From positions 310,001 to 374,000 of the forward strand of contig OX044355.1 in assembly GCA_943846595.1 (NCBI GenBank): 64,000 bases of DNA, read 5' to 3'. The position numbers and the translations under genes are program-made. Every line of letters starts with the position of its first letter. Within the stretch, counting starts at the first letter, position 1. The DNA is from an uncultured Polaribacter sp. (GTDB lineage: Bacteria > Bacteroidota > Bacteroidia > Flavobacteriales > Flavobacteriaceae). Under the pieces are notes generated by a model. It was given only the letters and a program-made list of their open reading frames with translations. It was not told the DNA's origin and made no database searches. Shown in pieces: positions 1 through 64,000 of this stretch.

Positions 1-558
1 ACCTTCGGTTGTTGGGGTTGCTTTAGTAACAATGTCCGACAAAGAACTTCCTGCTTGGGGCTCTGTTAAACACATGGTTCCTCCCCAAGCACCAGAAAGC
101 ATGTTTGGAACATAGGTTTCATTTAGGGTTTTGTTACCAAATTCAATAATTAATTCTGCAGCTCCTTGGGTTAAACCTACATAGCCTGGAAGGTGGTTGT
201 TGGCAGCATCCATAATATAAACGGCTGCTTGATGAGCTATGAAAGGGATTTGCATTCCGCCAGCATCATAATCAAAAGAAGCAGAAATGATTCCTAATTC
301 CCCTCCTTTTTTCATCATGACATCTACTTGCTTGTGAACCATAACGGTTCCATCTTTATGGTGGGCAGGAGTTTCATCCATTTCTTTCAAATATGGATAT
401 AACTCTCTATCAGAAAATTCTTTGACAGAGTCAATGAACAAATCTAAAGACTCCATGTCATGGTCTTCAAATCGTTCTCTTGTCAGTAAGTCTTCTAATT
501 TCCGAACATCATAAAGTATATATTTTAAAGTGTCTAAGTCAATATACTTTTTCGGCAT
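1..558 (-). CDS. Acyl-CoA dehydrogenase, N-terminal part (cut by window edge)
   Basis: Open frame of 186 codons read from an ATG at 558 to the left edge with no stop, so the C-terminal part lies outside the window. The protein starts MPKKYIDLDTL and contains an acyl-CoA dehydrogenase N-terminal helical domain followed by a stretch ending in MCLTEPQAGSSLSD, the substrate- and FAD-contacting loop typical of this flavoenzyme family. It should oxidise acyl-CoA thioesters in fatty-acid beta-oxidation, in the cytoplasm. The exact chain-length specificity cannot be told. It follows the MerR and M23 genes on the same strand with a 12-base gap to the MerR gene, so it may share their transcript. Confidence 0.85.
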   Translation of the reverse strand, partial: MPKKYIDLDTLKYILYDVRKLEDLLTRERFEDHDMESLDLFIDSVKEFSDRELYPYLKEMDETPAHHKDGTVMVHKQVDVMMKKGGELGIISASFDYDAGGMQIPFIAHQAAVYIMDAANNHLPGYVGLTQGAAELIIEFGNKTLNETYVPNMLSGAWGGTMCLTEPQAGSSLSDIVTKATPTTEG

Positions 559-570
559 TTTTTGGAAGTT

Positions 571-900
571 TTATAATTGATTTTTAATTTTATTCAGTGC
601 TGATTTCACTGCTTCTAATCTACTAATAATTTCATGATTTTTGACGATTTCATCTGGATTCTTCTTTAGCTTCTGTTTGGCGCCTTCTAATGTAAAACCA
701 CGTTCTTTTACCAAATTAAAGATTAGCTTGAAATTCTGGATATCTTCTTGGGTAAAAAGCCGATTGCCTTTCGCGTTTTTTTTTGGTTTGATAATGGTAA
801 ATTCTTTTTCCCAAAAACGAATTAAAGAGGTGTTTACATCAAATGCCTTGGCAACTTCACCAATTTTATAATATCTTTTCTCTGGTAATTCTATGTGCAT
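571..900 (-). CDS. MerR family transcriptional regulator
   Basis: 109-residue protein with a winged helix-turn-helix of the MerR type at residues 10-75: the signature YYKIGEVAKAFDVN, then IRFWEKEF and a second helical part starting at the NRLFTQEDI segment. The C-terminal 25 residues form a short helix suited to dimerisation. There are no cysteines, so it is not a classical metal-sensing MerR. In family members of this size there is no separate ligand domain. It sits between the M23 peptidase gene, 9 bases upstream, and the acyl-CoA dehydrogenase gene, 12 bases downstream, all on the minus strand, which suggests one transcript. The regulated genes are not evident from sequence. Confidence 0.9.
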   Translation of the reverse strand: MHIELPEKRYYKIGEVAKAFDVNTSLIRFWEKEFTIIKPKKNAKGNRLFTQEDIQNFKLIFNLVKERGFTLEGAKQKLKKNPDEIVKNHEIISRLEAVKSALNKIKNQL

Positions 901-909
901 GAAATTGAA

Positions 910-1872
910 TTAATCGAATGACTGTCCTTCTTCTGAAGATTGTTGAATGGCTAAAAATTCTTCGGGAGTTAAATCACCATAATAAAAACTGATTGGATTC
1001 AAAGCTTTACCATTTTTATGCACCTCATAATGCAAGTGAGGTGCCACAGACAATCCAGTACTTCCAACATATCCGATAATATCTCCTCTTCGGACTTGCT
1101 GCCCGCGTCTCACTACCATTTTGCTCATGTGTGCATAAATGGATTTGTATCCATAACCATGGTCAATATAAACAACCTTACCAAAGGTGCTACTTCTTTG
1201 GGCTCTGTATATTTTCCCATTTCCGGAAGCATAAATAGGGGTTCCTCTTGGTGCAGTAAAATCCATTCCTTTATGAAGTTTCCGGATTTTTAAAATCGGA
1301 TGCATTCTCATTTTATAACCCGATGCAACATAAAAAGAACCTTTTTTTATGGGCAACACTGCTGGAATTGATGCCAACATTTTTTCTTTTTCTTTTGCCA
1401 ATGAGACGATTTCGTCTAAGGACTGAGACTGAACGGCGATTTGTTTGGATAATATATCTACATTTTTTGTAAGCCCTTTGATCATCTCAGAATTATCAAA
1501 ACCATCTAACGCTTTGTATCTATTGACCCCACCAAAACCTGCTTTTCGTACATCGTTAGATATTGGGTCTGCTTCAAAATAAGTACGGTAAATATTATTA
1601 TCTCTTTCTTGAAGTTGCCCTAAAATGGTCGCACTTTCTTCAAGTCGCTTATTGATTAATGTATAATGCAGTTTTAAATTCTCAAGCTCATCTTTATCTG
1701 CCCGATGTGCTGGCGTTATAATCACTTGGCTTAATCCTACAAAACCAATAAACATCACCAATGATGCGCCCAGAATAAAAAAAATGGAGCGCTTTAAGTA
1801 ATCACTTTTTTTCTTCTCTATTTTTCTGTAAGACAAGGTGTCTGCATCATAAAAATATTTTACTTTTGCCAT
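910..1872 (-). CDS. M23 family metallopeptidase (LytM-type, membrane anchored)
   Basis: 320 residues. One membrane helix at about 30-52 follows a charged cytoplasmic N-terminus. Residues 60-170 are predicted to be coiled coil. The C-terminal LytM/M23 domain carries the zinc ligands H200 and D204 (HKGMDF) and the HLH pair near 279-281, all intact, so it should be an active peptidoglycan endopeptidase on the periplasmic side. Flavobacteria commonly carry this protein close to alaS, read divergently as here. The start is the ATG at 1872, preceded by a TACATTTA -7 element. The physiological role, cell-wall remodelling during growth or division, is inferred from the family. Confidence 0.92.
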   Translation of the reverse strand: MAKVKYFYDADTLSYRKIEKKKSDYLKRSIFFILGASLVMFIGFVGLSQVIITPAHRADKDELENLKLHYTLINKRLEESATILGQLQERDNNIYRTYFEADPISNDVRKAGFGGVNRYKALDGFDNSEMIKGLTKNVDILSKQIAVQSQSLDEIVSLAKEKEKMLASIPAVLPIKKGSFYVASGYKMRMHPILKIRKLHKGMDFTAPRGTPIYASGNGKIYRAQRSSTFGKVVYIDHGYGYKSIYAHMSKMVVRRGQQVRRGDIIGYVGSTGLSVAPHLHYEVHKNGKALNPISFYYGDLTPEEFLAIQQSSEEGQSFD

Positions 1873-1877
1873 AATTT

Positions 1878-1885
1878 TAAATGTA
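1878..1885 (-). promoter_or_regulatory. Putative -7 element for the M23 peptidase gene
   Basis: TACATTTA on the minus strand, 5 bases before the ATG at 1872. It differs from the Bacteroidota TAnnTTTG only in the last base. The short distance implies a very short leader or no leader. Confidence 0.4.
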
Positions 1886-1966
1886 CTATTTTTGTTTTTT
1901 AAACTGATTTTCGAAAAGAAAACTTTTCAAATTTACAAAATTTTTACAACTCCTTTTTTAAGTTGT

Positions 1967-1974
1967 TATATTTA
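1967..1974 (+). promoter_or_regulatory. Putative -7 element for alaS
   Basis: TATATTTA, matching TAnnTTTR, lies 45 bases upstream of the preferred alaS start at 2020. Because the upstream extension of the alaS frame begins at 1963, a promoter here favours the downstream start. Confidence 0.4.
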
Positions 1975-2019
1975 AAAAAAAATGAATCTAATTCCTTCAA
2001 TCTGAAACCATCCATTTTT

Positions 2020-4638
2020 ATGAAATCTCAAGAAATCCGTGCTCAATTTTTAGATTTTTTTAAAGAAAAATCTCATACAATTGTACCCTCGGCTCCAATG
2101 GTTACCAAAGATGACCCAACATTACTTTTTGTGAATTCTGGTATGGCTCCCTTTAAAGAATTTTTCTTAGGCAACGCAAAACCAAAAAGCAATCGACTAG
2201 CAGATTCTCAAAAATGTTTGCGTGTTTCTGGAAAACACAATGACCTTGAAGAAGTTGGTTATGATACCTACCACCATACCTTGTTTGAAATGTTAGGGAA
2301 TTGGTCTTTTGGCGATTATTTTAAAAAAGAAGCCATTTCTTGGGCATGGGAATTGCTAACGGAAATATACAAAATAGATAAAGATATTTTGTATGTCAGT
2401 GTTTTTGAAGGAAGTGATGATGCAGACAAGCTTCCTTTAGACCAAGAAGCATATGACTTATGGAAAGAATTGATTCCAGAGAATCAAATTGTAAAAGGAA
2501 GTAAAAAGGACAACTTTTGGGAAATGGGCGAACAAGGGCCTTGTGGACCCTGTTCTGAAATTCATGTCGATCTTCGGTCTGAAGAAGAAAAAGCGAAAAC
2601 GCCAGGCATAGCATTGGTGAACATGGACCATCCGCATGTGGTAGAAATCTGGAACCTTGTTTTTATGCAGTACAACAGAAAAGCAAATGGTCGTTTAGAA
2701 AATTTGCCGCACAAACATATTGATACTGGTATGGGATTTGAGCGTTTGTGTATGGCTTTACAAGGCGTAAAATCGAATTATGATACCGATGTTTTTCAAC
2801 CCATTATCAAGCAGGTAGAAAAAATTACAAACACAATCTATGGTGCAAACCAGCAACAAGATATTGCAATTCGTGTCATTGCAGATCATGTAAGAGCTGT
2901 GGCTTTCTCTATTGCCGATGGTCAATTACCAAGCAATACAGGTGCGGGTTATGTAATTCGGAGAATCCTAAGAAGAGCGGTGCGTTATGGATTTACGTTC
3001 TTAGATAAAAAAGACCCTTTTATATACCAATTAGTGGCGATACTCTCAGAACAAATGGGAGCTGCTTTCCCTGAGATTTCAGAACAAAAACAGTTGATTG
3101 AAAACGTCATTAAAGAAGAAGAAAACTCCTTTTTAAGAACCTTAGACCAAGGATTGATCTTGTTGGACAAAATCATTGAAAATGCCGAGTCTAAAGAAAT
3201 CGCTGGAGACAAAATTTTTGAACTGTATGATACCTTTGGTTTTCCAGTAGATCTAACAGCATTGATTCTTTCTGAAAAAGGATTTACGCTTGATGAAAAA
3301 GGATTTAAAGACGAATTGCAAAAACAAAAAAACAGATCGAAAGCTGCTAGTGAAATGTCTACCGAGGATTGGACCCTTTTAGTTGAAGAAGCTACTGAGG
3401 AATTTATTGGATATGATACCTTAAGTGCCGACGTAAAAATTACACGTTACAGAAAGGTCGTTTCTAAAAAAGAGGGGGAAATGTTTCAATTGGTCTTCGA
3501 TGCAACACCCTTTTATCCAGAAGGAGGTGGACAAGTTGGTGATGTAGGTTTTTTCGAAGATTCACAAGGAAACCAAATTGAAATTTTAGATACCAAAAAA
3601 GAAAACAATGTGATCATTCATTTCACAAAAAAATTACCAATAGCCGTCAGGGATACTTTTACAGCAATTGTACATAAAAAAACACGAGAGAATACCACTT
3701 GTAACCATACAGCAACCCACCTTTTGCACGAGGCATTAAGAGAAGTTTTGGGCGTTCATGTAGCGCAAAAAGGTTCAGCAGTAAATGCCAACTATTTGCG
3801 TTTTGATTTTTCGCACTTTTCGAAAGTAACTGTGGAAGAGCTAAAGACTATTGAAGGGTATGTGAATGCGAAAATAGCCCTAAATCTTCCGTTAGAAGAA
3901 AGCAGAAATATTACGATGGAAAAGGCAATCGCAGATGGAGCAATGGCGTTGTTTGGAGAAAAATATGGCGATACCGTTCGTGCTATAAAATTTGGCAATT
4001 CGATTGAATTGTGTGGTGGAACACATGTAAAAAACACAGGAGCTATTTGGCATTTTAAAATTAAATCGGAAGTTGCCGTTGCTGCTGGAATTCGACGAAT
4101 TGAAGCAATTACGAATGAAGCGGTAAAGGATTTTTATGATGAAAACAATGACGCTTTGTTTCAAATAAAAGAATTACTAAACAATGCAAAAGCACCCGTA
4201 AAAGCGGTTCAGAAATTACAAGATGAAAATACTGCTTTGCAAAAACAAATAGAACAACTCCTCAAGGACAAAGCGAAAAACGTCTCGGGAGCGGTTATCA
4301 ATCAACTTCAGGAAATAAACGGCGTACAATTTTTGGCTACTAAAGTAGATTTGGATGCAAACGGAATCAAAACCTTGGCTTTCGATTTAGGTAAAAAACA
4401 TCCCAATTTGTTTTTAGTATTTGCAAGTGCACCAACGAGTGAAAAAGCAATCTTGACTTGTTATATTTCTAAAGAACTCGTCAACGAACGAGGATACGAT
4501 GCTGGTAAAGTAGTCCGAGAATTAGGGAAATTTATTCACGGAGGTGGCGGAGGTCAAAATTTCTTTGCAACTGCAGGAGGTAAAAACCCTGGAGGAATAC
4601 CGCAAGCATTAGAGAGTGCAAAGGAGTATCTAAGTTAA
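2020..4638 (+). CDS. alaS: Alanine--tRNA ligase
   Basis: 872 residues from ATG 2020. An in-frame start 57 bases earlier would add 19 non-conserved residues, so the start at [14 protein letters not shown], typical of the family, is preferred. The class II aminoacylation core is at the N-terminus, followed by the tRNA-recognition domain, the editing domain with zinc ligands H563, H567, C665 and H669 (the HTATH and CGGTH motifs), and the DHHA1 C-terminal domain with its glycine-rich FIHGGGGGQ segment. It charges tRNA-Ala and clears mischarged Ser and Gly. It is divergent from the M23 gene and followed 4 bases later by the GSCFA gene. Confidence 0.98.
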
Positions 4639-4642
4639 AAAA

Positions 4643-5599
4643 ATGATTTTACAAACAAAAGTAATCATACAAAAAGAAGCGAATAACCCGATTTCTTATG
4701 CTTCAAAAATGGTACTTTTAGGCTCTTGTTTTTCGGAAAATATTGGCGCGCAATTAGATCATTTCAAATTTCAAACCGTTCAAAATCCTTATGGAATTTT
4801 ATTCCATCCTAAAGCAATCAAAACATTGGTTGCTAATGCAATTCACGAAAAAACGTATACTCAAAAAGATTTGGTTTTTCAAAATGAGCGATGGCATTGT
4901 TTTGATGCGCATTCGAACCTCAGTGCGCTTGTAAAAAAGAATATTTTATCACAACTAAACAAAGCAACTGCTGCAACAAATTTAGCCTTAAAAGAAGCTA
5001 CTCACCTACTCATTACATTGGGGACATCTTGGGTATATCGAGAAACTGCATCGCATAAAATCGTTGCCAATTGCCATAAGATTCCACAGAAAAATTTTTC
5101 TAAAGAAATACTAAGCGTTCAGGAAGTTACTGAAACATTGTCAGAAATTATTGCATTGATTCGATCGGTAAATACCAAGGTAAATATCATTTTTACGGTG
5201 TCCCCTGTCCGTCATTTAAAGGATGGTTTTATCGAAAATACACAAAGCAAATCGCATTTAATTGCAGGAATACAAACCCTGCTTTGCAGCTCCAAGAGCA
5301 CCAAGTTGCATTATTTTCCAAGCTATGAAATAATGATGGATGAATTGCGTGATTACCGTTTTTATGCAGAGGATCTAATTCATCCAAATACGACTGCAAT
5401 TCAGTACATGTGGGAGCGTTTTACGACCACTTGGATTGATGAAAAAGCCTCAGAAATGATGCAAGAAATAAACACCATCCAGAAAGGGTTGTCGCACAGA
5501 CCGTTTGATATAAACAGCATGCAATATCAAAAATTCTTAACGAATTTAAGCTCAAAAATTGCAAAAATAGAAACAGCGTTTCCCTTTATGAAATTTTAA
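4643..5599 (+). CDS. GSCFA domain-containing protein
   Basis: 318 residues. The family name motif GSCFS is at residues 27-31 and is followed by the block NPYGILFHP. The family is related to SGNH-type hydrolases and acyltransferases. The GSC serine (S28) could be the nucleophile, and a DLIHPN segment near residue 250 resembles the SGNH block V with Asp and His. No signal peptide is seen, so it is probably cytoplasmic. The substrate is unknown. It starts 4 bases after alaS and is very likely co-transcribed with it. It converges with the rhodanese gene with only 10 bases between, and no terminator hairpin is visible there. Confidence 0.9.
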   Translation: MILQTKVIIQKEANNPISYASKMVLLGSCFSENIGAQLDHFKFQTVQNPYGILFHPKAIKTLVANAIHEKTYTQKDLVFQNERWHCFDAHSNLSALVKKNILSQLNKATAATNLALKEATHLLITLGTSWVYRETASHKIVANCHKIPQKNFSKEILSVQEVTETLSEIIALIRSVNTKVNIIFTVSPVRHLKDGFIENTQSKSHLIAGIQTLLCSSKSTKLHYFPSYEIMMDELRDYRFYAEDLIHPNTTAIQYMWERFTTTWIDEKASEMMQEINTIQKGLSHRPFDINSMQYQKFLTNLSSKIAKIETAFPFMKF

Positions 5600-5609
5600 A
5601 AATCGTAGC

Positions 5610-5924
5610 TTATTCGATGATGTACTGATCTACATTTTGCCAAGGCCCACCGTTTATTGCGTCCAAACCATTGCTTACTAAAAACTGTGTAGCTTGCGAA
5701 CTTCGTGCTCCACTTCTACAAACTGCAATGATTGGTTTGTTCCAAGATCTAATTTCTTCTAGGTGCATAGGTAGCGTTGTTAATACAATGTGCTTTGCTT
5801 GCTTTCCATGTGCTTCATCCCATTCTTCGAGAGATCTTACATCTAGAACAACTGCGTCTTTTGCTAAATATTCTTTTACATCCTTTGTTTCTTTTTTCTG
5901 ACTGAAGATTCCAAATAATCCCAT
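5610..5924 (-). CDS. Rhodanese-like domain protein
   Basis: 104 residues forming a single rhodanese domain: VLDVRSLEEWDEAH near 26-39, and the active-site loop CRSGARS with the catalytic cysteine at residue 69. The six-residue loop after the cysteine is the sulfurtransferase form. It lacks a signal peptide, so it is cytoplasmic. It would carry sulfur as a persulfide, but the donor and acceptor are unknown. It lies 9 bases downstream of the aromatic amino acid hydroxylase gene on the same strand and is probably co-transcribed; no functional link is known. Confidence 0.9.
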   Translation of the reverse strand: MGLFGIFSQKKETKDVKEYLAKDAVVLDVRSLEEWDEAHGKQAKHIVLTTLPMHLEEIRSWNKPIIAVCRSGARSSQATQFLVSNGLDAINGGPWQNVDQYIIE

Positions 5925-5933
5925 AATAGCTGT

Positions 5934-7688
5934 TTAATTGTTTTTTGTTTTTATTAATTGTAGCCCATTTTCAATTAACTTTTGAAAAGAGGTATTCTTT
6001 TGTAGTTTGAGTAAGTATTTATAGATTTCATCTGAAAAATCACATTTATTTTCAACAGATACTTCATAAATCTCCAAAGGCAAAAGCCAATCTGAAGGAT
6101 GCTCTTTGATTAGCGTGTCAAAAATATCTTTTAGTGCTTTTGATTGGACTGGAGAAATCGCTCTGATAGCCCTAACTTTCGCATACAATGCGTATAATTT
6201 TTCTTCTTTTGCAGTGTAGGTTATTTTTTTTGTTTTTGTTTCTGAAACTTTAGACACATCTTCAAAAGAACTCTGATCTGCTGCACCGGAATAAGCAGAA
6301 ACTACTTCCTTTCCAATCGCCATATCATAAATTCCCCAACTCGGTTCAAAAAGGATTTGATCTTGATAGGTAACCGTACAATCTATAAAGGAAATTAATA
6401 AAATTTTACCCCTTAAATCTCGGGTTCCCGTAATGGCTTTTCCTTGAATTTTTACACCGCTTTCAAATTCTAAATTTATGTATTCGCCTTCATAAATTCC
6501 ATATGCTTTCAGGTCTCTTGGACTCATATCTTCAATTTGTAGATTGATTCCTTTGAGTTTTCCTATTGGACTTCCAAAACCATTTTTGTGATCTGCCACA
6601 CCATGGCCAATTAATTCTTTATCTCTTGAAGCGAGTGCGGTTGGCCCTGATGTTTGAAAATAGGCTACTTCATTATTTCTATGCTTTATGACCTTAGTGA
6701 AAATTCCTGAAATTTGAATTCCTGTACTCAATTCAATGGTTCCTAAATTTTTAGAATTTATGACTTTTTGAACACCATTCAACCCTCCCGTTCTTAGTGC
6801 CATTGTATTTGCAAACTCTTCTAACACCAAACTCAAATAGGCAAAATCTGGAGTCACAAATAATTGTGGCTGTGGTTTTGTAATGTCAAAATTTATGGTT
6901 GCTGCTGCAATTGAATAGGGCCTTTTTTCGACCGCATCTTGCATGCACCAATCACTTTCTCCAATTGATGAGAGCAAACCTGCACCATAAATTTTAGGCG
7001 CGTCAACAGTACCTATCAATCCATATTCTACCGTCCACCAATGTAAGTTTCTTATTTTTGCCATCTCAGACAACGCTCCCATATTTTCTTGTAAGTATTC
7101 AACCTGTTTTTGTGCTGCCACGATCTCTTTTTTTGAGGAATTGGGGTTCTCTTTTAAAATGGACAACAATCGGATTGCTTCGTACATTTCGTAATCCTTT
7201 GCGGAGGAAATTGCTTTGCTCCCAATCTCGCCAAATCGTCTTAAATATTCAGCATATTCTGGATTTGCAATGATTGGTGCATGTCCTGCAGCTTCATGAA
7301 TAATATCGGGTGCGGGTGTGTAAGCAATATGATTGATGGTTCTCATATCTGAGGCTATTACCAGTACATTATAAGCTTGAAATTCCATAAATGCATTGGG
7401 AGGTATAAAACCATCCACTGAAACCGCAGCCCAACCAATTTCTTTTAAAATGCGATTCATCCCATCCATTCTTGGTATTTCTTCTACAGAAATACCGGTA
7501 GCTTCCAAACCTTTTACATAAGATGCATGTGCCACCTTACTTAAATAATCAATATTCATACGCATTACATACCTCCAAACTGCTTGATTTTGTGGAGTGT
7601 ATTCCTCATAAGGTTGATTTACAACAAACTTATGCAAATGTTTAGGCAACTTACGGGTAACGTTGTTTAACTCAAAATGAGGCTTCAT
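5934..7688 (-). CDS. Aromatic amino acid hydroxylase (phenylalanine 4-monooxygenase type), long form
   Basis: 584 residues. The N-terminal half is the pterin-dependent hydroxylase domain. The non-haem iron ligands are H131 and H136 in HEAAGH and, after about 85 residues, E221 in WWTVEYGL. Single-domain bacterial enzymes are about 260-300 residues long. This one has an insertion between the His pair and the Glu, and about 290 extra residues at the C-terminus without a recognised domain. It should convert phenylalanine to tyrosine or hydroxylate a related substrate. Long forms like this occur in Bacteroidota. The rhodanese gene follows after 9 bases. A 14-base palindrome and a -7 element lie just upstream. 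Confidence 0.88.
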   Translation of the reverse strand: MKPHFELNNVTRKLPKHLHKFVVNQPYEEYTPQNQAVWRYVMRMNIDYLSKVAHASYVKGLEATGISVEEIPRMDGMNRILKEIGWAAVSVDGFIPPNAFMEFQAYNVLVIASDMRTINHIAYTPAPDIIHEAAGHAPIIANPEYAEYLRRFGEIGSKAISSAKDYEMYEAIRLLSILKENPNSSKKEIVAAQKQVEYLQENMGALSEMAKIRNLHWWTVEYGLIGTVDAPKIYGAGLLSSIGESDWCMQDAVEKRPYSIAAATINFDITKPQPQLFVTPDFAYLSLVLEEFANTMALRTGGLNGVQKVINSKNLGTIELSTGIQISGIFTKVIKHRNNEVAYFQTSGPTALASRDKELIGHGVADHKNGFGSPIGKLKGINLQIEDMSPRDLKAYGIYEGEYINLEFESGVKIQGKAITGTRDLRGKILLISFIDCTVTYQDQILFEPSWGIYDMAIGKEVVSAYSGAADQSSFEDVSKVSETKTKKITYTAKEEKLYALYAKVRAIRAISPVQSKALKDIFDTLIKEHPSDWLLPLEIYEVSVENKCDFSDEIYKYLLKLQKNTSFQKLIENGLQLIKTKNN

Positions 7689-7706
7689 AAATATCCTTTT
7701 ACGGCT

Positions 7707-7720
7707 ATGTAAATTTACAT
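7707..7720 (-). promoter_or_regulatory. Palindrome overlapping the hydroxylase -7 element
   Basis: Perfect 14-base palindrome ATGTAAATTTACAT, 18 bases upstream of the hydroxylase ATG at 7688. It contains TAAATTTA, which fits TAnnTTTR. It may be a promoter, an operator or both; the palindrome could also be chance in AT-rich DNA. Confidence 0.35.
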
Positions 7721-7878
7721 CTTTTTTTAAAACTCTATTTCCATATTTAATAGATTTTGTCTTTTTAATTTCTTTAGGAATTATTGAAATAAATGGAACA
7801 AATAGGAGGTTAAAAATCTTTTTTTTGTAACATTTTTACAAGGTTTTCTACCTATGTATAACCACTAAATAAATTGAA

Positions 7879-8055
7879 ATGAGTTTTGGAGGTGCTTTAT
7901 CGGCAATGATTGTAAGCATGAAAGCGAACAAAAGAAGTCGAAATAATACGAAATAAAATTCAACGAGATCTAAAAAAAAAGCACTTACAAAGGTGATCTT
8001 CTTATTAGTTACAATCGCATTGTTAATTTACGTTATCGGTTTCGTAGAAAAATAG
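7879..8055 (+). pseudogene. Small membrane protein gene interrupted by an in-frame stop
   Basis: ATG at 7879 opens a 25-codon frame (MSFGGALSAMIVSMKANKR and six more residues) that ends at TAA 7954-7956. The same frame then continues for 32 codons, a lysine-rich stretch followed by a hydrophobic helix of about 18 residues (VIFLLVTIALLIYVIGFV), and stops at TAG 8053. The downstream part has no ATG of its own. From memory, flavobacteria carry short proteins that begin MSFGG and end in one membrane helix, typically longer than the 57 residues here, so this looks like a copy with a lost middle and a nonsense codon. Alternatively only the 25-residue peptide is made, or the frame is not coding. Confidence 0.45.
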
Positions 8056-8077
8056 AAAATCAATAAAAAATCTTTCC

Positions 8078-8085
8078 TATTTTTA
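8078..8085 (+). promoter_or_regulatory. Putative -7 element for gpmI
   Basis: TATTTTTA (TAnnTTTR) 17 bases before the gpmI ATG at 8103. Confidence 0.4.
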
Positions 8086-8102
8086 CCTTTTAAAATCGTA
8101 GA

Positions 8103-9620
8103 ATGAATAAAAAAGTAATCTTGATGATTTTGGATGGATGGGGAATCACACAAGACCCAAAAGTATCCGCCATTTACAATGCAAAAACACCCTATATCAA
8201 TTCTTTATATACTAAGTACGGACATGCTTCATTGAGAACGGATGGAGAGCATGTTGGACTGCCAGAAGGTCAAATGGGAAATTCTGAAGTAGGACATATG
8301 AATTTAGGTGCTGGTAGAATTGTTTATCAAAACCTAGCACGCATTAATAAAGCAGTAAAAGAAAATACACTAGGAAAAGAAAAAGTGCTGTTGGATACTT
8401 TTAAGTATGCCAAAGAAAATAATAAAAAAGTTCATTTATTGGGATTGGTTTCTGATGGTGGAATTCACTCTCATATTGATCATTTAAAAGGGATTTTAGA
8501 CATTGCAAAAGAACAGGAAGTAGCCAACGTATTTGTACATGCTTTTTCTGATGGTCGTGATTGTGATCCGAAATCTGGTGGAAAATTCATCAATGATCTT
8601 CAAGAATACATGAAAGAATCTACCGGCGAATTGGCTTCTGTAACAGGTCGCTATTATGCAATGGATAGAGACAATAGATGGGAACGAATCAAAATAGCCT
8701 ATGATGGTTTGGTTAATGGAAAGGGTACAAAAACCAAAGATGCAGTAGCCACAATTCAAGAAAATTATGAGGCCGGATTGACAGATGAGTTTCACAAACC
8801 CATTCTTATTACTGACGAAAAGAATCAACCAAAAGCACAAATTAAAGAAGGCGATGCAGTACTCTTTTTCAATTATAGGACAGACAGAGGTAGAGAATTA
8901 ACAAATGCACTGTCACAGAATGATTTTCCTGAAGAGGAAATGAAAAAATTGGATTTGTACTTTACCACCATTACCTTGTATGATGAAAGTTTTCAAAACA
9001 TCAATGTAATTTACAAAAGTGATAATATTAAAAACACTTTAGGGGAAGTTATCTCAAAAGCAGGTAAGAAGCAAATTAGAATTGCTGAAACAGAAAAATA
9101 CCCTCACGTTACCTTCTTTTTTTCAGGAGGGCAAGAAGCTCCATTTAATGGAGAATCTCGTATTTTAAGAGACTCCCCAAAAGTAGCAACCTATGATCTG
9201 CAACCAGAAATGAGTGCCTATGAATTGACAGATGCTTTGTGTGAAGACTTGGAAAAAGCTACCGCAGATTTTGTTTGCTTAAACTTTGCCAATGGTGACA
9301 TGGTAGGTCATACTGGTATTATGGAAGCTGCAATTAAAGCTTGTGAAACTGTTGACACTTGTGCGAAAAGAGTGATTGAAACAGGATTAAAAAATGGGTA
9401 TACTACCCTATTGATAGCAGATCATGGAAATTGCGAAACCATGATAAATCCAGATGGAAGTCCAAACACAGCACACACCACAAACCCAGTTCCATTTGTC
9501 CTTATTGATGCAGATTTAAAATCAATAAAAAATGGTATCTTGGGCGATATTGCACCAACAATTTTAGATTTAATGGGCATTGAACAACCCATAGAAATGA
9601 CACAGAAATCACTATTATAA
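8103..9620 (+). CDS. gpmI: 2,3-bisphosphoglycerate-independent phosphoglycerate mutase
   Basis: 505 residues, the normal length. It belongs to the alkaline phosphatase superfamily with two Mn ions. D11 in MILDGWG and the phosphoserine nucleophile S61 in MGNSEVGH are present, and metal ligands are seen in the C-terminal blocks NGDMVGHTG, ADHGNCE and TAHTTNPVPF. It interconverts 3- and 2-phosphoglycerate in glycolysis and gluconeogenesis, in the cytosol. A thioredoxin-like lipoprotein gene starts 17 bases after its stop and is likely co-transcribed. Confidence 0.97.
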   Translation: MNKKVILMILDGWGITQDPKVSAIYNAKTPYINSLYTKYGHASLRTDGEHVGLPEGQMGNSEVGHMNLGAGRIVYQNLARINKAVKENTLGKEKVLLDTFKYAKENNKKVHLLGLVSDGGIHSHIDHLKGILDIAKEQEVANVFVHAFSDGRDCDPKSGGKFINDLQEYMKESTGELASVTGRYYAMDRDNRWERIKIAYDGLVNGKGTKTKDAVATIQENYEAGLTDEFHKPILITDEKNQPKAQIKEGDAVLFFNYRTDRGRELTNALSQNDFPEEEMKKLDLYFTTITLYDESFQNINVIYKSDNIKNTLGEVISKAGKKQIRIAETEKYPHVTFFFSGGQEAPFNGESRILRDSPKVATYDLQPEMSAYELTDALCEDLEKATADFVCLNFANGDMVGHTGIMEAAIKACETVDTCAKRVIETGLKNGYTTLLIADHGNCETMINPDGSPNTAHTTNPVPFVLIDADLKSIKNGILGDIAPTILDLMGIEQPIEMTQKSLL

Positions 9621-9637
9621 TTTTTAAAAAAACACCT

Positions 9638-10168
9638 ATGAAAAAAATACTTTTAATTGCATTCATCGGAATTTTCACCTCTTGTAATTCACAGCAAAAA
9701 GCAACAGCAGTAAAAGATCAATCCGGAAACTTAATTGGTATCGCAGACAAAGAGTCTTTCAATCAAGCACCTTTTAAGGCTTGGTTTGATCAGAAATTTA
9801 AAACATATACTCCAGATACAGCTACCATTTCCTCTTTAAAAACTGCACTGAAAGGAGTTCGTATTAAAGGATTTATGGGAACCTGGTGTGGCGATAGTAA
9901 AAGAGAAACGCCTCGTTTTTACAAAATTTTAGAACTCGCAGATTTTGAAATGAAGGATTTTGAATTGGTAACGGTAAACCGCTCTAAAAAAACACCAGAT
10001 AACTTACAGGCAGGATTGAATATTTTTAAAGTGCCTACGTTTATCTTTTATAAAGATGGTAAAGAAATAGGACGCTATGTAGAATATGCGAGAGTCTCTT
10101 TGGAAAAAGACATTTTAAAAATTGTCTCTGGCTTGCCATACAAACATTCTTACGATCGAAGTAAGTAA
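9638..10168 (+). CDS. Thioredoxin-family lipoprotein
   Basis: 176 residues. The N-terminus is a lipoprotein signal with the lipobox cysteine at residue 16 (IFTSC), so the protein is attached to a membrane on the periplasmic side. The thioredoxin fold carries GTWCGDS at residues 81-87. The usual CxxC is C84-G-D-S87, so the second cysteine is a serine. A later VPTFIFYKDGKE gives the cis-proline region. A CxxS site cannot make an intramolecular disulfide, which suggests isomerase, mixed-disulfide trapping or a non-redox role. It follows gpmI by 17 bases, and an inverted repeat follows it. Confidence 0.85.
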   Translation: MKKILLIAFIGIFTSCNSQQKATAVKDQSGNLIGIADKESFNQAPFKAWFDQKFKTYTPDTATISSLKTALKGVRIKGFMGTWCGDSKRETPRFYKILELADFEMKDFELVTVNRSKKTPDNLQAGLNIFKVPTFIFYKDGKEIGRYVEYARVSLEKDILKIVSGLPYKHSYDRSK

Positions 10169-10197
10169 ACGAAGGTTTGCTAATTATCTTATTTTAC

Positions 10198-10230
10198 TAC
10201 TGGCATCATTAACCCACAATGATGCCAGTA
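10198..10230 (+). terminator. Hairpin after the thioredoxin-like gene
   Basis: Perfect 13-bp inverted repeat (TACTGGCATCATT and its complement) with a 7-base loop, 30 bases after the stop codon. The downstream ATTTATTGATT is only weakly T-rich, so termination could be partial. Confidence 0.6.
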
Positions 10231-10316
10231 TTTATTGATTCCAAAAGGCTTCAATAAAAAACTATTTTTCCTGTTTTTCAAGGAAAACTTCTTTCTCTTA
10301 TTTCTTTAAATTAGAG

Positions 10317-10324
10317 TAACTTTG
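10317..10324 (+). promoter_or_regulatory. -7 element for map
   Basis: TAACTTTG, an exact match to TAnnTTTG, 18 bases before the ATG at 10343. It overlaps an apparent upstream TTG start, which argues that translation begins at 10343. Confidence 0.55.
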
Positions 10325-10342
10325 TACTATAATTTTTTGAAG

Positions 10343-11146
10343 ATGATTATCGTAAAAACAAGAGAAGAAATAGAAATTATGCGCGAGAGTGCTTTGGTAG
10401 TTTCCAGAACATTAGGAATGCTTGCTAGCGAAGTAAAACCTGGAGTTACTACATTATACTTAGACAAATTGGCCGAAGATTTCATAAGAGCTGAAGGGGC
10501 CATTCCTGGATTTTTGGGCTTGTATGACTTTCCAAATACACTTTGCATGAGTCCCAACGAACAAGTGGTTCATGGAATCCCAAATAAAACGCCTTTAAAA
10601 GAAGGAGACATTATCTCTATTGATTGTGGTGCTTTAAAAAATGGTTTTTATGGCGATCATGCATATACGTTTGCTGTGGGTGAAATTGCCGATGAGGTAA
10701 AAAAATTATTAGCCGTTACTAAGCAAAGTTTATACGAAGGAATTCGTAATTTTAAAGTGGGAAATCGCGTGGGTGATGTGGGGTATGCAATTCAAAAATA
10801 TACCGAAGATCATGGTTATGGTGTGGTAAGAGAATTGGTTGGCCATGGACTTGGAAGAACAATGCACGAGGATCCAGAAATGCCAAACTATGGAAAAAGA
10901 GGCAGAGGAAAAAAGTTTATGGAGGGAATGGTCGTTGCAATTGAACCGATGACAAACCTTGGAACTCATAAGATCAGACAGCATTCAGATGGCTGGACAA
11001 TTACTACCTTGGACAACAAACCATCTGCACATTTCGAACATGATGTTGCAATTGTAAATGGCAAGCCGGAATTACTCTCTACCTTTAAATATGTGAATGA
11101 AGCCTTAGGAATTGTAAGTACTGAGGAGGAGGAATTTAAACAATAG
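10343..11146 (+). CDS. map: Methionine aminopeptidase, type I
   Basis: 267 residues from ATG 10343 (MIIVKTREEIEIMR). A TTG 21 bases upstream is in frame but lies in the promoter. The five metal ligands of the pita-bread fold are recognisable: two Asp in SIDCG and YGDHAYTF, His in VGHGLGR, and Glu in AIEPM and FEHDVAI. The substrate-binding His is in VVHGIP. It removes the N-terminal Met from nascent proteins. It has no N-terminal zinc-finger extension. The methyltransferase gene follows after 38 bases. Confidence 0.96.
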   Translation: MIIVKTREEIEIMRESALVVSRTLGMLASEVKPGVTTLYLDKLAEDFIRAEGAIPGFLGLYDFPNTLCMSPNEQVVHGIPNKTPLKEGDIISIDCGALKNGFYGDHAYTFAVGEIADEVKKLLAVTKQSLYEGIRNFKVGNRVGDVGYAIQKYTEDHGYGVVRELVGHGLGRTMHEDPEMPNYGKRGRGKKFMEGMVVAIEPMTNLGTHKIRQHSDGWTITTLDNKPSAHFEHDVAIVNGKPELLSTFKYVNEALGIVSTEEEEFKQ

Positions 11147-11184
11147 CCTAATGTTTTTTTGAAACAAATTACAGTCTAGTCACA

Positions 11185-11961
11185 ATGTCTCTATTTAAAA
11201 TAATCTTAAATTCCATACCAAGACCCTTATTAATAAAGGCGAGTTATTTGGTACGCCCAATACTCAGTTTATATTTAAAAGGAACTCGGTATACAGATCC
11301 GATCGATGGAAAAAGTTTTCGGAAACTGCTTCCTTACGGGTACGGAAAACAGCGTAAAAATGCACTTTCTCCCGCTACCTTATCTTTGGAAAGACATCGA
11401 TTAATGTGGTTATATTTAAGAAATGAAACCTCTTTTTTTACTTCTGAAAAAAAACAAAAAGTATTACACATTGCACCAGAACAATGTTTTTTGGGTCGCT
11501 TTAGAAAACAAGAAAACTTGGACTATATCACTTCCGATTTAGCATCGCCCATCGCAGATGTGAAAGCAGATATTTGTAATTTGCCCTTTGAAGATAATGC
11601 ATTTGATATTGTTTTTTGCAATCATGTTTTAGAACATATTACAGATGATACGAAAGCCATGCAAGAATTGTATCGCGTTTTAAAGCCCAAAGGAATGGGG
11701 ATATTCCAAATTCCACAAGAGCTCTCAAGAGACAAAACATTTGAAGACGATACCATTACAGATCGGAAAGCGCGTGCAAAAATATTTGGCCAGTATGACC
11801 ATGTAAGAGTCTATGGTCGAGATTATTTTGACAAGTTACGTAGTGTAGGCTTTAAGGTTGACGAAATAGACTATACGAAGAAAATGGAAGAAAAAGAGCT
11901 AGAACGATTTTGCTTAATGAAAGGTGAGATTTTACCTGTGTGCTATAAACCATCATCGTAA
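11185..11961 (+). CDS. SAM-dependent methyltransferase (class I)
   Basis: 258 residues. A Methyltransf_11-like Rossmann domain is in the second half: motif I is the unusual VLHIAPEQCFLGRF (the glycine-rich loop is weakly kept), then DICNLPFEDNAFDIVFCNHVLEHI and the YRVLKPKGMGIFQIP strand. The N-terminal 90 residues contain a basic segment and the block LLPYGYGKQRKNALSP, seen in flavobacterial homologues of unknown substrate. The substrate could be a lipid, sugar or quinone. Its last 19 bases overlap the convergent apbE gene, so the two transcripts are complementary at their ends. Confidence 0.85.
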   Translation: MSLFKIILNSIPRPLLIKASYLVRPILSLYLKGTRYTDPIDGKSFRKLLPYGYGKQRKNALSPATLSLERHRLMWLYLRNETSFFTSEKKQKVLHIAPEQCFLGRFRKQENLDYITSDLASPIADVKADICNLPFEDNAFDIVFCNHVLEHITDDTKAMQELYRVLKPKGMGIFQIPQELSRDKTFEDDTITDRKARAKIFGQYDHVRVYGRDYFDKLRSVGFKVDEIDYTKKMEEKELERFCLMKGEILPVCYKPSS

Positions 11962-12932
11962 TTAGAATAACTAGCAAGATTTTGTTGGGCATCTATATAA
12001 ATTAAAATCGCTTTTATTTCGGGATGCTTCTCTAGAAATATTTTTGTTTTCTCAACACCCATCGCCATAAATGCTGTTGCATAAGCATCCACATCAGCAC
12101 AGTCTATTGGGGCAATTACAGAAACACTTAACAAATTACTTTCGGTTGCAAAACCTGTTTTAGGATTTATGGTATGTACATACTTTTGACCATTATTTGC
12201 AATTCTAAATTTTCGGTAATTTCCAGAGGTAGCCATCGAATTATTCGACAGATTAATGACTGTAAATGCTTCATTGACGTCGGTGATAACTGGGTTTTGA
12301 AGTTGAACTCGCCATGGTTTGTCTTTTTTCTTAACTCCTTTTGCTCGGATTTCTCCGCCAATTTCAATCATATAGTTTGCAATCTGTTGTTGGTCTAAAA
12401 AGCGAGCAACAACATCAATCCCAAAACCTTTACCAATAGAATTGAAATCCAAGTATATGGCTGGATCTTTTTTGATGACTTTTCGATTGATGACTTGAAT
12501 TTTATCAAACCCAACCAATTCCATTTGTTTTTGAACTTCCAAAGTATCTAAATTTCGCTTTTCATTTTTAGGTCCAAAACCCCAAGCATTGACCAAATTC
12601 CCAACAGTAGGATCAAAATAACCATCTGTTTTTATATGAATTTCTTTCGATTTTTTTAACAATTCTAAAAGAATGGTATCCGCAACAACAGAAGTATCTC
12701 CTTTGTTAATTAAGGAAATATCTGAAGAAGGCAAATAGGTAGATATTGACTTATTGACCAAATAAAATAAACTATCAATCGATTTTTGATAGTTGACCGT
12801 GGTATTTTGATATACAATTTTATAGGTAGTTCCAAAAACATTCCCTGTTAATGTAAGGCTTGTTGCTTTTGGTTTGGATTCACATGCACAAAGAATGATT
12901 AGTAAAAAGGGGACTAGAAAAAAACGTTTCAT
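11943..12932 (-). CDS. apbE: FAD:protein FMN transferase (flavinylation enzyme)
   Basis: 329 residues from ATG 12932; an earlier ATG at 12953 would put seven residues in front of the lipoprotein signal. MKRFFLVPFLLIILCACES gives a lipobox, so the enzyme is a periplasm-facing lipoprotein. Family blocks seen: TDGYFDPTVG, DFNSIGKGFG, IEIGGE, ATSGNYRKF, HTINPKTG and DAYATAFMAMG, which together bind FAD and Mg. ApbE attaches FMN through phosphoester bonds to Thr in NqrB and NqrC, both encoded about 8 kb away at 20628-22591. It is convergent with and overlaps the methyltransferase gene by 19 bases. Confidence 0.95.
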   Translation of the reverse strand: MKRFFLVPFLLIILCACESKPKATSLTLTGNVFGTTYKIVYQNTTVNYQKSIDSLFYLVNKSISTYLPSSDISLINKGDTSVVADTILLELLKKSKEIHIKTDGYFDPTVGNLVNAWGFGPKNEKRNLDTLEVQKQMELVGFDKIQVINRKVIKKDPAIYLDFNSIGKGFGIDVVARFLDQQQIANYMIEIGGEIRAKGVKKKDKPWRVQLQNPVITDVNEAFTVINLSNNSMATSGNYRKFRIANNGQKYVHTINPKTGFATESNLLSVSVIAPIDCADVDAYATAFMAMGVEKTKIFLEKHPEIKAILIYIDAQQNLASYSNYDDGL

Positions 12933-12950
12933 CTCATTATAATTTTCAAT

Positions 12951-12958
12951 CAAAAATA
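12951..12958 (-). promoter_or_regulatory. -7 element for apbE
   Basis: TATTTTTG on the minus strand, 18 bases before the ATG at 12932, with a TTG 16 bases further upstream (plus positions 12975-12977), close to the flavobacterial TTG-N17-23-TAnnTTTG promoter. Confidence 0.55.
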
Positions 12959-13014
12959 GTACATAAAATTTTCACAAAATAAAATTTATAGAACTAATTG
13001 TAATCGATTTTTGT

Positions 13015-13022
13015 TAGCTTTG
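13015..13022 (+). promoter_or_regulatory. -7 element for the OmpA-family gene
   Basis: TAGCTTTG, exact TAnnTTTG, 24 bases before the ATG at 13047. A TTG lies 14 bases upstream, a little closer than the usual spacing. Confidence 0.5.
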
Positions 13023-13046
13023 CTACTGAAATTAAATCTTTAGAAA

Positions 13047-13892
13047 ATGAAAAAAATTACCCTACTCCTTTTATCAGGAATTGTATTAAGCGCATGTGTT
13101 TCTAAAAAAGATTTTGTTGCTTTACAAACCAAGCATGATAACAAAGCAACACAGCTAGTAGACATCAAAGCCGATTTGCAAAAATGTATCCTTGAAAAAA
13201 ACAACGAGGATGCAAAAGTAGTAGCATTAGCTGAACAAGTTAAATCATTAAAAGAGGACAAAAAAACAGCTTTAAAACAAGTTGAAAACTTAACTGTTTT
13301 AACGCAATCATCTTCGGACAATATTAAAACTGTAATTTCTCAGTTAAGCGAAAAAGATAAGTTTATTAATGGAATTAGAGATGCAATGACGCAGAAAGAT
13401 TCTATTAACTTGGCAATAAAGTATCATTTAACGAAGAACTTAACTGACGGCATACAAGATGAAGACATTGAAATTAATGTAGAAAAAACAGTTGTTTTTA
13501 TCTCTATTGCTGATAAACTATTATTTAAAAGCGGAAGCTATAATGTAACTGAAAAGGCCTACACCGTGTTGGAAAAAATTGCAACAGTAATCAACGCACA
13601 ACCAGAAATGGATGTGATGGTTGAAGGACACACCGACGCAACACCTATCAAAAGAACTATCATTCAAGACAACTGGGATTTATCTGCTTTAAGAGCTACC
13701 TCAATTACACGGATTTTACAATATAAATATGGTGTAAAACCAGAAAGATTGTCTGCAACAGGTAGAAGTAGCTATGTACCAGTTGCTGAAAATGACACAC
13801 CTGCAAATAAAGCCAAAAATAGAAGAACAAAAATTATCATTTTACCAAGATTACAACAGTTCTTTGACTTATTAGAACAGAAGGCGGAGTAA
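13047..13892 (+). CDS. OmpA-family lipoprotein
   Basis: 281 residues. The lipoprotein signal is MKKITLLLLSGIVLSAC, followed by a coiled-coil segment (about 20-105) and a C-terminal OmpA domain (about 150-270) with VEGHTDATPI, DNWDLSALRA and ATGRSSYVPV. The Asp and Arg of the DNWDLSALRA block that bind diaminopimelate are present, so it should tether the outer membrane to peptidoglycan non-covalently. It resembles the Pal/OmpA lipoproteins of flavobacteria, not the T9SS protein PorE. It is monocistronic: its own -7 element precedes it and a strong terminator follows. Confidence 0.92.
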   Translation: MKKITLLLLSGIVLSACVSKKDFVALQTKHDNKATQLVDIKADLQKCILEKNNEDAKVVALAEQVKSLKEDKKTALKQVENLTVLTQSSSDNIKTVISQLSEKDKFINGIRDAMTQKDSINLAIKYHLTKNLTDGIQDEDIEINVEKTVVFISIADKLLFKSGSYNVTEKAYTVLEKIATVINAQPEMDVMVEGHTDATPIKRTIIQDNWDLSALRATSITRILQYKYGVKPERLSATGRSSYVPVAENDTPANKAKNRRTKIIILPRLQQFFDLLEQKAE

Positions 13893-13912
13893 TCCTCTTA
13901 TTTCTTATGCAT

Positions 13913-13941
13913 AAAAAAACCACCTTTTAGGTGGTTTTTTT
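13913..13941 (+). terminator. Rho-independent terminator after the OmpA-family gene
   Basis: Hairpin ACCACCT / AGGTGGT with a 3-base loop, flanked by an A-run and followed by a run of seven T. The A and T flanks let it work on both strands, which would also serve the convergent gene at 13977. Confidence 0.85.
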
Positions 13942-13976
13942 ATTTGAGTTGCTCCTCGGTTGATATTGGATGGCTA

Positions 13977-14339
13977 CTATAAGATTATAATAAAGTCTTC
14001 AAAAGCCACATAGTAGGGTTGGTCTTTAAAAACAGGATTTTCTACACTTTCTGCATTGGCAATACCAACGCCTGCAAACCAAACTTTGGCATTTTGTTTT
14101 TTAGCATGTTCTTTAAAAGTCTCCATCCACAGCACATCATATACATCTGGGTTTTGAATATTGTTGGTTACTTTTACGAGTACAAAAACAGTTTGTTCTC
14201 CTTTTTTGAATAACACAAATTGTGGATGTCTTTTCAGTTTGCTATTAATCGCCTGAAATTCGTATCCCATTTCTTCTAAACGTTTGCCAACTATATTCAT
14301 GGCAAGATTGTGCAATTCTTGTTGCGTTAATATTTGCAT
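13977..14339 (-). CDS. Conserved small protein of unknown function
   Basis: 120 residues, soluble, no signal peptide. It begins MQILTQQELHNLAMNIVGK and has an alpha/beta pattern with alternating strands (FVLFKK, TVFVLVKV, AKVWFAGVGI, YYVAFEDFIIIL). From memory, homologues in flavobacteria are often labelled Na+-translocating NADH-quinone reductase subunit F, but it has no [2Fe-2S] cysteines and no FAD/NAD domain. The true NqrF is at 17832-19142, so that label would be an error here. The fold could be a nuclease-like or nucleotide-binding domain, but no catalytic motif is clear. The gene has its own -7 element. Confidence 0.75.
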   Translation of the reverse strand: MQILTQQELHNLAMNIVGKRLEEMGYEFQAINSKLKRHPQFVLFKKGEQTVFVLVKVTNNIQNPDVYDVLWMETFKEHAKKQNAKVWFAGVGIANAESVENPVFKDQPYYVAFEDFIIIL

Positions 14340-14360
14340 AATTTTACTATATTATACTTT

Positions 14361-14368
14361 CAAAATTA
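14361..14368 (-). promoter_or_regulatory. -7 element for the 13977-14339 gene
   Basis: TAATTTTG on the minus strand, 21 bases before the ATG at 14339. It exactly matches TAnnTTTG. Confidence 0.5.
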
Positions 14369-14371
14369 AAA

Positions 14372-14715
14372 ATGATGATACACACAAATTTTAAACCAAT
14401 TAGTTTTGTAATAATTTTATTTCTAATCTCTTGCAATAGCTTAAAATTAACTACAAAAAAGCCTACAAATCCACCTCATAAAGAAGGATATACTTTCGGA
14501 ATTATAAAGCATAAAGATACTGGAAATTGTGGTTGGATAATCTCTGATTCAAAAAATATTAATTATGATCCGATAAATATTAAAGAGGATGAATTTCTAC
14601 CTTACACTTTTAAAAAAATAAAATATATTTTAAATTCCTACCCTTAAGAATGAAAAATCGTTGTGAAAATGTATTCCCTATAAAACTTATAGAAATTATT
14701 CCTTACACGGACTAA
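14372..14715 (+). pseudogene. Small lipoprotein gene with a frameshift in a run of seven A
   Basis: The frame from ATG 14372 (MMIHTNFKPISF) has a lipoprotein signal with lipobox LISC at residues 18-21 and stops at 14647 after 91 residues. From about 14612 the -1 frame instead reads KNKIYFKFLPLRMKNRC and then VFPIKLIEIIPYTD up to the stop at 14713-14715. This second tail looks more protein-like than the tail of the first frame. It follows naturally if one A is added to the A7 tract at 14612-14618, giving 114 residues. Either the gene is broken, or ribosome or polymerase slippage on A7 restores it, or this is a sequencing error. The function is unknown. Confidence 0.55.
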
Positions 14716-14752
14716 AAAAGAACTTGAATGAAAATAATCATAGAAATGAAAT

Positions 14753-15202
14753 TTAGATTATTTCATTAAAAAAACCATTCTTATCAAAAATTTGAAAGGC
14801 CGTATTAATTACAGAGATATAATGGTTTGGCCCAACTGCCCCTGATGAATCCGTTGGTTGAGATCCTGAAGCTCCAGTATCAAAAACTAATTCAGGGGTT
14901 TTTGAAGGTATTTTATTTCTTAAATGCTTCGATTTTATTGCTAATACATCATCCCCAACCGAAACCTTACCAATTACAACTTCATATCTAGAAGACCTTC
15001 CATCTAACATCACCTGATTGGAACTTAAATCCGGCCTTACTAGATTGTTTTTTCTAGAGGCAATTGACGGAACATGCTCAACTTTTGAAGGTACACCTAT
15101 TGAATAGGGTTTTTGAGCTTCATTTTTTACTTCTTGTGAAAACATTGTTTGCACTAGAATTAATAAAATCCAAAAGATTTTTAAAGTCATTTTTTTTAAC
15201 AT
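14753..15202 (-). pseudogene. N-terminal stump of a probable T9SS-secreted protein
   Basis: 149 residues starting with a Sec signal peptide (MLKKMTLKIFWILLILVQTMFS, cleavage near residue 22). The C-terminal part, ELVFDTGASGSQPTD then SGAVGPNHYISVINTAFQIF, matches the entry segment of large secreted flavobacterial proteins that normally continue for several hundred residues and end in a T9SS sorting domain. Here the frame stops five residues after NG, and no continuation is seen downstream in any frame. It lies next to the frameshifted lipoprotein gene, so this short patch is probably decaying. It could be a short secreted protein, but that is less likely. Confidence 0.6.
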
Positions 15203-15544
15203 AATTGTGTTTTTTATTAGTATTAAATTAAAAGTAAATTATTAACAATGCATTTTACTGTTTTTAAGTAAAACTATGTTAATTTCAAATTTAAATAAAA
15301 AAAAGGGGTTTATAATACACAAATAAATAAATGGGCATATAATAGAATAACTGTTGCTTTGAGGTAATAAGTGGGAATTAAATGATGTTCAAAAAACACC
15401 TATTATCCCTTAATCGGATAATAATTTATATTTACTAAGAGCAATTTTTGAATGGAAAGAACTATTTTCAGAATAATTTAATAGGGAGAACAAAAGCGAT
15501 GGAGATCAAAGCACTCCTGTTGTTTAGAAATAATACTAAATGAA
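15203..15544. other. Intergenic region without recognised genes
   Basis: 342 very AT-rich bases between the secreted-protein stump and the helicase gene. Only frames under 20 codons are present. A short inverted repeat (ATTATCC / GGATAAT, 15402-15422) has no T-run behind it. It may be the remains of lost coding sequence. Confidence 0.6.
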
Positions 15545-16900
15545 TTATTTCTTTTTATTACGCTTATTATAATTTTTGTCACCACGTGTCTTTGGCTTTT
15601 TATACTTTTTGGCAATTTCTCTTCGATAGGATCCTCCCAAATTCACTTTACTGTTTTTCTCACTTTTTTCGTGAAATGCAGGACCAGGAACATGCTCTAA
15701 TACCCTTCTATTTTTTGAGATTCCTTGGTCTTCTTTTGGGCGTTCATCTTCTGTTAATAGGGTCGAAATTTCTACCGTTTCTGGAAGGTCTAAAAGCGGA
15801 ATTTTAAAATCCATTAAAGTTTCAATAGCTGCTTTGGATGCTTGTTCATCCTTTGTTGAAAATAAAATGCTCTTTCCTTCTTTTTCAGCCCTCCCGGTTC
15901 TCCCAATTCGGTGCATGTAGTTCTCTGGAAAATCGGGGGTATCAAAATTGACAACATGCGATATTTTGTCAAAATCTAGTCCTCGCGCCATAACATCTGT
16001 GGCTACTAAAATTCGGTTCTTTCCTTCATCAAATTGACGAATAGAGCGGATTCTATAATTTTGAGTTTTATTGGAATGAATTACACAGGTTTCACTTTCA
16101 AAGACTTCATCCAAATGTTTGAAGAGTAAATCTGCTGTTCTTTTAAAGGCAACAAATATTAATACTTTGTGAAATGTTTCTTTGTCTTTTAAGAAGTGAT
16201 TCAACAAATTTACTTTGGTAAAAAAATTGGGAACGTTGAAACTTTCTTGTACAATATTATCTAGTGGAGTCCCACTAACGGCCACCGATATTTTTTCTGG
16301 TTTCTTAAAAAAGTCTAAAATTAATGCATCGACATCTTTTGTCATAGTAGCGGAAAACATGATGTTCTGTCTTCTTACGGGCAATAAATCGAAAATATTT
16401 AAAAGCTGAAATCGAAACCCTAAATCGAGCATGACATCGACTTCGTCAATGACTAGTTTTTGAATTGTTTTTAACTTTAAAACATTACTAACACCCAAGT
16501 CGTACAAACGTCCTGGTGTGGCAACAATAATGTCTTGCCCTTGTGCTATGGATTGTTTTTGTGTGTTGATATTTGCGCCACCATAAACTCCTAAAACACG
16601 AAAATTAAGATACTTGGATAGTTTTTCTATTTCATCTACTACTTGTAAAACCAATTCTCTTGTAGGTACTAAAACTAAAACACGAGGATGTCTTGTTTTG
16701 ATAAACTTCAACTCTCGAAGAATCGGTAACATATAGGCAAATGTCTTCCCCGTTCCTGTTTGAGCAATTCCTACAACATCTTTACCAGATCTTACCACAG
16801 GAAAAGATTGCACTTGAATTGGGGTAGGATTTACAAAACCTAAATCATCTATTGCATATTGAAGTTGGTTGGATAAATCTAATGCTTCGAATGTAATCAT
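15545..16900 (-). CDS. DEAD/DEAH-box RNA helicase
   Basis: 451 residues from ATG 16900 (MITFEALDLSNQL); six further codons upstream are in frame but overlap the promoter. Ordered motifs: Q motif with PTPIQ, Walker A AQTGTGKT (46-53), PTRELV, motif II as DEVD (152-155) in place of DEAD, SAT (183-185), and C-terminal ARGLD and HRIGRTGR. The basic tail of about 60 residues, rich in Lys and Arg, probably binds RNA. It should be an ATP-dependent RNA helicase for ribosome assembly or mRNA turnover. DEVD is a tolerated variant of motif II. Confidence 0.93.
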   Translation of the reverse strand: MITFEALDLSNQLQYAIDDLGFVNPTPIQVQSFPVVRSGKDVVGIAQTGTGKTFAYMLPILRELKFIKTRHPRVLVLVPTRELVLQVVDEIEKLSKYLNFRVLGVYGGANINTQKQSIAQGQDIIVATPGRLYDLGVSNVLKLKTIQKLVIDEVDVMLDLGFRFQLLNIFDLLPVRRQNIMFSATMTKDVDALILDFFKKPEKISVAVSGTPLDNIVQESFNVPNFFTKVNLLNHFLKDKETFHKVLIFVAFKRTADLLFKHLDEVFESETCVIHSNKTQNYRIRSIRQFDEGKNRILVATDVMARGLDFDKISHVVNFDTPDFPENYMHRIGRTGRAEKEGKSILFSTKDEQASKAAIETLMDFKIPLLDLPETVEISTLLTEDERPKEDQGISKNRRVLEHVPGPAFHEKSEKNSKVNLGGSYRREIAKKYKKPKTRGDKNYNKRNKKK

Positions 16901-16915
16901 ACTCTTAATTTTGTG

Positions 16916-16923
16916 CAAAGGTA
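16916..16923 (-). promoter_or_regulatory. -7 element for the DEAD-box helicase
   Basis: TACCTTTG on the minus strand, exact TAnnTTTG, 15 bases before the chosen ATG at 16900 and overlapping the upstream alternative start region. Confidence 0.5.
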
Positions 16924-16938
16924 CACTTTCTTAAAATC

Positions 16939-17733
16939 TTACCTTTCTAAAAGTATGGTTAACTTCTGTTTGTAGCTCGGAAATGTCCTGATGTTGTGAT
17001 GGGTACCTCCTGCAATAGGTATGAAAGCATTTTTTGAGGATGTATTTAATCGCAATAGTGTTTTTGCGTCTTCATAAGAGGTCGTTTTGTCATGGGTTCC
17101 ATGAAAAATAGTAATGGGTGAAGAGACCAAAGGAATGGTATGGTTTGTATTGAACTTAAATTTTAGTAAAAACACAGGGGCAAAGGGGAACACAAATTGA
17201 ACTGCTTTTTTAAGGTTGTAAAAAGGGGCTTCTAAAATCAATTCTTTGGGACTATTTAGAGCGGCAACTTTTGTTGCAAATGTTCCTCCTAAAGAAAAAC
17301 CATAGACCACTATTTTGTCTTCTGAAAAACTCTTTTTTAGATGGCTATAGGCCAGTAGAGCATCCTCATACATCTGGTCTTCATTGAGATCACCCGTGCT
17401 TTTCCCATAGCTTCTATAATCCATAACAAATACTTCATAGGTATCTGCAAGAAAATAATTGACTCTTTCGCCCCATTTTGTGAGGTTTCCTTTATTGCCG
17501 TGAAAAAACAAAACCACTCCTTTTGGCACAGGAAGTCGCAAGTGAACTGCATTAATTTCTTGCTGATCACTGGTCGTTAAAAAAACCTCATCAAAAGGAG
17601 TTGAGAAATGAAATGGGGTATTTTTGAGCAATCTATGCCCTCTTCTAAATATAAATTTTTCTTGAAAAATATAAAAAATCAGCAAACCAAGAAGCGCTAA
17701 AATACTGAAAGAAAAGATACTGTTTAAGAGCAT
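16939..17733 (-). CDS. Alpha/beta hydrolase, membrane anchored
   Basis: 264 residues. A hydrophobic N-terminus (residues 5-23) acts as a membrane anchor or uncleaved signal. The hydrolase domain has FFHGNKGN (oxyanion region, 77-84), the nucleophile elbow GFSLGG with S147, an acid at about D215 (HGTHDKTT) and a catalytic His at 245 or 246. It belongs to the BEM46/serine aminopeptidase-like group, whose members are esterases or thioesterases of unknown physiological substrate. A terminator-like hairpin separates it from the nqr operon, whose last gene ends about 100 bases upstream. Its stop is 38 bases from the helicase start, so it may read into that gene. Confidence 0.88.
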   Translation of the reverse strand: MLLNSIFSFSILALLGLLIFYIFQEKFIFRRGHRLLKNTPFHFSTPFDEVFLTTSDQQEINAVHLRLPVPKGVVLFFHGNKGNLTKWGERVNYFLADTYEVFVMDYRSYGKSTGDLNEDQMYEDALLAYSHLKKSFSEDKIVVYGFSLGGTFATKVAALNSPKELILEAPFYNLKKAVQFVFPFAPVFLLKFKFNTNHTIPLVSSPITIFHGTHDKTTSYEDAKTLLRLNTSSKNAFIPIAGGTHHNIRTFPSYKQKLTILLER

Positions 17734-17775
17734 TGAAGTTTCAATTTATTGGCCAATAATAAGTGAATATAAGTC

Positions 17776-17807
17776 AAAAAACCGACTCATTACTGAATCG
17801 GTTTTTT
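17776..17807 (-). terminator. Terminator of the nqr operon
   Basis: Inverted repeat AAAAAACCGA / TCGGTTTTTT around a 12-base partly paired loop, 25 bases beyond the nqrF stop. T-runs on both strands make it bidirectional. Confidence 0.75.
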
Positions 17808-17831
17808 GTACGCTTCTTTTTTATTTGAGGA

Positions 17832-19142
17832 CTATCCTCCAAAATCATCAAAACGGATGTTTTCATCGGGTATTCCAAAATCTTCTCCCATTTTTTGTAC
17901 TGCTTTGTTCATTAATGGTGGTCCACAGAAATACAATTCCATGTCTTCTGGAGCTTCGTGGTGATCTAAGTAGTTTTCAATTACACAGTTGTGTATAAAC
18001 CCAACAAAACCATCTCCTTCAGTATCATTAATGTCTTTCTTGACTTTCCAGTTATCTGATTCTAATGGATCTGATAGAGCGATAAAGAATTTAAAATTTG
18101 GGAAATCTTTTTCTAAAGCTCTAAAGTGTTCGATATAAAACAATTCTGCTTTGGAACGTCCTCCGTACCAATAAGTTACTTTTCTACCCGTTTTTAAGGT
18201 TCTAAATAATTCGTATAAGTGAGAACGCATTGGCGCCATTCCTGCACCTCCCCCAACATAGAGCATTTCTGCTTCTGATTCGTTGATAAAAAATTCACCA
18301 TAAGGTCCTGAAATAACACATTTGTCTCCTTTTTTCAAACCAAAAATATACGAAGAAGCAACACCTGGGTTTACATCCATCCAGCCACCTTTTGCTCTAT
18401 CAAAGGGCGGAGTAGCAATACGAACGTTTAACATAATCTCTCTTCCTTCTGCTGGATAAGAGGCCATTGAGTAAGCTCTTTCAATTACCTCCTTATTGGT
18501 CATTACTAATGGTCTTAGTTTGAACTTATCCCATTCTGCTTCAAATTTTTCTGGTGTATCGTGCTCTTCAGGATGGGCAGTAATATCCATATCGGCGAAC
18601 TTTACTTCACAGGGTGGAATTTCTATTTGAATATAGCCTCCTGCCTTGTATCCCATGTCTTCTGGAATTTCAACAACAAATTCTTTAATGAAAGAGGCAA
18701 CATTGTAATTTCTTACCACAACTGCATCCCATTTCTTAATTCCAAAAATCTCTTCTGGAATGGAAATGTCCATGTCTTGTTTTACTTTAACCTGACAAGC
18801 TAATCGAATTCCATGCTTGAGCTCTTTACGAGTAAAGTGTGGCGTTTCTGTAGGTAAGGCTTCTCCTCCACCAGAATTTACGTGACACTCACATTGTACA
18901 CAAGATCCACCACCACCACAGGCAGATGGCAAAAATATTTTTTCTGCTCCCAAAGTGGTTAAAAGCGTGCTTCCTGAAGCCACTTCAATTTTTCTTTCTC
19001 CATTAATGGTCAAAGTTACGGGGCCGGATGGAGATAATTTTTGTTTGACAAATAATAATAACGTTACTAATAATAACACAATAGCTAAAAACGCTGCTAC
19101 GGTTGCTAATACAGTTCCTGTTGTACCTGCTGCTAATATCAT
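17832..19142 (-). CDS. nqrF: Na+-translocating NADH:quinone reductase, subunit F
   Basis: 436 residues. One N-terminal membrane helix (about 8-32) is followed by a [2Fe-2S] ferredoxin domain with C75, C81, C84 and C116 in the spacing usual for NqrF. The FAD domain carries RAYSMASYP, and the NADH domain has GGGAGMAPMRSH and FCGPP, ending in DDFGG. It takes electrons from NADH and passes them through FAD and the iron-sulfur centre into the pump. It is the last gene of nqrABCDEF and is separated from nqrE by 1 base. An extra cysteine, C86, sits beside the cluster. Confidence 0.98.
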   Translation of the reverse strand: MILAAGTTGTVLATVAAFLAIVLLLVTLLLFVKQKLSPSGPVTLTINGERKIEVASGSTLLTTLGAEKIFLPSACGGGGSCVQCECHVNSGGGEALPTETPHFTRKELKHGIRLACQVKVKQDMDISIPEEIFGIKKWDAVVVRNYNVASFIKEFVVEIPEDMGYKAGGYIQIEIPPCEVKFADMDITAHPEEHDTPEKFEAEWDKFKLRPLVMTNKEVIERAYSMASYPAEGREIMLNVRIATPPFDRAKGGWMDVNPGVASSYIFGLKKGDKCVISGPYGEFFINESEAEMLYVGGGAGMAPMRSHLYELFRTLKTGRKVTYWYGGRSKAELFYIEHFRALEKDFPNFKFFIALSDPLESDNWKVKKDINDTEGDGFVGFIHNCVIENYLDHHEAPEDMELYFCGPPLMNKAVQKMGEDFGIPDENIRFDDFGG

Positions 19143-19143
19143 A

Positions 19144-19890
19144 TTACTGGTTGTTTGTATTGGTGTTATCGGCGATTACTTTTGTAATTGCTTCTTTTTT
19201 GTCTGTTTTATTTTCTGGTTGTGTTGCTACTTTTGGCGTTTCTTTTTTCGCTTCATCTCCTCCGGTTAACATCCCTCCAAAACTCATAAAACCAATGGCC
19301 ATTAATCCTGTTATGATAAAGGTAATTCCTAAACCTCTGAGGGCTGGAGGTACACTTGAATAACGGATTTTTTCACGAATGGCAGCAATGGCTAAAATGG
19401 CTAAGAACCATCCAATTCCAGATCCAACTCCATAGGTTAATGACAATCCTAAGGTAGGAATCTCACGAGATTGCATGAACAAACTTCCTCCTAATATTGC
19501 ACAGTTTACTGCAATTAAGGGTAAGAAAATCCCTAGTGAATTGTATAATGACGGGGAAAATTTTTCCACCACAATTTCTACTAACTGCACCATGGTAGCA
19601 ATGGTTGCAATAAACATAATAAAAGAAAGGAAACTTAAGTCCATTGTATCCGCTCCATCTACTCCGTATGCTGGATCCAACCAAACGAGGGCACCTTCTT
19701 GTAAAATATATTGATCTAACAACCAGTTTAAAGGTACGGTTACTGCCAAAACAAAAATGACAGCAGCTCCTAGGCCCACAGCGGTTGATACTTTTTTAGA
19801 TACAGCAAGGTATGAACACATTCCTAAAAAGGTTGCGAAAACCATGTTGTCTATAAATATCGATTTGAAAAATAATTCTAAATGTTCCAT
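19144..19890 (-). CDS. nqrE: Na+-translocating NADH:quinone reductase, subunit E
   Basis: 248 residues. The first 205 form the usual six-helix subunit, with [13 protein letters not shown] in the centre holding the membrane Fe site cysteine. Typical NqrE proteins are about 200 residues. This one has about 45 extra C-terminal residues, hydrophilic and rich in Lys, Thr and Asn (from about [11 protein letters not shown]), with no recognised motif. It pairs with NqrD to hold the intramembrane iron centre. A leader of 81 bases with three heptamer repeats separates it from nqrD, which is unusual within this operon. Confidence 0.96.
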
Positions 19891-19905
19891 TTTTTTATCG
19901 TTTTT

Positions 19906-19926
19906 AGTACTCAGTATTCAGTATTC
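19906..19926. repeat. Heptamer tandem repeat between nqrD and nqrE
   Basis: Three copies in a row of AGTAyTC (AGTACTC, AGTATTC, AGTATTC), read on the plus strand. The tract lies in the 81-base gap upstream of nqrE, starting 16 bases before the nqrE ATG. Tandem heptamers change copy number by slippage, so leader length may vary. Confidence 0.75.
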
Positions 19927-19971
19927 AATTCGCATTTGTCTGCAAACTGGAACTACTACTAAGAACTAATT

Positions 19972-20625
19972 TTAATTTTCTTCTATTAATGATGTATTTC
20001 TACTACGTTGGATCCAAATAATAAGACCTACCACGATTAGTGCCATTGGTGATAATAACATAAATCCGTTGTTTTCATATCCATAAGCGTATAAGCCTGA
20101 CAATTCTCCTGGGATTGGATTTCCTAATACTGGATACCCTAATAAGGTTCCTGCTCCTAAAAGTTCTCTAAAAAACCCAACGATGATTAAAATGACACCA
20201 TATCCTACCGAATTTCCAATACCATCCAAGAAAGCTCTCCAAGGTCCATTTCCTAAAGCAAAAGCTTCAAAACGCCCCATAATAATACAGTTGGTAATAA
20301 TCAAACCAACAAAAACAGAGAGTGTCTTACTGAGTTCATATGCAAATGCTTTTAGTACTAAATCTACTATAATTACAAGAGTTGCAACAACGATAAGTTG
20401 TACAATAATTCTAATTTTTGATGGAATGATATTTCTCATTAAAGAAATTACCACGTTTCCTAAGCCCAATACAAACAGTACCGAAATTGACATTACAATG
20501 GAAGCTTCTAGCTCTGCTGTAATTGCTAAAGCGGAACAAATTCCTAATACTTGAATCGTAATAGGGTTGTTATCCGTTAAAGGATCTTTAAGTAATGCTG
20601 CGTCTTTTTTTGATAAAAGTCCCAT
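19972..20625 (-). CDS. nqrD: Na+-translocating NADH:quinone reductase, subunit D
   Basis: 217 residues, six predicted membrane helices, NqrDE/RnfAE family. The central TNCIIMGRFEAFALGNGPW block holds the conserved Cys that with NqrE binds the intramembrane iron. MGLLSKKDAALLKDPLTDNNPI is the cytoplasmic N-terminus usual for NqrD. It is 2 bases after nqrC and 81 bases ahead of nqrE. The short C-terminal tail is ordinary. Confidence 0.97.
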   Translation of the reverse strand: MGLLSKKDAALLKDPLTDNNPITIQVLGICSALAITAELEASIVMSISVLFVLGLGNVVISLMRNIIPSKIRIIVQLIVVATLVIIVDLVLKAFAYELSKTLSVFVGLIITNCIIMGRFEAFALGNGPWRAFLDGIGNSVGYGVILIIVGFFRELLGAGTLLGYPVLGNPIPGELSGLYAYGYENNGFMLLSPMALIVVGLIIWIQRSRNTSLIEEN

Positions 20626-20627
20626 AA

Positions 20628-21377
20628 TTATTTTTTTAATGTTTTAAAATAAGGCACATACATTGCCAAGTCTTTCTTAATCATGGCAGAAACACCGTCT
20701 CCTGTAATAGTAGCACCTGCTATGGCATCTACTTCGTAATCTGTCTTTTCTAAATTCTTTGGGTCATTGTTCCCTTTGGCAACTTTAATCCCCTTAAATT
20801 CTCCAGCTTCGTTTAATAAGTGTTCACCAATAAAGTCGTCCATAAAATAACGTTGCTTGATGTTTGCTCCTAAACCTGGCGTTTCTCCTTTGTGATCAAA
20901 ATAAGCACCTTGTATAATCATGTTTTCATCCATAGCAACATAACCCCAAATGGCATCCCAAAGACCTTTTCCTCGAATGGGTGCCACATAAAGTGTCACT
21001 CCCTCTTTATTTTTACCAACAAACAAAGGCAATCTTCTTTGCTTTCCTTGCTTGGCTAAGGTTTGCTCTTTTTTGATATCAATTAGATAGGCATCCGAAT
21101 TTTCAATTTCATTGCCTCCTTGAACTTCAATTTGCTTTGTGATGTATTCTGAAAATGCAGTTCCTGCTACTTCTGTAGATACAAATGTAGCACTTGTTCC
21201 TTCATTTTCGTTGATGCCTAATGCATACAAAATGTTCTGTTGCTTTTCAATTCTCTTGTTCTCGTCAATGTTCGGTTTTAAGGACGAAGCCATAAAAGCC
21301 AACAAAGATCCTACAACCAACACCATAATAATGGCGAAAATCATTGTATAGCTATTACTATCTGTTCTCTTACTCAT
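20628..21377 (-). CDS. nqrC: Na+-translocating NADH:quinone reductase, subunit C
   Basis: 249 residues. One N-terminal membrane helix (11-31) anchors a periplasmic FMN-binding domain. The flavinylation motif is D217-A-I-A-G-A-T223-I-T, with T223 the expected site of covalent FMN attached by ApbE. The domain also has ETPGLGANI, which shields the flavin. It passes electrons between NqrD/E and NqrB. It lies 2 bases after nqrB and 2 bases before nqrD. Confidence 0.97.
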   Translation of the reverse strand: MSKRTDSNSYTMIFAIIMVLVVGSLLAFMASSLKPNIDENKRIEKQQNILYALGINENEGTSATFVSTEVAGTAFSEYITKQIEVQGGNEIENSDAYLIDIKKEQTLAKQGKQRRLPLFVGKNKEGVTLYVAPIRGKGLWDAIWGYVAMDENMIIQGAYFDHKGETPGLGANIKQRYFMDDFIGEHLLNEAGEFKGIKVAKGNNDPKNLEKTDYEVDAIAGATITGDGVSAMIKKDLAMYVPYFKTLKK

Positions 21378-21379
21378 AA

Positions 21380-22591
21380 TTAGGCAGTTTTAACTTTAGT
21401 ACGTGATAATCTTTTCTTTACATTTCCTTGTACCACATAATGGTCAATGGTTGGAGCGAAGACATTCATTAGCAGAATGGCTAAGAAGACTCCTTCTGGA
21501 TAGGCAGGATTAAAGACACGGATCATGATGGATATAAAACCAATTAAGAAACCGTAAATCCATTTTCCTTTATTTGTTTGTGACCCAGTTACCGGATCTG
21601 TAGCCATAAATACGGCTCCAAATGCCAAACCTCCAATGATTAAATGTTCATACCAAACAGTACTCATTAAACCATAGAACTTGCTTGAGTATGTGATGAT
21701 GTCTGCGGCAACAATTTGATTGAAAATGAAACCCATTACTGCTGCTCCAATAAAAGTGGAAACAATAATTCTCCAACTTCCAATTTTAGTAAAAATTAGG
21801 ATGGCAGCACCTACCAATATTAAGAAAGCAGATGTTTCACCAACAGATCCTGGAATAAAACCAAAAAAGGCTTCCCATAAATCATAGTTTGCTGGCTGAT
21901 TTTGTGCATAGGTTCCCAACATGGTTTCTCCAGAAATTGCATCTGCAGTTCCTGTTCTGTTTACGGCATCGTATACCCAAACTTTATCTCCAGACATCCA
22001 AGTTGGATAGGCAAAAAATAAAAAGGCTCTAATAGTTAAAGCAGGGTTTAAGATATTCATTCCTGTTCCACCGAAAACTTCTTTTCCAATGACCACACCA
22101 AAAATAACGGCTATAGACAACATCCACAATGGAGTGTCTACAGGAACAATTAATGGGACTAACATTCCGGTTACTAAGTATCCTTCTTCTACTTCGTGTC
22201 CTTTTATAACTGCGAAAATAAACTCCACTAAAAGCCCAACTCCATATGAAACGATTACTAAAGGCAATACTTTTATTATCCCGATCCAGAAATTGTCCAT
22301 TGTTAAAAAGGAACCCAATACGGAAAATTCTGAGGTAATTCCTTTCGCTACATCAATCGCTGCATAATGTTGATACCCTGCATTGAACATTCCAAAAAGT
22401 AAACATGGAATTAATGCCATGATGACAATATTCATTGTACGTTTTAAATCATCTGCTGCTTTGATATGAGTTCCTCCGTGAGTCACTTCATTTGGTAAAT
22501 ATAAAAAGGTATGGATAGCGTTGAACGCTGGTGCCATTTTGGTTCCTTTATATTTCTCTTTTAAAGTATGTAAGTTTTGTTTTAAGCCCAT
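21380..22591 (-). CDS. nqrB: Na+-translocating NADH:quinone reductase, subunit B
   Basis: 403 residues, about ten membrane helices, NqrB/RnfD family. The subunit holds covalent FMN, riboflavin and the Na+ path. The expected attachment site is D217-A-I-S-G-E222-T223. The consensus has Ala where E222 stands, so the motif is close but not exact. Other family blocks are present: VTHGGTHIKAADDLKRTMN at the N-terminus, EEGYLVTGMLVPL, and FGGTGMNILNPAL. It lies 4 bases after nqrA and is the core of the pump. Confidence 0.97.
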   Translation of the reverse strand: MGLKQNLHTLKEKYKGTKMAPAFNAIHTFLYLPNEVTHGGTHIKAADDLKRTMNIVIMALIPCLLFGMFNAGYQHYAAIDVAKGITSEFSVLGSFLTMDNFWIGIIKVLPLVIVSYGVGLLVEFIFAVIKGHEVEEGYLVTGMLVPLIVPVDTPLWMLSIAVIFGVVIGKEVFGGTGMNILNPALTIRAFLFFAYPTWMSGDKVWVYDAVNRTGTADAISGETMLGTYAQNQPANYDLWEAFFGFIPGSVGETSAFLILVGAAILIFTKIGSWRIIVSTFIGAAVMGFIFNQIVAADIITYSSKFYGLMSTVWYEHLIIGGLAFGAVFMATDPVTGSQTNKGKWIYGFLIGFISIMIRVFNPAYPEGVFLAILLMNVFAPTIDHYVVQGNVKKRLSRTKVKTA

Positions 22592-22595
22592 AATC

Positions 22596-23945
22596 TTATC
22601 CTAATTCTTCTCTCATTAAATCTAAACCTTCACGAATGATTTTTTGGTGAGGTTGTTTAGATACACATATAAATTCTGTTAATGCAAAATCTTCTGGGGC
22701 TACTTCGTAGGCGCCCAAAGCTTCCATTTCATCTAAATCTTTATACATACACGCTTTTAGTAACTGCATTGGATACAGGTCTAAAGGAAACACTTTTTCA
22801 TAAGATCCGGTTACTACAAATGCTCTGTGTTCTCCGTTGGTGTTGGTATTTAAATCGTATTTCTTATTGGGGGTTAACCAAGAAAAGGTCAAAGCTCTTG
22901 AAGTCGATATTTTATTGAATACCGGTTTGTTCCAACCAAAGAATTCGTAATCATCTCCTTCTGGTATTGCGGTTATTTGATTGTCGTAGTACCCAACAAA
23001 ACCTTCTTCTTCTACTTGGCTGCCAGACAATACGTTACCACTAATGATTCTCGTATTATCGTTGTTTAAATTCCCTTTAACTAGCGGTGCAATTTGCGCT
23101 CCGGCAGTTGCTGTAACATAATGTGGTTTGCTGAACTGTGAACCCGTTAAGGCTAGAGTTCTTGTTATATTGAACTTTCCTGTCAACAACAACTCCCCAA
23201 TAACAAGAAGATCTTGTGGCGTTATTACCCAAACTACTTCTCCTTTGTTAATAGGATCTATATGTGCAATTTGTGTTCCAACATTCCCAATTGGGTGAGG
23301 TCCTGAAACTTTATGAAGTTCAATTCCTTCTAGGTTCGAAAACGACGAGTTTGCATTTTTACCAACAGAAACATGAAGTTTCCCTTTGGTTAATTTACCC
23401 ACTGCTGTTAAAGCGGCTTGCAACTCGGCTTCTTTCCCTTTTAAAGTGTACTCAAAATCGGCTGCCAATGGTGCACTTGCATACGCAGATATAAAAATTG
23501 CTTTTGGAGCTTGATTTGGATTGGCAACCACATCATAGGGACGCTGTTTTACAAATGGCCAACAACCAGAAGCTAACAAATGATTTTTCACCTCTTCTGC
23601 AGACATACTCGCTGCATCTTTAGTACCAAAATCTTTAAATTCTTGTGTTGCGTTTGCGGCAATATTGATTGCTAAAACTTTTCTTCTTTCTCCGCGAATA
23701 ACCTTGGTAACTTTTCCACTTACTGGACTTGGAAATAAAATACGTTCATCACTCTTAGAATAAAAAAGTGGTTCTCCGGCCTTTACTTCTGCTCCTTCTT
23801 TGGCAATAAGTTTAACGGTTATTCCGTGAAAATCTGATGGCTTTATTGCATAAAAACCCCCTGTAGCAAGTTGCGTGGTTGTTTGTTCTGCTTCGCCTAC
23901 AAGACGAATATTTAAGCCTTTCTTTATACGGATGTCTTTTGACAT
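22596..23945 (-). CDS. nqrA: Na+-translocating NADH:quinone reductase, subunit A
   Basis: 449 residues, soluble cytoplasmic subunit and first gene of nqrABCDEF. It starts MSKDIRIKKGLNIRLVGEAE, as in the family, and holds FHGITVKLIAKEGAEVKAGEPLFY (an RnfC-like barrel), VSGPHPIGNVGTQIAHIDP, and the C-terminal TEFICVSKQPHQKIIREGLDLM. NqrA supports quinone binding at the interface with NqrB. A perfect -7 element is 37 bases upstream, so the six genes probably form one transcript ending at the hairpin after nqrF. Confidence 0.97.
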   Translation of the reverse strand: MSKDIRIKKGLNIRLVGEAEQTTTQLATGGFYAIKPSDFHGITVKLIAKEGAEVKAGEPLFYSKSDERILFPSPVSGKVTKVIRGERRKVLAINIAANATQEFKDFGTKDAASMSAEEVKNHLLASGCWPFVKQRPYDVVANPNQAPKAIFISAYASAPLAADFEYTLKGKEAELQAALTAVGKLTKGKLHVSVGKNANSSFSNLEGIELHKVSGPHPIGNVGTQIAHIDPINKGEVVWVITPQDLLVIGELLLTGKFNITRTLALTGSQFSKPHYVTATAGAQIAPLVKGNLNNDNTRIISGNVLSGSQVEEEGFVGYYDNQITAIPEGDDYEFFGWNKPVFNKISTSRALTFSWLTPNKKYDLNTNTNGEHRAFVVTGSYEKVFPLDLYPMQLLKACMYKDLDEMEALGAYEVAPEDFALTEFICVSKQPHQKIIREGLDLMREELG

Positions 23946-23982
23946 AGGTTTTTGTTAATTTTATTTATCTAAAAAAATCATG

Positions 23983-23990
23983 CAAATTTA
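23983..23990 (-). promoter_or_regulatory. -7 element of the nqr operon
   Basis: TAAATTTG on the minus strand, exact TAnnTTTG, 37 bases before the nqrA ATG. No clear TTG is seen at the expected -33 position. Confidence 0.5.
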
Positions 23991-24194
23991 AAGGTTTTAC
24001 GGCTTATTTTTGATACGATTCACACTATATATTTATTAATATTATTATTTATACTGATTCTAAATAATAAAACAGCACAGAAGAAAAATATTTTTTTACG
24101 AGGTATAGCGTTCCTAGAATAAACCACGAGTTTCTTTTTATTACTTAAAAAAAAAGGAACAATATTTGTGCCAATTCATTGAATATAAAATTTC

Positions 24195-24202
24195 TATTTT
24201 TG
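24195..24202 (+). promoter_or_regulatory. -7 element for the T9SS plug gene
   Basis: TATTTTTG, 21 bases before the preferred ATG at 24224. It lies inside the frame that would start at TTG 24179, so the longer start is unlikely. Confidence 0.5.
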
Positions 24203-24223
24203 ATAAAATTATTAATCCCAATT

Positions 24224-25438
24224 ATGAAGTTAAAAATAAGTTACTTTTTTTTATTGATTGCAACATCGCTTCATGCACAACAAATAAAATCGATTCAATT
24301 AAGACCCTTACAAGAAAAGGTTTTTACGTCGATTGTACCCTTGGGAAACGTTTTAGAATTGTCTTTTGATGACCTAGATGCCGATGGCAAAAGCTATCAA
24401 TATAAAATCGAACACATGACCAGTGACTGGAATAAAAGCAGGATGCTAACCAGTCAATACATTGATGGTTTTGATCAAAATACCATTTTAGAGGTTACAA
24501 ACTCCTTCAACACTTTACAAAACTACACCCATTATCGTGTGCAAATTCCAAACACAAATTCAATCATTACAAAAAGTGGAAACTACTTGCTATCTATTCT
24601 GAATGATGATGATGAACTCATTTTTTCGAGAAGGTTTGTACTCTATGAACGGGAGGCTATAGTTGGGGTATCAGTAGAAAGAAGTCGAAATACAAGGACC
24701 TCCAACACACAACAAACCATTCAGTTTTCTGTCAATCACCCAACTTTACAAATTAACAACCCGAGACAAGAAATTAAAGTTGTGATCCTAAAAAACGAGA
24801 ATTGGAAGGAAAAGATCACCAATTTACAGCCCACCTTCTTCAAAGCAAACCAACTCTTATACACCTATACCAACAAAACAAATTTTTGGGGAGATAATGA
24901 GTATTATAATTTCGATACCAAGTTTCTTAGAAATAGAAGCTTAGGAATTCAACTGGTAGAAAAAAAAGACGTTTACCATCTTTACCTCTACCCGCAGAAT
25001 TACAATAAATATAAAAAATACACCTATTTTCCAGACATTAATGGCCAATTTGTAATACGAACTTTAGAAGCGAATGATGCAGAAACAGAAGCAGATTACG
25101 CAATGATGCATTTTTCACTGAATACCAATCAACCTTTTAGCGGTAAAGAAGTTTATGTGTATGGCGCGTTTAATAATTTTGAATTAACTCCTGAAAACAA
25201 AATGGCTTTTGATCCAGAAAAAAGGATGTACAGAACAAACTTTCTTTTAAAGCAGGGTTTTTACAATTATAGCTTCGCCACAGTTGATGAAGACAATAGG
25301 GTAAATTTAAGGACTATTAATGGGTCCTTTTATGAAACAGAAAATCAATATACTGTGCTGGTGTACTATCAATCTTTTGGGGACCTATATGAGAGAGTGA
25401 TTGGTGTGGGAACTGGTTTTCTTGATCAAAATAGATAG
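24224..25438 (+). CDS. Type IX secretion system plug protein (DUF5103 family)
   Basis: 404 residues from ATG 24224. The N-terminus MKLKISYFFLLIATSLHA is a Sec signal with cleavage near HA-QQ, so the mature protein is periplasmic. The sequence has the beta-rich pattern of the family renamed T9SS plug protein: IKSIQLRPL, DLDADGKSYQYKIEHM and WNKSRM near the start, and GKEVYVYGAFNNFELTPEN with a carbohydrate-binding-like fold in the second half. In Flavobacterium johnsoniae such a protein closes the periplasmic end of the SprA translocon. Assignment rests on the DUF5103 resemblance. It is followed 47 bases later by apaG. Confidence 0.8.
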   Translation: MKLKISYFFLLIATSLHAQQIKSIQLRPLQEKVFTSIVPLGNVLELSFDDLDADGKSYQYKIEHMTSDWNKSRMLTSQYIDGFDQNTILEVTNSFNTLQNYTHYRVQIPNTNSIITKSGNYLLSILNDDDELIFSRRFVLYEREAIVGVSVERSRNTRTSNTQQTIQFSVNHPTLQINNPRQEIKVVILKNENWKEKITNLQPTFFKANQLLYTYTNKTNFWGDNEYYNFDTKFLRNRSLGIQLVEKKDVYHLYLYPQNYNKYKKYTYFPDINGQFVIRTLEANDAETEADYAMMHFSLNTNQPFSGKEVYVYGAFNNFELTPENKMAFDPEKRMYRTNFLLKQGFYNYSFATVDEDNRVNLRTINGSFYETENQYTVLVYYQSFGDLYERVIGVGTGFLDQNR

Positions 25439-25485
25439 TTTAAATAATGTTGTTATTTTGAAGCAAATGAACTATATTTACTTCA

Positions 25486-25872
25486 ATGGAAACGCAAATC
25501 ACAAAGGGCATTAAAATCTCTGTTCAAACTACTTTTAAGCGTACGAGTAGGAGTAATCATACTTTATACTATGCATTTTCCTATGCAATCACTATCGAAA
25601 ATAGATCCAATGAAACGGTGCAACTTACAGATCGTTATTGGGAAATTTTTGACAGTTTAAATCAAATAGAAATTGTAGCTGGAGAAGGCGTTGTTGGACA
25701 AAGTCCGATACTAAAACCCAGCGAAAAATATACGTACACATCGGGGTGTTTTTTGACTTCTAACCTGGGTGCTATGAAAGGGTTTTACTCCATGACAAAT
25801 CTAGTTACTTTTGAGCAATTTAAAGTGATGATCCCCACGTTTCAACTTACAAATCCGTTACTTTTAAATTAA
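25486..25872 (+). CDS. apaG: ApaG-domain protein
   Basis: 128 residues, the usual ApaG length. It begins METQITKGIKISVQTTF and contains YAFSYAITIENRS, VQLTDRYWEIFDS, GEGVVGQSPILKPSEKYTYTSG and GAMKGFYSM, the characteristic fibronectin-III-like fold. In enterobacteria apaG affects Co2+ resistance and Mg2+ efflux, but the biochemical activity is not settled. In Bacteroidota it often stands alone, as here. It lies 47 bases after the plug gene. Confidence 0.93.
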   Translation: METQITKGIKISVQTTFKRTSRSNHTLYYAFSYAITIENRSNETVQLTDRYWEIFDSLNQIEIVAGEGVVGQSPILKPSEKYTYTSGCFLTSNLGAMKGFYSMTNLVTFEQFKVMIPTFQLTNPLLLN

Positions 25873-25950
25873 AAAAACAAATCAAAGTGTGTTCGCTTAA
25901 AAGGATTTGCAGGTCTCAATTATAAAACCCATTTTTCTTTTTGCATTGTA

Positions 25951-26658
25951 CTAAAAAACAATCGTTTTCTTTGAAGTTTTACCTTTTAAAAGATCATTAT
26001 AAATAAGGCAAATATCTTCTTCTTTTTTAACAGAGGTAATACTTACCGTTTCTACAAAATTACGCTTCATTTTTAAAGAAGTTTCTGGAGTTCCTTTGTT
26101 TGTTGATGTTTGGAAGTTTATAATTTCTTGTTGTTGAAAGGTTTTATTTTCTGACAACCAATCTGCAAACCAAGCACGCCTTGATGCTTTCATTTCTGAA
26201 GTGTACAAGGTAGAGGAAGACCATATTTTTGGCGCTTGAGCAAGTTCTGTAAAGTGTTTTGTAACCCCATCCCAAACCAATTCATAGGTTGCTAAAGAGT
26301 TTTTCCAGTCTACCAAAACCAAGGTAAACGGCTCTATATTATCAAATATAAAATTTTCTATACATGTCACTGAATTTTCAGCTGATAGAATTTTTTTAAC
26401 AATCAAACCCCTACTCATTGCATAGGGTCCTTTTCGTTCGTGAATTTCGAAACCACCATTCAACAAACAAACCAATCTATTTTTCTCACTCAGACCAATC
26501 CAAGTTCCGCCAGCCAACTCGTCTTTAGGGTACACCAGTGCAACTCCCTGCTTGTCATATTTTTTGGGTGCAATCGTTTTTCGCATGGGACTTTCATCAC
26601 GGTTGGATGTTAATATAAATTGATTATTTCCTATGGGAAGATAGGTAACTGTACACAT
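25951..26658 (-). CDS. NRDE (TANGO2-like) family protein
   Basis: 235 residues. It begins MCTVTYLPIGNNQFILTSNRDESPMR; the conserved N-R-D-E and the N-terminal cysteine at position 2 are characteristic of the family. GGTWIGLSEKNRLVCLLNG is the second family block. If the initiator Met is removed, Cys2 becomes the N-terminal residue, as in Ntn-type hydrolases; whether it acts so is unknown. It is cytoplasmic. The function in bacteria is unknown; in eukaryotes TANGO2 is linked to haem and lipid handling. It is divergent from pruA. Confidence 0.9.
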   Translation of the reverse strand: MCTVTYLPIGNNQFILTSNRDESPMRKTIAPKKYDKQGVALVYPKDELAGGTWIGLSEKNRLVCLLNGGFEIHERKGPYAMSRGLIVKKILSAENSVTCIENFIFDNIEPFTLVLVDWKNSLATYELVWDGVTKHFTELAQAPKIWSSSTLYTSEMKASRRAWFADWLSENKTFQQQEIINFQTSTNKGTPETSLKMKRNFVETVSITSVKKEEDICLIYNDLLKGKTSKKTIVF

Positions 26659-26713
26659 TTTTTTAAATTTCTTTTTTAAAGCATCAACAAATATACCTTG
26701 TGATTAAATATTG

Positions 26714-26721
26714 TAACTTTG
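26714..26721 (+). promoter_or_regulatory. -7 element for pruA
   Basis: TAACTTTG, exact TAnnTTTG, 39 bases before the pruA ATG. A TTG 13 bases further upstream is closer than the usual 17-23. Confidence 0.45.
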
Positions 26722-26760
26722 TTGTCAAAATTAATAGAATAAAATTTAAATACACATAAA

Positions 26761-28389
26761 ATGGGAAGAGGATTTTTTAATGTACCTAAAGCAGTCAACG
26801 AACCCGTAAAAGAGTACGCTCCAGGATCTCCAGAGCGAGCAGAAGTATTGGCTACTTATAAGGAAATGTTTCACAGCAATATGGATGTGCCAATGCATAT
26901 TAATGGGGAAGAGGTGAGAACAGGAAATACAAAAAATATTACACCGCCTCATGACCATCAACATGTTGTTGGACACTACCACACCGCAAACAAATCGCAT
27001 GTAGACGCTGCAATCTCAACAGCTTTAGCAGCCAGAGAAGCTTGGTCAAATGTAAGTTGGACGGAACGTGCTACGATCTTTTTAAAGGCGGCAGAATTAT
27101 TGGCCGGTCCTTACAGAGCAAGAATGAATGCTGCAACCATGATTGCACAATCTAAAAACGTATATCAAGCAGAAATTGATGCCGCTTGTGAAATGATTGA
27201 TTTCTTCCGTTTTAATGTTCAATACATGACCGACATCTTTAAAGATCAGCCTGCTTCGGCTCCAGGAATTTGGAACCGTGTAGAGTACCGCCCTTTAGAG
27301 GGATTTGTATATGCAATTTCTCCTTTTAACTTTACCTCTATTGCAGCCAACTTACCTGCCGCAGCAGCTTTAATGGGGAATGTTGTCGTTTGGAAACCTT
27401 CAGATCACCAGGCCTATTCCGCACAAGTAATTGTAGAGATGTTTAAAGAAGCTGGTTTGCCAGATGGTGTTATCAATGTAATTTATGGAGACCCTGTAAT
27501 GATTTCTGATACCGTATTGGACTCTCCAGATTTTTCTGGACTGCACTTTACCGGTTCAACTCATGTATTCAAAAACCTGTGGAAACAAATCGGTAACAAT
27601 ATTCACACCTATAAAACTTACCCAAGAATTGTTGGAGAAACCGGTGGGAAAGATTTTATATGGGCACACAATTCTTCAAATCCCCTACAAGTTGCTACTG
27701 CAATTACAAGAGGGGCTTTTGAATATCAAGGCCAAAAATGTTCTGCAGCATCTCGTGCCTACATCCCTGCTTCTATGTGGGAGGATGTAAAAGGGCATTT
27801 AATAACACAAGCAAATGACATTAAAATGGGTTCTCCAGAAGATCCCTCTAATTTTGTAAATGCCGTAATTCACGAAGCTTCTTTTGATAAAATCGCACAT
27901 TTTATTGACGCAGCGAAAGCAGACAAAGATGCGGATGTAATTATTGGTGGTGGACACGACAAATCTGTTGGCTACTTTATTGAACCTACGGTTATCGTAG
28001 CAAAGTCGCCAACCTATGCAACCATGACGACAGAACTATTTGGTCCAGTAATGACCATCTTTGTTTATGAAGATGCGGAATGGGAAGCTTCTTTAAAATT
28101 AGTCGATGAGTCTACGGAATTTGCGCTTACCGGTGCTATTTTCTCTACCGACAGATACATTGTAGAAAAAGCATCAAAAGCATTGGAAAATGCAGCTGGA
28201 AACTTCTATATTAATGACAAACCAACAGGAGCTGTTGTTGGACAACAACCTTTTGGAGGCGGAAGAGCTTCAGGAACAAATGACAAAGCAGGGTCTGCAC
28301 AAAATTTATTGCGTTGGACTTCGGTTCGATTGATAAAAGAAACCCTTGTAAGCCCAACAGATTATAAATATGCTTTCTTAGGAGCATAA
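26761..28389 (+). CDS. pruA: L-glutamate gamma-semialdehyde dehydrogenase (1-pyrroline-5-carboxylate dehydrogenase)
   Basis: 542 residues, single-domain enzyme of the aldehyde dehydrogenase superfamily. The catalytic Cys is residue 327 in YQGQKCSAASRAY and the general base Glu is residue 293 in VGETGGK. NAD contacts are in VVWKPSDHQAYSA and HFTGSTHVF. PFGGGRASGTNDKAGS near the C-terminus binds the substrate carboxylate, a mark of P5C dehydrogenases. It converts glutamate semialdehyde to glutamate in proline breakdown. The proline dehydrogenase gene is not in the window. A strong terminator follows. Confidence 0.97.
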   Translation: MGRGFFNVPKAVNEPVKEYAPGSPERAEVLATYKEMFHSNMDVPMHINGEEVRTGNTKNITPPHDHQHVVGHYHTANKSHVDAAISTALAAREAWSNVSWTERATIFLKAAELLAGPYRARMNAATMIAQSKNVYQAEIDAACEMIDFFRFNVQYMTDIFKDQPASAPGIWNRVEYRPLEGFVYAISPFNFTSIAANLPAAAALMGNVVVWKPSDHQAYSAQVIVEMFKEAGLPDGVINVIYGDPVMISDTVLDSPDFSGLHFTGSTHVFKNLWKQIGNNIHTYKTYPRIVGETGGKDFIWAHNSSNPLQVATAITRGAFEYQGQKCSAASRAYIPASMWEDVKGHLITQANDIKMGSPEDPSNFVNAVIHEASFDKIAHFIDAAKADKDADVIIGGGHDKSVGYFIEPTVIVAKSPTYATMTTELFGPVMTIFVYEDAEWEASLKLVDESTEFALTGAIFSTDRYIVEKASKALENAAGNFYINDKPTGAVVGQQPFGGGRASGTNDKAGSAQNLLRWTSVRLIKETLVSPTDYKYAFLGA

Positions 28390-28407
28390 GAATGCAATTC
28401 ATATTTT

Positions 28408-28443
28408 AAAAAGCCACATCAAAATTTGATGTGGCTTTTTTAT
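28408..28443 (+). terminator. Terminator after pruA
   Basis: Inverted repeat of AAAAAGCCACATCAAA and its complement with almost no loop, then a T-run; the stem is about 15 bp. It begins 18 bases beyond the pruA stop. Confidence 0.9.
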
Positions 28444-28506
28444 TTTGATTCATTTTAAGAGCCAATAAATATTTAATTAATATTTTTTATCCCCAACTTT
28501 AGTAAT

Positions 28507-28514
28507 TACATTTG
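28507..28514 (+). promoter_or_regulatory. -7 element for the zinc metalloprotease
   Basis: TACATTTG, exact TAnnTTTG, 28 bases before the ATG at 28543. Confidence 0.5.
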
Positions 28515-28542
28515 GATAATTAAACTTATAAATAAATTTCAA

Positions 28543-31035
28543 ATGACTAAAAAAACCTTATCTCAACTATTACTAGTTGCATTCGTTTTTGGTTTCTCTC
28601 TTGATGCAGATGCACAATTCTGGAAAAAGAAAAAACCGGCTGTTAAAACGACCCCGAAACCCAAGCCAAAACCAAAAAAGGGGGCGATTCAACCCTATGG
28701 AAAAGTAGTGACTAAAAAGCATAAAACAGACGAAGGTTTATTCAAAGTACACACAAAAGACGAGACCTATTTATTCGAAATCCCAGATTCTCTCTTAAAA
28801 AGAGAGATGTTAATGGTCACTAGAATTGCCAAAACAGCTTCTGGAATTGGATTTGGTGGTGGAAAAACCAACACACAAGTGTTGCGTTGGGAAAAGAAAA
28901 ACAAACAAATTTTACTAAAAGTCGTTTCTTATGATGTGGTTGCCGATACGATCTTACCAGTTCATGAAGCGGTTGTAAATTCAAATTTGGAACCTATTTT
29001 ATTTTCATTTCCAATAAAAGCATTTAGCAAAGATTCAACTGCTTCAGTAATTGATGCAACATCACTCTTTACAACAGATGTAAAGCCGCTTGGTTTTCCT
29101 GCTCGAAGAAGAAAATCATATCAAATTACAAGAATGGACAAAAGCCGTTCTTATGTAGAGAGAGTGAGCAGCTACCCACAAAACATCGAAGTAAGGCATG
29201 TAAAAACCTATTTTGCCAACAAAGCACCCTCAAACAGTGCTTTGGGATCCATTACCTTAGAAATGAGTAACTCGATGATATTACTTCCAAAAGTACCCAT
29301 GAAACGTCGTTATTTTGACGAACGTGTTGGATGGTTTGCTAGAGGGCAAACAGATTATGGGTTGGATGCTCAAAAAAGTAAAAAAGTAACCTATTTAGAT
29401 CGCTGGAGACTGGAAGTAAAAGACGAAGATCTAGAAAAATTCAATCGCGGTGAATTGGTAGAACCAAAAAAACAGATTGTATATTATATAGATAGAGCAA
29501 CGCCAGAAGAGTGGGTTCCTTATATCAAACAAGGAATTAACGATTGGCAAGTTGCTTTCGAAGCGGCAGGATTTAAAAATGCCATTGTTGCAAAAACACC
29601 TCCTACCAAAGAAGAAGACCCAGAATGGTCTCCAGAAGATGTTCGCTATTCAGTAGTGCGGTACCTCGCATCTCCAATACCCAATGCAAACGGGCCCCAC
29701 GTAAGTGACCCTCGTTCCGGAGAAATCTTAGAATCAGACATCAACTGGTACCACAATGTAATGACCTTATTACACAACTGGTATTTCATTCAAACTGCGG
29801 CCATCAATCCAGGTGCTCGTAGCAATGAATTTAAAACAGAAACAATGGGGCGTTTGATTCAATTTGTTTCTTCTCATGAAGTTGGACATACTTTAGGATT
29901 GCCTCATAATATGGGGAGTTCTGTGGCATACCCAGTAGATTCTTTACGATCAGCTTCCTTTACTGCAAAGTACGGAACCGCACCTTCTATTATGGACTAT
30001 GCGCGTTTTAATTATGTTGCCCAACCCGAAGACAAAGGCGTTGCCTTAATGCCTAACATTGGTGTCTATGATAAATATGCAATTTCTTGGGGATACAGAC
30101 CTATTTTAGACAAAGCAGCCAAAGAAGAAAAAGAAACTTTAGATGGTTGGATCATGGCACATGTTGGAGATCCAATGTATCGATTTGGACACCAACAAGC
30201 AGGTGGCGTTGTAGATCCTAGTTCTCAAACAGAGGATTTAGGAGACAACGCAATGAAAGCTTCGGCATATGGTATTAAAAACCTCAAAAGAATTTTACCA
30301 AACTTAGAAGAATGGACTTCAGAAAAAGGGGAAAACTACAGTGAATTGTCTACAATGTACGGACAACTATTAAGTCAGTTTAATCGTTACATGGGGCACG
30401 TAAGCGCCAACATTGGTGGTGTGTATGAATACTATAAAACAACAGACCAAGAAGGAGCGGTCTACGCTCATGTAGACAAAGCAACTCAAAAAGAAGCATT
30501 GAAATTTGTGATTGATGAATTGTTTAAAACACCGAAATGGATGTTGGATAAAAACATTTTCAGCAAAACTGAATTTTCTGGCTCGGTAGAAAGAGTACGT
30601 GGTTTGCAAGCAAGAACCTTGAACAATATCTTAGATGCAGGTAGAATGGCACGAATGATCGAAAATGAAACCATGAATGGCTCGAAAGCATATTCATTGG
30701 TAAGCATGATGCGTGACTTACGTAGCGGTGTGTGGACAGAATTATACAACGGAAGAAGCACAGACACTTACAGAAGAAATCTACAGAGAGCCCATTTAGA
30801 TCGCTTAGACTTTTTATTAAACAAAGCGAAAAATCAAAGAGGGGCAAATGCAGGCTACTTTAAACAAAGTGGTATTAATGTAAATCAATCAGATATCAAA
30901 TCTGTTGCAAGAGGCGAACTGAAACGTTTAAGACGGGATGCAAGAGCTGCAGCTAACAAAGCTCCAAATACCATTACACGCTACCACTACCAAGATGTAG
31001 CGGATAGAATTGGTATGATATTAGATCCTAAATAA
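28543..31035 (+). CDS. Zinc-dependent metalloprotease (DUF5117/DUF5118 family)
   Basis: 830 residues. The signal peptide runs to about residue 25 (LDADAQ), followed by a Lys/Pro-rich linker (28-48). The DUF5118 and DUF5117 regions come next and then the catalytic motif HEVGHTLGLPH at residues 445-455, the metzincin zinc site HExxHxxGxxH. SIMDYARFNYVAQPED about 35 residues later is the expected Met-turn. It should be exported to the periplasm or outer membrane and cleave peptides. Substrate and cofactors are unknown. No T9SS sorting domain is seen at the C-terminus. It is flanked by terminators on both sides, so it is a single-gene unit. Confidence 0.9.
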   Translation: MTKKTLSQLLLVAFVFGFSLDADAQFWKKKKPAVKTTPKPKPKPKKGAIQPYGKVVTKKHKTDEGLFKVHTKDETYLFEIPDSLLKREMLMVTRIAKTASGIGFGGGKTNTQVLRWEKKNKQILLKVVSYDVVADTILPVHEAVVNSNLEPILFSFPIKAFSKDSTASVIDATSLFTTDVKPLGFPARRRKSYQITRMDKSRSYVERVSSYPQNIEVRHVKTYFANKAPSNSALGSITLEMSNSMILLPKVPMKRRYFDERVGWFARGQTDYGLDAQKSKKVTYLDRWRLEVKDEDLEKFNRGELVEPKKQIVYYIDRATPEEWVPYIKQGINDWQVAFEAAGFKNAIVAKTPPTKEEDPEWSPEDVRYSVVRYLASPIPNANGPHVSDPRSGEILESDINWYHNVMTLLHNWYFIQTAAINPGARSNEFKTETMGRLIQFVSSHEVGHTLGLPHNMGSSVAYPVDSLRSASFTAKYGTAPSIMDYARFNYVAQPEDKGVALMPNIGVYDKYAISWGYRPILDKAAKEEKETLDGWIMAHVGDPMYRFGHQQAGGVVDPSSQTEDLGDNAMKASAYGIKNLKRILPNLEEWTSEKGENYSELSTMYGQLLSQFNRYMGHVSANIGGVYEYYKTTDQEGAVYAHVDKATQKEALKFVIDELFKTPKWMLDKNIFSKTEFSGSVERVRGLQARTLNNILDAGRMARMIENETMNGSKAYSLVSMMRDLRSGVWTELYNGRSTDTYRRNLQRAHLDRLDFLLNKAKNQRGANAGYFKQSGINVNQSDIKSVARGELKRLRRDARAAANKAPNTITRYHYQDVADRIGMILDPK

Positions 31036-31060
31036 AGGAATTAAAATTCCTATTGAACAA

Positions 31061-31092
31061 AAAACCCGTTAGAAATTCTAACGGGTTTTTTT
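31061..31092. terminator. Bidirectional terminator between converging genes
   Basis: Hairpin AAAACCCGTTAG / CTAACGGGTTTT with A-run on one flank and T-run on the other. It separates the metalloprotease gene from the minus-strand metal cluster, whose last gene ends 6 bases further on. Confidence 0.85.
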
Positions 31093-31097
31093 ATTAC

Positions 31098-31346
31098 TTA
31101 ATGGTGCGCATCATGTTGCTGCTCCACTTTTTTTCGAAGTTTCATTTTGCATACTGGGCAGGTGCCTTTTTTCTCGTAGGTCTTTTCTTCCTCACATTTC
31201 ATGGGGCATTGGTACTTTATTTTTTCTGCATGCAAATGTTCCTTCTCCTGCACTTTGTCGTGTTCTTTCTTTGCCGAGGTTTTACAAGAGGTAATTAAAA
31301 TACCGAATATAAAAATAATCGCTAAAGTGAATAGTCTTTTTTTCAT
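31098..31346 (-). CDS. Heavy-metal-binding-domain lipoprotein
   Basis: 82 residues. The lipoprotein signal is MKKRLFTLAIIFIFGILITSC. A Cys-rich segment follows, YQCPMKCEEEKTYEKKGTCP and then VCKMKL, which is the heavy-metal-binding domain also found at the N-terminus of copper ATPases and CusB-like proteins. The C-terminus is His-rich (HDAHH), and there is another His pair before the domain. It should bind Cu or a similar soft metal at the cell envelope. It is the last gene of the four-gene minus-strand cluster and starts 10 bases after the HMA-domain gene. Confidence 0.88.
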   Translation of the reverse strand: MKKRLFTLAIIFIFGILITSCKTSAKKEHDKVQEKEHLHAEKIKYQCPMKCEEEKTYEKKGTCPVCKMKLRKKVEQQHDAHH

Positions 31347-31356
31347 TGTTATTCTT

Positions 31357-31752
31357 TTATTGTTTCTTTTCTTGTTTTTTTAAGCTTCCCTCATGATCTA
31401 ATACAATTTCTTCATCACGATACTTACAACATGGATGAACCGAATTGTAAGCCTCATCGGTAGCTTTAATTCCTTTTACATCATGACCAACTTTTAAAAT
31501 ATTTTTCTGAATCGTTGTTACCGCTGTCTTACGCTCGTCAACAATTAGGTTTAATTGGTGTGTTTTGATGTCCCAAAGCGCAAATTTTACGCCTTTGGTT
31601 TTCAAAGCAGCGGTTTCAATTCGCTTTTTACACATGCCGCAAATACCATCTACTTCAAAAGCAACTTTTGCATTTTTATTCTTTTTTACTTCTTGTGCTT
31701 GTGCTGATATTCCAATCAACATAAAACTGAACAATACGATAATTTTTTTCAT
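31357..31752 (-). CDS. Periplasmic heavy-metal-associated (HMA) domain protein
   Basis: 131 residues. The Sec signal peptide ends near residue 20 (SAQAQ). A single HMA-like domain follows with the metal pair C38 and C41 in GICGMCKKR. The pattern GICGMC departs from the usual GMTCxxC. A conserved later HPCCKYRDEE adds a Cys pair. It could act as a periplasmic metal carrier or reductant for the neighbouring receptor. It starts 7 bases downstream of the TonB receptor gene and 10 bases ahead of the HMBD gene, so all are in one transcript. Confidence 0.87.
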   Translation of the reverse strand: MKKIIVLFSFMLIGISAQAQEVKKNKNAKVAFEVDGICGMCKKRIETAALKTKGVKFALWDIKTHQLNLIVDERKTAVTTIQKNILKVGHDVKGIKATDEAYNSVHPCCKYRDEEIVLDHEGSLKKQEKKQ

Positions 31753-31759
31753 TTGATAG

Positions 31760-34027
31760 TTATTTAATTTTAAATCGCAATCCTACATACACCATACGCC
31801 CAAAAACAGGAGCATACACAATGGTAGTGTCAAAGTACTCCCCAAAAGGAGAATCACTCGCTAAAATAGGATTTTTTTGTTGAACATTCGTTATGTTTTC
31901 ACCTCCGAAATAGATTTCAAGTTTTTTGGAAAACACTCTTGTTATTTGTGTATTCAATAATTGAAAGGAATCTGAAAACGCTGGTAATTGATATTGAATT
32001 GGATTGGTGCTTGTATCTGGCAAACGCTGTTTTCCAATACTATTAAAAGTAAGGTCGACTTTCCATTGCGCGCCATTGTCTTTTGCAAATGTTTCATAAG
32101 ACAAGTTTGCGAAAAATCTATTTTTTGGTTGCAAAGGTTTCTGCAAAGTTCCTTTTTTATAATCCGTTGCAATATCGAAATACTTATAGGCTGTTCTTAA
32201 TGTTAAACTTTCTGCAAAATCGTAATTCAATTCTAACTGAAAACTATTCGCAATGCTTTTGCCTTCTAAATCGTAAAAAGAAATCGCTTGAGGATCTTCC
32301 CAATCTACAACTACTTGGTTGCTAAAATCCGTTCTATAGAAATCAAAAGTAAGGTCTCCTTTCTTATCAAAAAGATTGAATTTTTGCAGGTATGAAATCC
32401 CATAATTCCAAGCAATTTCTGGGTTCAATCCGTAAATAGCACCGTCCGTATTGTCAATATTAATTTGACGTGTACTTGCAAACAATTGCTGATTTTCTGC
32501 AAAAATATTTGCACTTCGCTTTCCCCTCCCTGCCGATGCTCTAAAAACACCTTTTCCCCATGGAGTATACCGTAGATGCAAACGCGGTGTTAAAAAAGTA
32601 CCCAATAGATTGTGGGTATCTATTCGCAAACCAGCGGTCATACTAAAATCTTCTAAATTATCAAAAGCATATTCAAAAAAAGCACCTATTGAGTTTTCTT
32701 TTCGATCATAATTGGACGCATTGACCAACTCATCATAGCTGTCGTAGGTGAAATTAATCCCTGTTTTGAACTTACTTCTTGTATCTCCAATGATCGAATT
32801 GAATAAAAAATTAGAGTACATGCTTTGGTGCTGAATGTCATATCGATTCACTCCAAAATAAGAATCTTGTTGGTGATTGCTGTAGGCCAATTGAAATCCG
32901 AAACTTTGGTAAGGCATTTCTGGAAACACATAGCCTAATTTTGCAGAGGTTTCAAAACGTTTGGTATCAATTTCACTTCCCCAGACTTCGTTACCCGTTA
33001 GTGCAGTGAAACCTAGACTTCGTTGATCTGTTTCTGGATTAAAATTAATTTCACCCGTTTGCTTTTCATCGTTTAAAAAACGAACATTTATAAAACTCAC
33101 CCATCCTTTTTCTGCATCGGTATACTGCCAGCGGTTCATTACATTTATCTGATTCGCCAACGGCGCATCTAAAAAATTATCTTTATTCTTATCAAACTTC
33201 TGTCCTCTGTAATTCCCATGCACATACAATCCAGTTTGCCATTTCTCTGAAATACGCTCATTAAAGTGCATGTTCAATTCTAACCGACCGTTCACAGAAC
33301 TGTAGGCATTTAAAAAGAATTCATTATCCGAAAAAGGTTTGACCAATTCTGCATTTATTTGCCCAGAAATACTTTCATACCCATTCACAACACTCCCAGC
33401 TCCTTTGGTGATTTGAATACTCTCTACCCAAGTTCCTGGGGTAAATGTCATCCCAAAAGCTTGTGCTGCTCCTCGAATGGATGGAATGTTTTCTTGAGAA
33501 ATCAGCAAATAAGGACTTGTTAACCCCAGCATTTGAATTTGTTTTGTTCCCGTTAAGGCATCCGAAAAACTCACATCTATGGAGGGGTTTGTTTCAAAAC
33601 TTTCTGCTAAATTACAGCAGGCTGCTTTCAAAAGCTCATCAGAATTTACTGTAAAAACATTGGTCGTTGCATAGAACGATTTCTGTGTAGCTCGTTTTTT
33701 GCTCCGAATCACAACTTCTGTGGTGGCAGTTTCTTCGGTTAAAAAATGATGAACTGGTACTAGATTTGTAATTGAGAGTGTATCGGTTCTGTAGCCAATA
33801 TAACTTACAATTAGTTTTTTGTAGGAGGATTTATATGGAATTGAAAACCAACCTTGGGCGTCCGTTGTCGTGCCTATCTTGGTGTTTAACCATCGAACGT
33901 TTACACCATAAACACCCAAATTATCTTTTGGATTGTTTTTATCCATAAGCATTCCTCGATAGTTTTGTTGAGAAAATAACAACAATGGAAATAACAGTAA
34001 AATACTGTTAATAAAATATTTTTTCAT
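31760..34027 (-). CDS. TonB-dependent receptor, probably for a metal or metallophore
   Basis: 755 residues. It has a signal peptide (about 1-19), a carboxypeptidase-regulatory-like domain (22-100, with YRGMLMDKNN and IGTTTDAQGWFSIPY), a plug domain (about 130-230) and a C-terminal 22-strand barrel ending in VYVGLRFKIK. The plug-domain segment AACCNLAESFETNPSIDVSF has a CC pair, found in the copper-linked receptors of this group. It transports a ligand across the outer membrane with energy from TonB. The neighbouring HMA, HMBD and HYC_CC_PP genes make copper the best guess. Confidence 0.93.
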   Translation of the reverse strand: MKKYFINSILLLFPLLLFSQQNYRGMLMDKNNPKDNLGVYGVNVRWLNTKIGTTTDAQGWFSIPYKSSYKKLIVSYIGYRTDTLSITNLVPVHHFLTEETATTEVVIRSKKRATQKSFYATTNVFTVNSDELLKAACCNLAESFETNPSIDVSFSDALTGTKQIQMLGLTSPYLLISQENIPSIRGAAQAFGMTFTPGTWVESIQITKGAGSVVNGYESISGQINAELVKPFSDNEFFLNAYSSVNGRLELNMHFNERISEKWQTGLYVHGNYRGQKFDKNKDNFLDAPLANQINVMNRWQYTDAEKGWVSFINVRFLNDEKQTGEINFNPETDQRSLGFTALTGNEVWGSEIDTKRFETSAKLGYVFPEMPYQSFGFQLAYSNHQQDSYFGVNRYDIQHQSMYSNFLFNSIIGDTRSKFKTGINFTYDSYDELVNASNYDRKENSIGAFFEYAFDNLEDFSMTAGLRIDTHNLLGTFLTPRLHLRYTPWGKGVFRASAGRGKRSANIFAENQQLFASTRQINIDNTDGAIYGLNPEIAWNYGISYLQKFNLFDKKGDLTFDFYRTDFSNQVVVDWEDPQAISFYDLEGKSIANSFQLELNYDFAESLTLRTAYKYFDIATDYKKGTLQKPLQPKNRFFANLSYETFAKDNGAQWKVDLTFNSIGKQRLPDTSTNPIQYQLPAFSDSFQLLNTQITRVFSKKLEIYFGGENITNVQQKNPILASDSPFGEYFDTTIVYAPVFGRMVYVGLRFKIK

Positions 34028-34089
34028 GATTTTAGATTTTAAAAATTAATAATTACTTCTTAAAAAAAGTTGAAGAATTACATCTAAAA

Positions 34090-34494
34090 TCAAATAAGGA
34101 AACTTTGGTATAAAATCTGATAATTTAAAGGAATGTCTGGTGGTGAGGAGTCTTTAAAACCAAATTCTTTGGTGGAAATTTCTTGAAATAAGTCTTTGGT
34201 CGTCTTTATGGTAGAAATAAATTCAGGCTGTCCTTTTAGCACCAGGGCAACATCAGCACTTTGCTGCAACTCGTGTTGACCTTCAATTTTATGAATCTCG
34301 TCTTTACAACAACTTTTTTTCGTTGTTTTTGAGAGTGCATCCATCTCCATTCCACAGCCATCGGTATGCCCCACATAGGATACATCCACTAAAAAATCGC
34401 CACAATAATGTTTCTCTACCGTGAAAGAAAGGGTTGAGAACAGCACTAAAAAGGCTAAACTAATGGACGCTATTTTAAGAAGTGATTTTTTCAT
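34090..34494 (-). CDS. HYC_CC_PP family protein
   Basis: 134 residues with an N-terminal hydrophobic signal (1-27). The family signature is complete: HYC at about 29-31, then CGM, the CC pair in KSCCKDE, and the PP pair near the C-terminus in SSPPDIPLN. Family members are small, usually next to a TonB-dependent receptor and HMA proteins, as here, and are thought to be periplasmic or membrane-linked metal-handling factors; the biochemical function is not known. It is the first gene of the cluster and has its own -7 element. A gap of 62 bases separates it from the receptor gene. Confidence 0.85.
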   Translation of the reverse strand: MKKSLLKIASISLAFLVLFSTLSFTVEKHYCGDFLVDVSYVGHTDGCGMEMDALSKTTKKSCCKDEIHKIEGQHELQQSADVALVLKGQPEFISTIKTTKDLFQEISTKEFGFKDSSPPDIPLNYQILYQSFLI

Positions 34495-34502
34495 TTAAAA
34501 AG

Positions 34503-34510
34503 CAAATTTA
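34503..34510 (-). promoter_or_regulatory. -7 element of the metal cluster
   Basis: TAAATTTG on the minus strand, exact TAnnTTTG, 8 bases before the ATG at 34494. The short distance means a very short leader. No operator was recognised. Confidence 0.5.
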
Positions 34511-34677
34511 CAACATCTTACTCAAAAAGAATTGTTAAATTCTTGTTTTTAAAATCAACTGACTTTTTCTTGAACGAAGTTTTAAGAATTTCCATATAAA
34601 TGCGTGTATTTATGTTTTATATCCCAAAAAAAATACATTATTTTCGCATACTCATTTTTGTATTTAAGCCCCATCTC

Positions 34678-35133
34678 ATGAACACGATTTCTCTAAAAAC
34701 AGCAATTTCAAAGATTTTAAAATCAAACCAACAAATTACAGAAAAATTACAAGAAGTAACCCGCTTATTAGAGGCTAATATTTCTTATTATGATTGGGTT
34801 GGTTTTTATTTTAAAAATGGAGCTAAAGACGAACTGAAATTGGCACAATATACCGGTGAAGAAACCGAGCATACAATCATCCCTTTTGGAAAAGGAATTT
34901 GTGGACAAGTAGCAGTCAGTAACAAAAATTTCGTTGTACAAGATGTTTCAGAACAAGAAAACTATATTTCATGTGGATGGAAAGTAAAATCTGAAATCGT
35001 GATTCCAATTTTTGTAAATGGAGAAAACATTGGTCAAATTGATATTGATTCTCATACTGTAAACCCATTTACTCAAGAAGATGAACTCCTATTGGAATTT
35101 GTTTGTAGAGAAGTTGGCCAACTTTTACAGTAA
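34678..35133 (+). CDS. GAF-domain protein, free methionine-(R)-sulfoxide reductase-like
   Basis: 151 residues from ATG 34678; 26 codons in frame upstream are non-conserved and AT-rich. The single GAF domain has the fRMsr signature: IPFGKGICG with C75 and SCGWKVKSEIVIPI with C99. The 24-residue spacing equals that of E. coli C94 and C118, the resolving and catalytic cysteines; the third (C84) is absent. It should reduce free methionine-R-sulfoxide with thioredoxin, if the two cysteines suffice. An inverted repeat lies directly after the stop. It is not in an operon with purH, whose start is 165 bases downstream with its own promoter. Confidence 0.82.
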   Translation: MNTISLKTAISKILKSNQQITEKLQEVTRLLEANISYYDWVGFYFKNGAKDELKLAQYTGEETEHTIIPFGKGICGQVAVSNKNFVVQDVSEQENYISCGWKVKSEIVIPIFVNGENIGQIDIDSHTVNPFTQEDELLLEFVCREVGQLLQ

Positions 35134-35152
35134 ATTGACTCCAGGAGTCAAT
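35134..35152 (+). terminator. Inverted repeat after the GAF gene
   Basis: ATTGACTCC-A-GGAGTCAAT directly after the TAA at 35131-35133; as RNA a 7-bp stem with a 5-base loop, then GAGTTTTT. A weak terminator is the likely role. Confidence 0.5.
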
Positions 35153-35244
35153 GAGTTTTTAACCCTAACAACGCCAAGCAGTCTATGTTTTGTCTAATTT
35201 AAGTTTGTTGTTAATTACTTCCCATATTTGTTACTATCTTTTTA

Positions 35245-35275
35245 TTGTGATGGAGCTTCTGTTTCACTAAATTTG
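35245..35275 (+). promoter_or_regulatory. Promoter of purH
   Basis: TTG at 35245-35247, spacer of 20 bases, then TAAATTTG at 35268-35275. This fits TTG-N17-23-TAnnTTTG in full. The ATG is 23 bases after it. Confidence 0.7.
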
Positions 35276-35298
35276 TATGCTTAATAATACAACTAAGA

Positions 35299-36825
35299 AT
35301 GAGCTCTTCAAAAACAATTAAATCCGCATTAATTTCGGTATTTCACAAAGACGGTTTAGCCCCAATTGTACAAAAATTGAACGATTTAAACGTTACAATT
35401 TACTCTACAGGAGGCACCGAGAAATTTATTAAAGAATTAGGAATCCCGGTAATCCCGGTAGATGAAGTTACTTCCTATCCTTCTATTTTAGGCGGACGCG
35501 TAAAAACATTGCACCCTAAAGTTTTTGGCGGAATTTTAAACCGACAAGACAACGAAAGTGATGTTGCAGAATTGGCAGAATACAACATTCCACAAATTGA
35601 CTTGGTGATTGTGGACTTGTATCCATTTGAAAAAACAGTTGCTTCTGGGGCGCCTGAACAAGACATTGTTGAGAAAATAGATATTGGTGGCATTTCTTTA
35701 ATTAGAGCGTCCGCAAAAAATTTTAAAGACACCTTCACGGTCTCTTCCATGGATCAGTACGACGCATTTTTAGAAATCCTATCGGAAAACAACGGAACGA
35801 CTTCGATGGAACAAAGAAAAAAATTCGCAGCGAAATCTTTCAATATCTCATCACACTACGACACTGCCATTTTTAATTACTTTAATGAAGATGAAGTTGT
35901 TTATAAAGCAAGTGAAACGGTTTCAAAAACCTTACGATATGGCGAAAATCCACATCAAAAAGGATACTTTTTCGGAAATTTAGACGATATGTTTGACAAA
36001 CTGCACGGAAAAGAATTGAGCTACAACAATTTGTTAGATGTTGATGCAGCTGTAAACTTAATGAATGAGTTTTTAGGAGAGGCACCAACATTTGCTGTTT
36101 TAAAACATAATAATGCCTGTGGTTTTGCACAAAGAAACACGATAAAGCAAGCATATTTAGACGCATTGGCTGGAGATCCAGTTTCTGCTTTTGGTGGCGT
36201 TTTAATTTCAAATACAGAAATAGATGCTGAAACTGCAGCGGAAATTCATACTCTTTTTTGTGAAGTCGTAATTGCTCCTTCATATACAGAAGAGGCTCTC
36301 TCTCTTTTAAAAGGAAAGAAAAATAGAGTATTATTGATTCAGAAAAGTACTGTTTTGCCAATTCAAAATGTAAGAACAGCTTTAAATGGATTGTTAGTGC
36401 AAGACAAGGATTGTATTACAGATGCTGTAGAAGATTTCACCTATGCAACTAATACGAAGCCATCAGATACTGAGTTAAAAGATTTACTTTTTGCTTCTAA
36501 AATTTGCAAACACACAAAATCAAACACCATTGTTTTCACCAAAAACAATCAATTATTAGCAAGTGGAACTGGGCAAACAAGTAGAGTTGACGCCTTAACG
36601 CAAGCCATTGAAAAAGCAAACAATTTTGGATTTGATTTAAACGGTGCTGTAATGGCTAGTGACGCTTTTTTTCCGTTTCCAGATTGCGTAGAAATTGCAG
36701 GAAAAGCCGGTATTAAAAGTGTTATTCAACCAGGAGGATCTATCAAAGACCAATTGAGTATAGATTATTGTAATGCTCACAATATTTCTATGGTATTAAC
36801 AGGGACGAGGCATTTTAAACATTAA
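35299..36825 (+). CDS. purH: Bifunctional AICAR formyltransferase / IMP cyclohydrolase
   Basis: 508 residues, normal length. The N-terminal MGS-like cyclohydrolase domain (1-190) starts with ALISVFHKDGLAPI and holds STGGT and GGRVKTLHPKVFGG. The C-terminal transformylase domain has the catalytic LKHNNACGF (Lys-His pair) and AVMASDAFFPFPD. It does the last two steps of purine synthesis: AICAR to FAICAR with formyl-THF, then ring closure to IMP. The gene is preceded by a full flavobacterial promoter. mreB follows 87 bases later with its own -7 element. Confidence 0.98.
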   Translation: MSSSKTIKSALISVFHKDGLAPIVQKLNDLNVTIYSTGGTEKFIKELGIPVIPVDEVTSYPSILGGRVKTLHPKVFGGILNRQDNESDVAELAEYNIPQIDLVIVDLYPFEKTVASGAPEQDIVEKIDIGGISLIRASAKNFKDTFTVSSMDQYDAFLEILSENNGTTSMEQRKKFAAKSFNISSHYDTAIFNYFNEDEVVYKASETVSKTLRYGENPHQKGYFFGNLDDMFDKLHGKELSYNNLLDVDAAVNLMNEFLGEAPTFAVLKHNNACGFAQRNTIKQAYLDALAGDPVSAFGGVLISNTEIDAETAAEIHTLFCEVVIAPSYTEEALSLLKGKKNRVLLIQKSTVLPIQNVRTALNGLLVQDKDCITDAVEDFTYATNTKPSDTELKDLLFASKICKHTKSNTIVFTKNNQLLASGTGQTSRVDALTQAIEKANNFGFDLNGAVMASDAFFPFPDCVEIAGKAGIKSVIQPGGSIKDQLSIDYCNAHNISMVLTGTRHFKH

Positions 36826-36861
36826 ATTCTAAAAAAATGTATTTTACACAGCGTTTTTTAG

Positions 36862-36869
36862 TAGCTTTG
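36862..36869 (+). promoter_or_regulatory. -7 element of the mre-rodA operon
   Basis: TAGCTTTG, exact TAnnTTTG, 43 bases before the mreB ATG. No TTG at the expected upstream spacing. Confidence 0.45.
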
Positions 36870-36912
36870 TAAGTACACATTATTTTTTAGAAATAAAAAA
36901 ACAGTAGCATTT

Positions 36913-37941
36913 ATGGGTTTTTTTGATTTTATGACAGAAGATATTGCAATCGATTTAGGGACTGCAAACACACTAATTATCCATAATGGAAAAGTAGTAA
37001 TAGACAGTCCTTCAATAGTAGCAAGGAATAGAAGTACTGGTAAAATTATTGCAATTGGTAAACAAGCCAATTTAATGCAAGGGAAAACACACGAAAATAT
37101 AAAAACGATACGTCCCTTAAAAGATGGAGTAATTGCAGATTTCCAAGCTTCTGAAGAAATGATAAAAGAATTTGTGAAACAAATTCCTTCCATTAAAAAG
37201 AAATTATTTCCCCCAGCTTTAAGAATGGTGATCTGCATTCCTTCTGGAATTACAGAAGTAGAAAAACGCGCCGTACAAGACTCTGCGCGTCACATGAATG
37301 CTAAAGAAATTTACCTAATTTTTGAACCGATGGCAGCTGCAATCGGTGTAGGAATTGATATCATGGAGCCAAAAGGAAACATGATTATTGATATTGGTGG
37401 TGGAACTACAGAAATCGCTGTAATTGCTTTGGGTGGTATCGTGTGCGATCAATCCGTAAAAGTTGCTGGAGATTTATTCACCAACGACATTATGTATTAC
37501 ATGAGAACCCAACACAATTTACATGTTGGAGAAACAACCGCTGAAAAAATAAAAATTTCAATTGGCGCTGCCACAGAAGATCTCGACACCCCGCCTGAAG
37601 ACATGTTGGTTCAAGGTAGAGATTTATTAAGCGGCAAACCAAAACAAGTACAAGTTTCCTATCGAGAAATTGCAAAAGCACTCGACAAATCTATTTTAAG
37701 AATTGAAGATGCGGTAATGGAAACATTGTCTAAAACACCTCCTGAATTGGCTGCAGATATTTACAATACAGGAATTTATTTAGCTGGAGGCGGATCTATG
37801 TTAAGAGGACTAGATAAACGTTTGTCTCGTAAAACAGACTTGCCAGTATATATTGCAGAAGATCCTTTAAGAGCTGTGGTTCGTGGAACAGGAATTGCAT
37901 TAAAAGAACTTGAGAAATACAAAAATGTATTGATGAAATAA
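36913..37941 (+). CDS. mreB: Rod shape-determining protein MreB
   Basis: 342 residues, bacterial actin. It opens MGFFDFMTEDIAIDLGTANT, the phosphate-1 loop, with the phosphate-2 block MIIDIGGGTTEIAVIALGG and the adenosine block IYLAGGGSMLRGLD. It forms filaments on the inner membrane that guide the elongation synthase. It is first of mreB-mreC-mreD-pbp2-rodA; mreC starts 20 bases on. Confidence 0.98.
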   Translation: MGFFDFMTEDIAIDLGTANTLIIHNGKVVIDSPSIVARNRSTGKIIAIGKQANLMQGKTHENIKTIRPLKDGVIADFQASEEMIKEFVKQIPSIKKKLFPPALRMVICIPSGITEVEKRAVQDSARHMNAKEIYLIFEPMAAAIGVGIDIMEPKGNMIIDIGGGTTEIAVIALGGIVCDQSVKVAGDLFTNDIMYYMRTQHNLHVGETTAEKIKISIGAATEDLDTPPEDMLVQGRDLLSGKPKQVQVSYREIAKALDKSILRIEDAVMETLSKTPPELAADIYNTGIYLAGGGSMLRGLDKRLSRKTDLPVYIAEDPLRAVVRGTGIALKELEKYKNVLMK

Positions 37942-37961
37942 ATGTTAAATCCTTTTAAAAG

Positions 37962-38786
37962 ATGCAGCAACTCATATCGTTTATACAAAAGTATAAATAC
38001 TTACTTTTTTTTATAATACTACAAACGATTGGGATTCACTTAACAATTCAAAATCATAGTTTTCATAAGAGTACCTTTCTCAATTCCACCAATTTTATTT
38101 CTGGAAATTTATATGAAAAATTCGCAAACATTCGCGATTACATTCATTTAAAAGACCAGAATCAACAACTCGTTACAGAAAACATACAATTAAAAAATAA
38201 AATAGCCTTTCTCAATGCTATTGAACAAACTGCTTCAGAAACAGTAATTACAGATTCTATTAATTTTAATCAGCGATACAGTTACTCTACAGCCAAAATT
38301 GTTAAAAATCAATACACCAAGTCAAACAATATTTTACTCATTAACAAAGGAGAAGCTGCTGGTATTGAAAATGAAATGGCTGTTTTTAACAACAAAGGTA
38401 TTATTGGAGTCACAGAGAAAACAGGGAAAAAATACACAAGAGTTCAGTCGATCTTAAATAAAAATAGTGGGATCAGTGCTCGGTTAAAAAAAGGTGCTAA
38501 CTATTTTGGTCCTTTAGTTTGGGATGGGAAAGATTACCGAAAAGTACAACTTACAGACATCCCGAGACAAGCAAATGTTAAAATTGGAGACACTATTGTC
38601 ACAAGCGGAATGTCAACAATATTTCCAGAAGGAATTTTAGTAGGAACTGTTTTAACTGTTGGGGATAAAAATAGTCGTGAAAATAAAATAAGTGTTCAAC
38701 TTTTTAACGACATGAGCAACCTGAGGCACGTATATGTTGTGAAAAGTCTTCATAAATTAGAAATAAAAACCTTACTAAATGAATAG
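37962..38786 (+). CDS. mreC: Rod shape-determining protein MreC
   Basis: 274 residues. One membrane helix (about 12-31) is followed by a coiled coil (about 60-85, DQNQQLVTENIQLKNKI) and two beta-barrel domains. Family blocks are seen: ILLINKGEAAGIENEMAVFN, GIIGVTEKTGKKYTRVQSI and GDTIVTSGMSTIFPEGILVG. It links MreB to PBP2 in the periplasm. Its end overlaps the start of mreD by 8 bases. Confidence 0.96.
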   Translation: MQQLISFIQKYKYLLFFIILQTIGIHLTIQNHSFHKSTFLNSTNFISGNLYEKFANIRDYIHLKDQNQQLVTENIQLKNKIAFLNAIEQTASETVITDSINFNQRYSYSTAKIVKNQYTKSNNILLINKGEAAGIENEMAVFNNKGIIGVTEKTGKKYTRVQSILNKNSGISARLKKGANYFGPLVWDGKDYRKVQLTDIPRQANVKIGDTIVTSGMSTIFPEGILVGTVLTVGDKNSRENKISVQLFNDMSNLRHVYVVKSLHKLEIKTLLNE

Positions 38787-39282
38787 GACTATTTACTATA
38801 CATTTATCGGAGTGCTTTTAGCCTTTCTACAAGTATTTGTTTTCGACAATATTCTTTTTTTTGAGTATATCAATCCCTTTTTATACATCGCCTTTGTGTT
38901 TTTGTTTCCCGTAAGAGAATTGCGTTTTTACTTTTTATTTCTAGCTTTTTCATTAGGTTTATTTATTGATATTTTTGCTGATTCCGGAGGAATTCACGCT
39001 TTTTCGACCTTAACAATTGCCTATGTTCGACTTTTTTTTATCAAACTTTATTTCAGAAAAACACCTGTAGATTATCCTTTTTTCAGTCTTCAAAAAGAAC
39101 CTTTTGGAAAAATATTTAACTTCACAGTAACTTTAACAGTATTACATCACTTTATTTTATTTTCTTTAGATAACTTTAGCTTTCAGAATTTTTCGAGTGT
39201 AATACTAAACACATTGTATTCTAGTATTTTTACATTACTTTTATTCTTTTTAGGCGGATTTATTTTTATAAAGAAACAATAA
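38779..39282 (+). CDS. mreD: Rod shape-determining protein MreD
   Basis: 167 residues, almost all hydrophobic, with about five membrane helices. It contains NPFLYIAFVFLFPV and GLFIDIFADSGGIHAFSTL, the typical MreD loop. Weakly conserved family; assigned by its place between mreC and pbp2 and by helix layout. It overlaps mreC by 8 bases and pbp2 by 1 base, in TAATG form, so translation is probably coupled. Confidence 0.95.
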   Translation: MNRTIYYTFIGVLLAFLQVFVFDNILFFEYINPFLYIAFVFLFPVRELRFYFLFLAFSLGLFIDIFADSGGIHAFSTLTIAYVRLFFIKLYFRKTPVDYPFFSLQKEPFGKIFNFTVTLTVLHHFILFSLDNFSFQNFSSVILNTLYSSIFTLLLFFLGGFIFIKKQ

Positions 39283-41162
39283 TGCAAAGAAGTTTTTTAC
39301 TGAATTTCTCTATCACTCTTATAGGAGTTCTTTTTATTGGTCGATTATTTCAACTTCAAATACTACGAGGGCAAAAATACGATCCAATAAATAATGCCGC
39401 AGTAAAAACACAATACGACTATCCAGAAAGAGGTTATGTATACGACAGAAATGGAACTTTAATCATCGCAAATCAACTTTCTTATGACGTAATGGTTCAA
39501 CCCAATGAAGTTGCCCCTTTAGATACTTTAGAATTTTGCGCTTTATTAAAAATAGATAAGGCTAGCTTCCTCAAACGATTTGATAGAGCACAGAGTTACG
39601 CCTCCTACTTACCCTCCGTTTTTTTAAAACAATTAGCAAAGGAAGACTACGCATATCTTCAAGAAAAACTACACCACTATAAAGGATTTTACATTCAAAA
39701 AAGGGTCATTCGTGAATATCCTATAAAGTCAGCTGCCAATATTTTTGGATACATTAGTGAAGTTAGTGAATCTATAGCTAAAAAAAACACCGATTATCAA
39801 CAAGGAGAATTGATTGGTAAAGCCGGTATTGAAAAAGAATATGAAGTCTATTTAAGAGGAACTAAAGGAAAAAAATACTTGCATAAAAACAGGTTTAATA
39901 AAGTAACTGGTTCTTATAAAAATGGTATTTTAGACAGCCTGCCCTCAAATGGAAAAGACTTAACCCTGACCATTGATATTAAATTGCAACAATATGCAGA
40001 AAGTTTAATGAACGGAAAACGTGGTGGAATTGTGGCATTAGAGCCCTCTACTGGTGAAATACTTGCACTCGTTACAGCCCCATCCTATGATCCAAATAAG
40101 TTGGTCGGCAGAAAACGCTCAAAGAATTCTATAATTTTAATGAATCCAAACAATCCAGACAAACCTACATATGACAGATCTTTAATGGCACAATATGCTC
40201 CAGGGTCTCCTTTTAAAATGATGAATGCGTTAATTGGACTTGAAGAAAATGTGATTGATGCAAATACGAGCTTCAGGTGTTATGAGGGCTATCAATACGG
40301 AAGACGAAAAAATGAGTTCATGGGGTGTCATTGTGGAATTATAGGAAGCCCTATGTATTTAAAGACAGCGATTGCAAAATCTTGTAATAGCTTCTTTTCA
40401 AATACTTTTAAACGAATTGTTGAAAAAGATAACAACCCTTCTGAAGGTCTCAATAACTGGAGCAAACATGTAAAAAGTTTTGGGTTAGGAAATTATTTAG
40501 GATACGATTTGCCCGCTGGAGCTGCAGGAAGGATTCCATCAGGCGATTTTTATGACAATCGAATAACGTATCGCTGGAATGCCTCATCGGTCATTTCAAA
40601 TGCAATTGGGCAAGGTGATGTTGAAACAACCCCAATACAATTGGCAAATTTTACAGCAGCAATTGCAAATAAAGGTTTTTACTATACACCTCATATTTTA
40701 AAAAAAGTCGCCGGAGAGGCAATCAAAAATAAAAAATACACCGTTCCTAAAAAAACCAGTATAGCTGCAAAACATTTTGAACCTATTATTGAAGCGATGC
40801 ACGAAGTTTTTAAAACAGGAACTGGAAAATTAAGTCAAATAAAAGGCATTGAAATTTGCGGAAAAACAGGAACTGTTGAAAACTCTATCAAAATAATAGA
40901 TGGTGTTAAAACACAAGCACCCGACCATTCTATATTAGTTGCATTTGCTCCAAAAGAGAATCCTAAAATTGCAATCGCTGTTTTTGTTGAAAATGGCGGT
41001 TATGGATCTACTATCGCTGCACCGATTTCAAGTTTAATCATAGAAAAATATCTAAAAGAAAAAATATCTAAACCGTGGGTCGAAAAAAGAATGCTTGCAC
41101 TCAGCTTACAAGAAGTTTACGACAAACAAAATTCAAAAGAAATTGCGCCAGGAACGAAATAA
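39282..41162 (+). CDS. mrdA: Penicillin-binding protein 2 (elongation transpeptidase)
   Basis: 626 residues. It has one N-terminal membrane helix (7-25), a pedestal domain, and the transpeptidase domain with S309-P-F-K312 (catalytic Ser in APGSPFKM), S367-C-N369 and K528-T-G530. It makes the peptide cross-links of lateral wall, in complex with RodA and MreCD. The C-terminal tail of about 45 residues is basic. The last 20 bases overlap the start of rodA. Confidence 0.97.
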   Translation: MQRSFLLNFSITLIGVLFIGRLFQLQILRGQKYDPINNAAVKTQYDYPERGYVYDRNGTLIIANQLSYDVMVQPNEVAPLDTLEFCALLKIDKASFLKRFDRAQSYASYLPSVFLKQLAKEDYAYLQEKLHHYKGFYIQKRVIREYPIKSAANIFGYISEVSESIAKKNTDYQQGELIGKAGIEKEYEVYLRGTKGKKYLHKNRFNKVTGSYKNGILDSLPSNGKDLTLTIDIKLQQYAESLMNGKRGGIVALEPSTGEILALVTAPSYDPNKLVGRKRSKNSIILMNPNNPDKPTYDRSLMAQYAPGSPFKMMNALIGLEENVIDANTSFRCYEGYQYGRRKNEFMGCHCGIIGSPMYLKTAIAKSCNSFFSNTFKRIVEKDNNPSEGLNNWSKHVKSFGLGNYLGYDLPAGAAGRIPSGDFYDNRITYRWNASSVISNAIGQGDVETTPIQLANFTAAIANKGFYYTPHILKKVAGEAIKNKKYTVPKKTSIAAKHFEPIIEAMHEVFKTGTGKLSQIKGIEICGKTGTVENSIKIIDGVKTQAPDHSILVAFAPKENPKIAIAVFVENGGYGSTIAAPISSLIIEKYLKEKISKPWVEKRMLALSLQEVYDKQNSKEIAPGTK

Positions 41163-42423
41163 CATTTTTGCAGGAATTGATTTTACCTTAGTATTTCTAT
41201 ACCTCTTTTTAGTGGGATTTGGATGGCTCAATATTTATGCAGCTTCTAGAACAACGGAGGATGTAGAATTCCTGAATTTTTCAACGAAATATGGAAAACA
41301 GCTTGTTTTTATTAGTTTAACCTTCCCTTTAATTGTGCTAATTCTTTTTTTTAATTCCAACTTTTACGAAAAATTTTCTAGCGTTTTTTATATTATTTCT
41401 ATACTCTCACTCCTTGGATTGTTTGTTTTTGGGAAAACGATTAATGGCGCAACCTCATGGTATAATTTTGGTGTTATCGGGCTGCAACCCTCTGAGTTTG
41501 TAAAGGCATTTTCAGCACTAGCAGTTGCAAAATTGTTAAGTGATCGGCAATACAACTTTGCCTTGGTAAAAAATCAAATCAAAGCATTCATCATCATTTT
41601 TTTACCCGCTTTTTTAATTCTACTTCAGCCTGACGCGGGTTCTGCATTTATTTATTTAGCGTTTTTTTTCGTCTTAAATCGAGAAGGACTCACTTTAAAT
41701 TATATTCTTTTAGGAATTTCTACAGTACTCATTTTCATTAGTACGATCTATTTTGGACCAGAAACCATTATCACGAGTCTTTTTATACTCATTACTTTTG
41801 TTGTTGTATTTATTATTAAGAAGGCTGGAAAACTTTTTTTACGGTTCAATTGGTATAAAATAGTAGGAGTATATCTCCTAATGGGTATTTTTGTTTTTGG
41901 AACAAACTACTTCTACAAACATGTTTTACCTTCACACCAAAAAGATCGGTTTGATATTTTATTGGGTTTAAAAACAGACAATAAAGGGATTGGGTACAAT
42001 TCTTATCAATCAGAACTCACAATAAGTTCAGGAGGATTAAATGGAAAAGGGTTTTTAAATGGCGATTTAACGCAAGGAGATTTCGTACCCGAACAACACA
42101 CCGATTATATTTTTAGTACTGTTGGTGAAGAATGGGGTTTTATCGGCGCTAGTCTTGTTATTCTTGCCTTTATGCTCATGATGTACCGAATTATCTATTT
42201 AGCAGAAACACACAGTAATAAATTTGGTCGAGTATACGGCTACGGACTCGCCTCCATCCTATTCTTTCATGTGATTGTAAATATTGGAATGGTAATCGGT
42301 TTATTGCCAACTGTAGGTATACCACTTCCTTTCTTTAGCTACGGAGGCTCATCTCTATGGGGATTCACCATCTTGCTTTTCATCTTCCTACGTTTGGATG
42401 CTCACAAGAATTACGATTGGTAA
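41143..42423 (+). CDS. rodA: Rod shape-determining protein RodA
   Basis: 426 residues, SEDS glycosyltransferase with about ten membrane helices. TTG at 41143 is preferred as the start because it gives MRQERNNIFAGIDF, the usual family N-terminus. No ATG exists in this region in frame; another TTG at 41095 would add 16 residues overlapping pbp2 by 68 bases. Blocks present: GLQPSEFVKAF, LQPDAGSAFIYLAFFF, PEQHTDYIFSTVGEEWGFIG and GIPLPFFSYGGSS. The conserved Asp is in the HTDYIF region. It polymerises glycan strands with PBP2. A terminator follows 21 bases after the stop. Confidence 0.95.
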   Translation: MRQERNNIFAGIDFTLVFLYLFLVGFGWLNIYAASRTTEDVEFLNFSTKYGKQLVFISLTFPLIVLILFFNSNFYEKFSSVFYIISILSLLGLFVFGKTINGATSWYNFGVIGLQPSEFVKAFSALAVAKLLSDRQYNFALVKNQIKAFIIIFLPAFLILLQPDAGSAFIYLAFFFVLNREGLTLNYILLGISTVLIFISTIYFGPETIITSLFILITFVVVFIIKKAGKLFLRFNWYKIVGVYLLMGIFVFGTNYFYKHVLPSHQKDRFDILLGLKTDNKGIGYNSYQSELTISSGGLNGKGFLNGDLTQGDFVPEQHTDYIFSTVGEEWGFIGASLVILAFMLMMYRIIYLAETHSNKFGRVYGYGLASILFFHVIVNIGMVIGLLPTVGIPLPFFSYGGSSLWGFTILLFIFLRLDAHKNYDW

Positions 42424-42444
42424 AACACAAAAAAAAAGCACAAA

Positions 42445-42474
42445 AAAAACTCTGAATTTTCATTCAGAGTTTTT
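42445..42474 (+). terminator. Terminator of the mre-rodA operon
   Basis: Hairpin AAAAACTCTGAA / TTCAGAGTTTTT with a 6-base loop, then a T-rich tail. It is symmetric in A and T flanks, so it may also end the minus-strand rpsT transcript. Confidence 0.85.
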
Positions 42475-42494
42475 ATATTTTATAAAAAGAAATC

Positions 42495-42746
42495 TTACAT
42501 CGCAGCAACGTGCTTTGTTAATTTAGATTTTAAATTTGCAGCTTTGTTTTTGTGAATAATGTTGTTCTTTGCTAATTTATCTAACATAGAAATTACATTA
42601 CCTAACATTCCTTCAGCTTCTTTTTTATCTTCAGTAGCACGGATGTCTCTTAACGCGTTACGGGTAGTTTTATGCTGATATTTATTACGCAATCTCTTAG
42701 CGTCGTTACTTCTAATTCTCTTTAATGCTGACTTATGATTTGCCAT
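42495..42746 (-). CDS. rpsT: 30S ribosomal protein S20
   Basis: 83 residues, very basic, three long helices; starts MANHKSALKRIRSNDAKRLRNKY and ends KSKLTKHVAAM. It binds 16S rRNA early in 30S assembly. It is downstream of tRNA-Glu on the same strand with a 35-base gap. Confidence 0.98.
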   Translation of the reverse strand: MANHKSALKRIRSNDAKRLRNKYQHKTTRNALRDIRATEDKKEAEGMLGNVISMLDKLAKNNIIHKNKAANLKSKLTKHVAAM

Positions 42747-42781
42747 AATTCTTAATTTATTCGTTTTTAATTAAAACTTTG

Positions 42782-42853
42782 TAGTCCGTACGGGAATCGA
42801 ACCCGTGTTACATGGATGAAAACCATGCGTCCTAACCCCTAGACGAACGGACC
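42782..42853 (-). tRNA. tRNA-Glu (anticodon UUC)
   Basis: 72 nt, read on the minus strand. Cloverleaf by eye: acceptor 7 bp (GGTCCGT with ACGGACT, first pair G-U), D arm GTCTAGGGGTTAGGAC, anticodon stem CATGG / CCATG with loop TTTTCAT (anticodon TTC), T arm ACGGG-TTCGATT-CCCGT and discriminator A. CCA is not encoded. It lies between rpsT and proS, both on the minus strand. Confidence 0.97.
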
Positions 42854-42940
42854 ATAACAACCGAATTATCTCCAATTGCGGGTGCAAATATACACCGTTT
42901 TTCAAACTTCACAATCTTTTTTTTAAAAAATTTAAAAAAC

Positions 42941-44419
42941 TTAATATGCCTTCGCAAAAAGAACTCTTTTTAAGGAAGGTTTCCCTGTAAAAACGCAAGT
43001 TCCAACCTCTTTTTTTGCATCGTTTGGAATACATCGAATCGTTGCTTTTGTCAATTCTTTTATTTGATCTTCTGTTTCAACGGTTCCATCCCAATGTGCA
43101 GACACAAAACCACCTTTATTTTCAATGGCTTCCTTAAATTCTTCGAACGTTGAAACATGGGTTGTATGTGCAGTTCTAAAATCGATTGCTTTTGTAAATA
43201 AATGCTCTTGGATTTCTTCTAATAAATTTTGAACAAATGCAACCACTTCATCTTGTGAAATTGTCTCTTTTGTTAGCGTATCTCTTCTAGCAACCTCTAC
43301 CGTATTGTTTTCAAGATCTCTGTTTCCAATTGCAATTCTTACCGGAACTCCTTTTAATTCATATTCCGCGAATTTTGCCCCTGGTCGATACGTGTCTCTG
43401 TTATCAAACTTCACCGAAATCCCATTTTCGCGCAATCCTTTTACAAGGACAGCTACTTTTTCTGAAATTGCAGCCAATTGCTCATCATTTTTATAGATGG
43501 GTACGATTGCAACTTGTATTGGTGCTAATTTCGGAGGTAAAACCAATCCAAAATCATCGGAGTGTGTCATAATCAAACCACCAATTAAACGGGTAGAAAC
43601 TCCCCAAGAAGTAGCCCAAACATATTCTTGCTTTCCTTCTTTAGATGTAAATTTAACATCGAAAGCTTTTGCAAAATTCTGACCTAAAAAGTGACTTGTT
43701 CCTGCTTGTAACGCTTTCCCATCTTGCATCAAAGCTTCTATTGTATAGGTTTCAATTGCGCCAGCAAAGCGCTCACTCTCAGATTTCGCTCCTTTTACAA
43801 CGGGCATTGCCATAAAATTCTCAGCAAAAGTTGCATAGACTTCTTGCATTTGTTTTGCCTCTGTGATTGCCTCTGTTTCTGTTGCGTGTGCTGTATGCCC
43901 TTCTTGCCACAAAAACTCTGCAGTTCTTAAAAACAAACGGGTTCGCATTTCCCAACGAACCACATTGGCCCACTGGTTGATTAGTAAAGGTAAATTTCGA
44001 TACGATTGAATCCACCCCTTAAAAGTATTCCAAATAATTGCTTCAGAAGTAGGTCTAACCACTAATTCTTCTTCTAATTTAGCATCTGGATCTACTCGTA
44101 ATTTCCCAGGTCTATCAGGATCATTTTGCAAACGATAGTGAGTAACAACAGCACATTCTTTCGCAAAGCCTTCTGCATTTTTTTCTTCCGCTTCAAACAA
44201 ACTTTTTGGGACAAATAATGGAAAATAGGCATTTTCATGACCCGTCTCTTTAAACATCCTATCTAATTCTGCTTGCATTTTCTCCCAAATAGCATATCCG
44301 TATGGCTTTATAACCATACAACCTCTTACAGCAGAATTTTCTGCGAGGTCTGCTTTTACAACCAATTCGTTGTACCATTTAGAATAATCGTCTGCTCTTT
44401 TTGTTAACTTCTTGCTCAT
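42941..44419 (-). CDS. proS: Proline--tRNA ligase, archaeal/eukaryal type (type 3)
   Basis: 492 residues, class II synthetase. Motif 2 is in [31 protein letters not shown] and motif 3 in [19 protein letters not shown]; the anticodon-binding domain is next, and the C-terminal part is of the type found in archaea. The bacterial-type editing insert is absent. It charges tRNA-Pro. The closing residues KRVLFAKAY are a family mark. It is divergent from the Arg-rich lipoprotein gene. Confidence 0.97.
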
Positions 44420-44593
44420 AGTAAAAACTTTGGCACAAATATTGCTTGTTATTATTTTGAAATTTTGTTTTACAAATAGTTATATTTACAAAACAGAATA
44501 CAAAATTACTATAAAATGGTCAGAGACCCCTTATAGTTTGCAACTTTTTGCCAAACAATTTAGAAATAAGAATTCATCCTAATAATACAAATC

Positions 44594-45610
44594 ATGAAAA
44601 TACAATGCCCAAAATTAAATTTCAGTAAACTTCTCATGCTTTTTATAGTTAGCACTGTGTTCATTTCATGTGGAACGTATCAACAAGCAACGATTGAAGA
44701 TGGTATTTATTCAGATGAAATCGATACCAATAGAAAAAAAAAGGTTCTTGTTGTAAACGAAAACGCTTATGCTGACTACAATGCAGATTACTTTGCGGAA
44801 GAATTAGATTTGGTTGACGAAATAAATCGTGAAGATATTTTCTTAGAGGAAGATGAATACAACACAATAGACGGTGCAAATGTAGCTACTGAAGCAGAAA
44901 AAACACTCACCTACACTCCAAATCAGTCTTGGGGCAGTGGAGAAAACAATGATGTTGTTATTAATATCAACTTTAGACAAGATCCATTTTGGATGGGAGA
45001 CGTTTGGGCGTTCAACCCTTATCGATTCAATTATTGGTCTTTCAATAGAAGAAGATTTAACAATTGGTGGTGGAGAAATAATTATTTTTATGGCAATGGA
45101 TGGAATAACTATTATGGGTGGTCAAATTTTGATCCTTATGGTTATCAAATGTATGGCTATCCCTACTACAGAAATGGATATCGAAGAAATGGAAGATATT
45201 ACAGTGCCGTAAATTATAGAAGGGGACGCAACGGAAGTTATGGAAGAAGATCAAACAATGAAGTGAGAAGGAGGCAATTTAACAATTCGAGTAGCGCTTC
45301 CTACAATAATTTTACGAGAAAAAACAAAAGAAAACTTCGATCTACGCGCAGTACAAATACAATTCGAAATACTAGAAATACCACGAGCAACATAAACCCA
45401 AAACCATCTAGAAGAATAAAAAAAGTAAAAAATACAAGAACGGTACGAACAACAAATACAACAAGACCCAACAGAAGTACGAGAACGACAAGAAACACAA
45501 GAAGTTCGTTTCCTAGCAGCAACACAAGAAGCACTCGCTCATCAAGTAGAAGCTTTGGAAACTCTTCGTCGAGAAGCTCGTCGAGAAGTTCATCTAGAAG
45601 GAAAAACTAA
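44594..45610 (+). CDS. Low-complexity Arg/Ser-rich lipoprotein of unknown function
   Basis: 338 residues. The lipoprotein signal has lipobox FISC near residue 27. Residues 30-110 are acidic. Residues 125-215 are rich in Trp, Tyr, Asn, Arg and Gly (NRRRFNNWWWRNNYF, then GYPYYRNGYRRNGRYYS). The last 120 residues are almost only Arg, Ser, Thr and Asn, ending in repeated SSRS units. The tail is strongly basic. No enzyme domain is seen. The Trp/Tyr/Arg/Asn mix recalls envelope proteins that bind polyanions or mature as low-complexity surface coats. No T9SS sorting domain is recognised. It is followed 37 bases later by the porin gene, which has its own -7 element. Confidence 0.8.
   Translation: MKIQCPKLNFSKLLMLFIVSTVFISCGTYQQATIEDGIYSDEIDTNRKKKVLVVNENAYADYNADYFAEELDLVDEINREDIFLEEDEYNTIDGANVATEAEKTLTYTPNQSWGSGENNDVVININFRQDPFWMGDVWAFNPYRFNYWSFNRRRFNNWWWRNNYFYGNGWNNYYGWSNFDPYGYQMYGYPYYRNGYRRNGRYYSAVNYRRGRNGSYGRRSNNEVRRRQFNNSSSASYNNFTRKNKRKLRSTRSTNTIRNTRNTTSNINPKPSRRIKKVKNTRTVRTTNTTRPNRSTRTTRNTRSSFPSSNTRSTRSSSRSFGNSSSRSSSRSSSRRKN
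45534..45603 (+). repeat. Tandem coding repeats for SSRS units
   Basis: The end of the Arg-rich gene is built from imperfect 12-base units like TCGTCGAGAAGC, TCGTCGAGAAGT and TCATCTAGAAGG, giving (Ser-Ser-Arg-Ser)n. This length may be unstable. Confidence 0.6.
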
Positions 45611-45635
45611 ATAACATTTATTTCAATTTAAGTTC

Positions 45636-45643
45636 TAAATTTG
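45636..45643 (+). promoter_or_regulatory. -7 element very close to the porin start
   Basis: TAAATTTG, exact TAnnTTTG, only 4 bases before the ATG at 45648. If used, the transcript would be leaderless or start inside the gene; it could also be chance. Confidence 0.35.
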
Positions 45644-45647
45644 CCTA

Positions 45648-47039
45648 ATGAAGTATTTTTTTACACTTGTGTTTTTTATTACCGCAACAATTACAATCCA
45701 GTCTCAGTCTTTAGGTTACCAAGATTTGGCTTTATTGTTCTCAGAAAATAACAACAATGGATCGGCAAGATTTGCTGGAATGAGCGGTGCTTTTGGTGCT
45801 GTAGGTGGAGATATTTCTGCAATGAACATCAATCCTGCTGGCATCGCTGTTTATAAAAACAGTACGTTTTCTGGAACCATTGGCACGCGAAATACAGGGA
45901 TCACTTCTAATTATTACAACAACGCAATAACAACAGAAGAAGCCTTTTTTAATGCCTCACAAGCGGGTGCTGTTTTCGTTTTTGAAGCACTAAATAATTC
46001 TAAATGGTCCAAATTTGCTGTTGGATTTAATTACAGAATTACTAAGGATTTTAATCAAGGGTTTTCTGCTGAAGGAAATAGCGGAATTGCAACTTTTACA
46101 GATTTCCCGATAGACCAAAACACCCCTCGCCTTGAATATAATATTAGCGAAGAACAACGTTTTAGAAGCACGATGAACGGGGAGTTGAGTGAAATAAACA
46201 TTGCGTTCTCTTCGGTTCATGAAAATAAATTATATGCTGGTGTAGCATTGAATTTTTATGATTTAAACTTTAACCAAGAAACCCTTTTAACGGAATTCAA
46301 CAACACTGCAGATAACCAAGAGTTGGATGTTGATTTGTACCAGGTGAATAATACAATAGGAACTGGATTTTCTTTAAATTTTGGAGTTATTTATAAAGCG
46401 CATCAATTCTTTCGATTGGGTTTGGCCTACCAAACACCAACTTGGTTTACAGAAATCTTACAAGATACCAACTATGGATTCGATAGCGAGAACAATATTG
46501 ATGTTGGTTTTCTCCAAGGTGAAACCACCTTCTTTACAGAGGGCCAATCGCCCTATACAGAGGCAAATGACCGGCAATACATTGCCTACCGACTAAAAAC
46601 ACCGAGTAATTTAACGGCTAGTGCGGCTTTTATTTTTGGGAAAAACGGGTTAGTGAGCATTGACTATACCAACAAAAACTATCAAAACATAAAATTGATG
46701 GATGGATACTTCCTGAATGAGAATCAATTTTATCAAAACAAGCTTCGCGCTACACACAATGTTCGAATTGGTTCAGAATGGCGCATGAAACGACTCAGTG
46801 TAAGAGCGGGATATCAATTTGAACAAAGCCCGATAAAAAACGCGTCCGATTTAGAAAATACAACAGGCTATTCTTTTGGAGGTGGCTATCACTTTGGAAA
46901 TACCAAGTTGGATTTTTCCTACAGTAAAAGTAGCCAAAATACCGCTTATGACTTCTATTCACAATTCAGCAATATAAATGCCGCAAATTTAACAAACAAT
47001 AACCGTAAAATTATGGCAACACTTACACTGAACCTATAA
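45648..47039 (+). CDS. Outer-membrane transport protein (OmpP1/FadL-like)
   Basis: 463 residues. The signal peptide ends near residue 19 (IQSQS). The start of the mature part, YQDLALLFSENNNNGSARFAGM, and then GAFGAVGGDISAMNINPAGIA, is the FadL/TodX-type N-terminal hatch. The rest alternates polar and hydrophobic residues as in a beta barrel, ending IMATLTLNL with the typical last barrel strand. Homologues are labelled hemin receptor or aromatic hydrocarbon transporter; the ligand is unknown but should be hydrophobic. A hairpin follows 18 bases after the stop. Confidence 0.9.
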   Translation: MKYFFTLVFFITATITIQSQSLGYQDLALLFSENNNNGSARFAGMSGAFGAVGGDISAMNINPAGIAVYKNSTFSGTIGTRNTGITSNYYNNAITTEEAFFNASQAGAVFVFEALNNSKWSKFAVGFNYRITKDFNQGFSAEGNSGIATFTDFPIDQNTPRLEYNISEEQRFRSTMNGELSEINIAFSSVHENKLYAGVALNFYDLNFNQETLLTEFNNTADNQELDVDLYQVNNTIGTGFSLNFGVIYKAHQFFRLGLAYQTPTWFTEILQDTNYGFDSENNIDVGFLQGETTFFTEGQSPYTEANDRQYIAYRLKTPSNLTASAAFIFGKNGLVSIDYTNKNYQNIKLMDGYFLNENQFYQNKLRATHNVRIGSEWRMKRLSVRAGYQFEQSPIKNASDLENTTGYSFGGGYHFGNTKLDFSYSKSSQNTAYDFYSQFSNINAANLTNNNRKIMATLTLNL

Positions 47040-47056
47040 AAATTAAGAACTACAAC

Positions 47057-47110
47057 AAAAAAACACTGCTTGCTAAAACTTTAAAAAGTTGTTGTTCGCA
47101 GTGTTTTTAA
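47057..47110 (+). terminator. Hairpin after the porin gene
   Basis: Outer stem AAAAACACTGC / GCAGTGTTTTT around a loop that itself folds (AACT...AGTT). It ends in a T-rich stretch. Confidence 0.7.
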
Positions 47111-47149
47111 CTTTTACAATAAAAGGGATTCTTATTCCCTTTTTTGCCT

Positions 47150-47157
47150 TAATTTTG
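47150..47157 (+). promoter_or_regulatory. -7 element of the nfu-ubiE-porT cluster
   Basis: TAATTTTG, exact TAnnTTTG, 17 bases before the ATG at 47175. Confidence 0.5.
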
Positions 47158-47174
47158 CAATTCATTTTTTGAAC

Positions 47175-48080
47175 ATGAAAAATACACAAATCACCATACA
47201 AGAAACTTCTAACGACAGCATTATAAAATTTGTTAGCAATCAGATTATAATCAATGGTGGAAGTTATGAGTTTACCAATATTGACGAAGCTAAAAACTCT
47301 TCATTAGCTCAACAATTATTCTACTTGCCTTTTGTAAAAAAGGTATTCATTACGGCCAATTTCATAGCAATTCAACGTTTTGATATTGTAAAGTGGAAGG
47401 ATGTTCAACAAGAAGTTGCCGAACAAATAGAAGCATTTATCAATGATGGGAATGCAGTTGTGAATGAAGAAAGAGCGACATCAAAAAAAGAGGCAATAGA
47501 AATTTATGCAGAAGTGACACCAAATCCAACAGTAATGAAGTTTGGATCCAATAAAGCATTAACACAAACAGATGTTGAGTATAAAAATATTGAAGAAGCC
47601 AGTAAGTCATCTCCTTTGGCACAAGCTATATTTACTTTTCCATTTGTAAAAGAGGTCTTTATTTCTGATAATTATATTTCTGTCACTAAATATGATATGG
47701 TCGAATGGAATGATGTCTATCCAGAACTAAGAAGTTTTATTCGTGAGTATTTAGCGGATGGAAAAACGATTATTAAAGAATTGCCAACACAAGAAACATC
47801 CCCAGAAGCGATTATCGAAATTCCAAAAGTAGCTTTAGAAGGAATTTCAGCGCAAATTGTAGACATCTTAGATGAATACATAAAACCTGCTGTGGCTAGT
47901 GATGGTGGAAATATTGCTTTTAGATCCTATGATCAAGAGCGTAAAGTAGTGAGCGTAGTATTACAAGGAGCTTGCAGTGGTTGTCCTTCCTCTACTGCTA
48001 CATTAAAAAGTGGTATCGAGAATCTATTAAAAGAAATGCTGCCCAACAAAATTAACGAAGTGATTGCTATAAACGGATAA
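47175..48080 (+). CDS. NifU-like Fe-S carrier with two Nfu_N domains
   Basis: 301 residues from ATG 47175; a TTG two codons earlier is not needed. Two Nfu N-terminal domains follow each other (about 3-95 and 112-200), both with the LPFVKKVFI / FPFVKEVFI core. The NifU C-terminal domain (about 222-300) has the cluster-binding CSGCPSS. It delivers assembled Fe-S clusters to target enzymes in the cytoplasm. Most Nfu proteins have one N domain, so the doubling is noteworthy. It is the first of three closely spaced genes with ubiE 9 bases on. Confidence 0.93.
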   Translation: MKNTQITIQETSNDSIIKFVSNQIIINGGSYEFTNIDEAKNSSLAQQLFYLPFVKKVFITANFIAIQRFDIVKWKDVQQEVAEQIEAFINDGNAVVNEERATSKKEAIEIYAEVTPNPTVMKFGSNKALTQTDVEYKNIEEASKSSPLAQAIFTFPFVKEVFISDNYISVTKYDMVEWNDVYPELRSFIREYLADGKTIIKELPTQETSPEAIIEIPKVALEGISAQIVDILDEYIKPAVASDGGNIAFRSYDQERKVVSVVLQGACSGCPSSTATLKSGIENLLKEMLPNKINEVIAING

Positions 48081-48089
48081 TTTAACATC

Positions 48090-48818
48090 ATGTCAAAAAT
48101 AATTAAGCCCTATAAAGATTCCGGTCTCGGAAAAAAAGAGCAAGTTGCAAAAATGTTTGATAACATTTCAACGAATTACGACGGCCTAAACCGTGTAATT
48201 TCTTTTGGAATTGATGTGAAATGGCGCAAGAAAGTTGTTGAAATTGTTGGGAGAAACAATCCAAAACAAATTTTAGATATTGCCACTGGAACAGGAGATT
48301 TGGCTTTAATGATGGCGGATTTAAATCCAGACAGAATAGTAGGCTTAGACATTTCTACCGGAATGCTCGAAGTGGGTAAACAAAAAATTGCTAAAGCAAA
48401 CTTATCCGAAAAAATTGAAATGATTGTTGGAGATTCTGAAGAGATGCCATTTGATGACGCTACTTTTGACGCCATCACGGTTTCTTTTGGTGTTCGTAAT
48501 TTTGCAAATTTAGACAAAGGATTGAAAGAAATTGCGCGTGTTTTAAAACCTACTGGAGTATTGGTTATTTTAGAAACCTCCAACCCAACTAAATTCCCTT
48601 TTAAGCAGGGCTATAAATTACACACACATTTGATACTTCCTATGATTGGCAAACTTTTTTCTAAAGACAAAGTTGCTTATTCCTATTTATCTGAAAGTGC
48701 AAATTATTTTCCTTTTGGAGAAAAATTCAACAATATTTTAAGGAAAAATGGGTTTACTAACACAGAAGACAACCCAGTAACTTTTGGTGTTGCGACAATT
48801 TATACCGCTAGTAAATAA
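48090..48818 (+). CDS. ubiE: Demethylmenaquinone methyltransferase
   Basis: 242 residues. It has the class I methyltransferase fold with [30 protein letters not shown], the [20 protein letters not shown] block and the [13 protein letters not shown] strand, all standard for UbiE/MenG. It makes menaquinone, the quinone for Nqr, from demethylmenaquinone. Its stop overlaps the porT start by one base (TAATG), so translation is coupled. Confidence 0.96.
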
Positions 48819-49528
48819 TGAATTTGAAGTGTTTTATTTTATTTGGAATTTTTGCATTCTCCTCCTCCATCTTTTCACAAAATGAACGTGTTGAAAACTT
48901 ACCCACTTTCGATAAAAAAAAAATACACTTTGGTTTTTATTTGGGATTGAATCAAAATGACTTTAAGCTAAGCATCAAGAAAAATTCTTTTGGTGTTGCT
49001 CCTGGTAATATTTTAGTAGAACCAACCACGGGCTTTAACGTTGGTGTCATTGTAGATTTACGATTGCATAAAAATTTAAATCTGCGTTTTGAACCTGGAC
49101 TTATAAGCAACACCAAGAAAATTATCTTTAACTACTTGGACGAACCCAAAGACAGTATCAGAGATGCGAGCTCAACCTTTCTTCACGTTCCATTGGTTTT
49201 TAAAATGAGTACCGATAAGTATCGCAACATTCGACCATATCTACTAGCAGGTGTCTCATATGATCTAAATCTTTCGAGTAACGAACAAAATCAAGATGAT
49301 AATACTGCAGGAGAATTTAGAATGAAAACGCATAACTTCATGTATGAATTAGGGATTGGAGTTGATATTTACCTTCATTATTTCAAGTTTTCCCCTTCAA
49401 TAAGAGGTGTTTTTGCAATCAACAATGAACTAAAATACGACAACGTTGCAAATGGTGCCAGTCAATGGACAGACCCTATTAAATTTCTTGGAACACGGGG
49501 GCTTTTCTTAAATTTTGCATTTGAATAA
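48818..49528 (+). CDS. porT: Type IX secretion / gliding protein PorT (SprT)
   Basis: 236 residues. Signal peptide ends near residue 21 (IFSQN). The mature part is a small outer-membrane beta barrel with FGFYLGLNQNDFKLS near the start, GFNVGVIVDLRLHKNLNLRFEPGL, and the C-terminal FLGTRGLFLNFAFE. It is directly after ubiE, the order usual in flavobacteria. In Porphyromonas gingivalis PorT is required for secretion of gingipains; in Flavobacterium johnsoniae the counterpart SprT is needed for gliding. It is convergent with the SpoU methyltransferase gene (23 bases). Confidence 0.88.
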   Translation: MNLKCFILFGIFAFSSSIFSQNERVENLPTFDKKKIHFGFYLGLNQNDFKLSIKKNSFGVAPGNILVEPTTGFNVGVIVDLRLHKNLNLRFEPGLISNTKKIIFNYLDEPKDSIRDASSTFLHVPLVFKMSTDKYRNIRPYLLAGVSYDLNLSSNEQNQDDNTAGEFRMKTHNFMYELGIGVDIYLHYFKFSPSIRGVFAINNELKYDNVANGASQWTDPIKFLGTRGLFLNFAFE

Positions 49529-49551
49529 TACGTCCATGTTTGGATTGAAAA

Positions 49552-50289
49552 TTACAAAGCACTACTTCTTTTAAATTCACTTATCAATATCGCAGAGGCA
49601 GCAGCCACATTTAAGCTTTCTGTTTTTTGAAGTTCTCCAAATCTTGGAATTGAAACCTTATGGCTCACTAAATCCCTTATGGAATCTGAAATACCGTTTG
49701 CTTCATTTCCCATAATCAATACCGCCTCTTTTGGCAAAGAAGATGTATATACATTACTTCCCTCCATATCGGCAATAAATACAGGTAACTTTGTCGCTTT
49801 AATATACAGGAGTAAGTCCCTGTAAATAATAGAAACTCTCGTTAATGAACCCATAGAAGCTTGTACAACTTTCGGATTAAAAGCATCTACTGTGTCTAAA
49901 GAACAAACCAATTGTGTAACTCCAAACCAATCACATAAACGAATAATCGTTCCTAAATTTCCTGGATCATTTATAGCATCTAAAGCTAAAATAAGTCCGT
50001 TTTCTTTTAAACTTGATGCAGCTGGAAATTCGAAAATTGCAAAGACCTTATTAGGCGTTTTTAACTTGCTGATTTTTTTTAGTTCATTTTCAGAAACAAC
50101 AATCACTTTCTTCTTTTCAACTGCACATGTATAATCTTCAGTACAAAAAAGCAAATGAACTTTGTAGTTGGTGTCTAGAATTTCTTCAACTACTTTTACC
50201 CCTTCAGCTATAAATAATTGATGCTTTATTCGATACTTTTTTTGCGATAAACTTGTTATCAGTTTAAGTTGATTTTTAGAAATATTCAT
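49552..50289 (-). CDS. RNA 2'-O-methyltransferase of the TrmH/SpoU family
   Basis: 245 residues. It has the SPOUT knot motifs: ALDAINDPGNLGTIIRLCDWFG (motif 1), IMGNEANGIS (motif 2) and LNVAAASAILISEF (motif 3), and an N-terminal L30e-like substrate-binding domain (about 5-75). It methylates the 2'-O of a ribose in 23S rRNA or tRNA; the target is not clear. It is divergent from the TamA-like gene and shares an intergenic region of about 70 bases. Confidence 0.93.
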   Translation of the reverse strand: MNISKNQLKLITSLSQKKYRIKHQLFIAEGVKVVEEILDTNYKVHLLFCTEDYTCAVEKKKVIVVSENELKKISKLKTPNKVFAIFEFPAASSLKENGLILALDAINDPGNLGTIIRLCDWFGVTQLVCSLDTVDAFNPKVVQASMGSLTRVSIIYRDLLLYIKATKLPVFIADMEGSNVYTSSLPKEAVLIMGNEANGISDSIRDLVSHKVSIPRFGELQKTESLNVAAASAILISEFKRSSAL

Positions 50290-50302
50290 TAATTGATTCT
50301 AA

Positions 50303-50335
50303 TTGAAAATATACCATGGAAAAATACTATTTTTG
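50303..50335 (+). promoter_or_regulatory. Promoter of the TamA-like gene
   Basis: TTG at 50303-50305, 22-base spacer, TATTTTTG at 50328-50335. It fits the full flavobacterial consensus. The preferred ATG is 24 bases after it, which supports the downstream start. Confidence 0.65.
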
Positions 50336-50358
50336 AAACAAATAGTTTTACAAACTTA

Positions 50359-52839
50359 ATGAAAAAACTCTCTCTTTTTTTCTTCCTCTTTATTCTTTTT
50401 GCTGCTTGCAATTCCACAAAGCATGTTGCCGAAAATGAACACCTCCTCAGAAAAAACTACATTTACGTTGACAGTGTTAGAAATAAGAGTGATGAACTTC
50501 AGAAATATGTTCTTCAAAAGCCAAATCCGCGCTTTTTAGGGTTGCCTTTTGGATTGTATTTTCATAATCTAGGAAATCACCAAAAACCTAAAACAGCCAA
50601 AGAATGGGGTCAAAAAAATAGGGGTTCATATCATTTTATCAAAAATGTATTTTCAGAAAAACAAAGTATCGCCTATGCAAACACATTGATAGGCCTTTAT
50701 AATTGGTTTTTAGCCTATGATGAACCTGTAATTTTAAACAAAGGGAAAATCACAAAAACGGGAAACAATTTATTAGCCTATTACAAAACTCAGGGTTTTT
50801 TTGATGCTTCTATAAAGACCGTTGTTGTAGATTCTTTAAAGCCAAAAAAAGCAACTGTTGGTTACTATATAAAACCTGGGAAACCAACTTTTTTAGATAC
50901 AATCTCTGTAAAAATAGAATCGCCAGTTTTAGATTCAATTTACAAAAATGCTTTACAAACATCGCTTTTAAAAAAAGGCAGTCAATACAAAAATCAAACT
51001 TTCATAGACGAAGCAAAACAAATTATAAAACTCTATAGAAATAATGGAATTTATCATTTTGCTGAAAACTACCTCGGATTTTATGTAGATTCTACAAGAA
51101 AAGATTACAAAACAAATGTAGATTTTATCATTTCTGGAGAACGAATTATTGAAGAGAACGGCACGTATATTAACAAACCTTTTAAGGTGCAAAAAATTAA
51201 AGAAGTTTCAGTAATCACAGACTATTCTTTTCTGAAAAAAGAGAAGACCTATAAAGATACGATCTCTTATAAAGGGATTCAATTTATTGCGTATGACAAA
51301 GTAAGATACAATCCGAAATACCTTGCTGAATCTATTTTCTTAAAACCCGGCGATATCTACAAGGACACTTTAAGAAACTTAACAAGAAACCACTTAAAGT
51401 CGCTCAAAAATTTTAAAACCACGAGTATTAAATTTGAAGCGTTAAATGATAAAGCGTTAAAAATGAAGATTCTTTTAACCCCTATTGAAAAATATACTTT
51501 GGGTTTTGAGACGGAATTGACACACTCTAACATTAGAAATATTGGTACTTCTGCAAAATTTTCGATTACGGATAGAAATGCTTTTAGAGGTGCAGAATTA
51601 CTAAAAATGTCTTTACTGGGTTCCTGGTTTAATTCCAACAATGGTCCGGGTTGGGAATTTGGAGGGGATGTATCTGTTGAAATTCCAAGATTTGTAGCCC
51701 CTTTTGGATTGAGTAAATTAGTCCCGAAAGAGATGTCTCCAAGAACTCTTTTTTCTATCGGAACCAGCGTCCAAAAAAACATTGGTTTAGATCGGCAGAC
51801 TTTTACCCTATTATCTGATTACAAATGGCAATACAATGCACAAAAAACCATTCAGTTAGAAGTTTTTAATACACAGTATATTCAAAATCAAAATATTGAT
51901 AAATATTTCAATGTATATAGTTCTGAGTTTACAAACCTAAAGAATGTTGTAAGTGAATTAGAACCTTCTTTTGTATTCCCAAACAATGAGACATTGTCCC
52001 AAGTTGCATTAAACAAAATGCGCGCCATTGCAACTGATAATTCGCTTCAAATAAGTAATCCAACTGAATTTAACAACAACTTAAATATTTTAAACCGGTA
52101 TAATATTATTACCTCCGATTTCTTAATACCAACGATTGCCTATTCATACACTTTCAACAATCAAACCAACTTTAAAGACAATGGTTTTTCGTTTTTTAAA
52201 GTTCGTATAGCAAATTCAGGGAATATTCTGGGATTGCTTTCTAATACTAAAAATGCCAATAATAAAAAAACCTTTTTAGACATTCCCTTGGCACAATATT
52301 TTAAGACAGATATTGAATACAAGAAATTTTGGGATGTAAGCGGAAACTCTGTAATCGGAATCCGAAGTTTTTTAGGCGCTATTATCACCTATGATAATTC
52401 AGCAATTCCATTTACAAAAAGTTATTTTGCAGGAGGTTCCAATGACATTCGAGCTTGGCAAACATATGAACTAGGGCCAGGTAGAAGAAATACGGGCTTA
52501 GAATATAATATCGGAAGTTTGAAATTTTTGACGAGTTTAGAGTATCGATTTGATATTGTAGCCAAACTAAAAGGAGCGGTTTTTGCGGATGCTGGAAATA
52601 TTTGGGACATTACCAATTCTTCTTTTGTAGACCGTGAAGCAAAATTTAATGGCATCTCCTCATTAAGCGATTTTGCGATTGGAACTGGCTTTGGAGTTCG
52701 ATATGATTTAAACTTTTTAATTCTTCGTTTTGATATTGGCTTTAAAACTCACGAGCCTTATTTGAAAGAAAATAAGTGGTTTAGCAATTATAATTTTTCA
52801 AGTGCCGTATACAATATTGGAATTAACTACCCTTTTTAA
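50359..52839 (+). CDS. BamA/TamA-like outer-membrane assembly lipoprotein (Omp85 family)
   Basis: 826 residues from ATG 50359. The frame is open from 50293, but 22 extra residues would put a charged stretch before the lipoprotein signal MKKLSLFFFLFILFAAC. The periplasmic part carries POTRA-like repeats (about 110-400), and the C-terminal Omp85 barrel includes SYFAGGSNDIRAWQTYELGPG (the L6-type loop with R-A-W) and ends VYNIGINYPF. A lipid-anchored TamA form is known in Bacteroidota. It should insert proteins into the outer membrane. Confidence 0.93.
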   Translation: MKKLSLFFFLFILFAACNSTKHVAENEHLLRKNYIYVDSVRNKSDELQKYVLQKPNPRFLGLPFGLYFHNLGNHQKPKTAKEWGQKNRGSYHFIKNVFSEKQSIAYANTLIGLYNWFLAYDEPVILNKGKITKTGNNLLAYYKTQGFFDASIKTVVVDSLKPKKATVGYYIKPGKPTFLDTISVKIESPVLDSIYKNALQTSLLKKGSQYKNQTFIDEAKQIIKLYRNNGIYHFAENYLGFYVDSTRKDYKTNVDFIISGERIIEENGTYINKPFKVQKIKEVSVITDYSFLKKEKTYKDTISYKGIQFIAYDKVRYNPKYLAESIFLKPGDIYKDTLRNLTRNHLKSLKNFKTTSIKFEALNDKALKMKILLTPIEKYTLGFETELTHSNIRNIGTSAKFSITDRNAFRGAELLKMSLLGSWFNSNNGPGWEFGGDVSVEIPRFVAPFGLSKLVPKEMSPRTLFSIGTSVQKNIGLDRQTFTLLSDYKWQYNAQKTIQLEVFNTQYIQNQNIDKYFNVYSSEFTNLKNVVSELEPSFVFPNNETLSQVALNKMRAIATDNSLQISNPTEFNNNLNILNRYNIITSDFLIPTIAYSYTFNNQTNFKDNGFSFFKVRIANSGNILGLLSNTKNANNKKTFLDIPLAQYFKTDIEYKKFWDVSGNSVIGIRSFLGAIITYDNSAIPFTKSYFAGGSNDIRAWQTYELGPGRRNTGLEYNIGSLKFLTSLEYRFDIVAKLKGAVFADAGNIWDITNSSFVDREAKFNGISSLSDFAIGTGFGVRYDLNFLILRFDIGFKTHEPYLKENKWFSNYNFSSAVYNIGINYPF

Positions 52840-52887
52840 GGAGATTCTTGAGAGACTAAAACGTATTCGTAAACTCCTTGTTTTTTT

Positions 52888-52919
52888 TTGAATTTTACAT
52901 AAAAAAACATCTAATTTTG
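52888..52919 (+). promoter_or_regulatory. Promoter of fbaA
   Basis: TTG at 52888-52890, 21-base spacer, then TAATTTTG at 52912-52919; full flavobacterial consensus. The ATG at 52948 is 28 bases on. Confidence 0.65.
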
Positions 52920-52947
52920 TAATCAAACAAAACTTAAAACATTTTTT

Positions 52948-54006
52948 ATGATCAAGCCAGGAGTTGCCACAGGTAAAGAAGTTCAAGAAATATTTAATTT
53001 AGCAAAAGAGAAACGATTTGCAATTCCTGCTGTAAACGTAGTTGGTTCTAGTACAATCAACGCCGTTTTGGAAACTGCAAAAGATTTAAATGCTCCTGTT
53101 ATTATTCAATTTTCGAATGGTGGTGCGCAATTTAATGCAGGTAAAGGTTTGTCAAACGAAAATGAAAAAGCAGCCATTGCTGGTGCTGTTGCAGGAGCAA
53201 AACACATTCATGAATTGGCGGTATTATATGGAGTTCCTGTAATTTTACATACTGACCACGCTGCGAAAAAATTATTGCCTTGGATTGATGGTTTGTTAGA
53301 CGCATCGGAAAAGCACTTTGCCGAAACTGGTAAATCTTTATACAGCTCTCACATGATCGATTTGTCTGAGGAACCTTTAGAAGAAAATATTGAGATTTGT
53401 AAAAAGTATTTGGCCAGAATGAGTAAAATTGGGATGACCTTAGAAATTGAATTAGGAATTACTGGTGGTGAAGAAGATGGTGTAGACAATTCTGATGTTG
53501 ATGTTTCAAAATTATACACACAACCTGAAGAAGTAGCTTATGCCTATGAAGAGTTGCTAAAAGTTTCTCCTCAATTTACAATTGCAGCGGCTTTTGGAAA
53601 CGTTCACGGAGTTTACAAGCCAGGAAATGTAAAATTAACGCCAAAAATTTTAAAGAATTCTCAAAAATATATTTCAAAAAAATACAATGTTCCTCACAAT
53701 ACAATTGACTTTGTATTTCATGGGGGTTCTGGGTCTACAGTAGAAGAAATCAGAGAAGCGATTGGTTATGGAACGATTAAAATGAATATTGACACCGATT
53801 TACAATACGCATTTACAGAAGGAATTCGCGATTATATGATTCTTAAACAAGCCTATGTTTCTTCTCAAATTGGAAATCCTGATGGAGCTGACCAACCCAA
53901 TAAAAAACATTACGATCCAAGAAAATGGTTGCGTGAGGGTGAGCAAACTTTTAAAGCCCGCTTACAACAAGCATTTGAAGATTTAAACAATGTAAATACC
54001 TTATAG
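52948..54006 (+). CDS. fbaA: Class II fructose-bisphosphate aldolase
   Basis: 352 residues, E. coli/yeast-type class IIA. Zinc and catalytic blocks are HTDHAAKKLLPW (His and Asp), a Glu in ELGITGGEEDG, NVHGVYKPG and VFHGGSGST, and the phosphate-binding IKMNIDTDLQYA. It splits fructose-1,6-bisphosphate in glycolysis and joins it in gluconeogenesis. Its own promoter and a strong terminator flank it, so it is monocistronic. Confidence 0.98.
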   Translation: MIKPGVATGKEVQEIFNLAKEKRFAIPAVNVVGSSTINAVLETAKDLNAPVIIQFSNGGAQFNAGKGLSNENEKAAIAGAVAGAKHIHELAVLYGVPVILHTDHAAKKLLPWIDGLLDASEKHFAETGKSLYSSHMIDLSEEPLEENIEICKKYLARMSKIGMTLEIELGITGGEEDGVDNSDVDVSKLYTQPEEVAYAYEELLKVSPQFTIAAAFGNVHGVYKPGNVKLTPKILKNSQKYISKKYNVPHNTIDFVFHGGSGSTVEEIREAIGYGTIKMNIDTDLQYAFTEGIRDYMILKQAYVSSQIGNPDGADQPNKKHYDPRKWLREGEQTFKARLQQAFEDLNNVNTL

Positions 54007-54027
54007 TTTTACATTTGACCTTTTTTT

Positions 54028-54066
54028 AAAAAGCATTTTGATAACTTATCAAAATGCTTTTTCTAT
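54028..54066 (+). terminator. Terminator after fbaA
   Basis: Perfect 16-bp stem (AAAAAGCATTTTGATA and its complement), 3-base loop, then a T-rich tail. Confidence 0.93.
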
Positions 54067-54115
54067 TAAAAATAGATATCTAAAAAGAAAAAAGGATAGT
54101 TCATAAAAAAACTTT

Positions 54116-54123
54116 TACATTTG
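54116..54123 (+). promoter_or_regulatory. -7 element for accD
   Basis: TACATTTG, exact TAnnTTTG, 64 bases before the ATG at 54188. Confidence 0.5.
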
Positions 54124-54187
54124 TGGTTCACTATTTTTTAAAATAGTTAAAACAATTAGACAAACAACAACATAAATCGAAGGAACT

Positions 54188-55048
54188 ATGGCTTGGTTTA
54201 AACGTACAGATAAAGGGATTCAAACCCCAACAGAGGAAAAAAAAGACACTCCAAAAGGTCTTTGGTATAAAACGCCCAGTGGAAAAATCATTGACACTGA
54301 AGAGTTAAAGAAGAACTTATATGTAAGTCCAGAGGATGGTTACCATGTAAGAATTGGAAGTAAAGAGTATTTCGAATTGTTCTTTGATGATAATACCTTT
54401 ACGGAATTGGACGAAAATTTAAGCTCTAAAGATCCTTTAAGCTTTGAAGACACTAAAAAATATCCAGAGCGGGTAAAAGCGGCACAAGAAAAAACAAAGC
54501 TTAAAGATGCAGTGCGCACAGCCGTTGGAAAATCGTTAGGAAAAGAACTCGTAATAGCGGCAATGGATTTTGCTTTTATTGGCGGTTCTATGGGAAGTGT
54601 TGTTGGAGAAAAGATTGCAAGAGCCATTGATTATTCAATAAAAAACAAAGTACCCTTTTTAATGGTTTCTAAATCGGGTGGGGCTAGAATGATGGAAGCA
54701 TCATTATCGCTAATGCAATTGGCAAAAACCTCCGTAAAGCTAGCACAATTAGCCGAAGCTAAAATTCCATACATCTCTTTATGTACAGATCCTACAACAG
54801 GAGGAACCACCGCTTCTTTTGCAATGTTAGGAGATATTAATATTGCAGAACCCAATGCCTTAATTGCTTTTGCGGGACCAAGAGTTGTGAAAGATACTAC
54901 AGGGAAAGATTTACCGGAAGGGTTTCAACGTTCTGAATTTGTTTTAGAACACGGTTTCCTTGATGGAATCTACGAAAGAAAAAATTTAAAAAAGCACGTA
55001 AATTTATACATCGATTTAATACAGAATATACCTGTAAGAAATCAATAA
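54188..55048 (+). CDS. accD: Acetyl-CoA carboxylase carboxyltransferase subunit beta
   Basis: 286 residues. The carboxyltransferase core (about 100-280) is intact: [46 protein letters not shown] and FAGPRVV. Bacterial AccD normally begins with a four-Cys zinc ribbon. Here that segment ([16 protein letters not shown] and the following [13 protein letters not shown]) keeps the surrounding residues, but the metal-binding cysteines are replaced (T29, G32, S47, D50). It forms the transcarboxylase with AccA and makes malonyl-CoA for fatty acids. Alternative: RNA-binding by the ribbon is lost. Confidence 0.95.
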
Positions 55049-55055
55049 ATAATAT

Positions 55056-55063
55056 TATATTTG
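55056..55063 (+). promoter_or_regulatory. -7 element for rpsO
   Basis: TATATTTG, exact TAnnTTTG, 55 bases before the rpsO ATG at 55119. It is right after the accD stop at 55048, so rpsO has its own promoter. Confidence 0.55.
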
Positions 55064-55069
55064 CAAACT

Positions 55070-55086
55070 CAATGGACATACCATTG
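55070..55086 (+). promoter_or_regulatory. Hairpin in the rpsO leader
   Basis: CAATGG-ACATA-CCATTG: 6-bp stem, 5-base loop, in the short 5' leader between the -7 element and the ATG. In E. coli S15 represses its own mRNA through leader structure; this could be a similar element, but this is inference. Confidence 0.4.
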
Positions 55087-55118
55087 ACATACATAATAAT
55101 CATTTAAATAATATTGGC

Positions 55119-55388
55119 ATGTACTTAACTAAAGAAGTAAAAGAAAGCATCTTCGAAAAACACGGTAAAGGAAAAAACGATACCGGTTCATCAGAAGGTC
55201 AAATCGCGTTATTTACGCACAGAATCAACCATTTAACAGAGCACTTAAAGAAAAATCGTAAAGATTACAATACAGAGCGTTCCTTAGTAATGATGGTTGG
55301 TAAGCGTAGAAGCTTGTTAGATTACCTGAAGAAATCAGAAATCAACAGATATCGTGCGATTATCAAAGAATTAGGAATTAGAAAATAA
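55119..55388 (+). CDS. rpsO: 30S ribosomal protein S15
   Basis: 89 residues. Family blocks KHGKGKNDTGSSEGQIALFT, HRINHLTEHLKKN and GKRRSLLDYLKK are all present. It binds the 16S rRNA central domain. The order rpsO then pnp is conserved across many bacteria. A terminator hairpin lies just after the stop. Confidence 0.98.
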   Translation: MYLTKEVKESIFEKHGKGKNDTGSSEGQIALFTHRINHLTEHLKKNRKDYNTERSLVMMVGKRRSLLDYLKKSEINRYRAIIKELGIRK

Positions 55389-55395
55389 TTCTTAC

Positions 55396-55427
55396 AAAAA
55401 GAGGGGCTATAAACGCACCTCTTTTTT
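55396..55427 (+). terminator. Terminator after rpsO
   Basis: Hairpin AAAAAGAGG / CCTCTTTTT with a 13-base loop and six-T tail. It probably lowers read-through into pnp. Confidence 0.75.
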
Positions 55428-55575
55428 ATTACAGTAAATTAAAGTCTGATTCTAACAAAGTCAGCAACAGTATAAAAAAATCAAAAATAGTAACAGCATT
55501 TTTGAATTTCCATTGCAACAACAGACAACAATACAACAACAAAAAAATTAGTAATTTAAAATTTAGAATTCATTT

Positions 55576-57810
55576 ATGATTCCAAAAGTATTTAGAGAGG
55601 TTATAGACCTTGGAGATGGAAGAACCATTTCATTAGAAACCGGTAAATTAGCAAAACAAGCTCACGGTTCAGTTGTTGTTCAGATGGGAAAAGCAATGTT
55701 GTTATGTACAGTAGTATCTAGCTACAAAGCAGGTACAGTAGACTTTTTACCATTAACAGTAGATTATAGAGAAAAATTTGCAGCTGCAGGACGTTATCCT
55801 GGAGGATTCTTTAAAAGAGAAGCAAGACCAAGTGATGGAGAAGTATTAACAATGCGTTTAGTAGACCGAGTTTTACGTCCATTATTTCCAAAAGATTACC
55901 ATTCCGAAGTACAAGTGATGATTCAATTGATGTCTCATGATGAAGATGTAATGCCAGATGCATTAGCAGGTTTGGCAGCATCAGCAGCGATTCAATTATC
56001 AGACTTTCCTTTCGAATGTCCAATTTCTGAAGCACGTGTTGCAAGAGTAAATGGAGAATTCGTAATCAACCCAAATAGAGCACAATTAGCAGCATCTGAC
56101 ATTGACATGATGATTGGAGCTTCGGCAGATTCTGTAATGATGGTGGAAGGTGAGATGGATGAAATTTCTGAAGAAGAAATGGCAGACGCAATTAAGTTTG
56201 CACACGAAGCAATTAAAGTTCAGTGTGCTGCTCAAGTTCGTTTGGCGGAAGCTTTCGGGAAAAAAGAAACTAGAACATATGAAGGTGAAAGAGAAGATGA
56301 AGAATTAGCAGCAAAAATTCATGCCTTCAGTTATGATAAATGTTATGCAATTGCTAAAAAGGGAACTTCAAAAGTAGAACGTACAACTGCTTTTGGTGAA
56401 GTAAAAGAAGAATTAACAGCTTCATTTACAGAAGAAGAATTAGCAGATTACGGAGATTTAGTTGGAAAATATTTTAATAAAGCGCAAAAAGCTGCAGTTA
56501 GAGAATTAACTTTAGCGGAAGGCTTGCGTTTAGACGGACGTAAAACTGACGAAATTAGACCTATTTGGTGTGAGGTTGATTACTTACCATCCGTTCATGG
56601 TTCATCCATATTTACACGTGGAGAAACACAAGCATTAGCAACTGTAACTTTAGGAACTTCGAGAGATGCAAATAAAATAGATATGCCTTCTTACGAAGGT
56701 GAAGAGAACTTCTATTTGCATTACAACTTCCCTCCTTTTTGTACCGGTGAAGCAAGACCTTTAAGAGGAACTTCTCGAAGAGAAGTTGGTCATGGTAACT
56801 TGGCACAACGTGGATTAAAAGGAATGATTCCAGATGATTGCCCTTACACTGTAAGAGTAGTTTCTGAAGTTTTAGAATCTAATGGTTCTTCTTCTATGGC
56901 AACTGTTTGTGCGGGTACAATGGCTTTAATGGATGCTGGTGTTCAAATGACAAGACCCGTTTCTGGTATTGCTATGGGATTAATTTCTGATGGAGATCGT
57001 TATGCCGTTTTATCCGATATTTTAGGGGATGAAGACCACTTAGGGGATATGGACTTTAAAGTAACGGGTACTTCTGAAGGAATTACCGCCTGTCAAATGG
57101 ATATTAAAGTAAAAGGCCTTTCATACGAGATTTTAGTAAATGCACTTAAACAAGCAAGAAACGGTCGTTTGCACATTTTAGACAAATTAACAGAGACGAT
57201 TACTACGCCTAATGCAGAAGTAAAAGATCACGCACCTAAAATGATTAACAGAAGAATTCCTAATGATATGATTGGGGCCTTTATTGGACCAGGAGGGAAA
57301 CATATTCAAGAACTACAGAAAGAAACAGGAACTACAATTGTAATTACTGAAGACGCTGTAACAGAAGAAGGAATTATCGAAATTTTAGGAACTGATCCTG
57401 CTGGAATTGAACAAGTAATTGCTCGTATTGAGTCCATGTTATTTAAACCAACTGTTGGTAGTGCTTACGAAGTAAAAGTGATCAAGATGTTAGATTTTGG
57501 GGCTGTTGTTGAGTATGTTGAAGCACCAGGAAACGAAGTTTTATTACACGTAAGTGAATTGGCATGGGAACGTACAGAAAATGTTTCTGACGTTGTAAAT
57601 ATGGGAGATGTTTTTGATGTGAAGTACTTTGGTTTAGACCCAAGAACTCGTAAAGAAAAAGTTTCTCGTAAGGCATTGTTACCAAAACCAGAAGGATATG
57701 TAGCAAGGCCTCCAAGAGATGACAAACGTTCTGGCGGACGTGATAACAGAAGCAGAGACAATCGCGGACGTGATGACAGAAAACCAAGAGCACCCAAAAA
57801 AGAAGCGTAA
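55576..57810 (+). CDS. pnp: Polyribonucleotide nucleotidyltransferase (PNPase)
   Basis: 744 residues. Two RNase PH domains (about 10-230 and 320-540), then a KH domain with [20 protein letters not shown], an S1 domain (about 620-690) and a basic Arg/Asp-rich tail ([15 protein letters not shown]). The core block [29 protein letters not shown] is standard. It degrades RNA by phosphorolysis from the 3' end. A 187-base gap from rpsO holds no clear -7 element but contains A-rich DNA. Confidence 0.98.
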
Positions 57811-57838
57811 TCTTCATTCTTTTTAATTATAGAATACC

Positions 57839-57873
57839 AAACCTGTTACTTTATAAAGTAACAGGTTTTTTTA
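57839..57873 (+). terminator. Terminator after pnp
   Basis: AACCTGTTACTTTA / TAAAGTAACAGGTT, a near-perfect stem of 14 bp with almost no loop, followed by seven T. Confidence 0.93.
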
Positions 57874-58048
57874 TACAATAAGGTTTGTTTATTGAATTTA
57901 ATTGTTAATTTTTTGATGCTTTTCAACGTCAGCAAGTAGTCTATTTTTCCTTTATGAACGGCCTACCATAGCAAAGTGAATTTCTACACAAACGCACATA
58001 TCAGCTCTTCGAGTTTTTTAGCTCTTTTTCGAAGTCATTTATATTGTT

Positions 58049-58069
58049 TAAATTTGATGGACATCAAAT
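58049..58069 (+). promoter_or_regulatory. Promoter element overlapping an inverted repeat, upstream of the esterase
   Basis: TAAATTTG (58049-58056, exact TAnnTTTG) overlaps ATTTGATG-GA-CATCAAAT (58052-58069), a perfect 8-bp inverted repeat. A protein bound to it would cover the start site, so it may be an operator. It lies 58 bases before the esterase ATG at 58128. Confidence 0.4.
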
Positions 58070-58127
58070 AAAAGATCGTTGTACACAATTTTTGTAAAGA
58101 GACGCTCGAATACTTAAAACTTATCTC

Positions 58128-59018
58128 ATGAAAAAAGCAATTTTAATTATAACGATGCTAGGTGTCTTTTTGAGTAGTTGCACAAAAGAGGATGAGAAGA
58201 TCAGTTCTGAATTCTGTTATTCAAACACCAATACACAAACAATACTTCATGATGAAATAAACAGAGAATATGTATTGTATGTTCCAAATTCTTATGACGG
58301 CAGCACGACTGTTCCATTAATGCTCAATTTTCATGGATTTGGAGGTAGTGCGAGCGATTTTATGAGAAATGCTGATATGCGATCATTGGCAGAATCAAAC
58401 AATTTTATACTGGTGTATCCTCAAGGCAGTTGTTTGAATGGTTTTTCTCATTGGAATGCTTGTCCAACTGGTGGAGACAACAAAAGTAATGCGGATGATT
58501 TTGGATTTGTTGAAGCGATGGTCAATACAATTTCTGCTCAGTACCAAGTTGATATGGAGCGCATTTATGCTGCTGGATTTTCAAACGGTGGCATGATGGC
58601 ATATGGCCTTGCAAATTACAAAAGTGATTTGATTGCTGCTGTAGCATCTGTTTCTGGCGCCATGTTAGATTGTATTGGGCCTACAAGTCATCCTATGCCT
58701 GTAGTTCATCTTCATGGAACTTCCGACAGCGTATTGCCTTATAATGGGGATGCGGAATGGGAAGCAGCCCAAAGTACGTTAGCGCATTGGATAGATTTTA
58801 ATAACACAACAACAAGTCCAACGGTAACTACCGATAATACTGGAGGATTAACCATTGAACACTACCGCTATGATCAAGGAGAACAATCCGTTTCTGTGGA
58901 GCATTATAAATATATTGGTGGAGGTCATGTTTGGTTTGACGCTACATTTCAAAACCAAAAAGCATCTGAATTGGTTTGGAATTTTGTGTCTCAATATGAC
59001 ATCAATGGGCTGAGATAA
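58128..59018 (+). CDS. Secreted alpha/beta-hydrolase esterase lipoprotein (LpqC/PHB-depolymerase family)
   Basis: 296 residues. The lipobox is at FLSSC (C18), so it is an envelope lipoprotein. The hydrolase domain has LMLNFHGFGGSASDF (oxyanion region), the nucleophile elbow AAGFSNGGMMAYG with S152, VVHLHGTSDSVLPYNG (the catalytic Asp) and GGGHVWFD with the His. The family includes feruloyl esterases and PHB depolymerases, so it may cleave plant or algal ester bonds or storage polyester. It is alone, with an inverted repeat in its control region. Confidence 0.88.
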   Translation: MKKAILIITMLGVFLSSCTKEDEKISSEFCYSNTNTQTILHDEINREYVLYVPNSYDGSTTVPLMLNFHGFGGSASDFMRNADMRSLAESNNFILVYPQGSCLNGFSHWNACPTGGDNKSNADDFGFVEAMVNTISAQYQVDMERIYAAGFSNGGMMAYGLANYKSDLIAAVASVSGAMLDCIGPTSHPMPVVHLHGTSDSVLPYNGDAEWEAAQSTLAHWIDFNNTTTSPTVTTDNTGGLTIEHYRYDQGEQSVSVEHYKYIGGGHVWFDATFQNQKASELVWNFVSQYDINGLR

Positions 59019-59204
59019 AGATTGCATACTGCGCTTTGGAATTTATTTGTTACGAATTGATCATTTCTATTGAAAAGAATGATTTAATTTTCAATTCTCT
59101 CATAGAAAAATAATTATTACCCTTTAAATTAGTTGATCTTTTTTTCTATTTTTTTTTAATAAAACCTAAATATCAAAATGCTTTTATTTTCTTTGTAAAT
59201 CTTT

Positions 59205-60329
59205 ATGAAAATCCAACGTATTACATACCTCTCTCTCGGTTCAAATCAAGGAGAAAAACTTGAGAACCTACAAAAAGCAATTCATTTAATTGCTAGTGAG
59301 GTGGGGGCTATTCAAAAAATAGCTGCTATCTACAAAACTCCTTCCTGGGGTTTTGAGGGGGATGAATTTCTTAATACTTGCATAAAGGTTTCTACCTATC
59401 AAGCCCCAGAAAAATTATTACAAACCCTTCTAGCAATCGAAAAAAAATTAGGGAGAACTAGAAAGGGACAAAACGAATATCAAAATAGGCCCATAGACAT
59501 TGATGTTTTATTGTTTGACGATGAAATTATTTTCTCTAAAACACTCACAGTCCCACATCCAAAAATGTTATTGCGCAAATTTGTTTTGGTGCCTCTAAAT
59601 GAAATTGCTTCCACCTTCATACACCCAATCACTAAAAAGAAAATTGCAATTTGCTTACAAAATTGTGAAGATACTCTAGGAATTGAAATGATTCCAGAGA
59701 AATTAATCCGTCCAATTCCACTATCGGAAAAATACAATTACATAGCTATTGAAGGGAATATTGGAGCTGGTAAAACTTCACTAGCCAAGCTGCTCTCTGA
59801 TCAATTTAATGCAAAAGTGGTGTTAGAGCGTTTTGCAGACAATCCTTTTTTACCAAAGTTCTATGAAGACAAGGAACGCTATGCATTTCCCTTAGAAATG
59901 AGTTTTCTTGCAGACAGATACCAGCAATTGAGTGATGACTTGGCACAGTTTGACTTGTTCAAAAACTTTATTGTTTCCGATTATTATATTTTTAAATCTT
60001 TAATTTTCGCACAAGTAACCTTGTCTAAAGATGAATATTTTTTGTATCGAAAAATGTTTGATTTGATGTATAAAGAGATTACAAAACCGGATCTATATGT
60101 GTATCTATATCAGAATACAGATCGATTGTTAGAAAATATTAAAAAAAGAGGAAGAGACTACGAGCAAAATATTGAAAAAGACTATTTAAAAAAAATACAG
60201 GAAGGGTATTCTAACTTTATAAAAACAGAACAAGACTTAAACGTATTGACCATTGATGTTTCTGAATTGGATTTTGTAAATAATGAAAATGATTACTTCG
60301 CAATCATCCAGCAAATCAACGAGGCATAA
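59205..60329 (+). CDS. folK: Fusion of HPPK (folK) and a deoxynucleoside kinase
   Basis: 374 residues in two enzymes. Residues 1-160 are HPPK: YLSLGSNQGEKLENLQ, RPIDIDVLLFDD and PHPKMLLRKFVLVPL. Residues 175-374 are a dNK-type deoxynucleoside kinase: the P-loop GNIGAGKT at 184-191, the LERFADNPFLPKFYED block, and a lid with KKRGRDYEQNIEKDY. HPPK makes the pyrophosphate intermediate in folate synthesis; the kinase salvages deoxynucleosides. Start is the ATG at 59205. The 186-base upstream gap has no exact -7 element. It is convergent with gldC. Confidence 0.93.
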   Translation: MKIQRITYLSLGSNQGEKLENLQKAIHLIASEVGAIQKIAAIYKTPSWGFEGDEFLNTCIKVSTYQAPEKLLQTLLAIEKKLGRTRKGQNEYQNRPIDIDVLLFDDEIIFSKTLTVPHPKMLLRKFVLVPLNEIASTFIHPITKKKIAICLQNCEDTLGIEMIPEKLIRPIPLSEKYNYIAIEGNIGAGKTSLAKLLSDQFNAKVVLERFADNPFLPKFYEDKERYAFPLEMSFLADRYQQLSDDLAQFDLFKNFIVSDYYIFKSLIFAQVTLSKDEYFLYRKMFDLMYKEITKPDLYVYLYQNTDRLLENIKKRGRDYEQNIEKDYLKKIQEGYSNFIKTEQDLNVLTIDVSELDFVNNENDYFAIIQQINEA

Positions 60330-60386
60330 AATGTTTTAATTTTAATAAAAGCCCCCTATTTTTAGCCCTTTTATAATTTGTAAAAA

Positions 60387-60725
60387 TTACTCCTTAACAA
60401 TTTCTAGTTTCTCTGCAAAATAAGCACAAAAATCACGCATGGTAGCGCTCATTTTCTCATCGTTTGTAGCTTTCTCAAAAGAAGCTGCCATTGACACTAA
60501 GGTCTGGTGAAAAAATTGTTTCATTTCATCTACTGGCATGTCTTTCGTCCATAAATCCATCCGTAAAGTATCTTTGTCTTTAGGATCCCAAACAGAGAGC
60601 ATAATTGCCTTGGATGTCATATCTTCTACTCCTCCTTCTTTTGCTGTCCATGAAATTTTTTCAGGAACTCTATTTTCATCCAAGCCAATTTGAAATTTGA
60701 TCTCCGATGTATGTTTTACAGCCAT
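60387..60725 (-). CDS. gldC: Gliding motility protein GldC
   Basis: 112 residues, soluble. Starts MAVKHTSEIKFQIGLDENRVPEKI, with KAIMLSVWDPKDKDTLRMDLWTKDMPVDEM in the middle, the GldC pattern. It is overlapped by a single base by gldB, directly upstream on the same strand. In Flavobacterium johnsoniae gldC mutants glide poorly but are not fully blocked, so the role is accessory. The N-terminus has no signal. Confidence 0.92.
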   Translation of the reverse strand: MAVKHTSEIKFQIGLDENRVPEKISWTAKEGGVEDMTSKAIMLSVWDPKDKDTLRMDLWTKDMPVDEMKQFFHQTLVSMAASFEKATNDEKMSATMRDFCAYFAEKLEIVKE

Positions 60726-61684
60726 TACTTTTTTGGTTTATATTTTGATTGGTCTAATAAACTTTGTGCGTCTATTGTTATTAATTTTTGCAAAGATACA
60801 TCATTCTGTTTCATGAAAGATCGAACAATTTGCCAACCAATATAACTCCCTATTTTACCTGGAGATTGATTGTCTTGTGCCGTATAAAATTTAGAAAAAG
60901 GGGCATTCTCAATAAATCGTTTGTTCAACTTCGTATCGGTACTGTATAGCAATTCATTTTCAATAAAAAATTTCCAAACCGCTTCTTCTTGCTGTTTTGC
61001 CCAAGCTAATTTGGCGAAAGTATAACCTGTTTTTTCTTTTTCAGAAACAGATGGCAAATAAACATCTAGTAAATACATTTTTTTTCCTTCTTCAATTATT
61101 TTCGACGAGAAACTTCGATAGTTAGAAGGTGGAAATTGAGAATGAATAATTGCGTTGGCAACATCAACGATAAGGTGTTCTTTCGTGTTGTTCTCCTTAA
61201 TGTACATTGGATAATCTGCATAAAATTCATGCTGCTTTCCCAAATAAACATCTAAAGAAATCAACAACAAACTATCTGCATACACCACTCGATTCTCATA
61301 ATCAATATTGGAAAGCATAGTTATGACTTTGGGGGCCTTAAATCTAGGATTGTAATAGGTAATGTGTTTGAATAGAGAGGCGAACTGTTTTTTAATTTCG
61401 TTGAAATCGCTGAAGATTACTTGCGTTTCTTTAAATAAATTTTGTTCGTCTTTGTTGTTTATTTTTGCCAACCAAACGCTATCGGACTCTGCACTTGGGA
61501 ACAACAAAGGAAATCTTTTTTTAACTTCAACTAAAGTCTCTGGAGTGGCATTGTAAAAAGCCTCTTCGAAACGTTCTATCGCGAAATCCACTTCAATATT
61601 TGAAACATCGATACTGTTTTGGTCTTCATTTTTACAAGAGAGTAAAATGAGAGAAATCATAAAAATCCTTAAAAAAAACTTCAT
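60725..61684 (-). CDS. gldB: Gliding motility lipoprotein GldB
   Basis: 319 residues. Lipoprotein signal MKFFLRIFMISLILLSC with lipobox LLSC. The middle shows YNPRFKAPKVITMLSNIDYENRVVY and YLGKQHEFYADYPMYI, and the C-terminus APFSKFYTAQDNQSPGKIG then IGWQIVRSFM, as in GldB. It is needed for gliding and linked with T9SS function. It overlaps gldC by one base and is divergent from nadE, the arrangement known in flavobacteria. Confidence 0.93.
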   Translation of the reverse strand: MKFFLRIFMISLILLSCKNEDQNSIDVSNIEVDFAIERFEEAFYNATPETLVEVKKRFPLLFPSAESDSVWLAKINNKDEQNLFKETQVIFSDFNEIKKQFASLFKHITYYNPRFKAPKVITMLSNIDYENRVVYADSLLLISLDVYLGKQHEFYADYPMYIKENNTKEHLIVDVANAIIHSQFPPSNYRSFSSKIIEEGKKMYLLDVYLPSVSEKEKTGYTFAKLAWAKQQEEAVWKFFIENELLYSTDTKLNKRFIENAPFSKFYTAQDNQSPGKIGSYIGWQIVRSFMKQNDVSLQKLITIDAQSLLDQSKYKPKK

Positions 61685-61718
61685 AAAATTTGTATATTGC
61701 TGTTAGATAATAGAACGA

Positions 61719-61726
61719 CAAAAATA
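61719..61726 (-). promoter_or_regulatory. -7 element for gldB-gldC
   Basis: TATTTTTG on the minus strand, exact TAnnTTTG, 34 bases before the gldB ATG at 61684. It also lies just upstream of nadE on the opposite strand. Confidence 0.45.
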
Positions 61727-61742
61727 CTAAAATAGTTTGTGT

Positions 61743-62531
61743 ATGAATGCTCAAAAAGTAACAGAACATATTATTGATTGGTTAAAAGTGTATGCAGAGA
61801 ATGCTGGGGTAAAAGGGTTTGTAATTGGGGTTTCTGGTGGAATCGATTCTGCGGTAACTTCCACCTTATGTGCAGCAACGGGTTTTCCTACATTATGTGT
61901 AGAAATGCCAATACACCAAGCACCAAACCAAGTAACGAGAGCTGAAGCACATATTGCGCAATTAAAAGAAAGATATGCAAATGTTTCTAGTGTTCGCGTA
62001 GATCTAACAAGCTCTTTTGATAATTTTATAAATGTTGTTCCGGAGGTTGCTTCTTCTGAACAAGTGGCACTTTCTTTAGCAAACACAAGAGCAAGATTGC
62101 GAATGATCACTTTGTATTATTTTGCGGGACTGCACCATTATCTGGTTGCTGGAACGGGAAATAAAGTTGAAGATTTTGGCGTTGGGTTTTATACCAAATA
62201 TGGAGATGGTGGTGTTGATCTTAGTCCTATTGCCGATTTAATGAAATCTGAAGTATACAAAATCGCTGCTTTTTTAAAGGTCCCAACAGCCATTCAAGAG
62301 GCAGAACCTACCGACGGCCTGTTTGGAGACAGCAGAACCGATGAAGATCAAATAGGCGCTTCTTATGATGAATTGGAATGGGCTATGAACATGCAAGATC
62401 TTGGAAAAACTGCGAATGATTTTACAGGAAGGAAACAGGAAGTTTTTAAAATATATACACGACTAAATAGTATCAATCAACATAAAATGAACCCAATTCC
62501 TGTTTGTGTGATTCCTAAAAGTTTACAATAA
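61743..62531 (+). CDS. nadE: NAD synthetase, ammonia-dependent
   Basis: 262 residues from ATG 61743; a TTG two codons earlier is not needed. The PP-loop SGGIDSAVT is at 31-39, followed by KVEDFGVGFYTKYGDGGVDLSPIADLMKSEVY, the NaAD/ATP binding block. There is no amidase domain, so ammonia is the nitrogen source. It makes NAD+ from NaAD. It is divergent from gldB and convergent with dnaG. Confidence 0.96.
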   Translation: MNAQKVTEHIIDWLKVYAENAGVKGFVIGVSGGIDSAVTSTLCAATGFPTLCVEMPIHQAPNQVTRAEAHIAQLKERYANVSSVRVDLTSSFDNFINVVPEVASSEQVALSLANTRARLRMITLYYFAGLHHYLVAGTGNKVEDFGVGFYTKYGDGGVDLSPIADLMKSEVYKIAAFLKVPTAIQEAEPTDGLFGDSRTDEDQIGASYDELEWAMNMQDLGKTANDFTGRKQEVFKIYTRLNSINQHKMNPIPVCVIPKSLQ

Positions 62532-62540
62532 TTGAGCGTT

Positions 62541-64000
62541 TTAAACCACTCTTGTCAATTTATTAAAAAGTTTCATTTTTAAATTATTATACCTTATAAT
62601 TTCTTCTTTTTCTTCGTTAGAATAAATTCTATTTTCTGATGATTTCTCATTCACCAAAGTTTCGATCAAAACTCTTCTGATATTAAAAACAACATCATTT
62701 ACTGCTTTTGGTAATTTTTCTATTTCAGATTTCACTTCAATACTTTTGCTCTCCCAGTTACTTAACTGCTGGGTAGGGTTTTCTTTTTCCATTAAAATAG
62801 AAGTTACAATGGAAGCGATTTCTGTATTCTTGTGGTTAATTAAACGGTCTATGTCTAATTTTTCTAGCTGATTTAATTGATGAATAATTTCATTATAAAT
62901 CTCTTGAAATGTAGCGTTTGAGAACTCTATTTCGTCCTCATGCAAATGAACATAGATTTCTGAAGAAACAGTATTTTTATAAATTCTATTACTGTAAGTT
63001 TCTTTTCCGTCTTCGTTTACCTGAACCACTTCCTCTATAAAATCTACTTCATTATTTCCATAAAGCAACAAAATTCTTATGATTTCTTTTTCTAAAATAG
63101 ACAACTGGTCTATTTTTTGAGTAGCCAGCATTCCTCCTTTTACTAGGCCCATTTGAGATTGCTCCTGCTGCTGGAAATATTCTGGCGGTGGTTGATTTGG
63201 AGCTACATTTGAATTGAAATTTGATTTCGTATTACTTTTAACCGCTTTTGCATTGCGATCTTTACTGAGCATTTGTGCTAATTCGCTGAATAAAACGCGC
63301 TCTGAAATGTCCATAATTCTGGCACATTCTTGCACATAAACTTCGCGTTGAATACCGTCAGGTATTTTAGAAATACTGAATACAATATCTCGAATTACGC
63401 CTGCTTTTTTAATGGGATCGTTTTTCGAATCTTTTAAAAGTAGAGAAACTTTAAAGTTAATAAAATCTTGTGCTGTGTCTTCTAAATAGGTTTTTAATTC
63501 GCTATTTGAATGTGATTTGGCAAAACTATCTGGATCTTCTCCATCTGGGAACTGCACTACCTTTACATTCATTCCCTGCTCTAAAATCAAATCAATTCCA
63601 CGAAGAGAAGCACGTGTCCCAGCGGCATCTCCGTCAAAAAGTACGGTAATATTTTTAGTCAATCGACTTACCAGTCGAATTTGATCTGCGGTCAAAGCAG
63701 TTCCTGAAGAAGCAACTACATTTTCCACTCCAGATTGGTTGAACGAAATTACATCGGTATAGCCTTCTACCAAAAAACAATTGTCTTGTTTGGCAATTTC
63801 TTTCTTTGCCTGATAAATTCCATATAAGATTTTACTCTTGTGGTAAATATCACTTTCTGGCGAGTTTAAGTATTTCGCTGCTTTTTTATCGCTTGTTAAA
63901 ATTCGACCTCCAAAACCTAAAATCCGCCCAGACATAGAGTGTATCGGAAACATTACCCTACCTTTAAATCGATCAAATTGTTTGTTTTCTTTGACAATAG
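62541..64000 (-). CDS. dnaG: DNA primase, C-terminal part (cut by window edge)
   Basis: The frame is open to the right edge without a start: upstream of the Met at 63953 it reads QFDRFKGRV, the core DnaG segment before MFPIHSMSGRILGFGGR. The zinc-binding domain lies outside the window. The TOPRIM domain has LVEGYTDVISF and TVLFDGDAAGTRAS. The C-terminal helicase-binding region is present with an unusually Asn/Gln-rich linker (about NSNVAPNQPPPEYFQQQEQ). It makes RNA primers at replication forks. It ends 9 bases from the nadE stop. Confidence 0.97.
   Translation of the reverse strand, partial: IVKENKQFDRFKGRVMFPIHSMSGRILGFGGRILTSDKKAAKYLNSPESDIYHKSKILYGIYQAKKEIAKQDNCFLVEGYTDVISFNQSGVENVVASSGTALTADQIRLVSRLTKNITVLFDGDAAGTRASLRGIDLILEQGMNVKVVQFPDGEDPDSFAKSHSNSELKTYLEDTAQDFINFKVSLLLKDSKNDPIKKAGVIRDIVFSISKIPDGIQREVYVQECARIMDISERVLFSELAQMLSKDRNAKAVKSNTKSNFNSNVAPNQPPPEYFQQQEQSQMGLVKGGMLATQKIDQLSILEKEIIRILLLYGNNEVDFIEEVVQVNEDGKETYSNRIYKNTVSSEIYVHLHEDEIEFSNATFQEIYNEIIHQLNQLEKLDIDRLINHKNTEIASIVTSILMEKENPTQQLSNWESKSIEVKSEIEKLPKAVNDVVFNIRRVLIETLVNEKSSENRIYSNEEKEEIIRYNNLKMKLFNKLTRVV

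Follow-up and report, generated by a model that had tools for sequence, protein, structure and literature searches.

A run of genes with metal-type motifs on the minus strand of the window (the whole stretch of DNA that was analysed, 64,000 nucleotides) raises the question of which of these genes belong together, which metal they handle and in which direction it moves. All four reading frames proposed in an earlier note on this DNA were recovered in one direction with short gaps (62, 7 and 10 bp, in the order HYC_CC_PP, receptor, HMA and HMBD), and each product scores above the cut-off of its family (Table 1). The HYC_CC_PP protein matches NF047658 (103.6 bits; cut-off, 28), the receptor matches both Plug (27.6 bits; Pfam gathering score, 23.9) and barrel (75.2 bits; 27) as expected of a TonB-dependent receptor and also CarbopepD_reg_2 above its cut-off, the HMA protein matches PF00403 (32.1 bits; 24.8) with the CxxC present, and the lipoprotein matches HMBD PF19335 (39.1 bits; 23.6). 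From the comparisons presented here, the receptor and HMA genes probably bring in scarce copper.

Table 1. Features of the four-gene cluster and its flanks (positions within the window)
Feature	Position	Strand	Description
HYC_CC_PP family protein	34090..34494	-	134 aa; accessory; N-terminal hydrophobic helix
TonB-dependent receptor	31760..34027	-	755 aa; core; carboxypeptidase-regulatory-like domain, plug and beta-barrel
HMA protein	31357..31752	-	131 aa; core; signal-peptide-like N-terminus (by eye)
HMBD lipoprotein	31098..31346	-	82 aa; optional; lipobox by pattern
TANNTTTG promoter-like element (TAAATTTG)	34503..34510	-	8 bases 5' of the HYC_CC_PP start codon
Terminator-like hairpin	31059..31091	-	15 pairs; between the cluster and a convergent metalloprotease gene

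The conserved unit of the cluster

The -7 element that had been claimed for the cluster was found ahead of the HYC_CC_PP start codon (TANNTTTG, read from 34510 to 34503), and upstream footprinting located an element of this type within 120 bases upstream of HYC_CC_PP in 106 of 151 loci, compared to 95 of 755 single-base shuffles. Apart from this element, the footprinting returned no defensible regulator box, and a sigma-70 promoter scan found 10 sites where 13.4 were expected. The hairpin beyond the last gene was assigned to the plus strand by the scan and both of its strands read into a T run; since four terminator-like sites were found with 2.8 expected, it is weak evidence alone.

Receptor neighbourhoods were compared at 164 loci, left from 173 after deduplication at 95% identity (a further locus, of 174 in all, had no receptor frame, and five of 99 loci were dropped before counting for want of a receptor). 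An HMA gene is present in 160 of the 164 deduplicated loci and lies directly downstream of the receptor in 159, and the arrangement is therefore beyond chance. Gene calling was automatic and overlooked at least two HMA genes (L093 and L138) that another search recovered; of the four loci counted as HMA misses, G157 and G040 do carry the gene in place according to the same search. Across 199 genomes of the family, the co-occurrence of receptor and HMA ortholog is close to all-or-none, with both in 122, neither in 71, the HMA gene by itself in three and the receptor by itself in three (one frame with a stop, one partial receptor and one receptor at a contig end). All of 163 HMA protein sequences keep the CxxC (C38, C41), and the protein has an additional C-terminal PCC (C108-C109). 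Forty distant loci, like 20 paralogue loci, were hand-picked from the places given by one search; five of the 40, on two branches of the tree, have an HMA domain fused to the receptor N-terminus, ahead of plug and barrel, and 13 of 38 distant receptors with a plug Cys pair (CC receptors) have no HMA hit within six genes. A plasmid search for the cluster gave no match.

The near-obligate pairing and the fusions favour, by inference, the proposal of envelope uptake of a soft metal, probably copper, in which the receptor works with the HMA protein, but the part of that proposal that made the HMBD lipoprotein the end of the metal relay is not supported, as only six (pattern search) or seven (blast cluster) of 164 loci have an HMBD lipoprotein after the HMA gene. 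Similarly, HYC_CC_PP is not specific to the receptor-HMA system, because each of the two further copies in this genome immediately precedes ACR_tran (RND) pump genes and it is missing from nine genomes that have the receptor (G192 by elimination). With HMBD at so few loci and HYC_CC_PP missing from those genomes, a four-gene system was rejected as an evolutionary unit; the conserved unit is the receptor-HMA pair, to which HYC_CC_PP and HMBD look accessory. HYC_CC_PP as a copper-specific protein was also dropped; it occurs in a locus with a Cd-family ATPase. Its conserved residues are H29-x-C31, C47, C62-C63 and P118-P119, no paper naming it was found in the open-licence PMC literature, and its predicted structure was kept out of the fold search because of a mean pLDDT of 62 and a pTM of 0.28.

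The plug cysteine pair and its clade

The receptor plug carries a vicinal pair, Cys137-Cys138 (KAACCNLAESFETNPS), that is invariant in the family (164 of 164) and present in 38 of the 40 distant receptors. Phylogenetically, the CC receptors group in a single, fully supported clade of 57 rows, alongside 22 non-CC rows, and by its tree rows this clade is present in 22 of the Bacteroidota families sampled. Neither the Cys pair nor an HMA hit among the four genes on either side occurs in the non-CC paralogues (0 of 20 for both). At least 581 stretches encode a relative in one scan, though some of these may fall outside the CC clade. A MerT-HMA protein is encoded three genes away from a non-CC TonB receptor of the window's own genome (L031:10844-13030) that does not belong to the 20 controls.

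The pair is located about 30 residues past a probable Ton box (TEVVI, read by eye) and, in a profile alignment to solved receptors, aligns weakly (17 bits) with the 'PVQNLKDVLKEVPGV' segment of Cir; judging from TonB plugs, this position would presumably face the periplasm. The top Foldseek matches of the receptor are BtuB, PirA and PfeA. In the structure predicted from 62 aligned sequences the barrel is mostly good, and no geometry of the Cys pair was taken from it because the plug (135-228) has a pLDDT below 50.

Copper, direction of transport and alternative readings

A P-type ATPase lies upstream of the receptor in 13 of the 164 loci. Nine of the 13 were scored, and all of these are copper class. 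Immediately upstream of the receptor, at least nine genomes have a P-type ATPase match that exceeds the TIGR01511 (copper) cut-off, with two whole proteins at 588 and 596 bits (cut-off, 397), which points to copper as the metal. The copper label draws on a minority of loci, since ATPases adjoin these 13 and the presence of the receptor does not track that of a TIGR01511 ATPase across the 199 genomes (64 of 125 receptor genomes vs 50 of 74 others). The lack of an ATPase, which the earlier note had taken as a possible difference from known copper systems, is real here, with no TIGR01511 ATPase above the cut-off in the genome, but it is no hallmark of the system because those 13 loci carry one. 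At one receptor locus there are also genes for a multicopper oxidase and a Cys-rich DUF326 protein. Uptake rather than resistance is suggested by the genomes of 1.9 Mb or less (n = 27; sizes rounded, several genomes incomplete), of which 20 keep the receptor and one has a TIGR01511 ATPase, bearing in mind that CcoI-type copper ATPases may score under the cut-off of this model.

We infer copper as the metal, an inward direction, the HMA protein as acceptor and an oxidase as the destination, and hold with moderate confidence that the cluster is an outer-membrane copper acquisition operon, consisting of a TonB importer and a dedicated periplasmic HMA acceptor. The TonB-powered receptor would bind extracellular copper, either free or in weak chelates, and release it via the plug; the periplasmic HMA protein would take the metal by its CxxC at the periplasmic mouth of the receptor and deliver it to whatever uses copper outside the cytoplasm, the likeliest candidate being the genome's only heme-copper oxidase. 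Rich in thiols, HYC_CC_PP and, for this lineage, the HMBD lipoprotein may play an accessory part by buffering or guarding soft metal in the periplasm. A single COX1 is present in the genome of the window; co-occurrence with COX1 carries no information on an oxidase link because the gene is present in 283 of 296 genomes of the phylum, and one CC receptor is found in a genome without it (G426). A bolder guess than the importer reading, possible and rather doubtful, is that the plug Cys pair takes Cu(I) during transport and passes it by ligand exchange to the HMA CxxC (a tethered domain in some lineages), which would amount to a thiol relay through the outer membrane in many Bacteroidota families, unlike OprC, CrtA and MbnT.

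The genes might otherwise form a copper-stress operon that senses, sequesters or helps export excess periplasmic copper, with the receptor as a surface or regulatory component and no nutrient importer. This would fit the Cu ATPase, multicopper oxidase and DUF326 protein that adjoin some copies and the HYC_CC_PP and HMA-MauE genes that also lie beside RND efflux genes in this genome; however, TonB receptors import, the pair is kept in small genomes without TIGR01511 ATPases (20 vs 1 of 27) and the receptor has no overall association with those ATPases, leaving this account unlikely. Besides copper, both HMA domains and vicinal dithiols can bind Zn, Hg, Ag and Cd, and no model used here separates these for the window proteins. 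Import by the same architecture of another soft or borderline metal (zinc, nickel or cobalt) or of a metal-bearing small molecule would suit this chemistry, which is not copper-specific, and the best NCBIfam scores of the HMA protein, which are near equal for MerTP (mercuric; 26.4 bits) and CopZ (copper; 26.5 bits) and both below cut-off. It appears improbable, given that the nine scored receptor-adjoining ATPases (of 13) are copper class and that mercury and silver are no nutrients. Another reading makes the HMA domain a sensor or gate of the receptor instead of a carrier, comparable to the N-terminal signalling domains found on some siderophore receptors. Its place ahead of plug and barrel in the five fused loci suggests this, but the idea is very hard to credit when 160 of 164 loci encode HMA as a stand-alone protein and no sigma or anti-sigma gene was recognised by eye in the 40 largest clusters of neighbours.

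Comparison with known systems

Very few receptors are known to pass copper over the Gram-negative outer membrane, and all of those treated in two papers (PMC12914433, PMC8610252) are proteobacterial. No published description of the receptor-HMA pairing or operon was found in the open-licence PMC literature; a Riemerella ZntR transcriptome study gives many TonB receptors by locus tag only (PMC11960050), and none could be matched to the receptor here. If copper import is true, the pair would offer a genetic target for studying how marine heterotrophs obtain copper and one of the few TonB receptors whose periplasmic acceptor can be identified purely from genomics, and many genes annotated as 'TonB-dependent receptor' could be given a more telling name.

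The HMA protein resembles MerP, CopZ and periplasmic HMA chaperones in having an HMA domain with CxxC, and differs from them in scoring below every such NCBIfam cut-off listed, in its extra C-terminal PCC and in its tie to a TonB receptor. A Cop/Cus copper efflux operon would include a P-type ATPase of the Cu class or an RND pump, whereas the cluster has four genes only, with RND genes elsewhere. In SusCD-type uptake pairs of Bacteroidota, the TonB receptor has a dedicated lipoprotein partner that captures the ligand outside. XusA-XusB also join a TonB receptor to a dedicated partner, described as a lipoprotein that likewise catches the ligand outside (PMC12574912), whereas here a periplasmic HMA protein would receive it inside.

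The receptor is like OprC (TIGR01778) in being a TonB receptor with a plug Cys tied to copper, bound in OprC (PMC8610252) and proposed here. In the family search (TIGR01778 cut-off, 472.45 bits) the window receptor is not among the hits at E ≤ 1, and in the genome no place scores above the cut-off and the window receptor is not among the seven matches listed. The OprC motif of CxxxM in the plug and HxM in the barrel is absent: the plug reads ACCNLAES, with no Met four residues after either Cys, and the only barrel Met column above half, M297, does not stand two after a conserved His. Further, Cys143 of OprC lies about 68 residues after the Ton box, as compared to about 30 for the pair here, and the receptor here, unlike OprC, has a dedicated HMA partner.

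CrtA (BfrG), the copper-chelate receptor of B. pertussis, is likewise a TonB receptor in a small operon and supplies copper to heme-copper oxidases; its family is described (PMC12914433) as mostly beta- and gamma-proteobacterial, without conserved Cys or Met and with a PepSY_TM gene downstream in most loci, whereas here Cys137-138 is invariant and the downstream gene encodes the HMA protein. The TonB receptor G2EC70 of Bizionia argentinensis is also flavobacterial and proposed for copper uptake, and is set apart by its description (PMC11213822), in which it was picked for an OprC-like CxxxM-HxM motif and is numbered near CcoG and NosL genes.

Conservation of the receptor-HMA pair

The minus-strand quartet described in the earlier note is present in the window, with spacings of 62, 7 and 10 bp, and its family assignments hold for HYC_CC_PP (NF047658), HMA (PF00403) and HMBD (PF19335), each above the cut-off. 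As a four-gene unit the quartet exists in the window and is a minority layout among 164 loci (those left after duplicates were removed at 95% receptor identity), with the HMBD lipoprotein following the HMA gene in 6 or 7 of them. The HMA gene is present in 160 of these loci and immediately downstream of the receptor in 159, and 2 of the 4 loci scored without it do have an HMA gene by a separate ortholog search. In 151 loci a HYC gene sits upstream of the receptor, one to five genes away; an HMA-MauE membrane protein is close by in 61, and a P-type ATPase is upstream in 13. Based on these neighbour counts and a survey of 199 family genomes, the conserved core consists of the receptor and the HMA protein.

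Coordinates of the cluster in the window and of related blocks in the same genome (G000)
Feature	Position	Strand	Description
Terminator-like hairpin	31059-31091		
HMBD lipoprotein	31098-31346	-	82 aa
HMA protein	31357-31752	-	131 aa
TonB-dependent receptor	31760-34027	-	755 aa; carboxypeptidase-like, plug and TonB barrel domains, each above cut-off
HYC_CC_PP protein (HYC)	34090-34494	-	134 aa
TANNTTTG element	34510-34503		upstream of HYC
L031 metal island	G000:C1:1632000-1646000		
L032 block	G000:C1:2294500-2308500		HYC-RND-OEP-HMA-MauE

Receptor orthologs occur in 125 of the 199 genomes, nearly always as one strong match each (48-65% identity), and HMA protein orthologs (E up to 1e-18) also in 125; both are present in 122 genomes, the receptor alone in 3, the HMA protein alone in 3 and neither in 71. 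Of the three receptor-alone cases, one receptor lies at a contig end, one is partial and one has a stop in its frame. HYC is absent from nine receptor-bearing genomes, all ≤1.9 Mb (one of them by elimination). The window receptor shares 69% identity with that of a congener and, among the matches listed, as much as 77% with named Polaribacter receptors, which suggests a Polaribacter-like host; in the family survey no ortholog was found in G131, a genome of the same genus.

The window genome is a single contig of 2.31 Mb. A gap of 8 bases separates the TANNTTTG element from the HYC start codon (34494-34510), so the mRNA may be near-leaderless, and the spacing is similar in some close relatives (e.g., L139 and L144). 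In 76 of the 164 loci (e.g., L038:7045-8017), though not in the window, the receptor is preceded by genes for exosortase XrtF and its associated membrane protein, which is probably plain synteny and possibly a link.

Cysteine pairs and HMA-receptor fusions

All 164 family receptors have two adjacent cysteines (137, 138) in the plug, within the motif around LLKAACCNLSESFETNPSIDV, and so do 38 of 40 relatives drawn from across the phylum; receptors with this pair are termed CC receptors. His270 is conserved in 164/164 and 36/40, respectively. The two relatives without the pair group with non-CC paralogues; the neighbours of one (L256) appear thioredoxin-like by eye. Among 20 non-CC paralogues from the sampled genomes, none has the plug pair and none has an HMA, HYC or Cu-ATPase match within four genes on either side, a control limited by the non-CC receptor L031:10844-13030 of the window genome: a MerT-HMA protein is encoded three genes away from it, which slightly reduces our confidence in copper acquisition. 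In a receptor tree (quick method, midpoint root), a fully supported branch splits 57 CC rows from 22 non-CC rows. Both core proteins and both accessories are Cys-rich, including a second pair in the HMA protein (C108 and C109, each in 162/163) and C62-C63 of HYC (151/151).

An HMA domain is fused ahead of the receptor in 5 of the 40 distant loci, in two groups on separate tree branches. L219 and L220 have two copies each by the profile built in this analysis and one each above the Pfam gathering score, L221 and L223 fall slightly below that score (23.9 and 24.4 against 24.8), and L222 is detected by the family profile only, with no Pfam HMA at E up to 0.001. TonB receptors have a periplasmic N-terminus, and the fused domain should therefore act at the receptor's inner mouth. 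The HMA protein adjoins or is fused in 25 of the 38 distant CC receptors, the other 13 having no HMA match within six genes. A deep CC subgroup (L243, L247 and L253) has the motif ACCDLAGCF and no HMA match nearby; in L243, the 115-aa protein encoded upstream resembles, by eye, a degenerate HMA that has a single Cys.

TonB energy opens the plug in this receptor class, and the metal would then exit toward the CxxC of the HMA protein, with HYC and HMBD as putative buffers. Located ~30 residues past the probable Ton box, the plug pair is placed by alignment at the Cir loop preceding the 'NLKDVLKEVPGV' helix, on a side that we take to be periplasmic; if so, the pair is a possible exit site rather than a repeat of the site in OprC. 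In the predicted receptor structure the plug is unreliable.

Metal and direction of transport

On balance we lean toward the receptor-HMA cluster being an outer-membrane copper acquisition operon, and infer both metal and direction. A match above cut-off to the copper ATPase model TIGR01511 ends <60 bp before the receptor match in at least nine genomes (G001, G027, G063, G075, G090, G101, G121, G129 and G172), and two receptor-adjoining ATPases scored as whole proteins were confirmed as copper class. A role in resistance is disfavoured because genomes ≤1.9 Mb (n = 27, several incomplete) keep the receptor in 20 cases but the TIGR01511 ATPase in 1; in larger genomes (n = 172) the counts are 105 and 113. 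Overall, receptor and ATPase do not co-occur (64 of 125 receptor genomes versus 50 of 74 others). The window genome has one COX1 and no TIGR01511 ATPase above cut-off, its sole E1-E2 ATPase passing the general heavy-metal and cadmium-family models and failing the copper model. The CC receptor L241, adjoined by HMA and a CopA-like ATPase, comes from a genome without COX1. Copper nutrition of the periplasm would be the simplest reading, with the copper label drawn from a minority of loci.

An extended copper block around the receptor (L134:5609-13934) holds a multicopper oxidase, DUF305, Cu ATPase, receptor, HMA and a DUF326 Cys-rich protein. Next to the Cu ATPase in L059 (3375-4004) and the receptor in L238 (5718-6284) is a regulator-like protein whose N-terminus carries an HMA-like CxxC, its C-terminus being AraC-type by Pfam in L059 and by eye only in L238; it is a candidate Bacteroidota copper regulator. 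The window genome encodes another HMA lipoprotein-like protein (L056:1342-1770, 142 aa) beside a putative CtaA (heme A synthase, by eye) gene, which may connect it to the assembly of cytochrome oxidase.

The window receptor has no match to the OprC model TIGR01778. OprC binds copper via CxxxM-HxM (PMC8610252), and CrtA lacks conserved Cys or Met and has PepSY_TM neighbours (PMC12914433); the window receptor fits neither, the distinction from CrtA being by description. In a Bizionia argentinensis genome paper, a receptor picked for the OprC motif was assigned to copper uptake (PMC11213822), a function also proposed here for the window receptor. Within the open-licence PMC literature no mention of HYC_CC_PP was found and no description of this operon was recognised. 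We group the system with TonB-dependent copper uptake for its likely way of working and not for membership of a known family.

HYC elsewhere in the window genome

HYC is probably not specific to copper: its other two copies in the window genome each precede an RND pump, one beside a cadmium-family ATPase. The L031 island combines this P-type ATPase with HYC, an HMA-MauE-like protein, the MerT-HMA protein, a Fur-family regulator and the non-CC receptor; its ACR_tran (RND) gene was called as several frames. The L032 block closely resembles it, has an RND gene that is a single frame, and is possibly mobile given the resolvase-like and DNA methylase-like genes (by eye) nearby.
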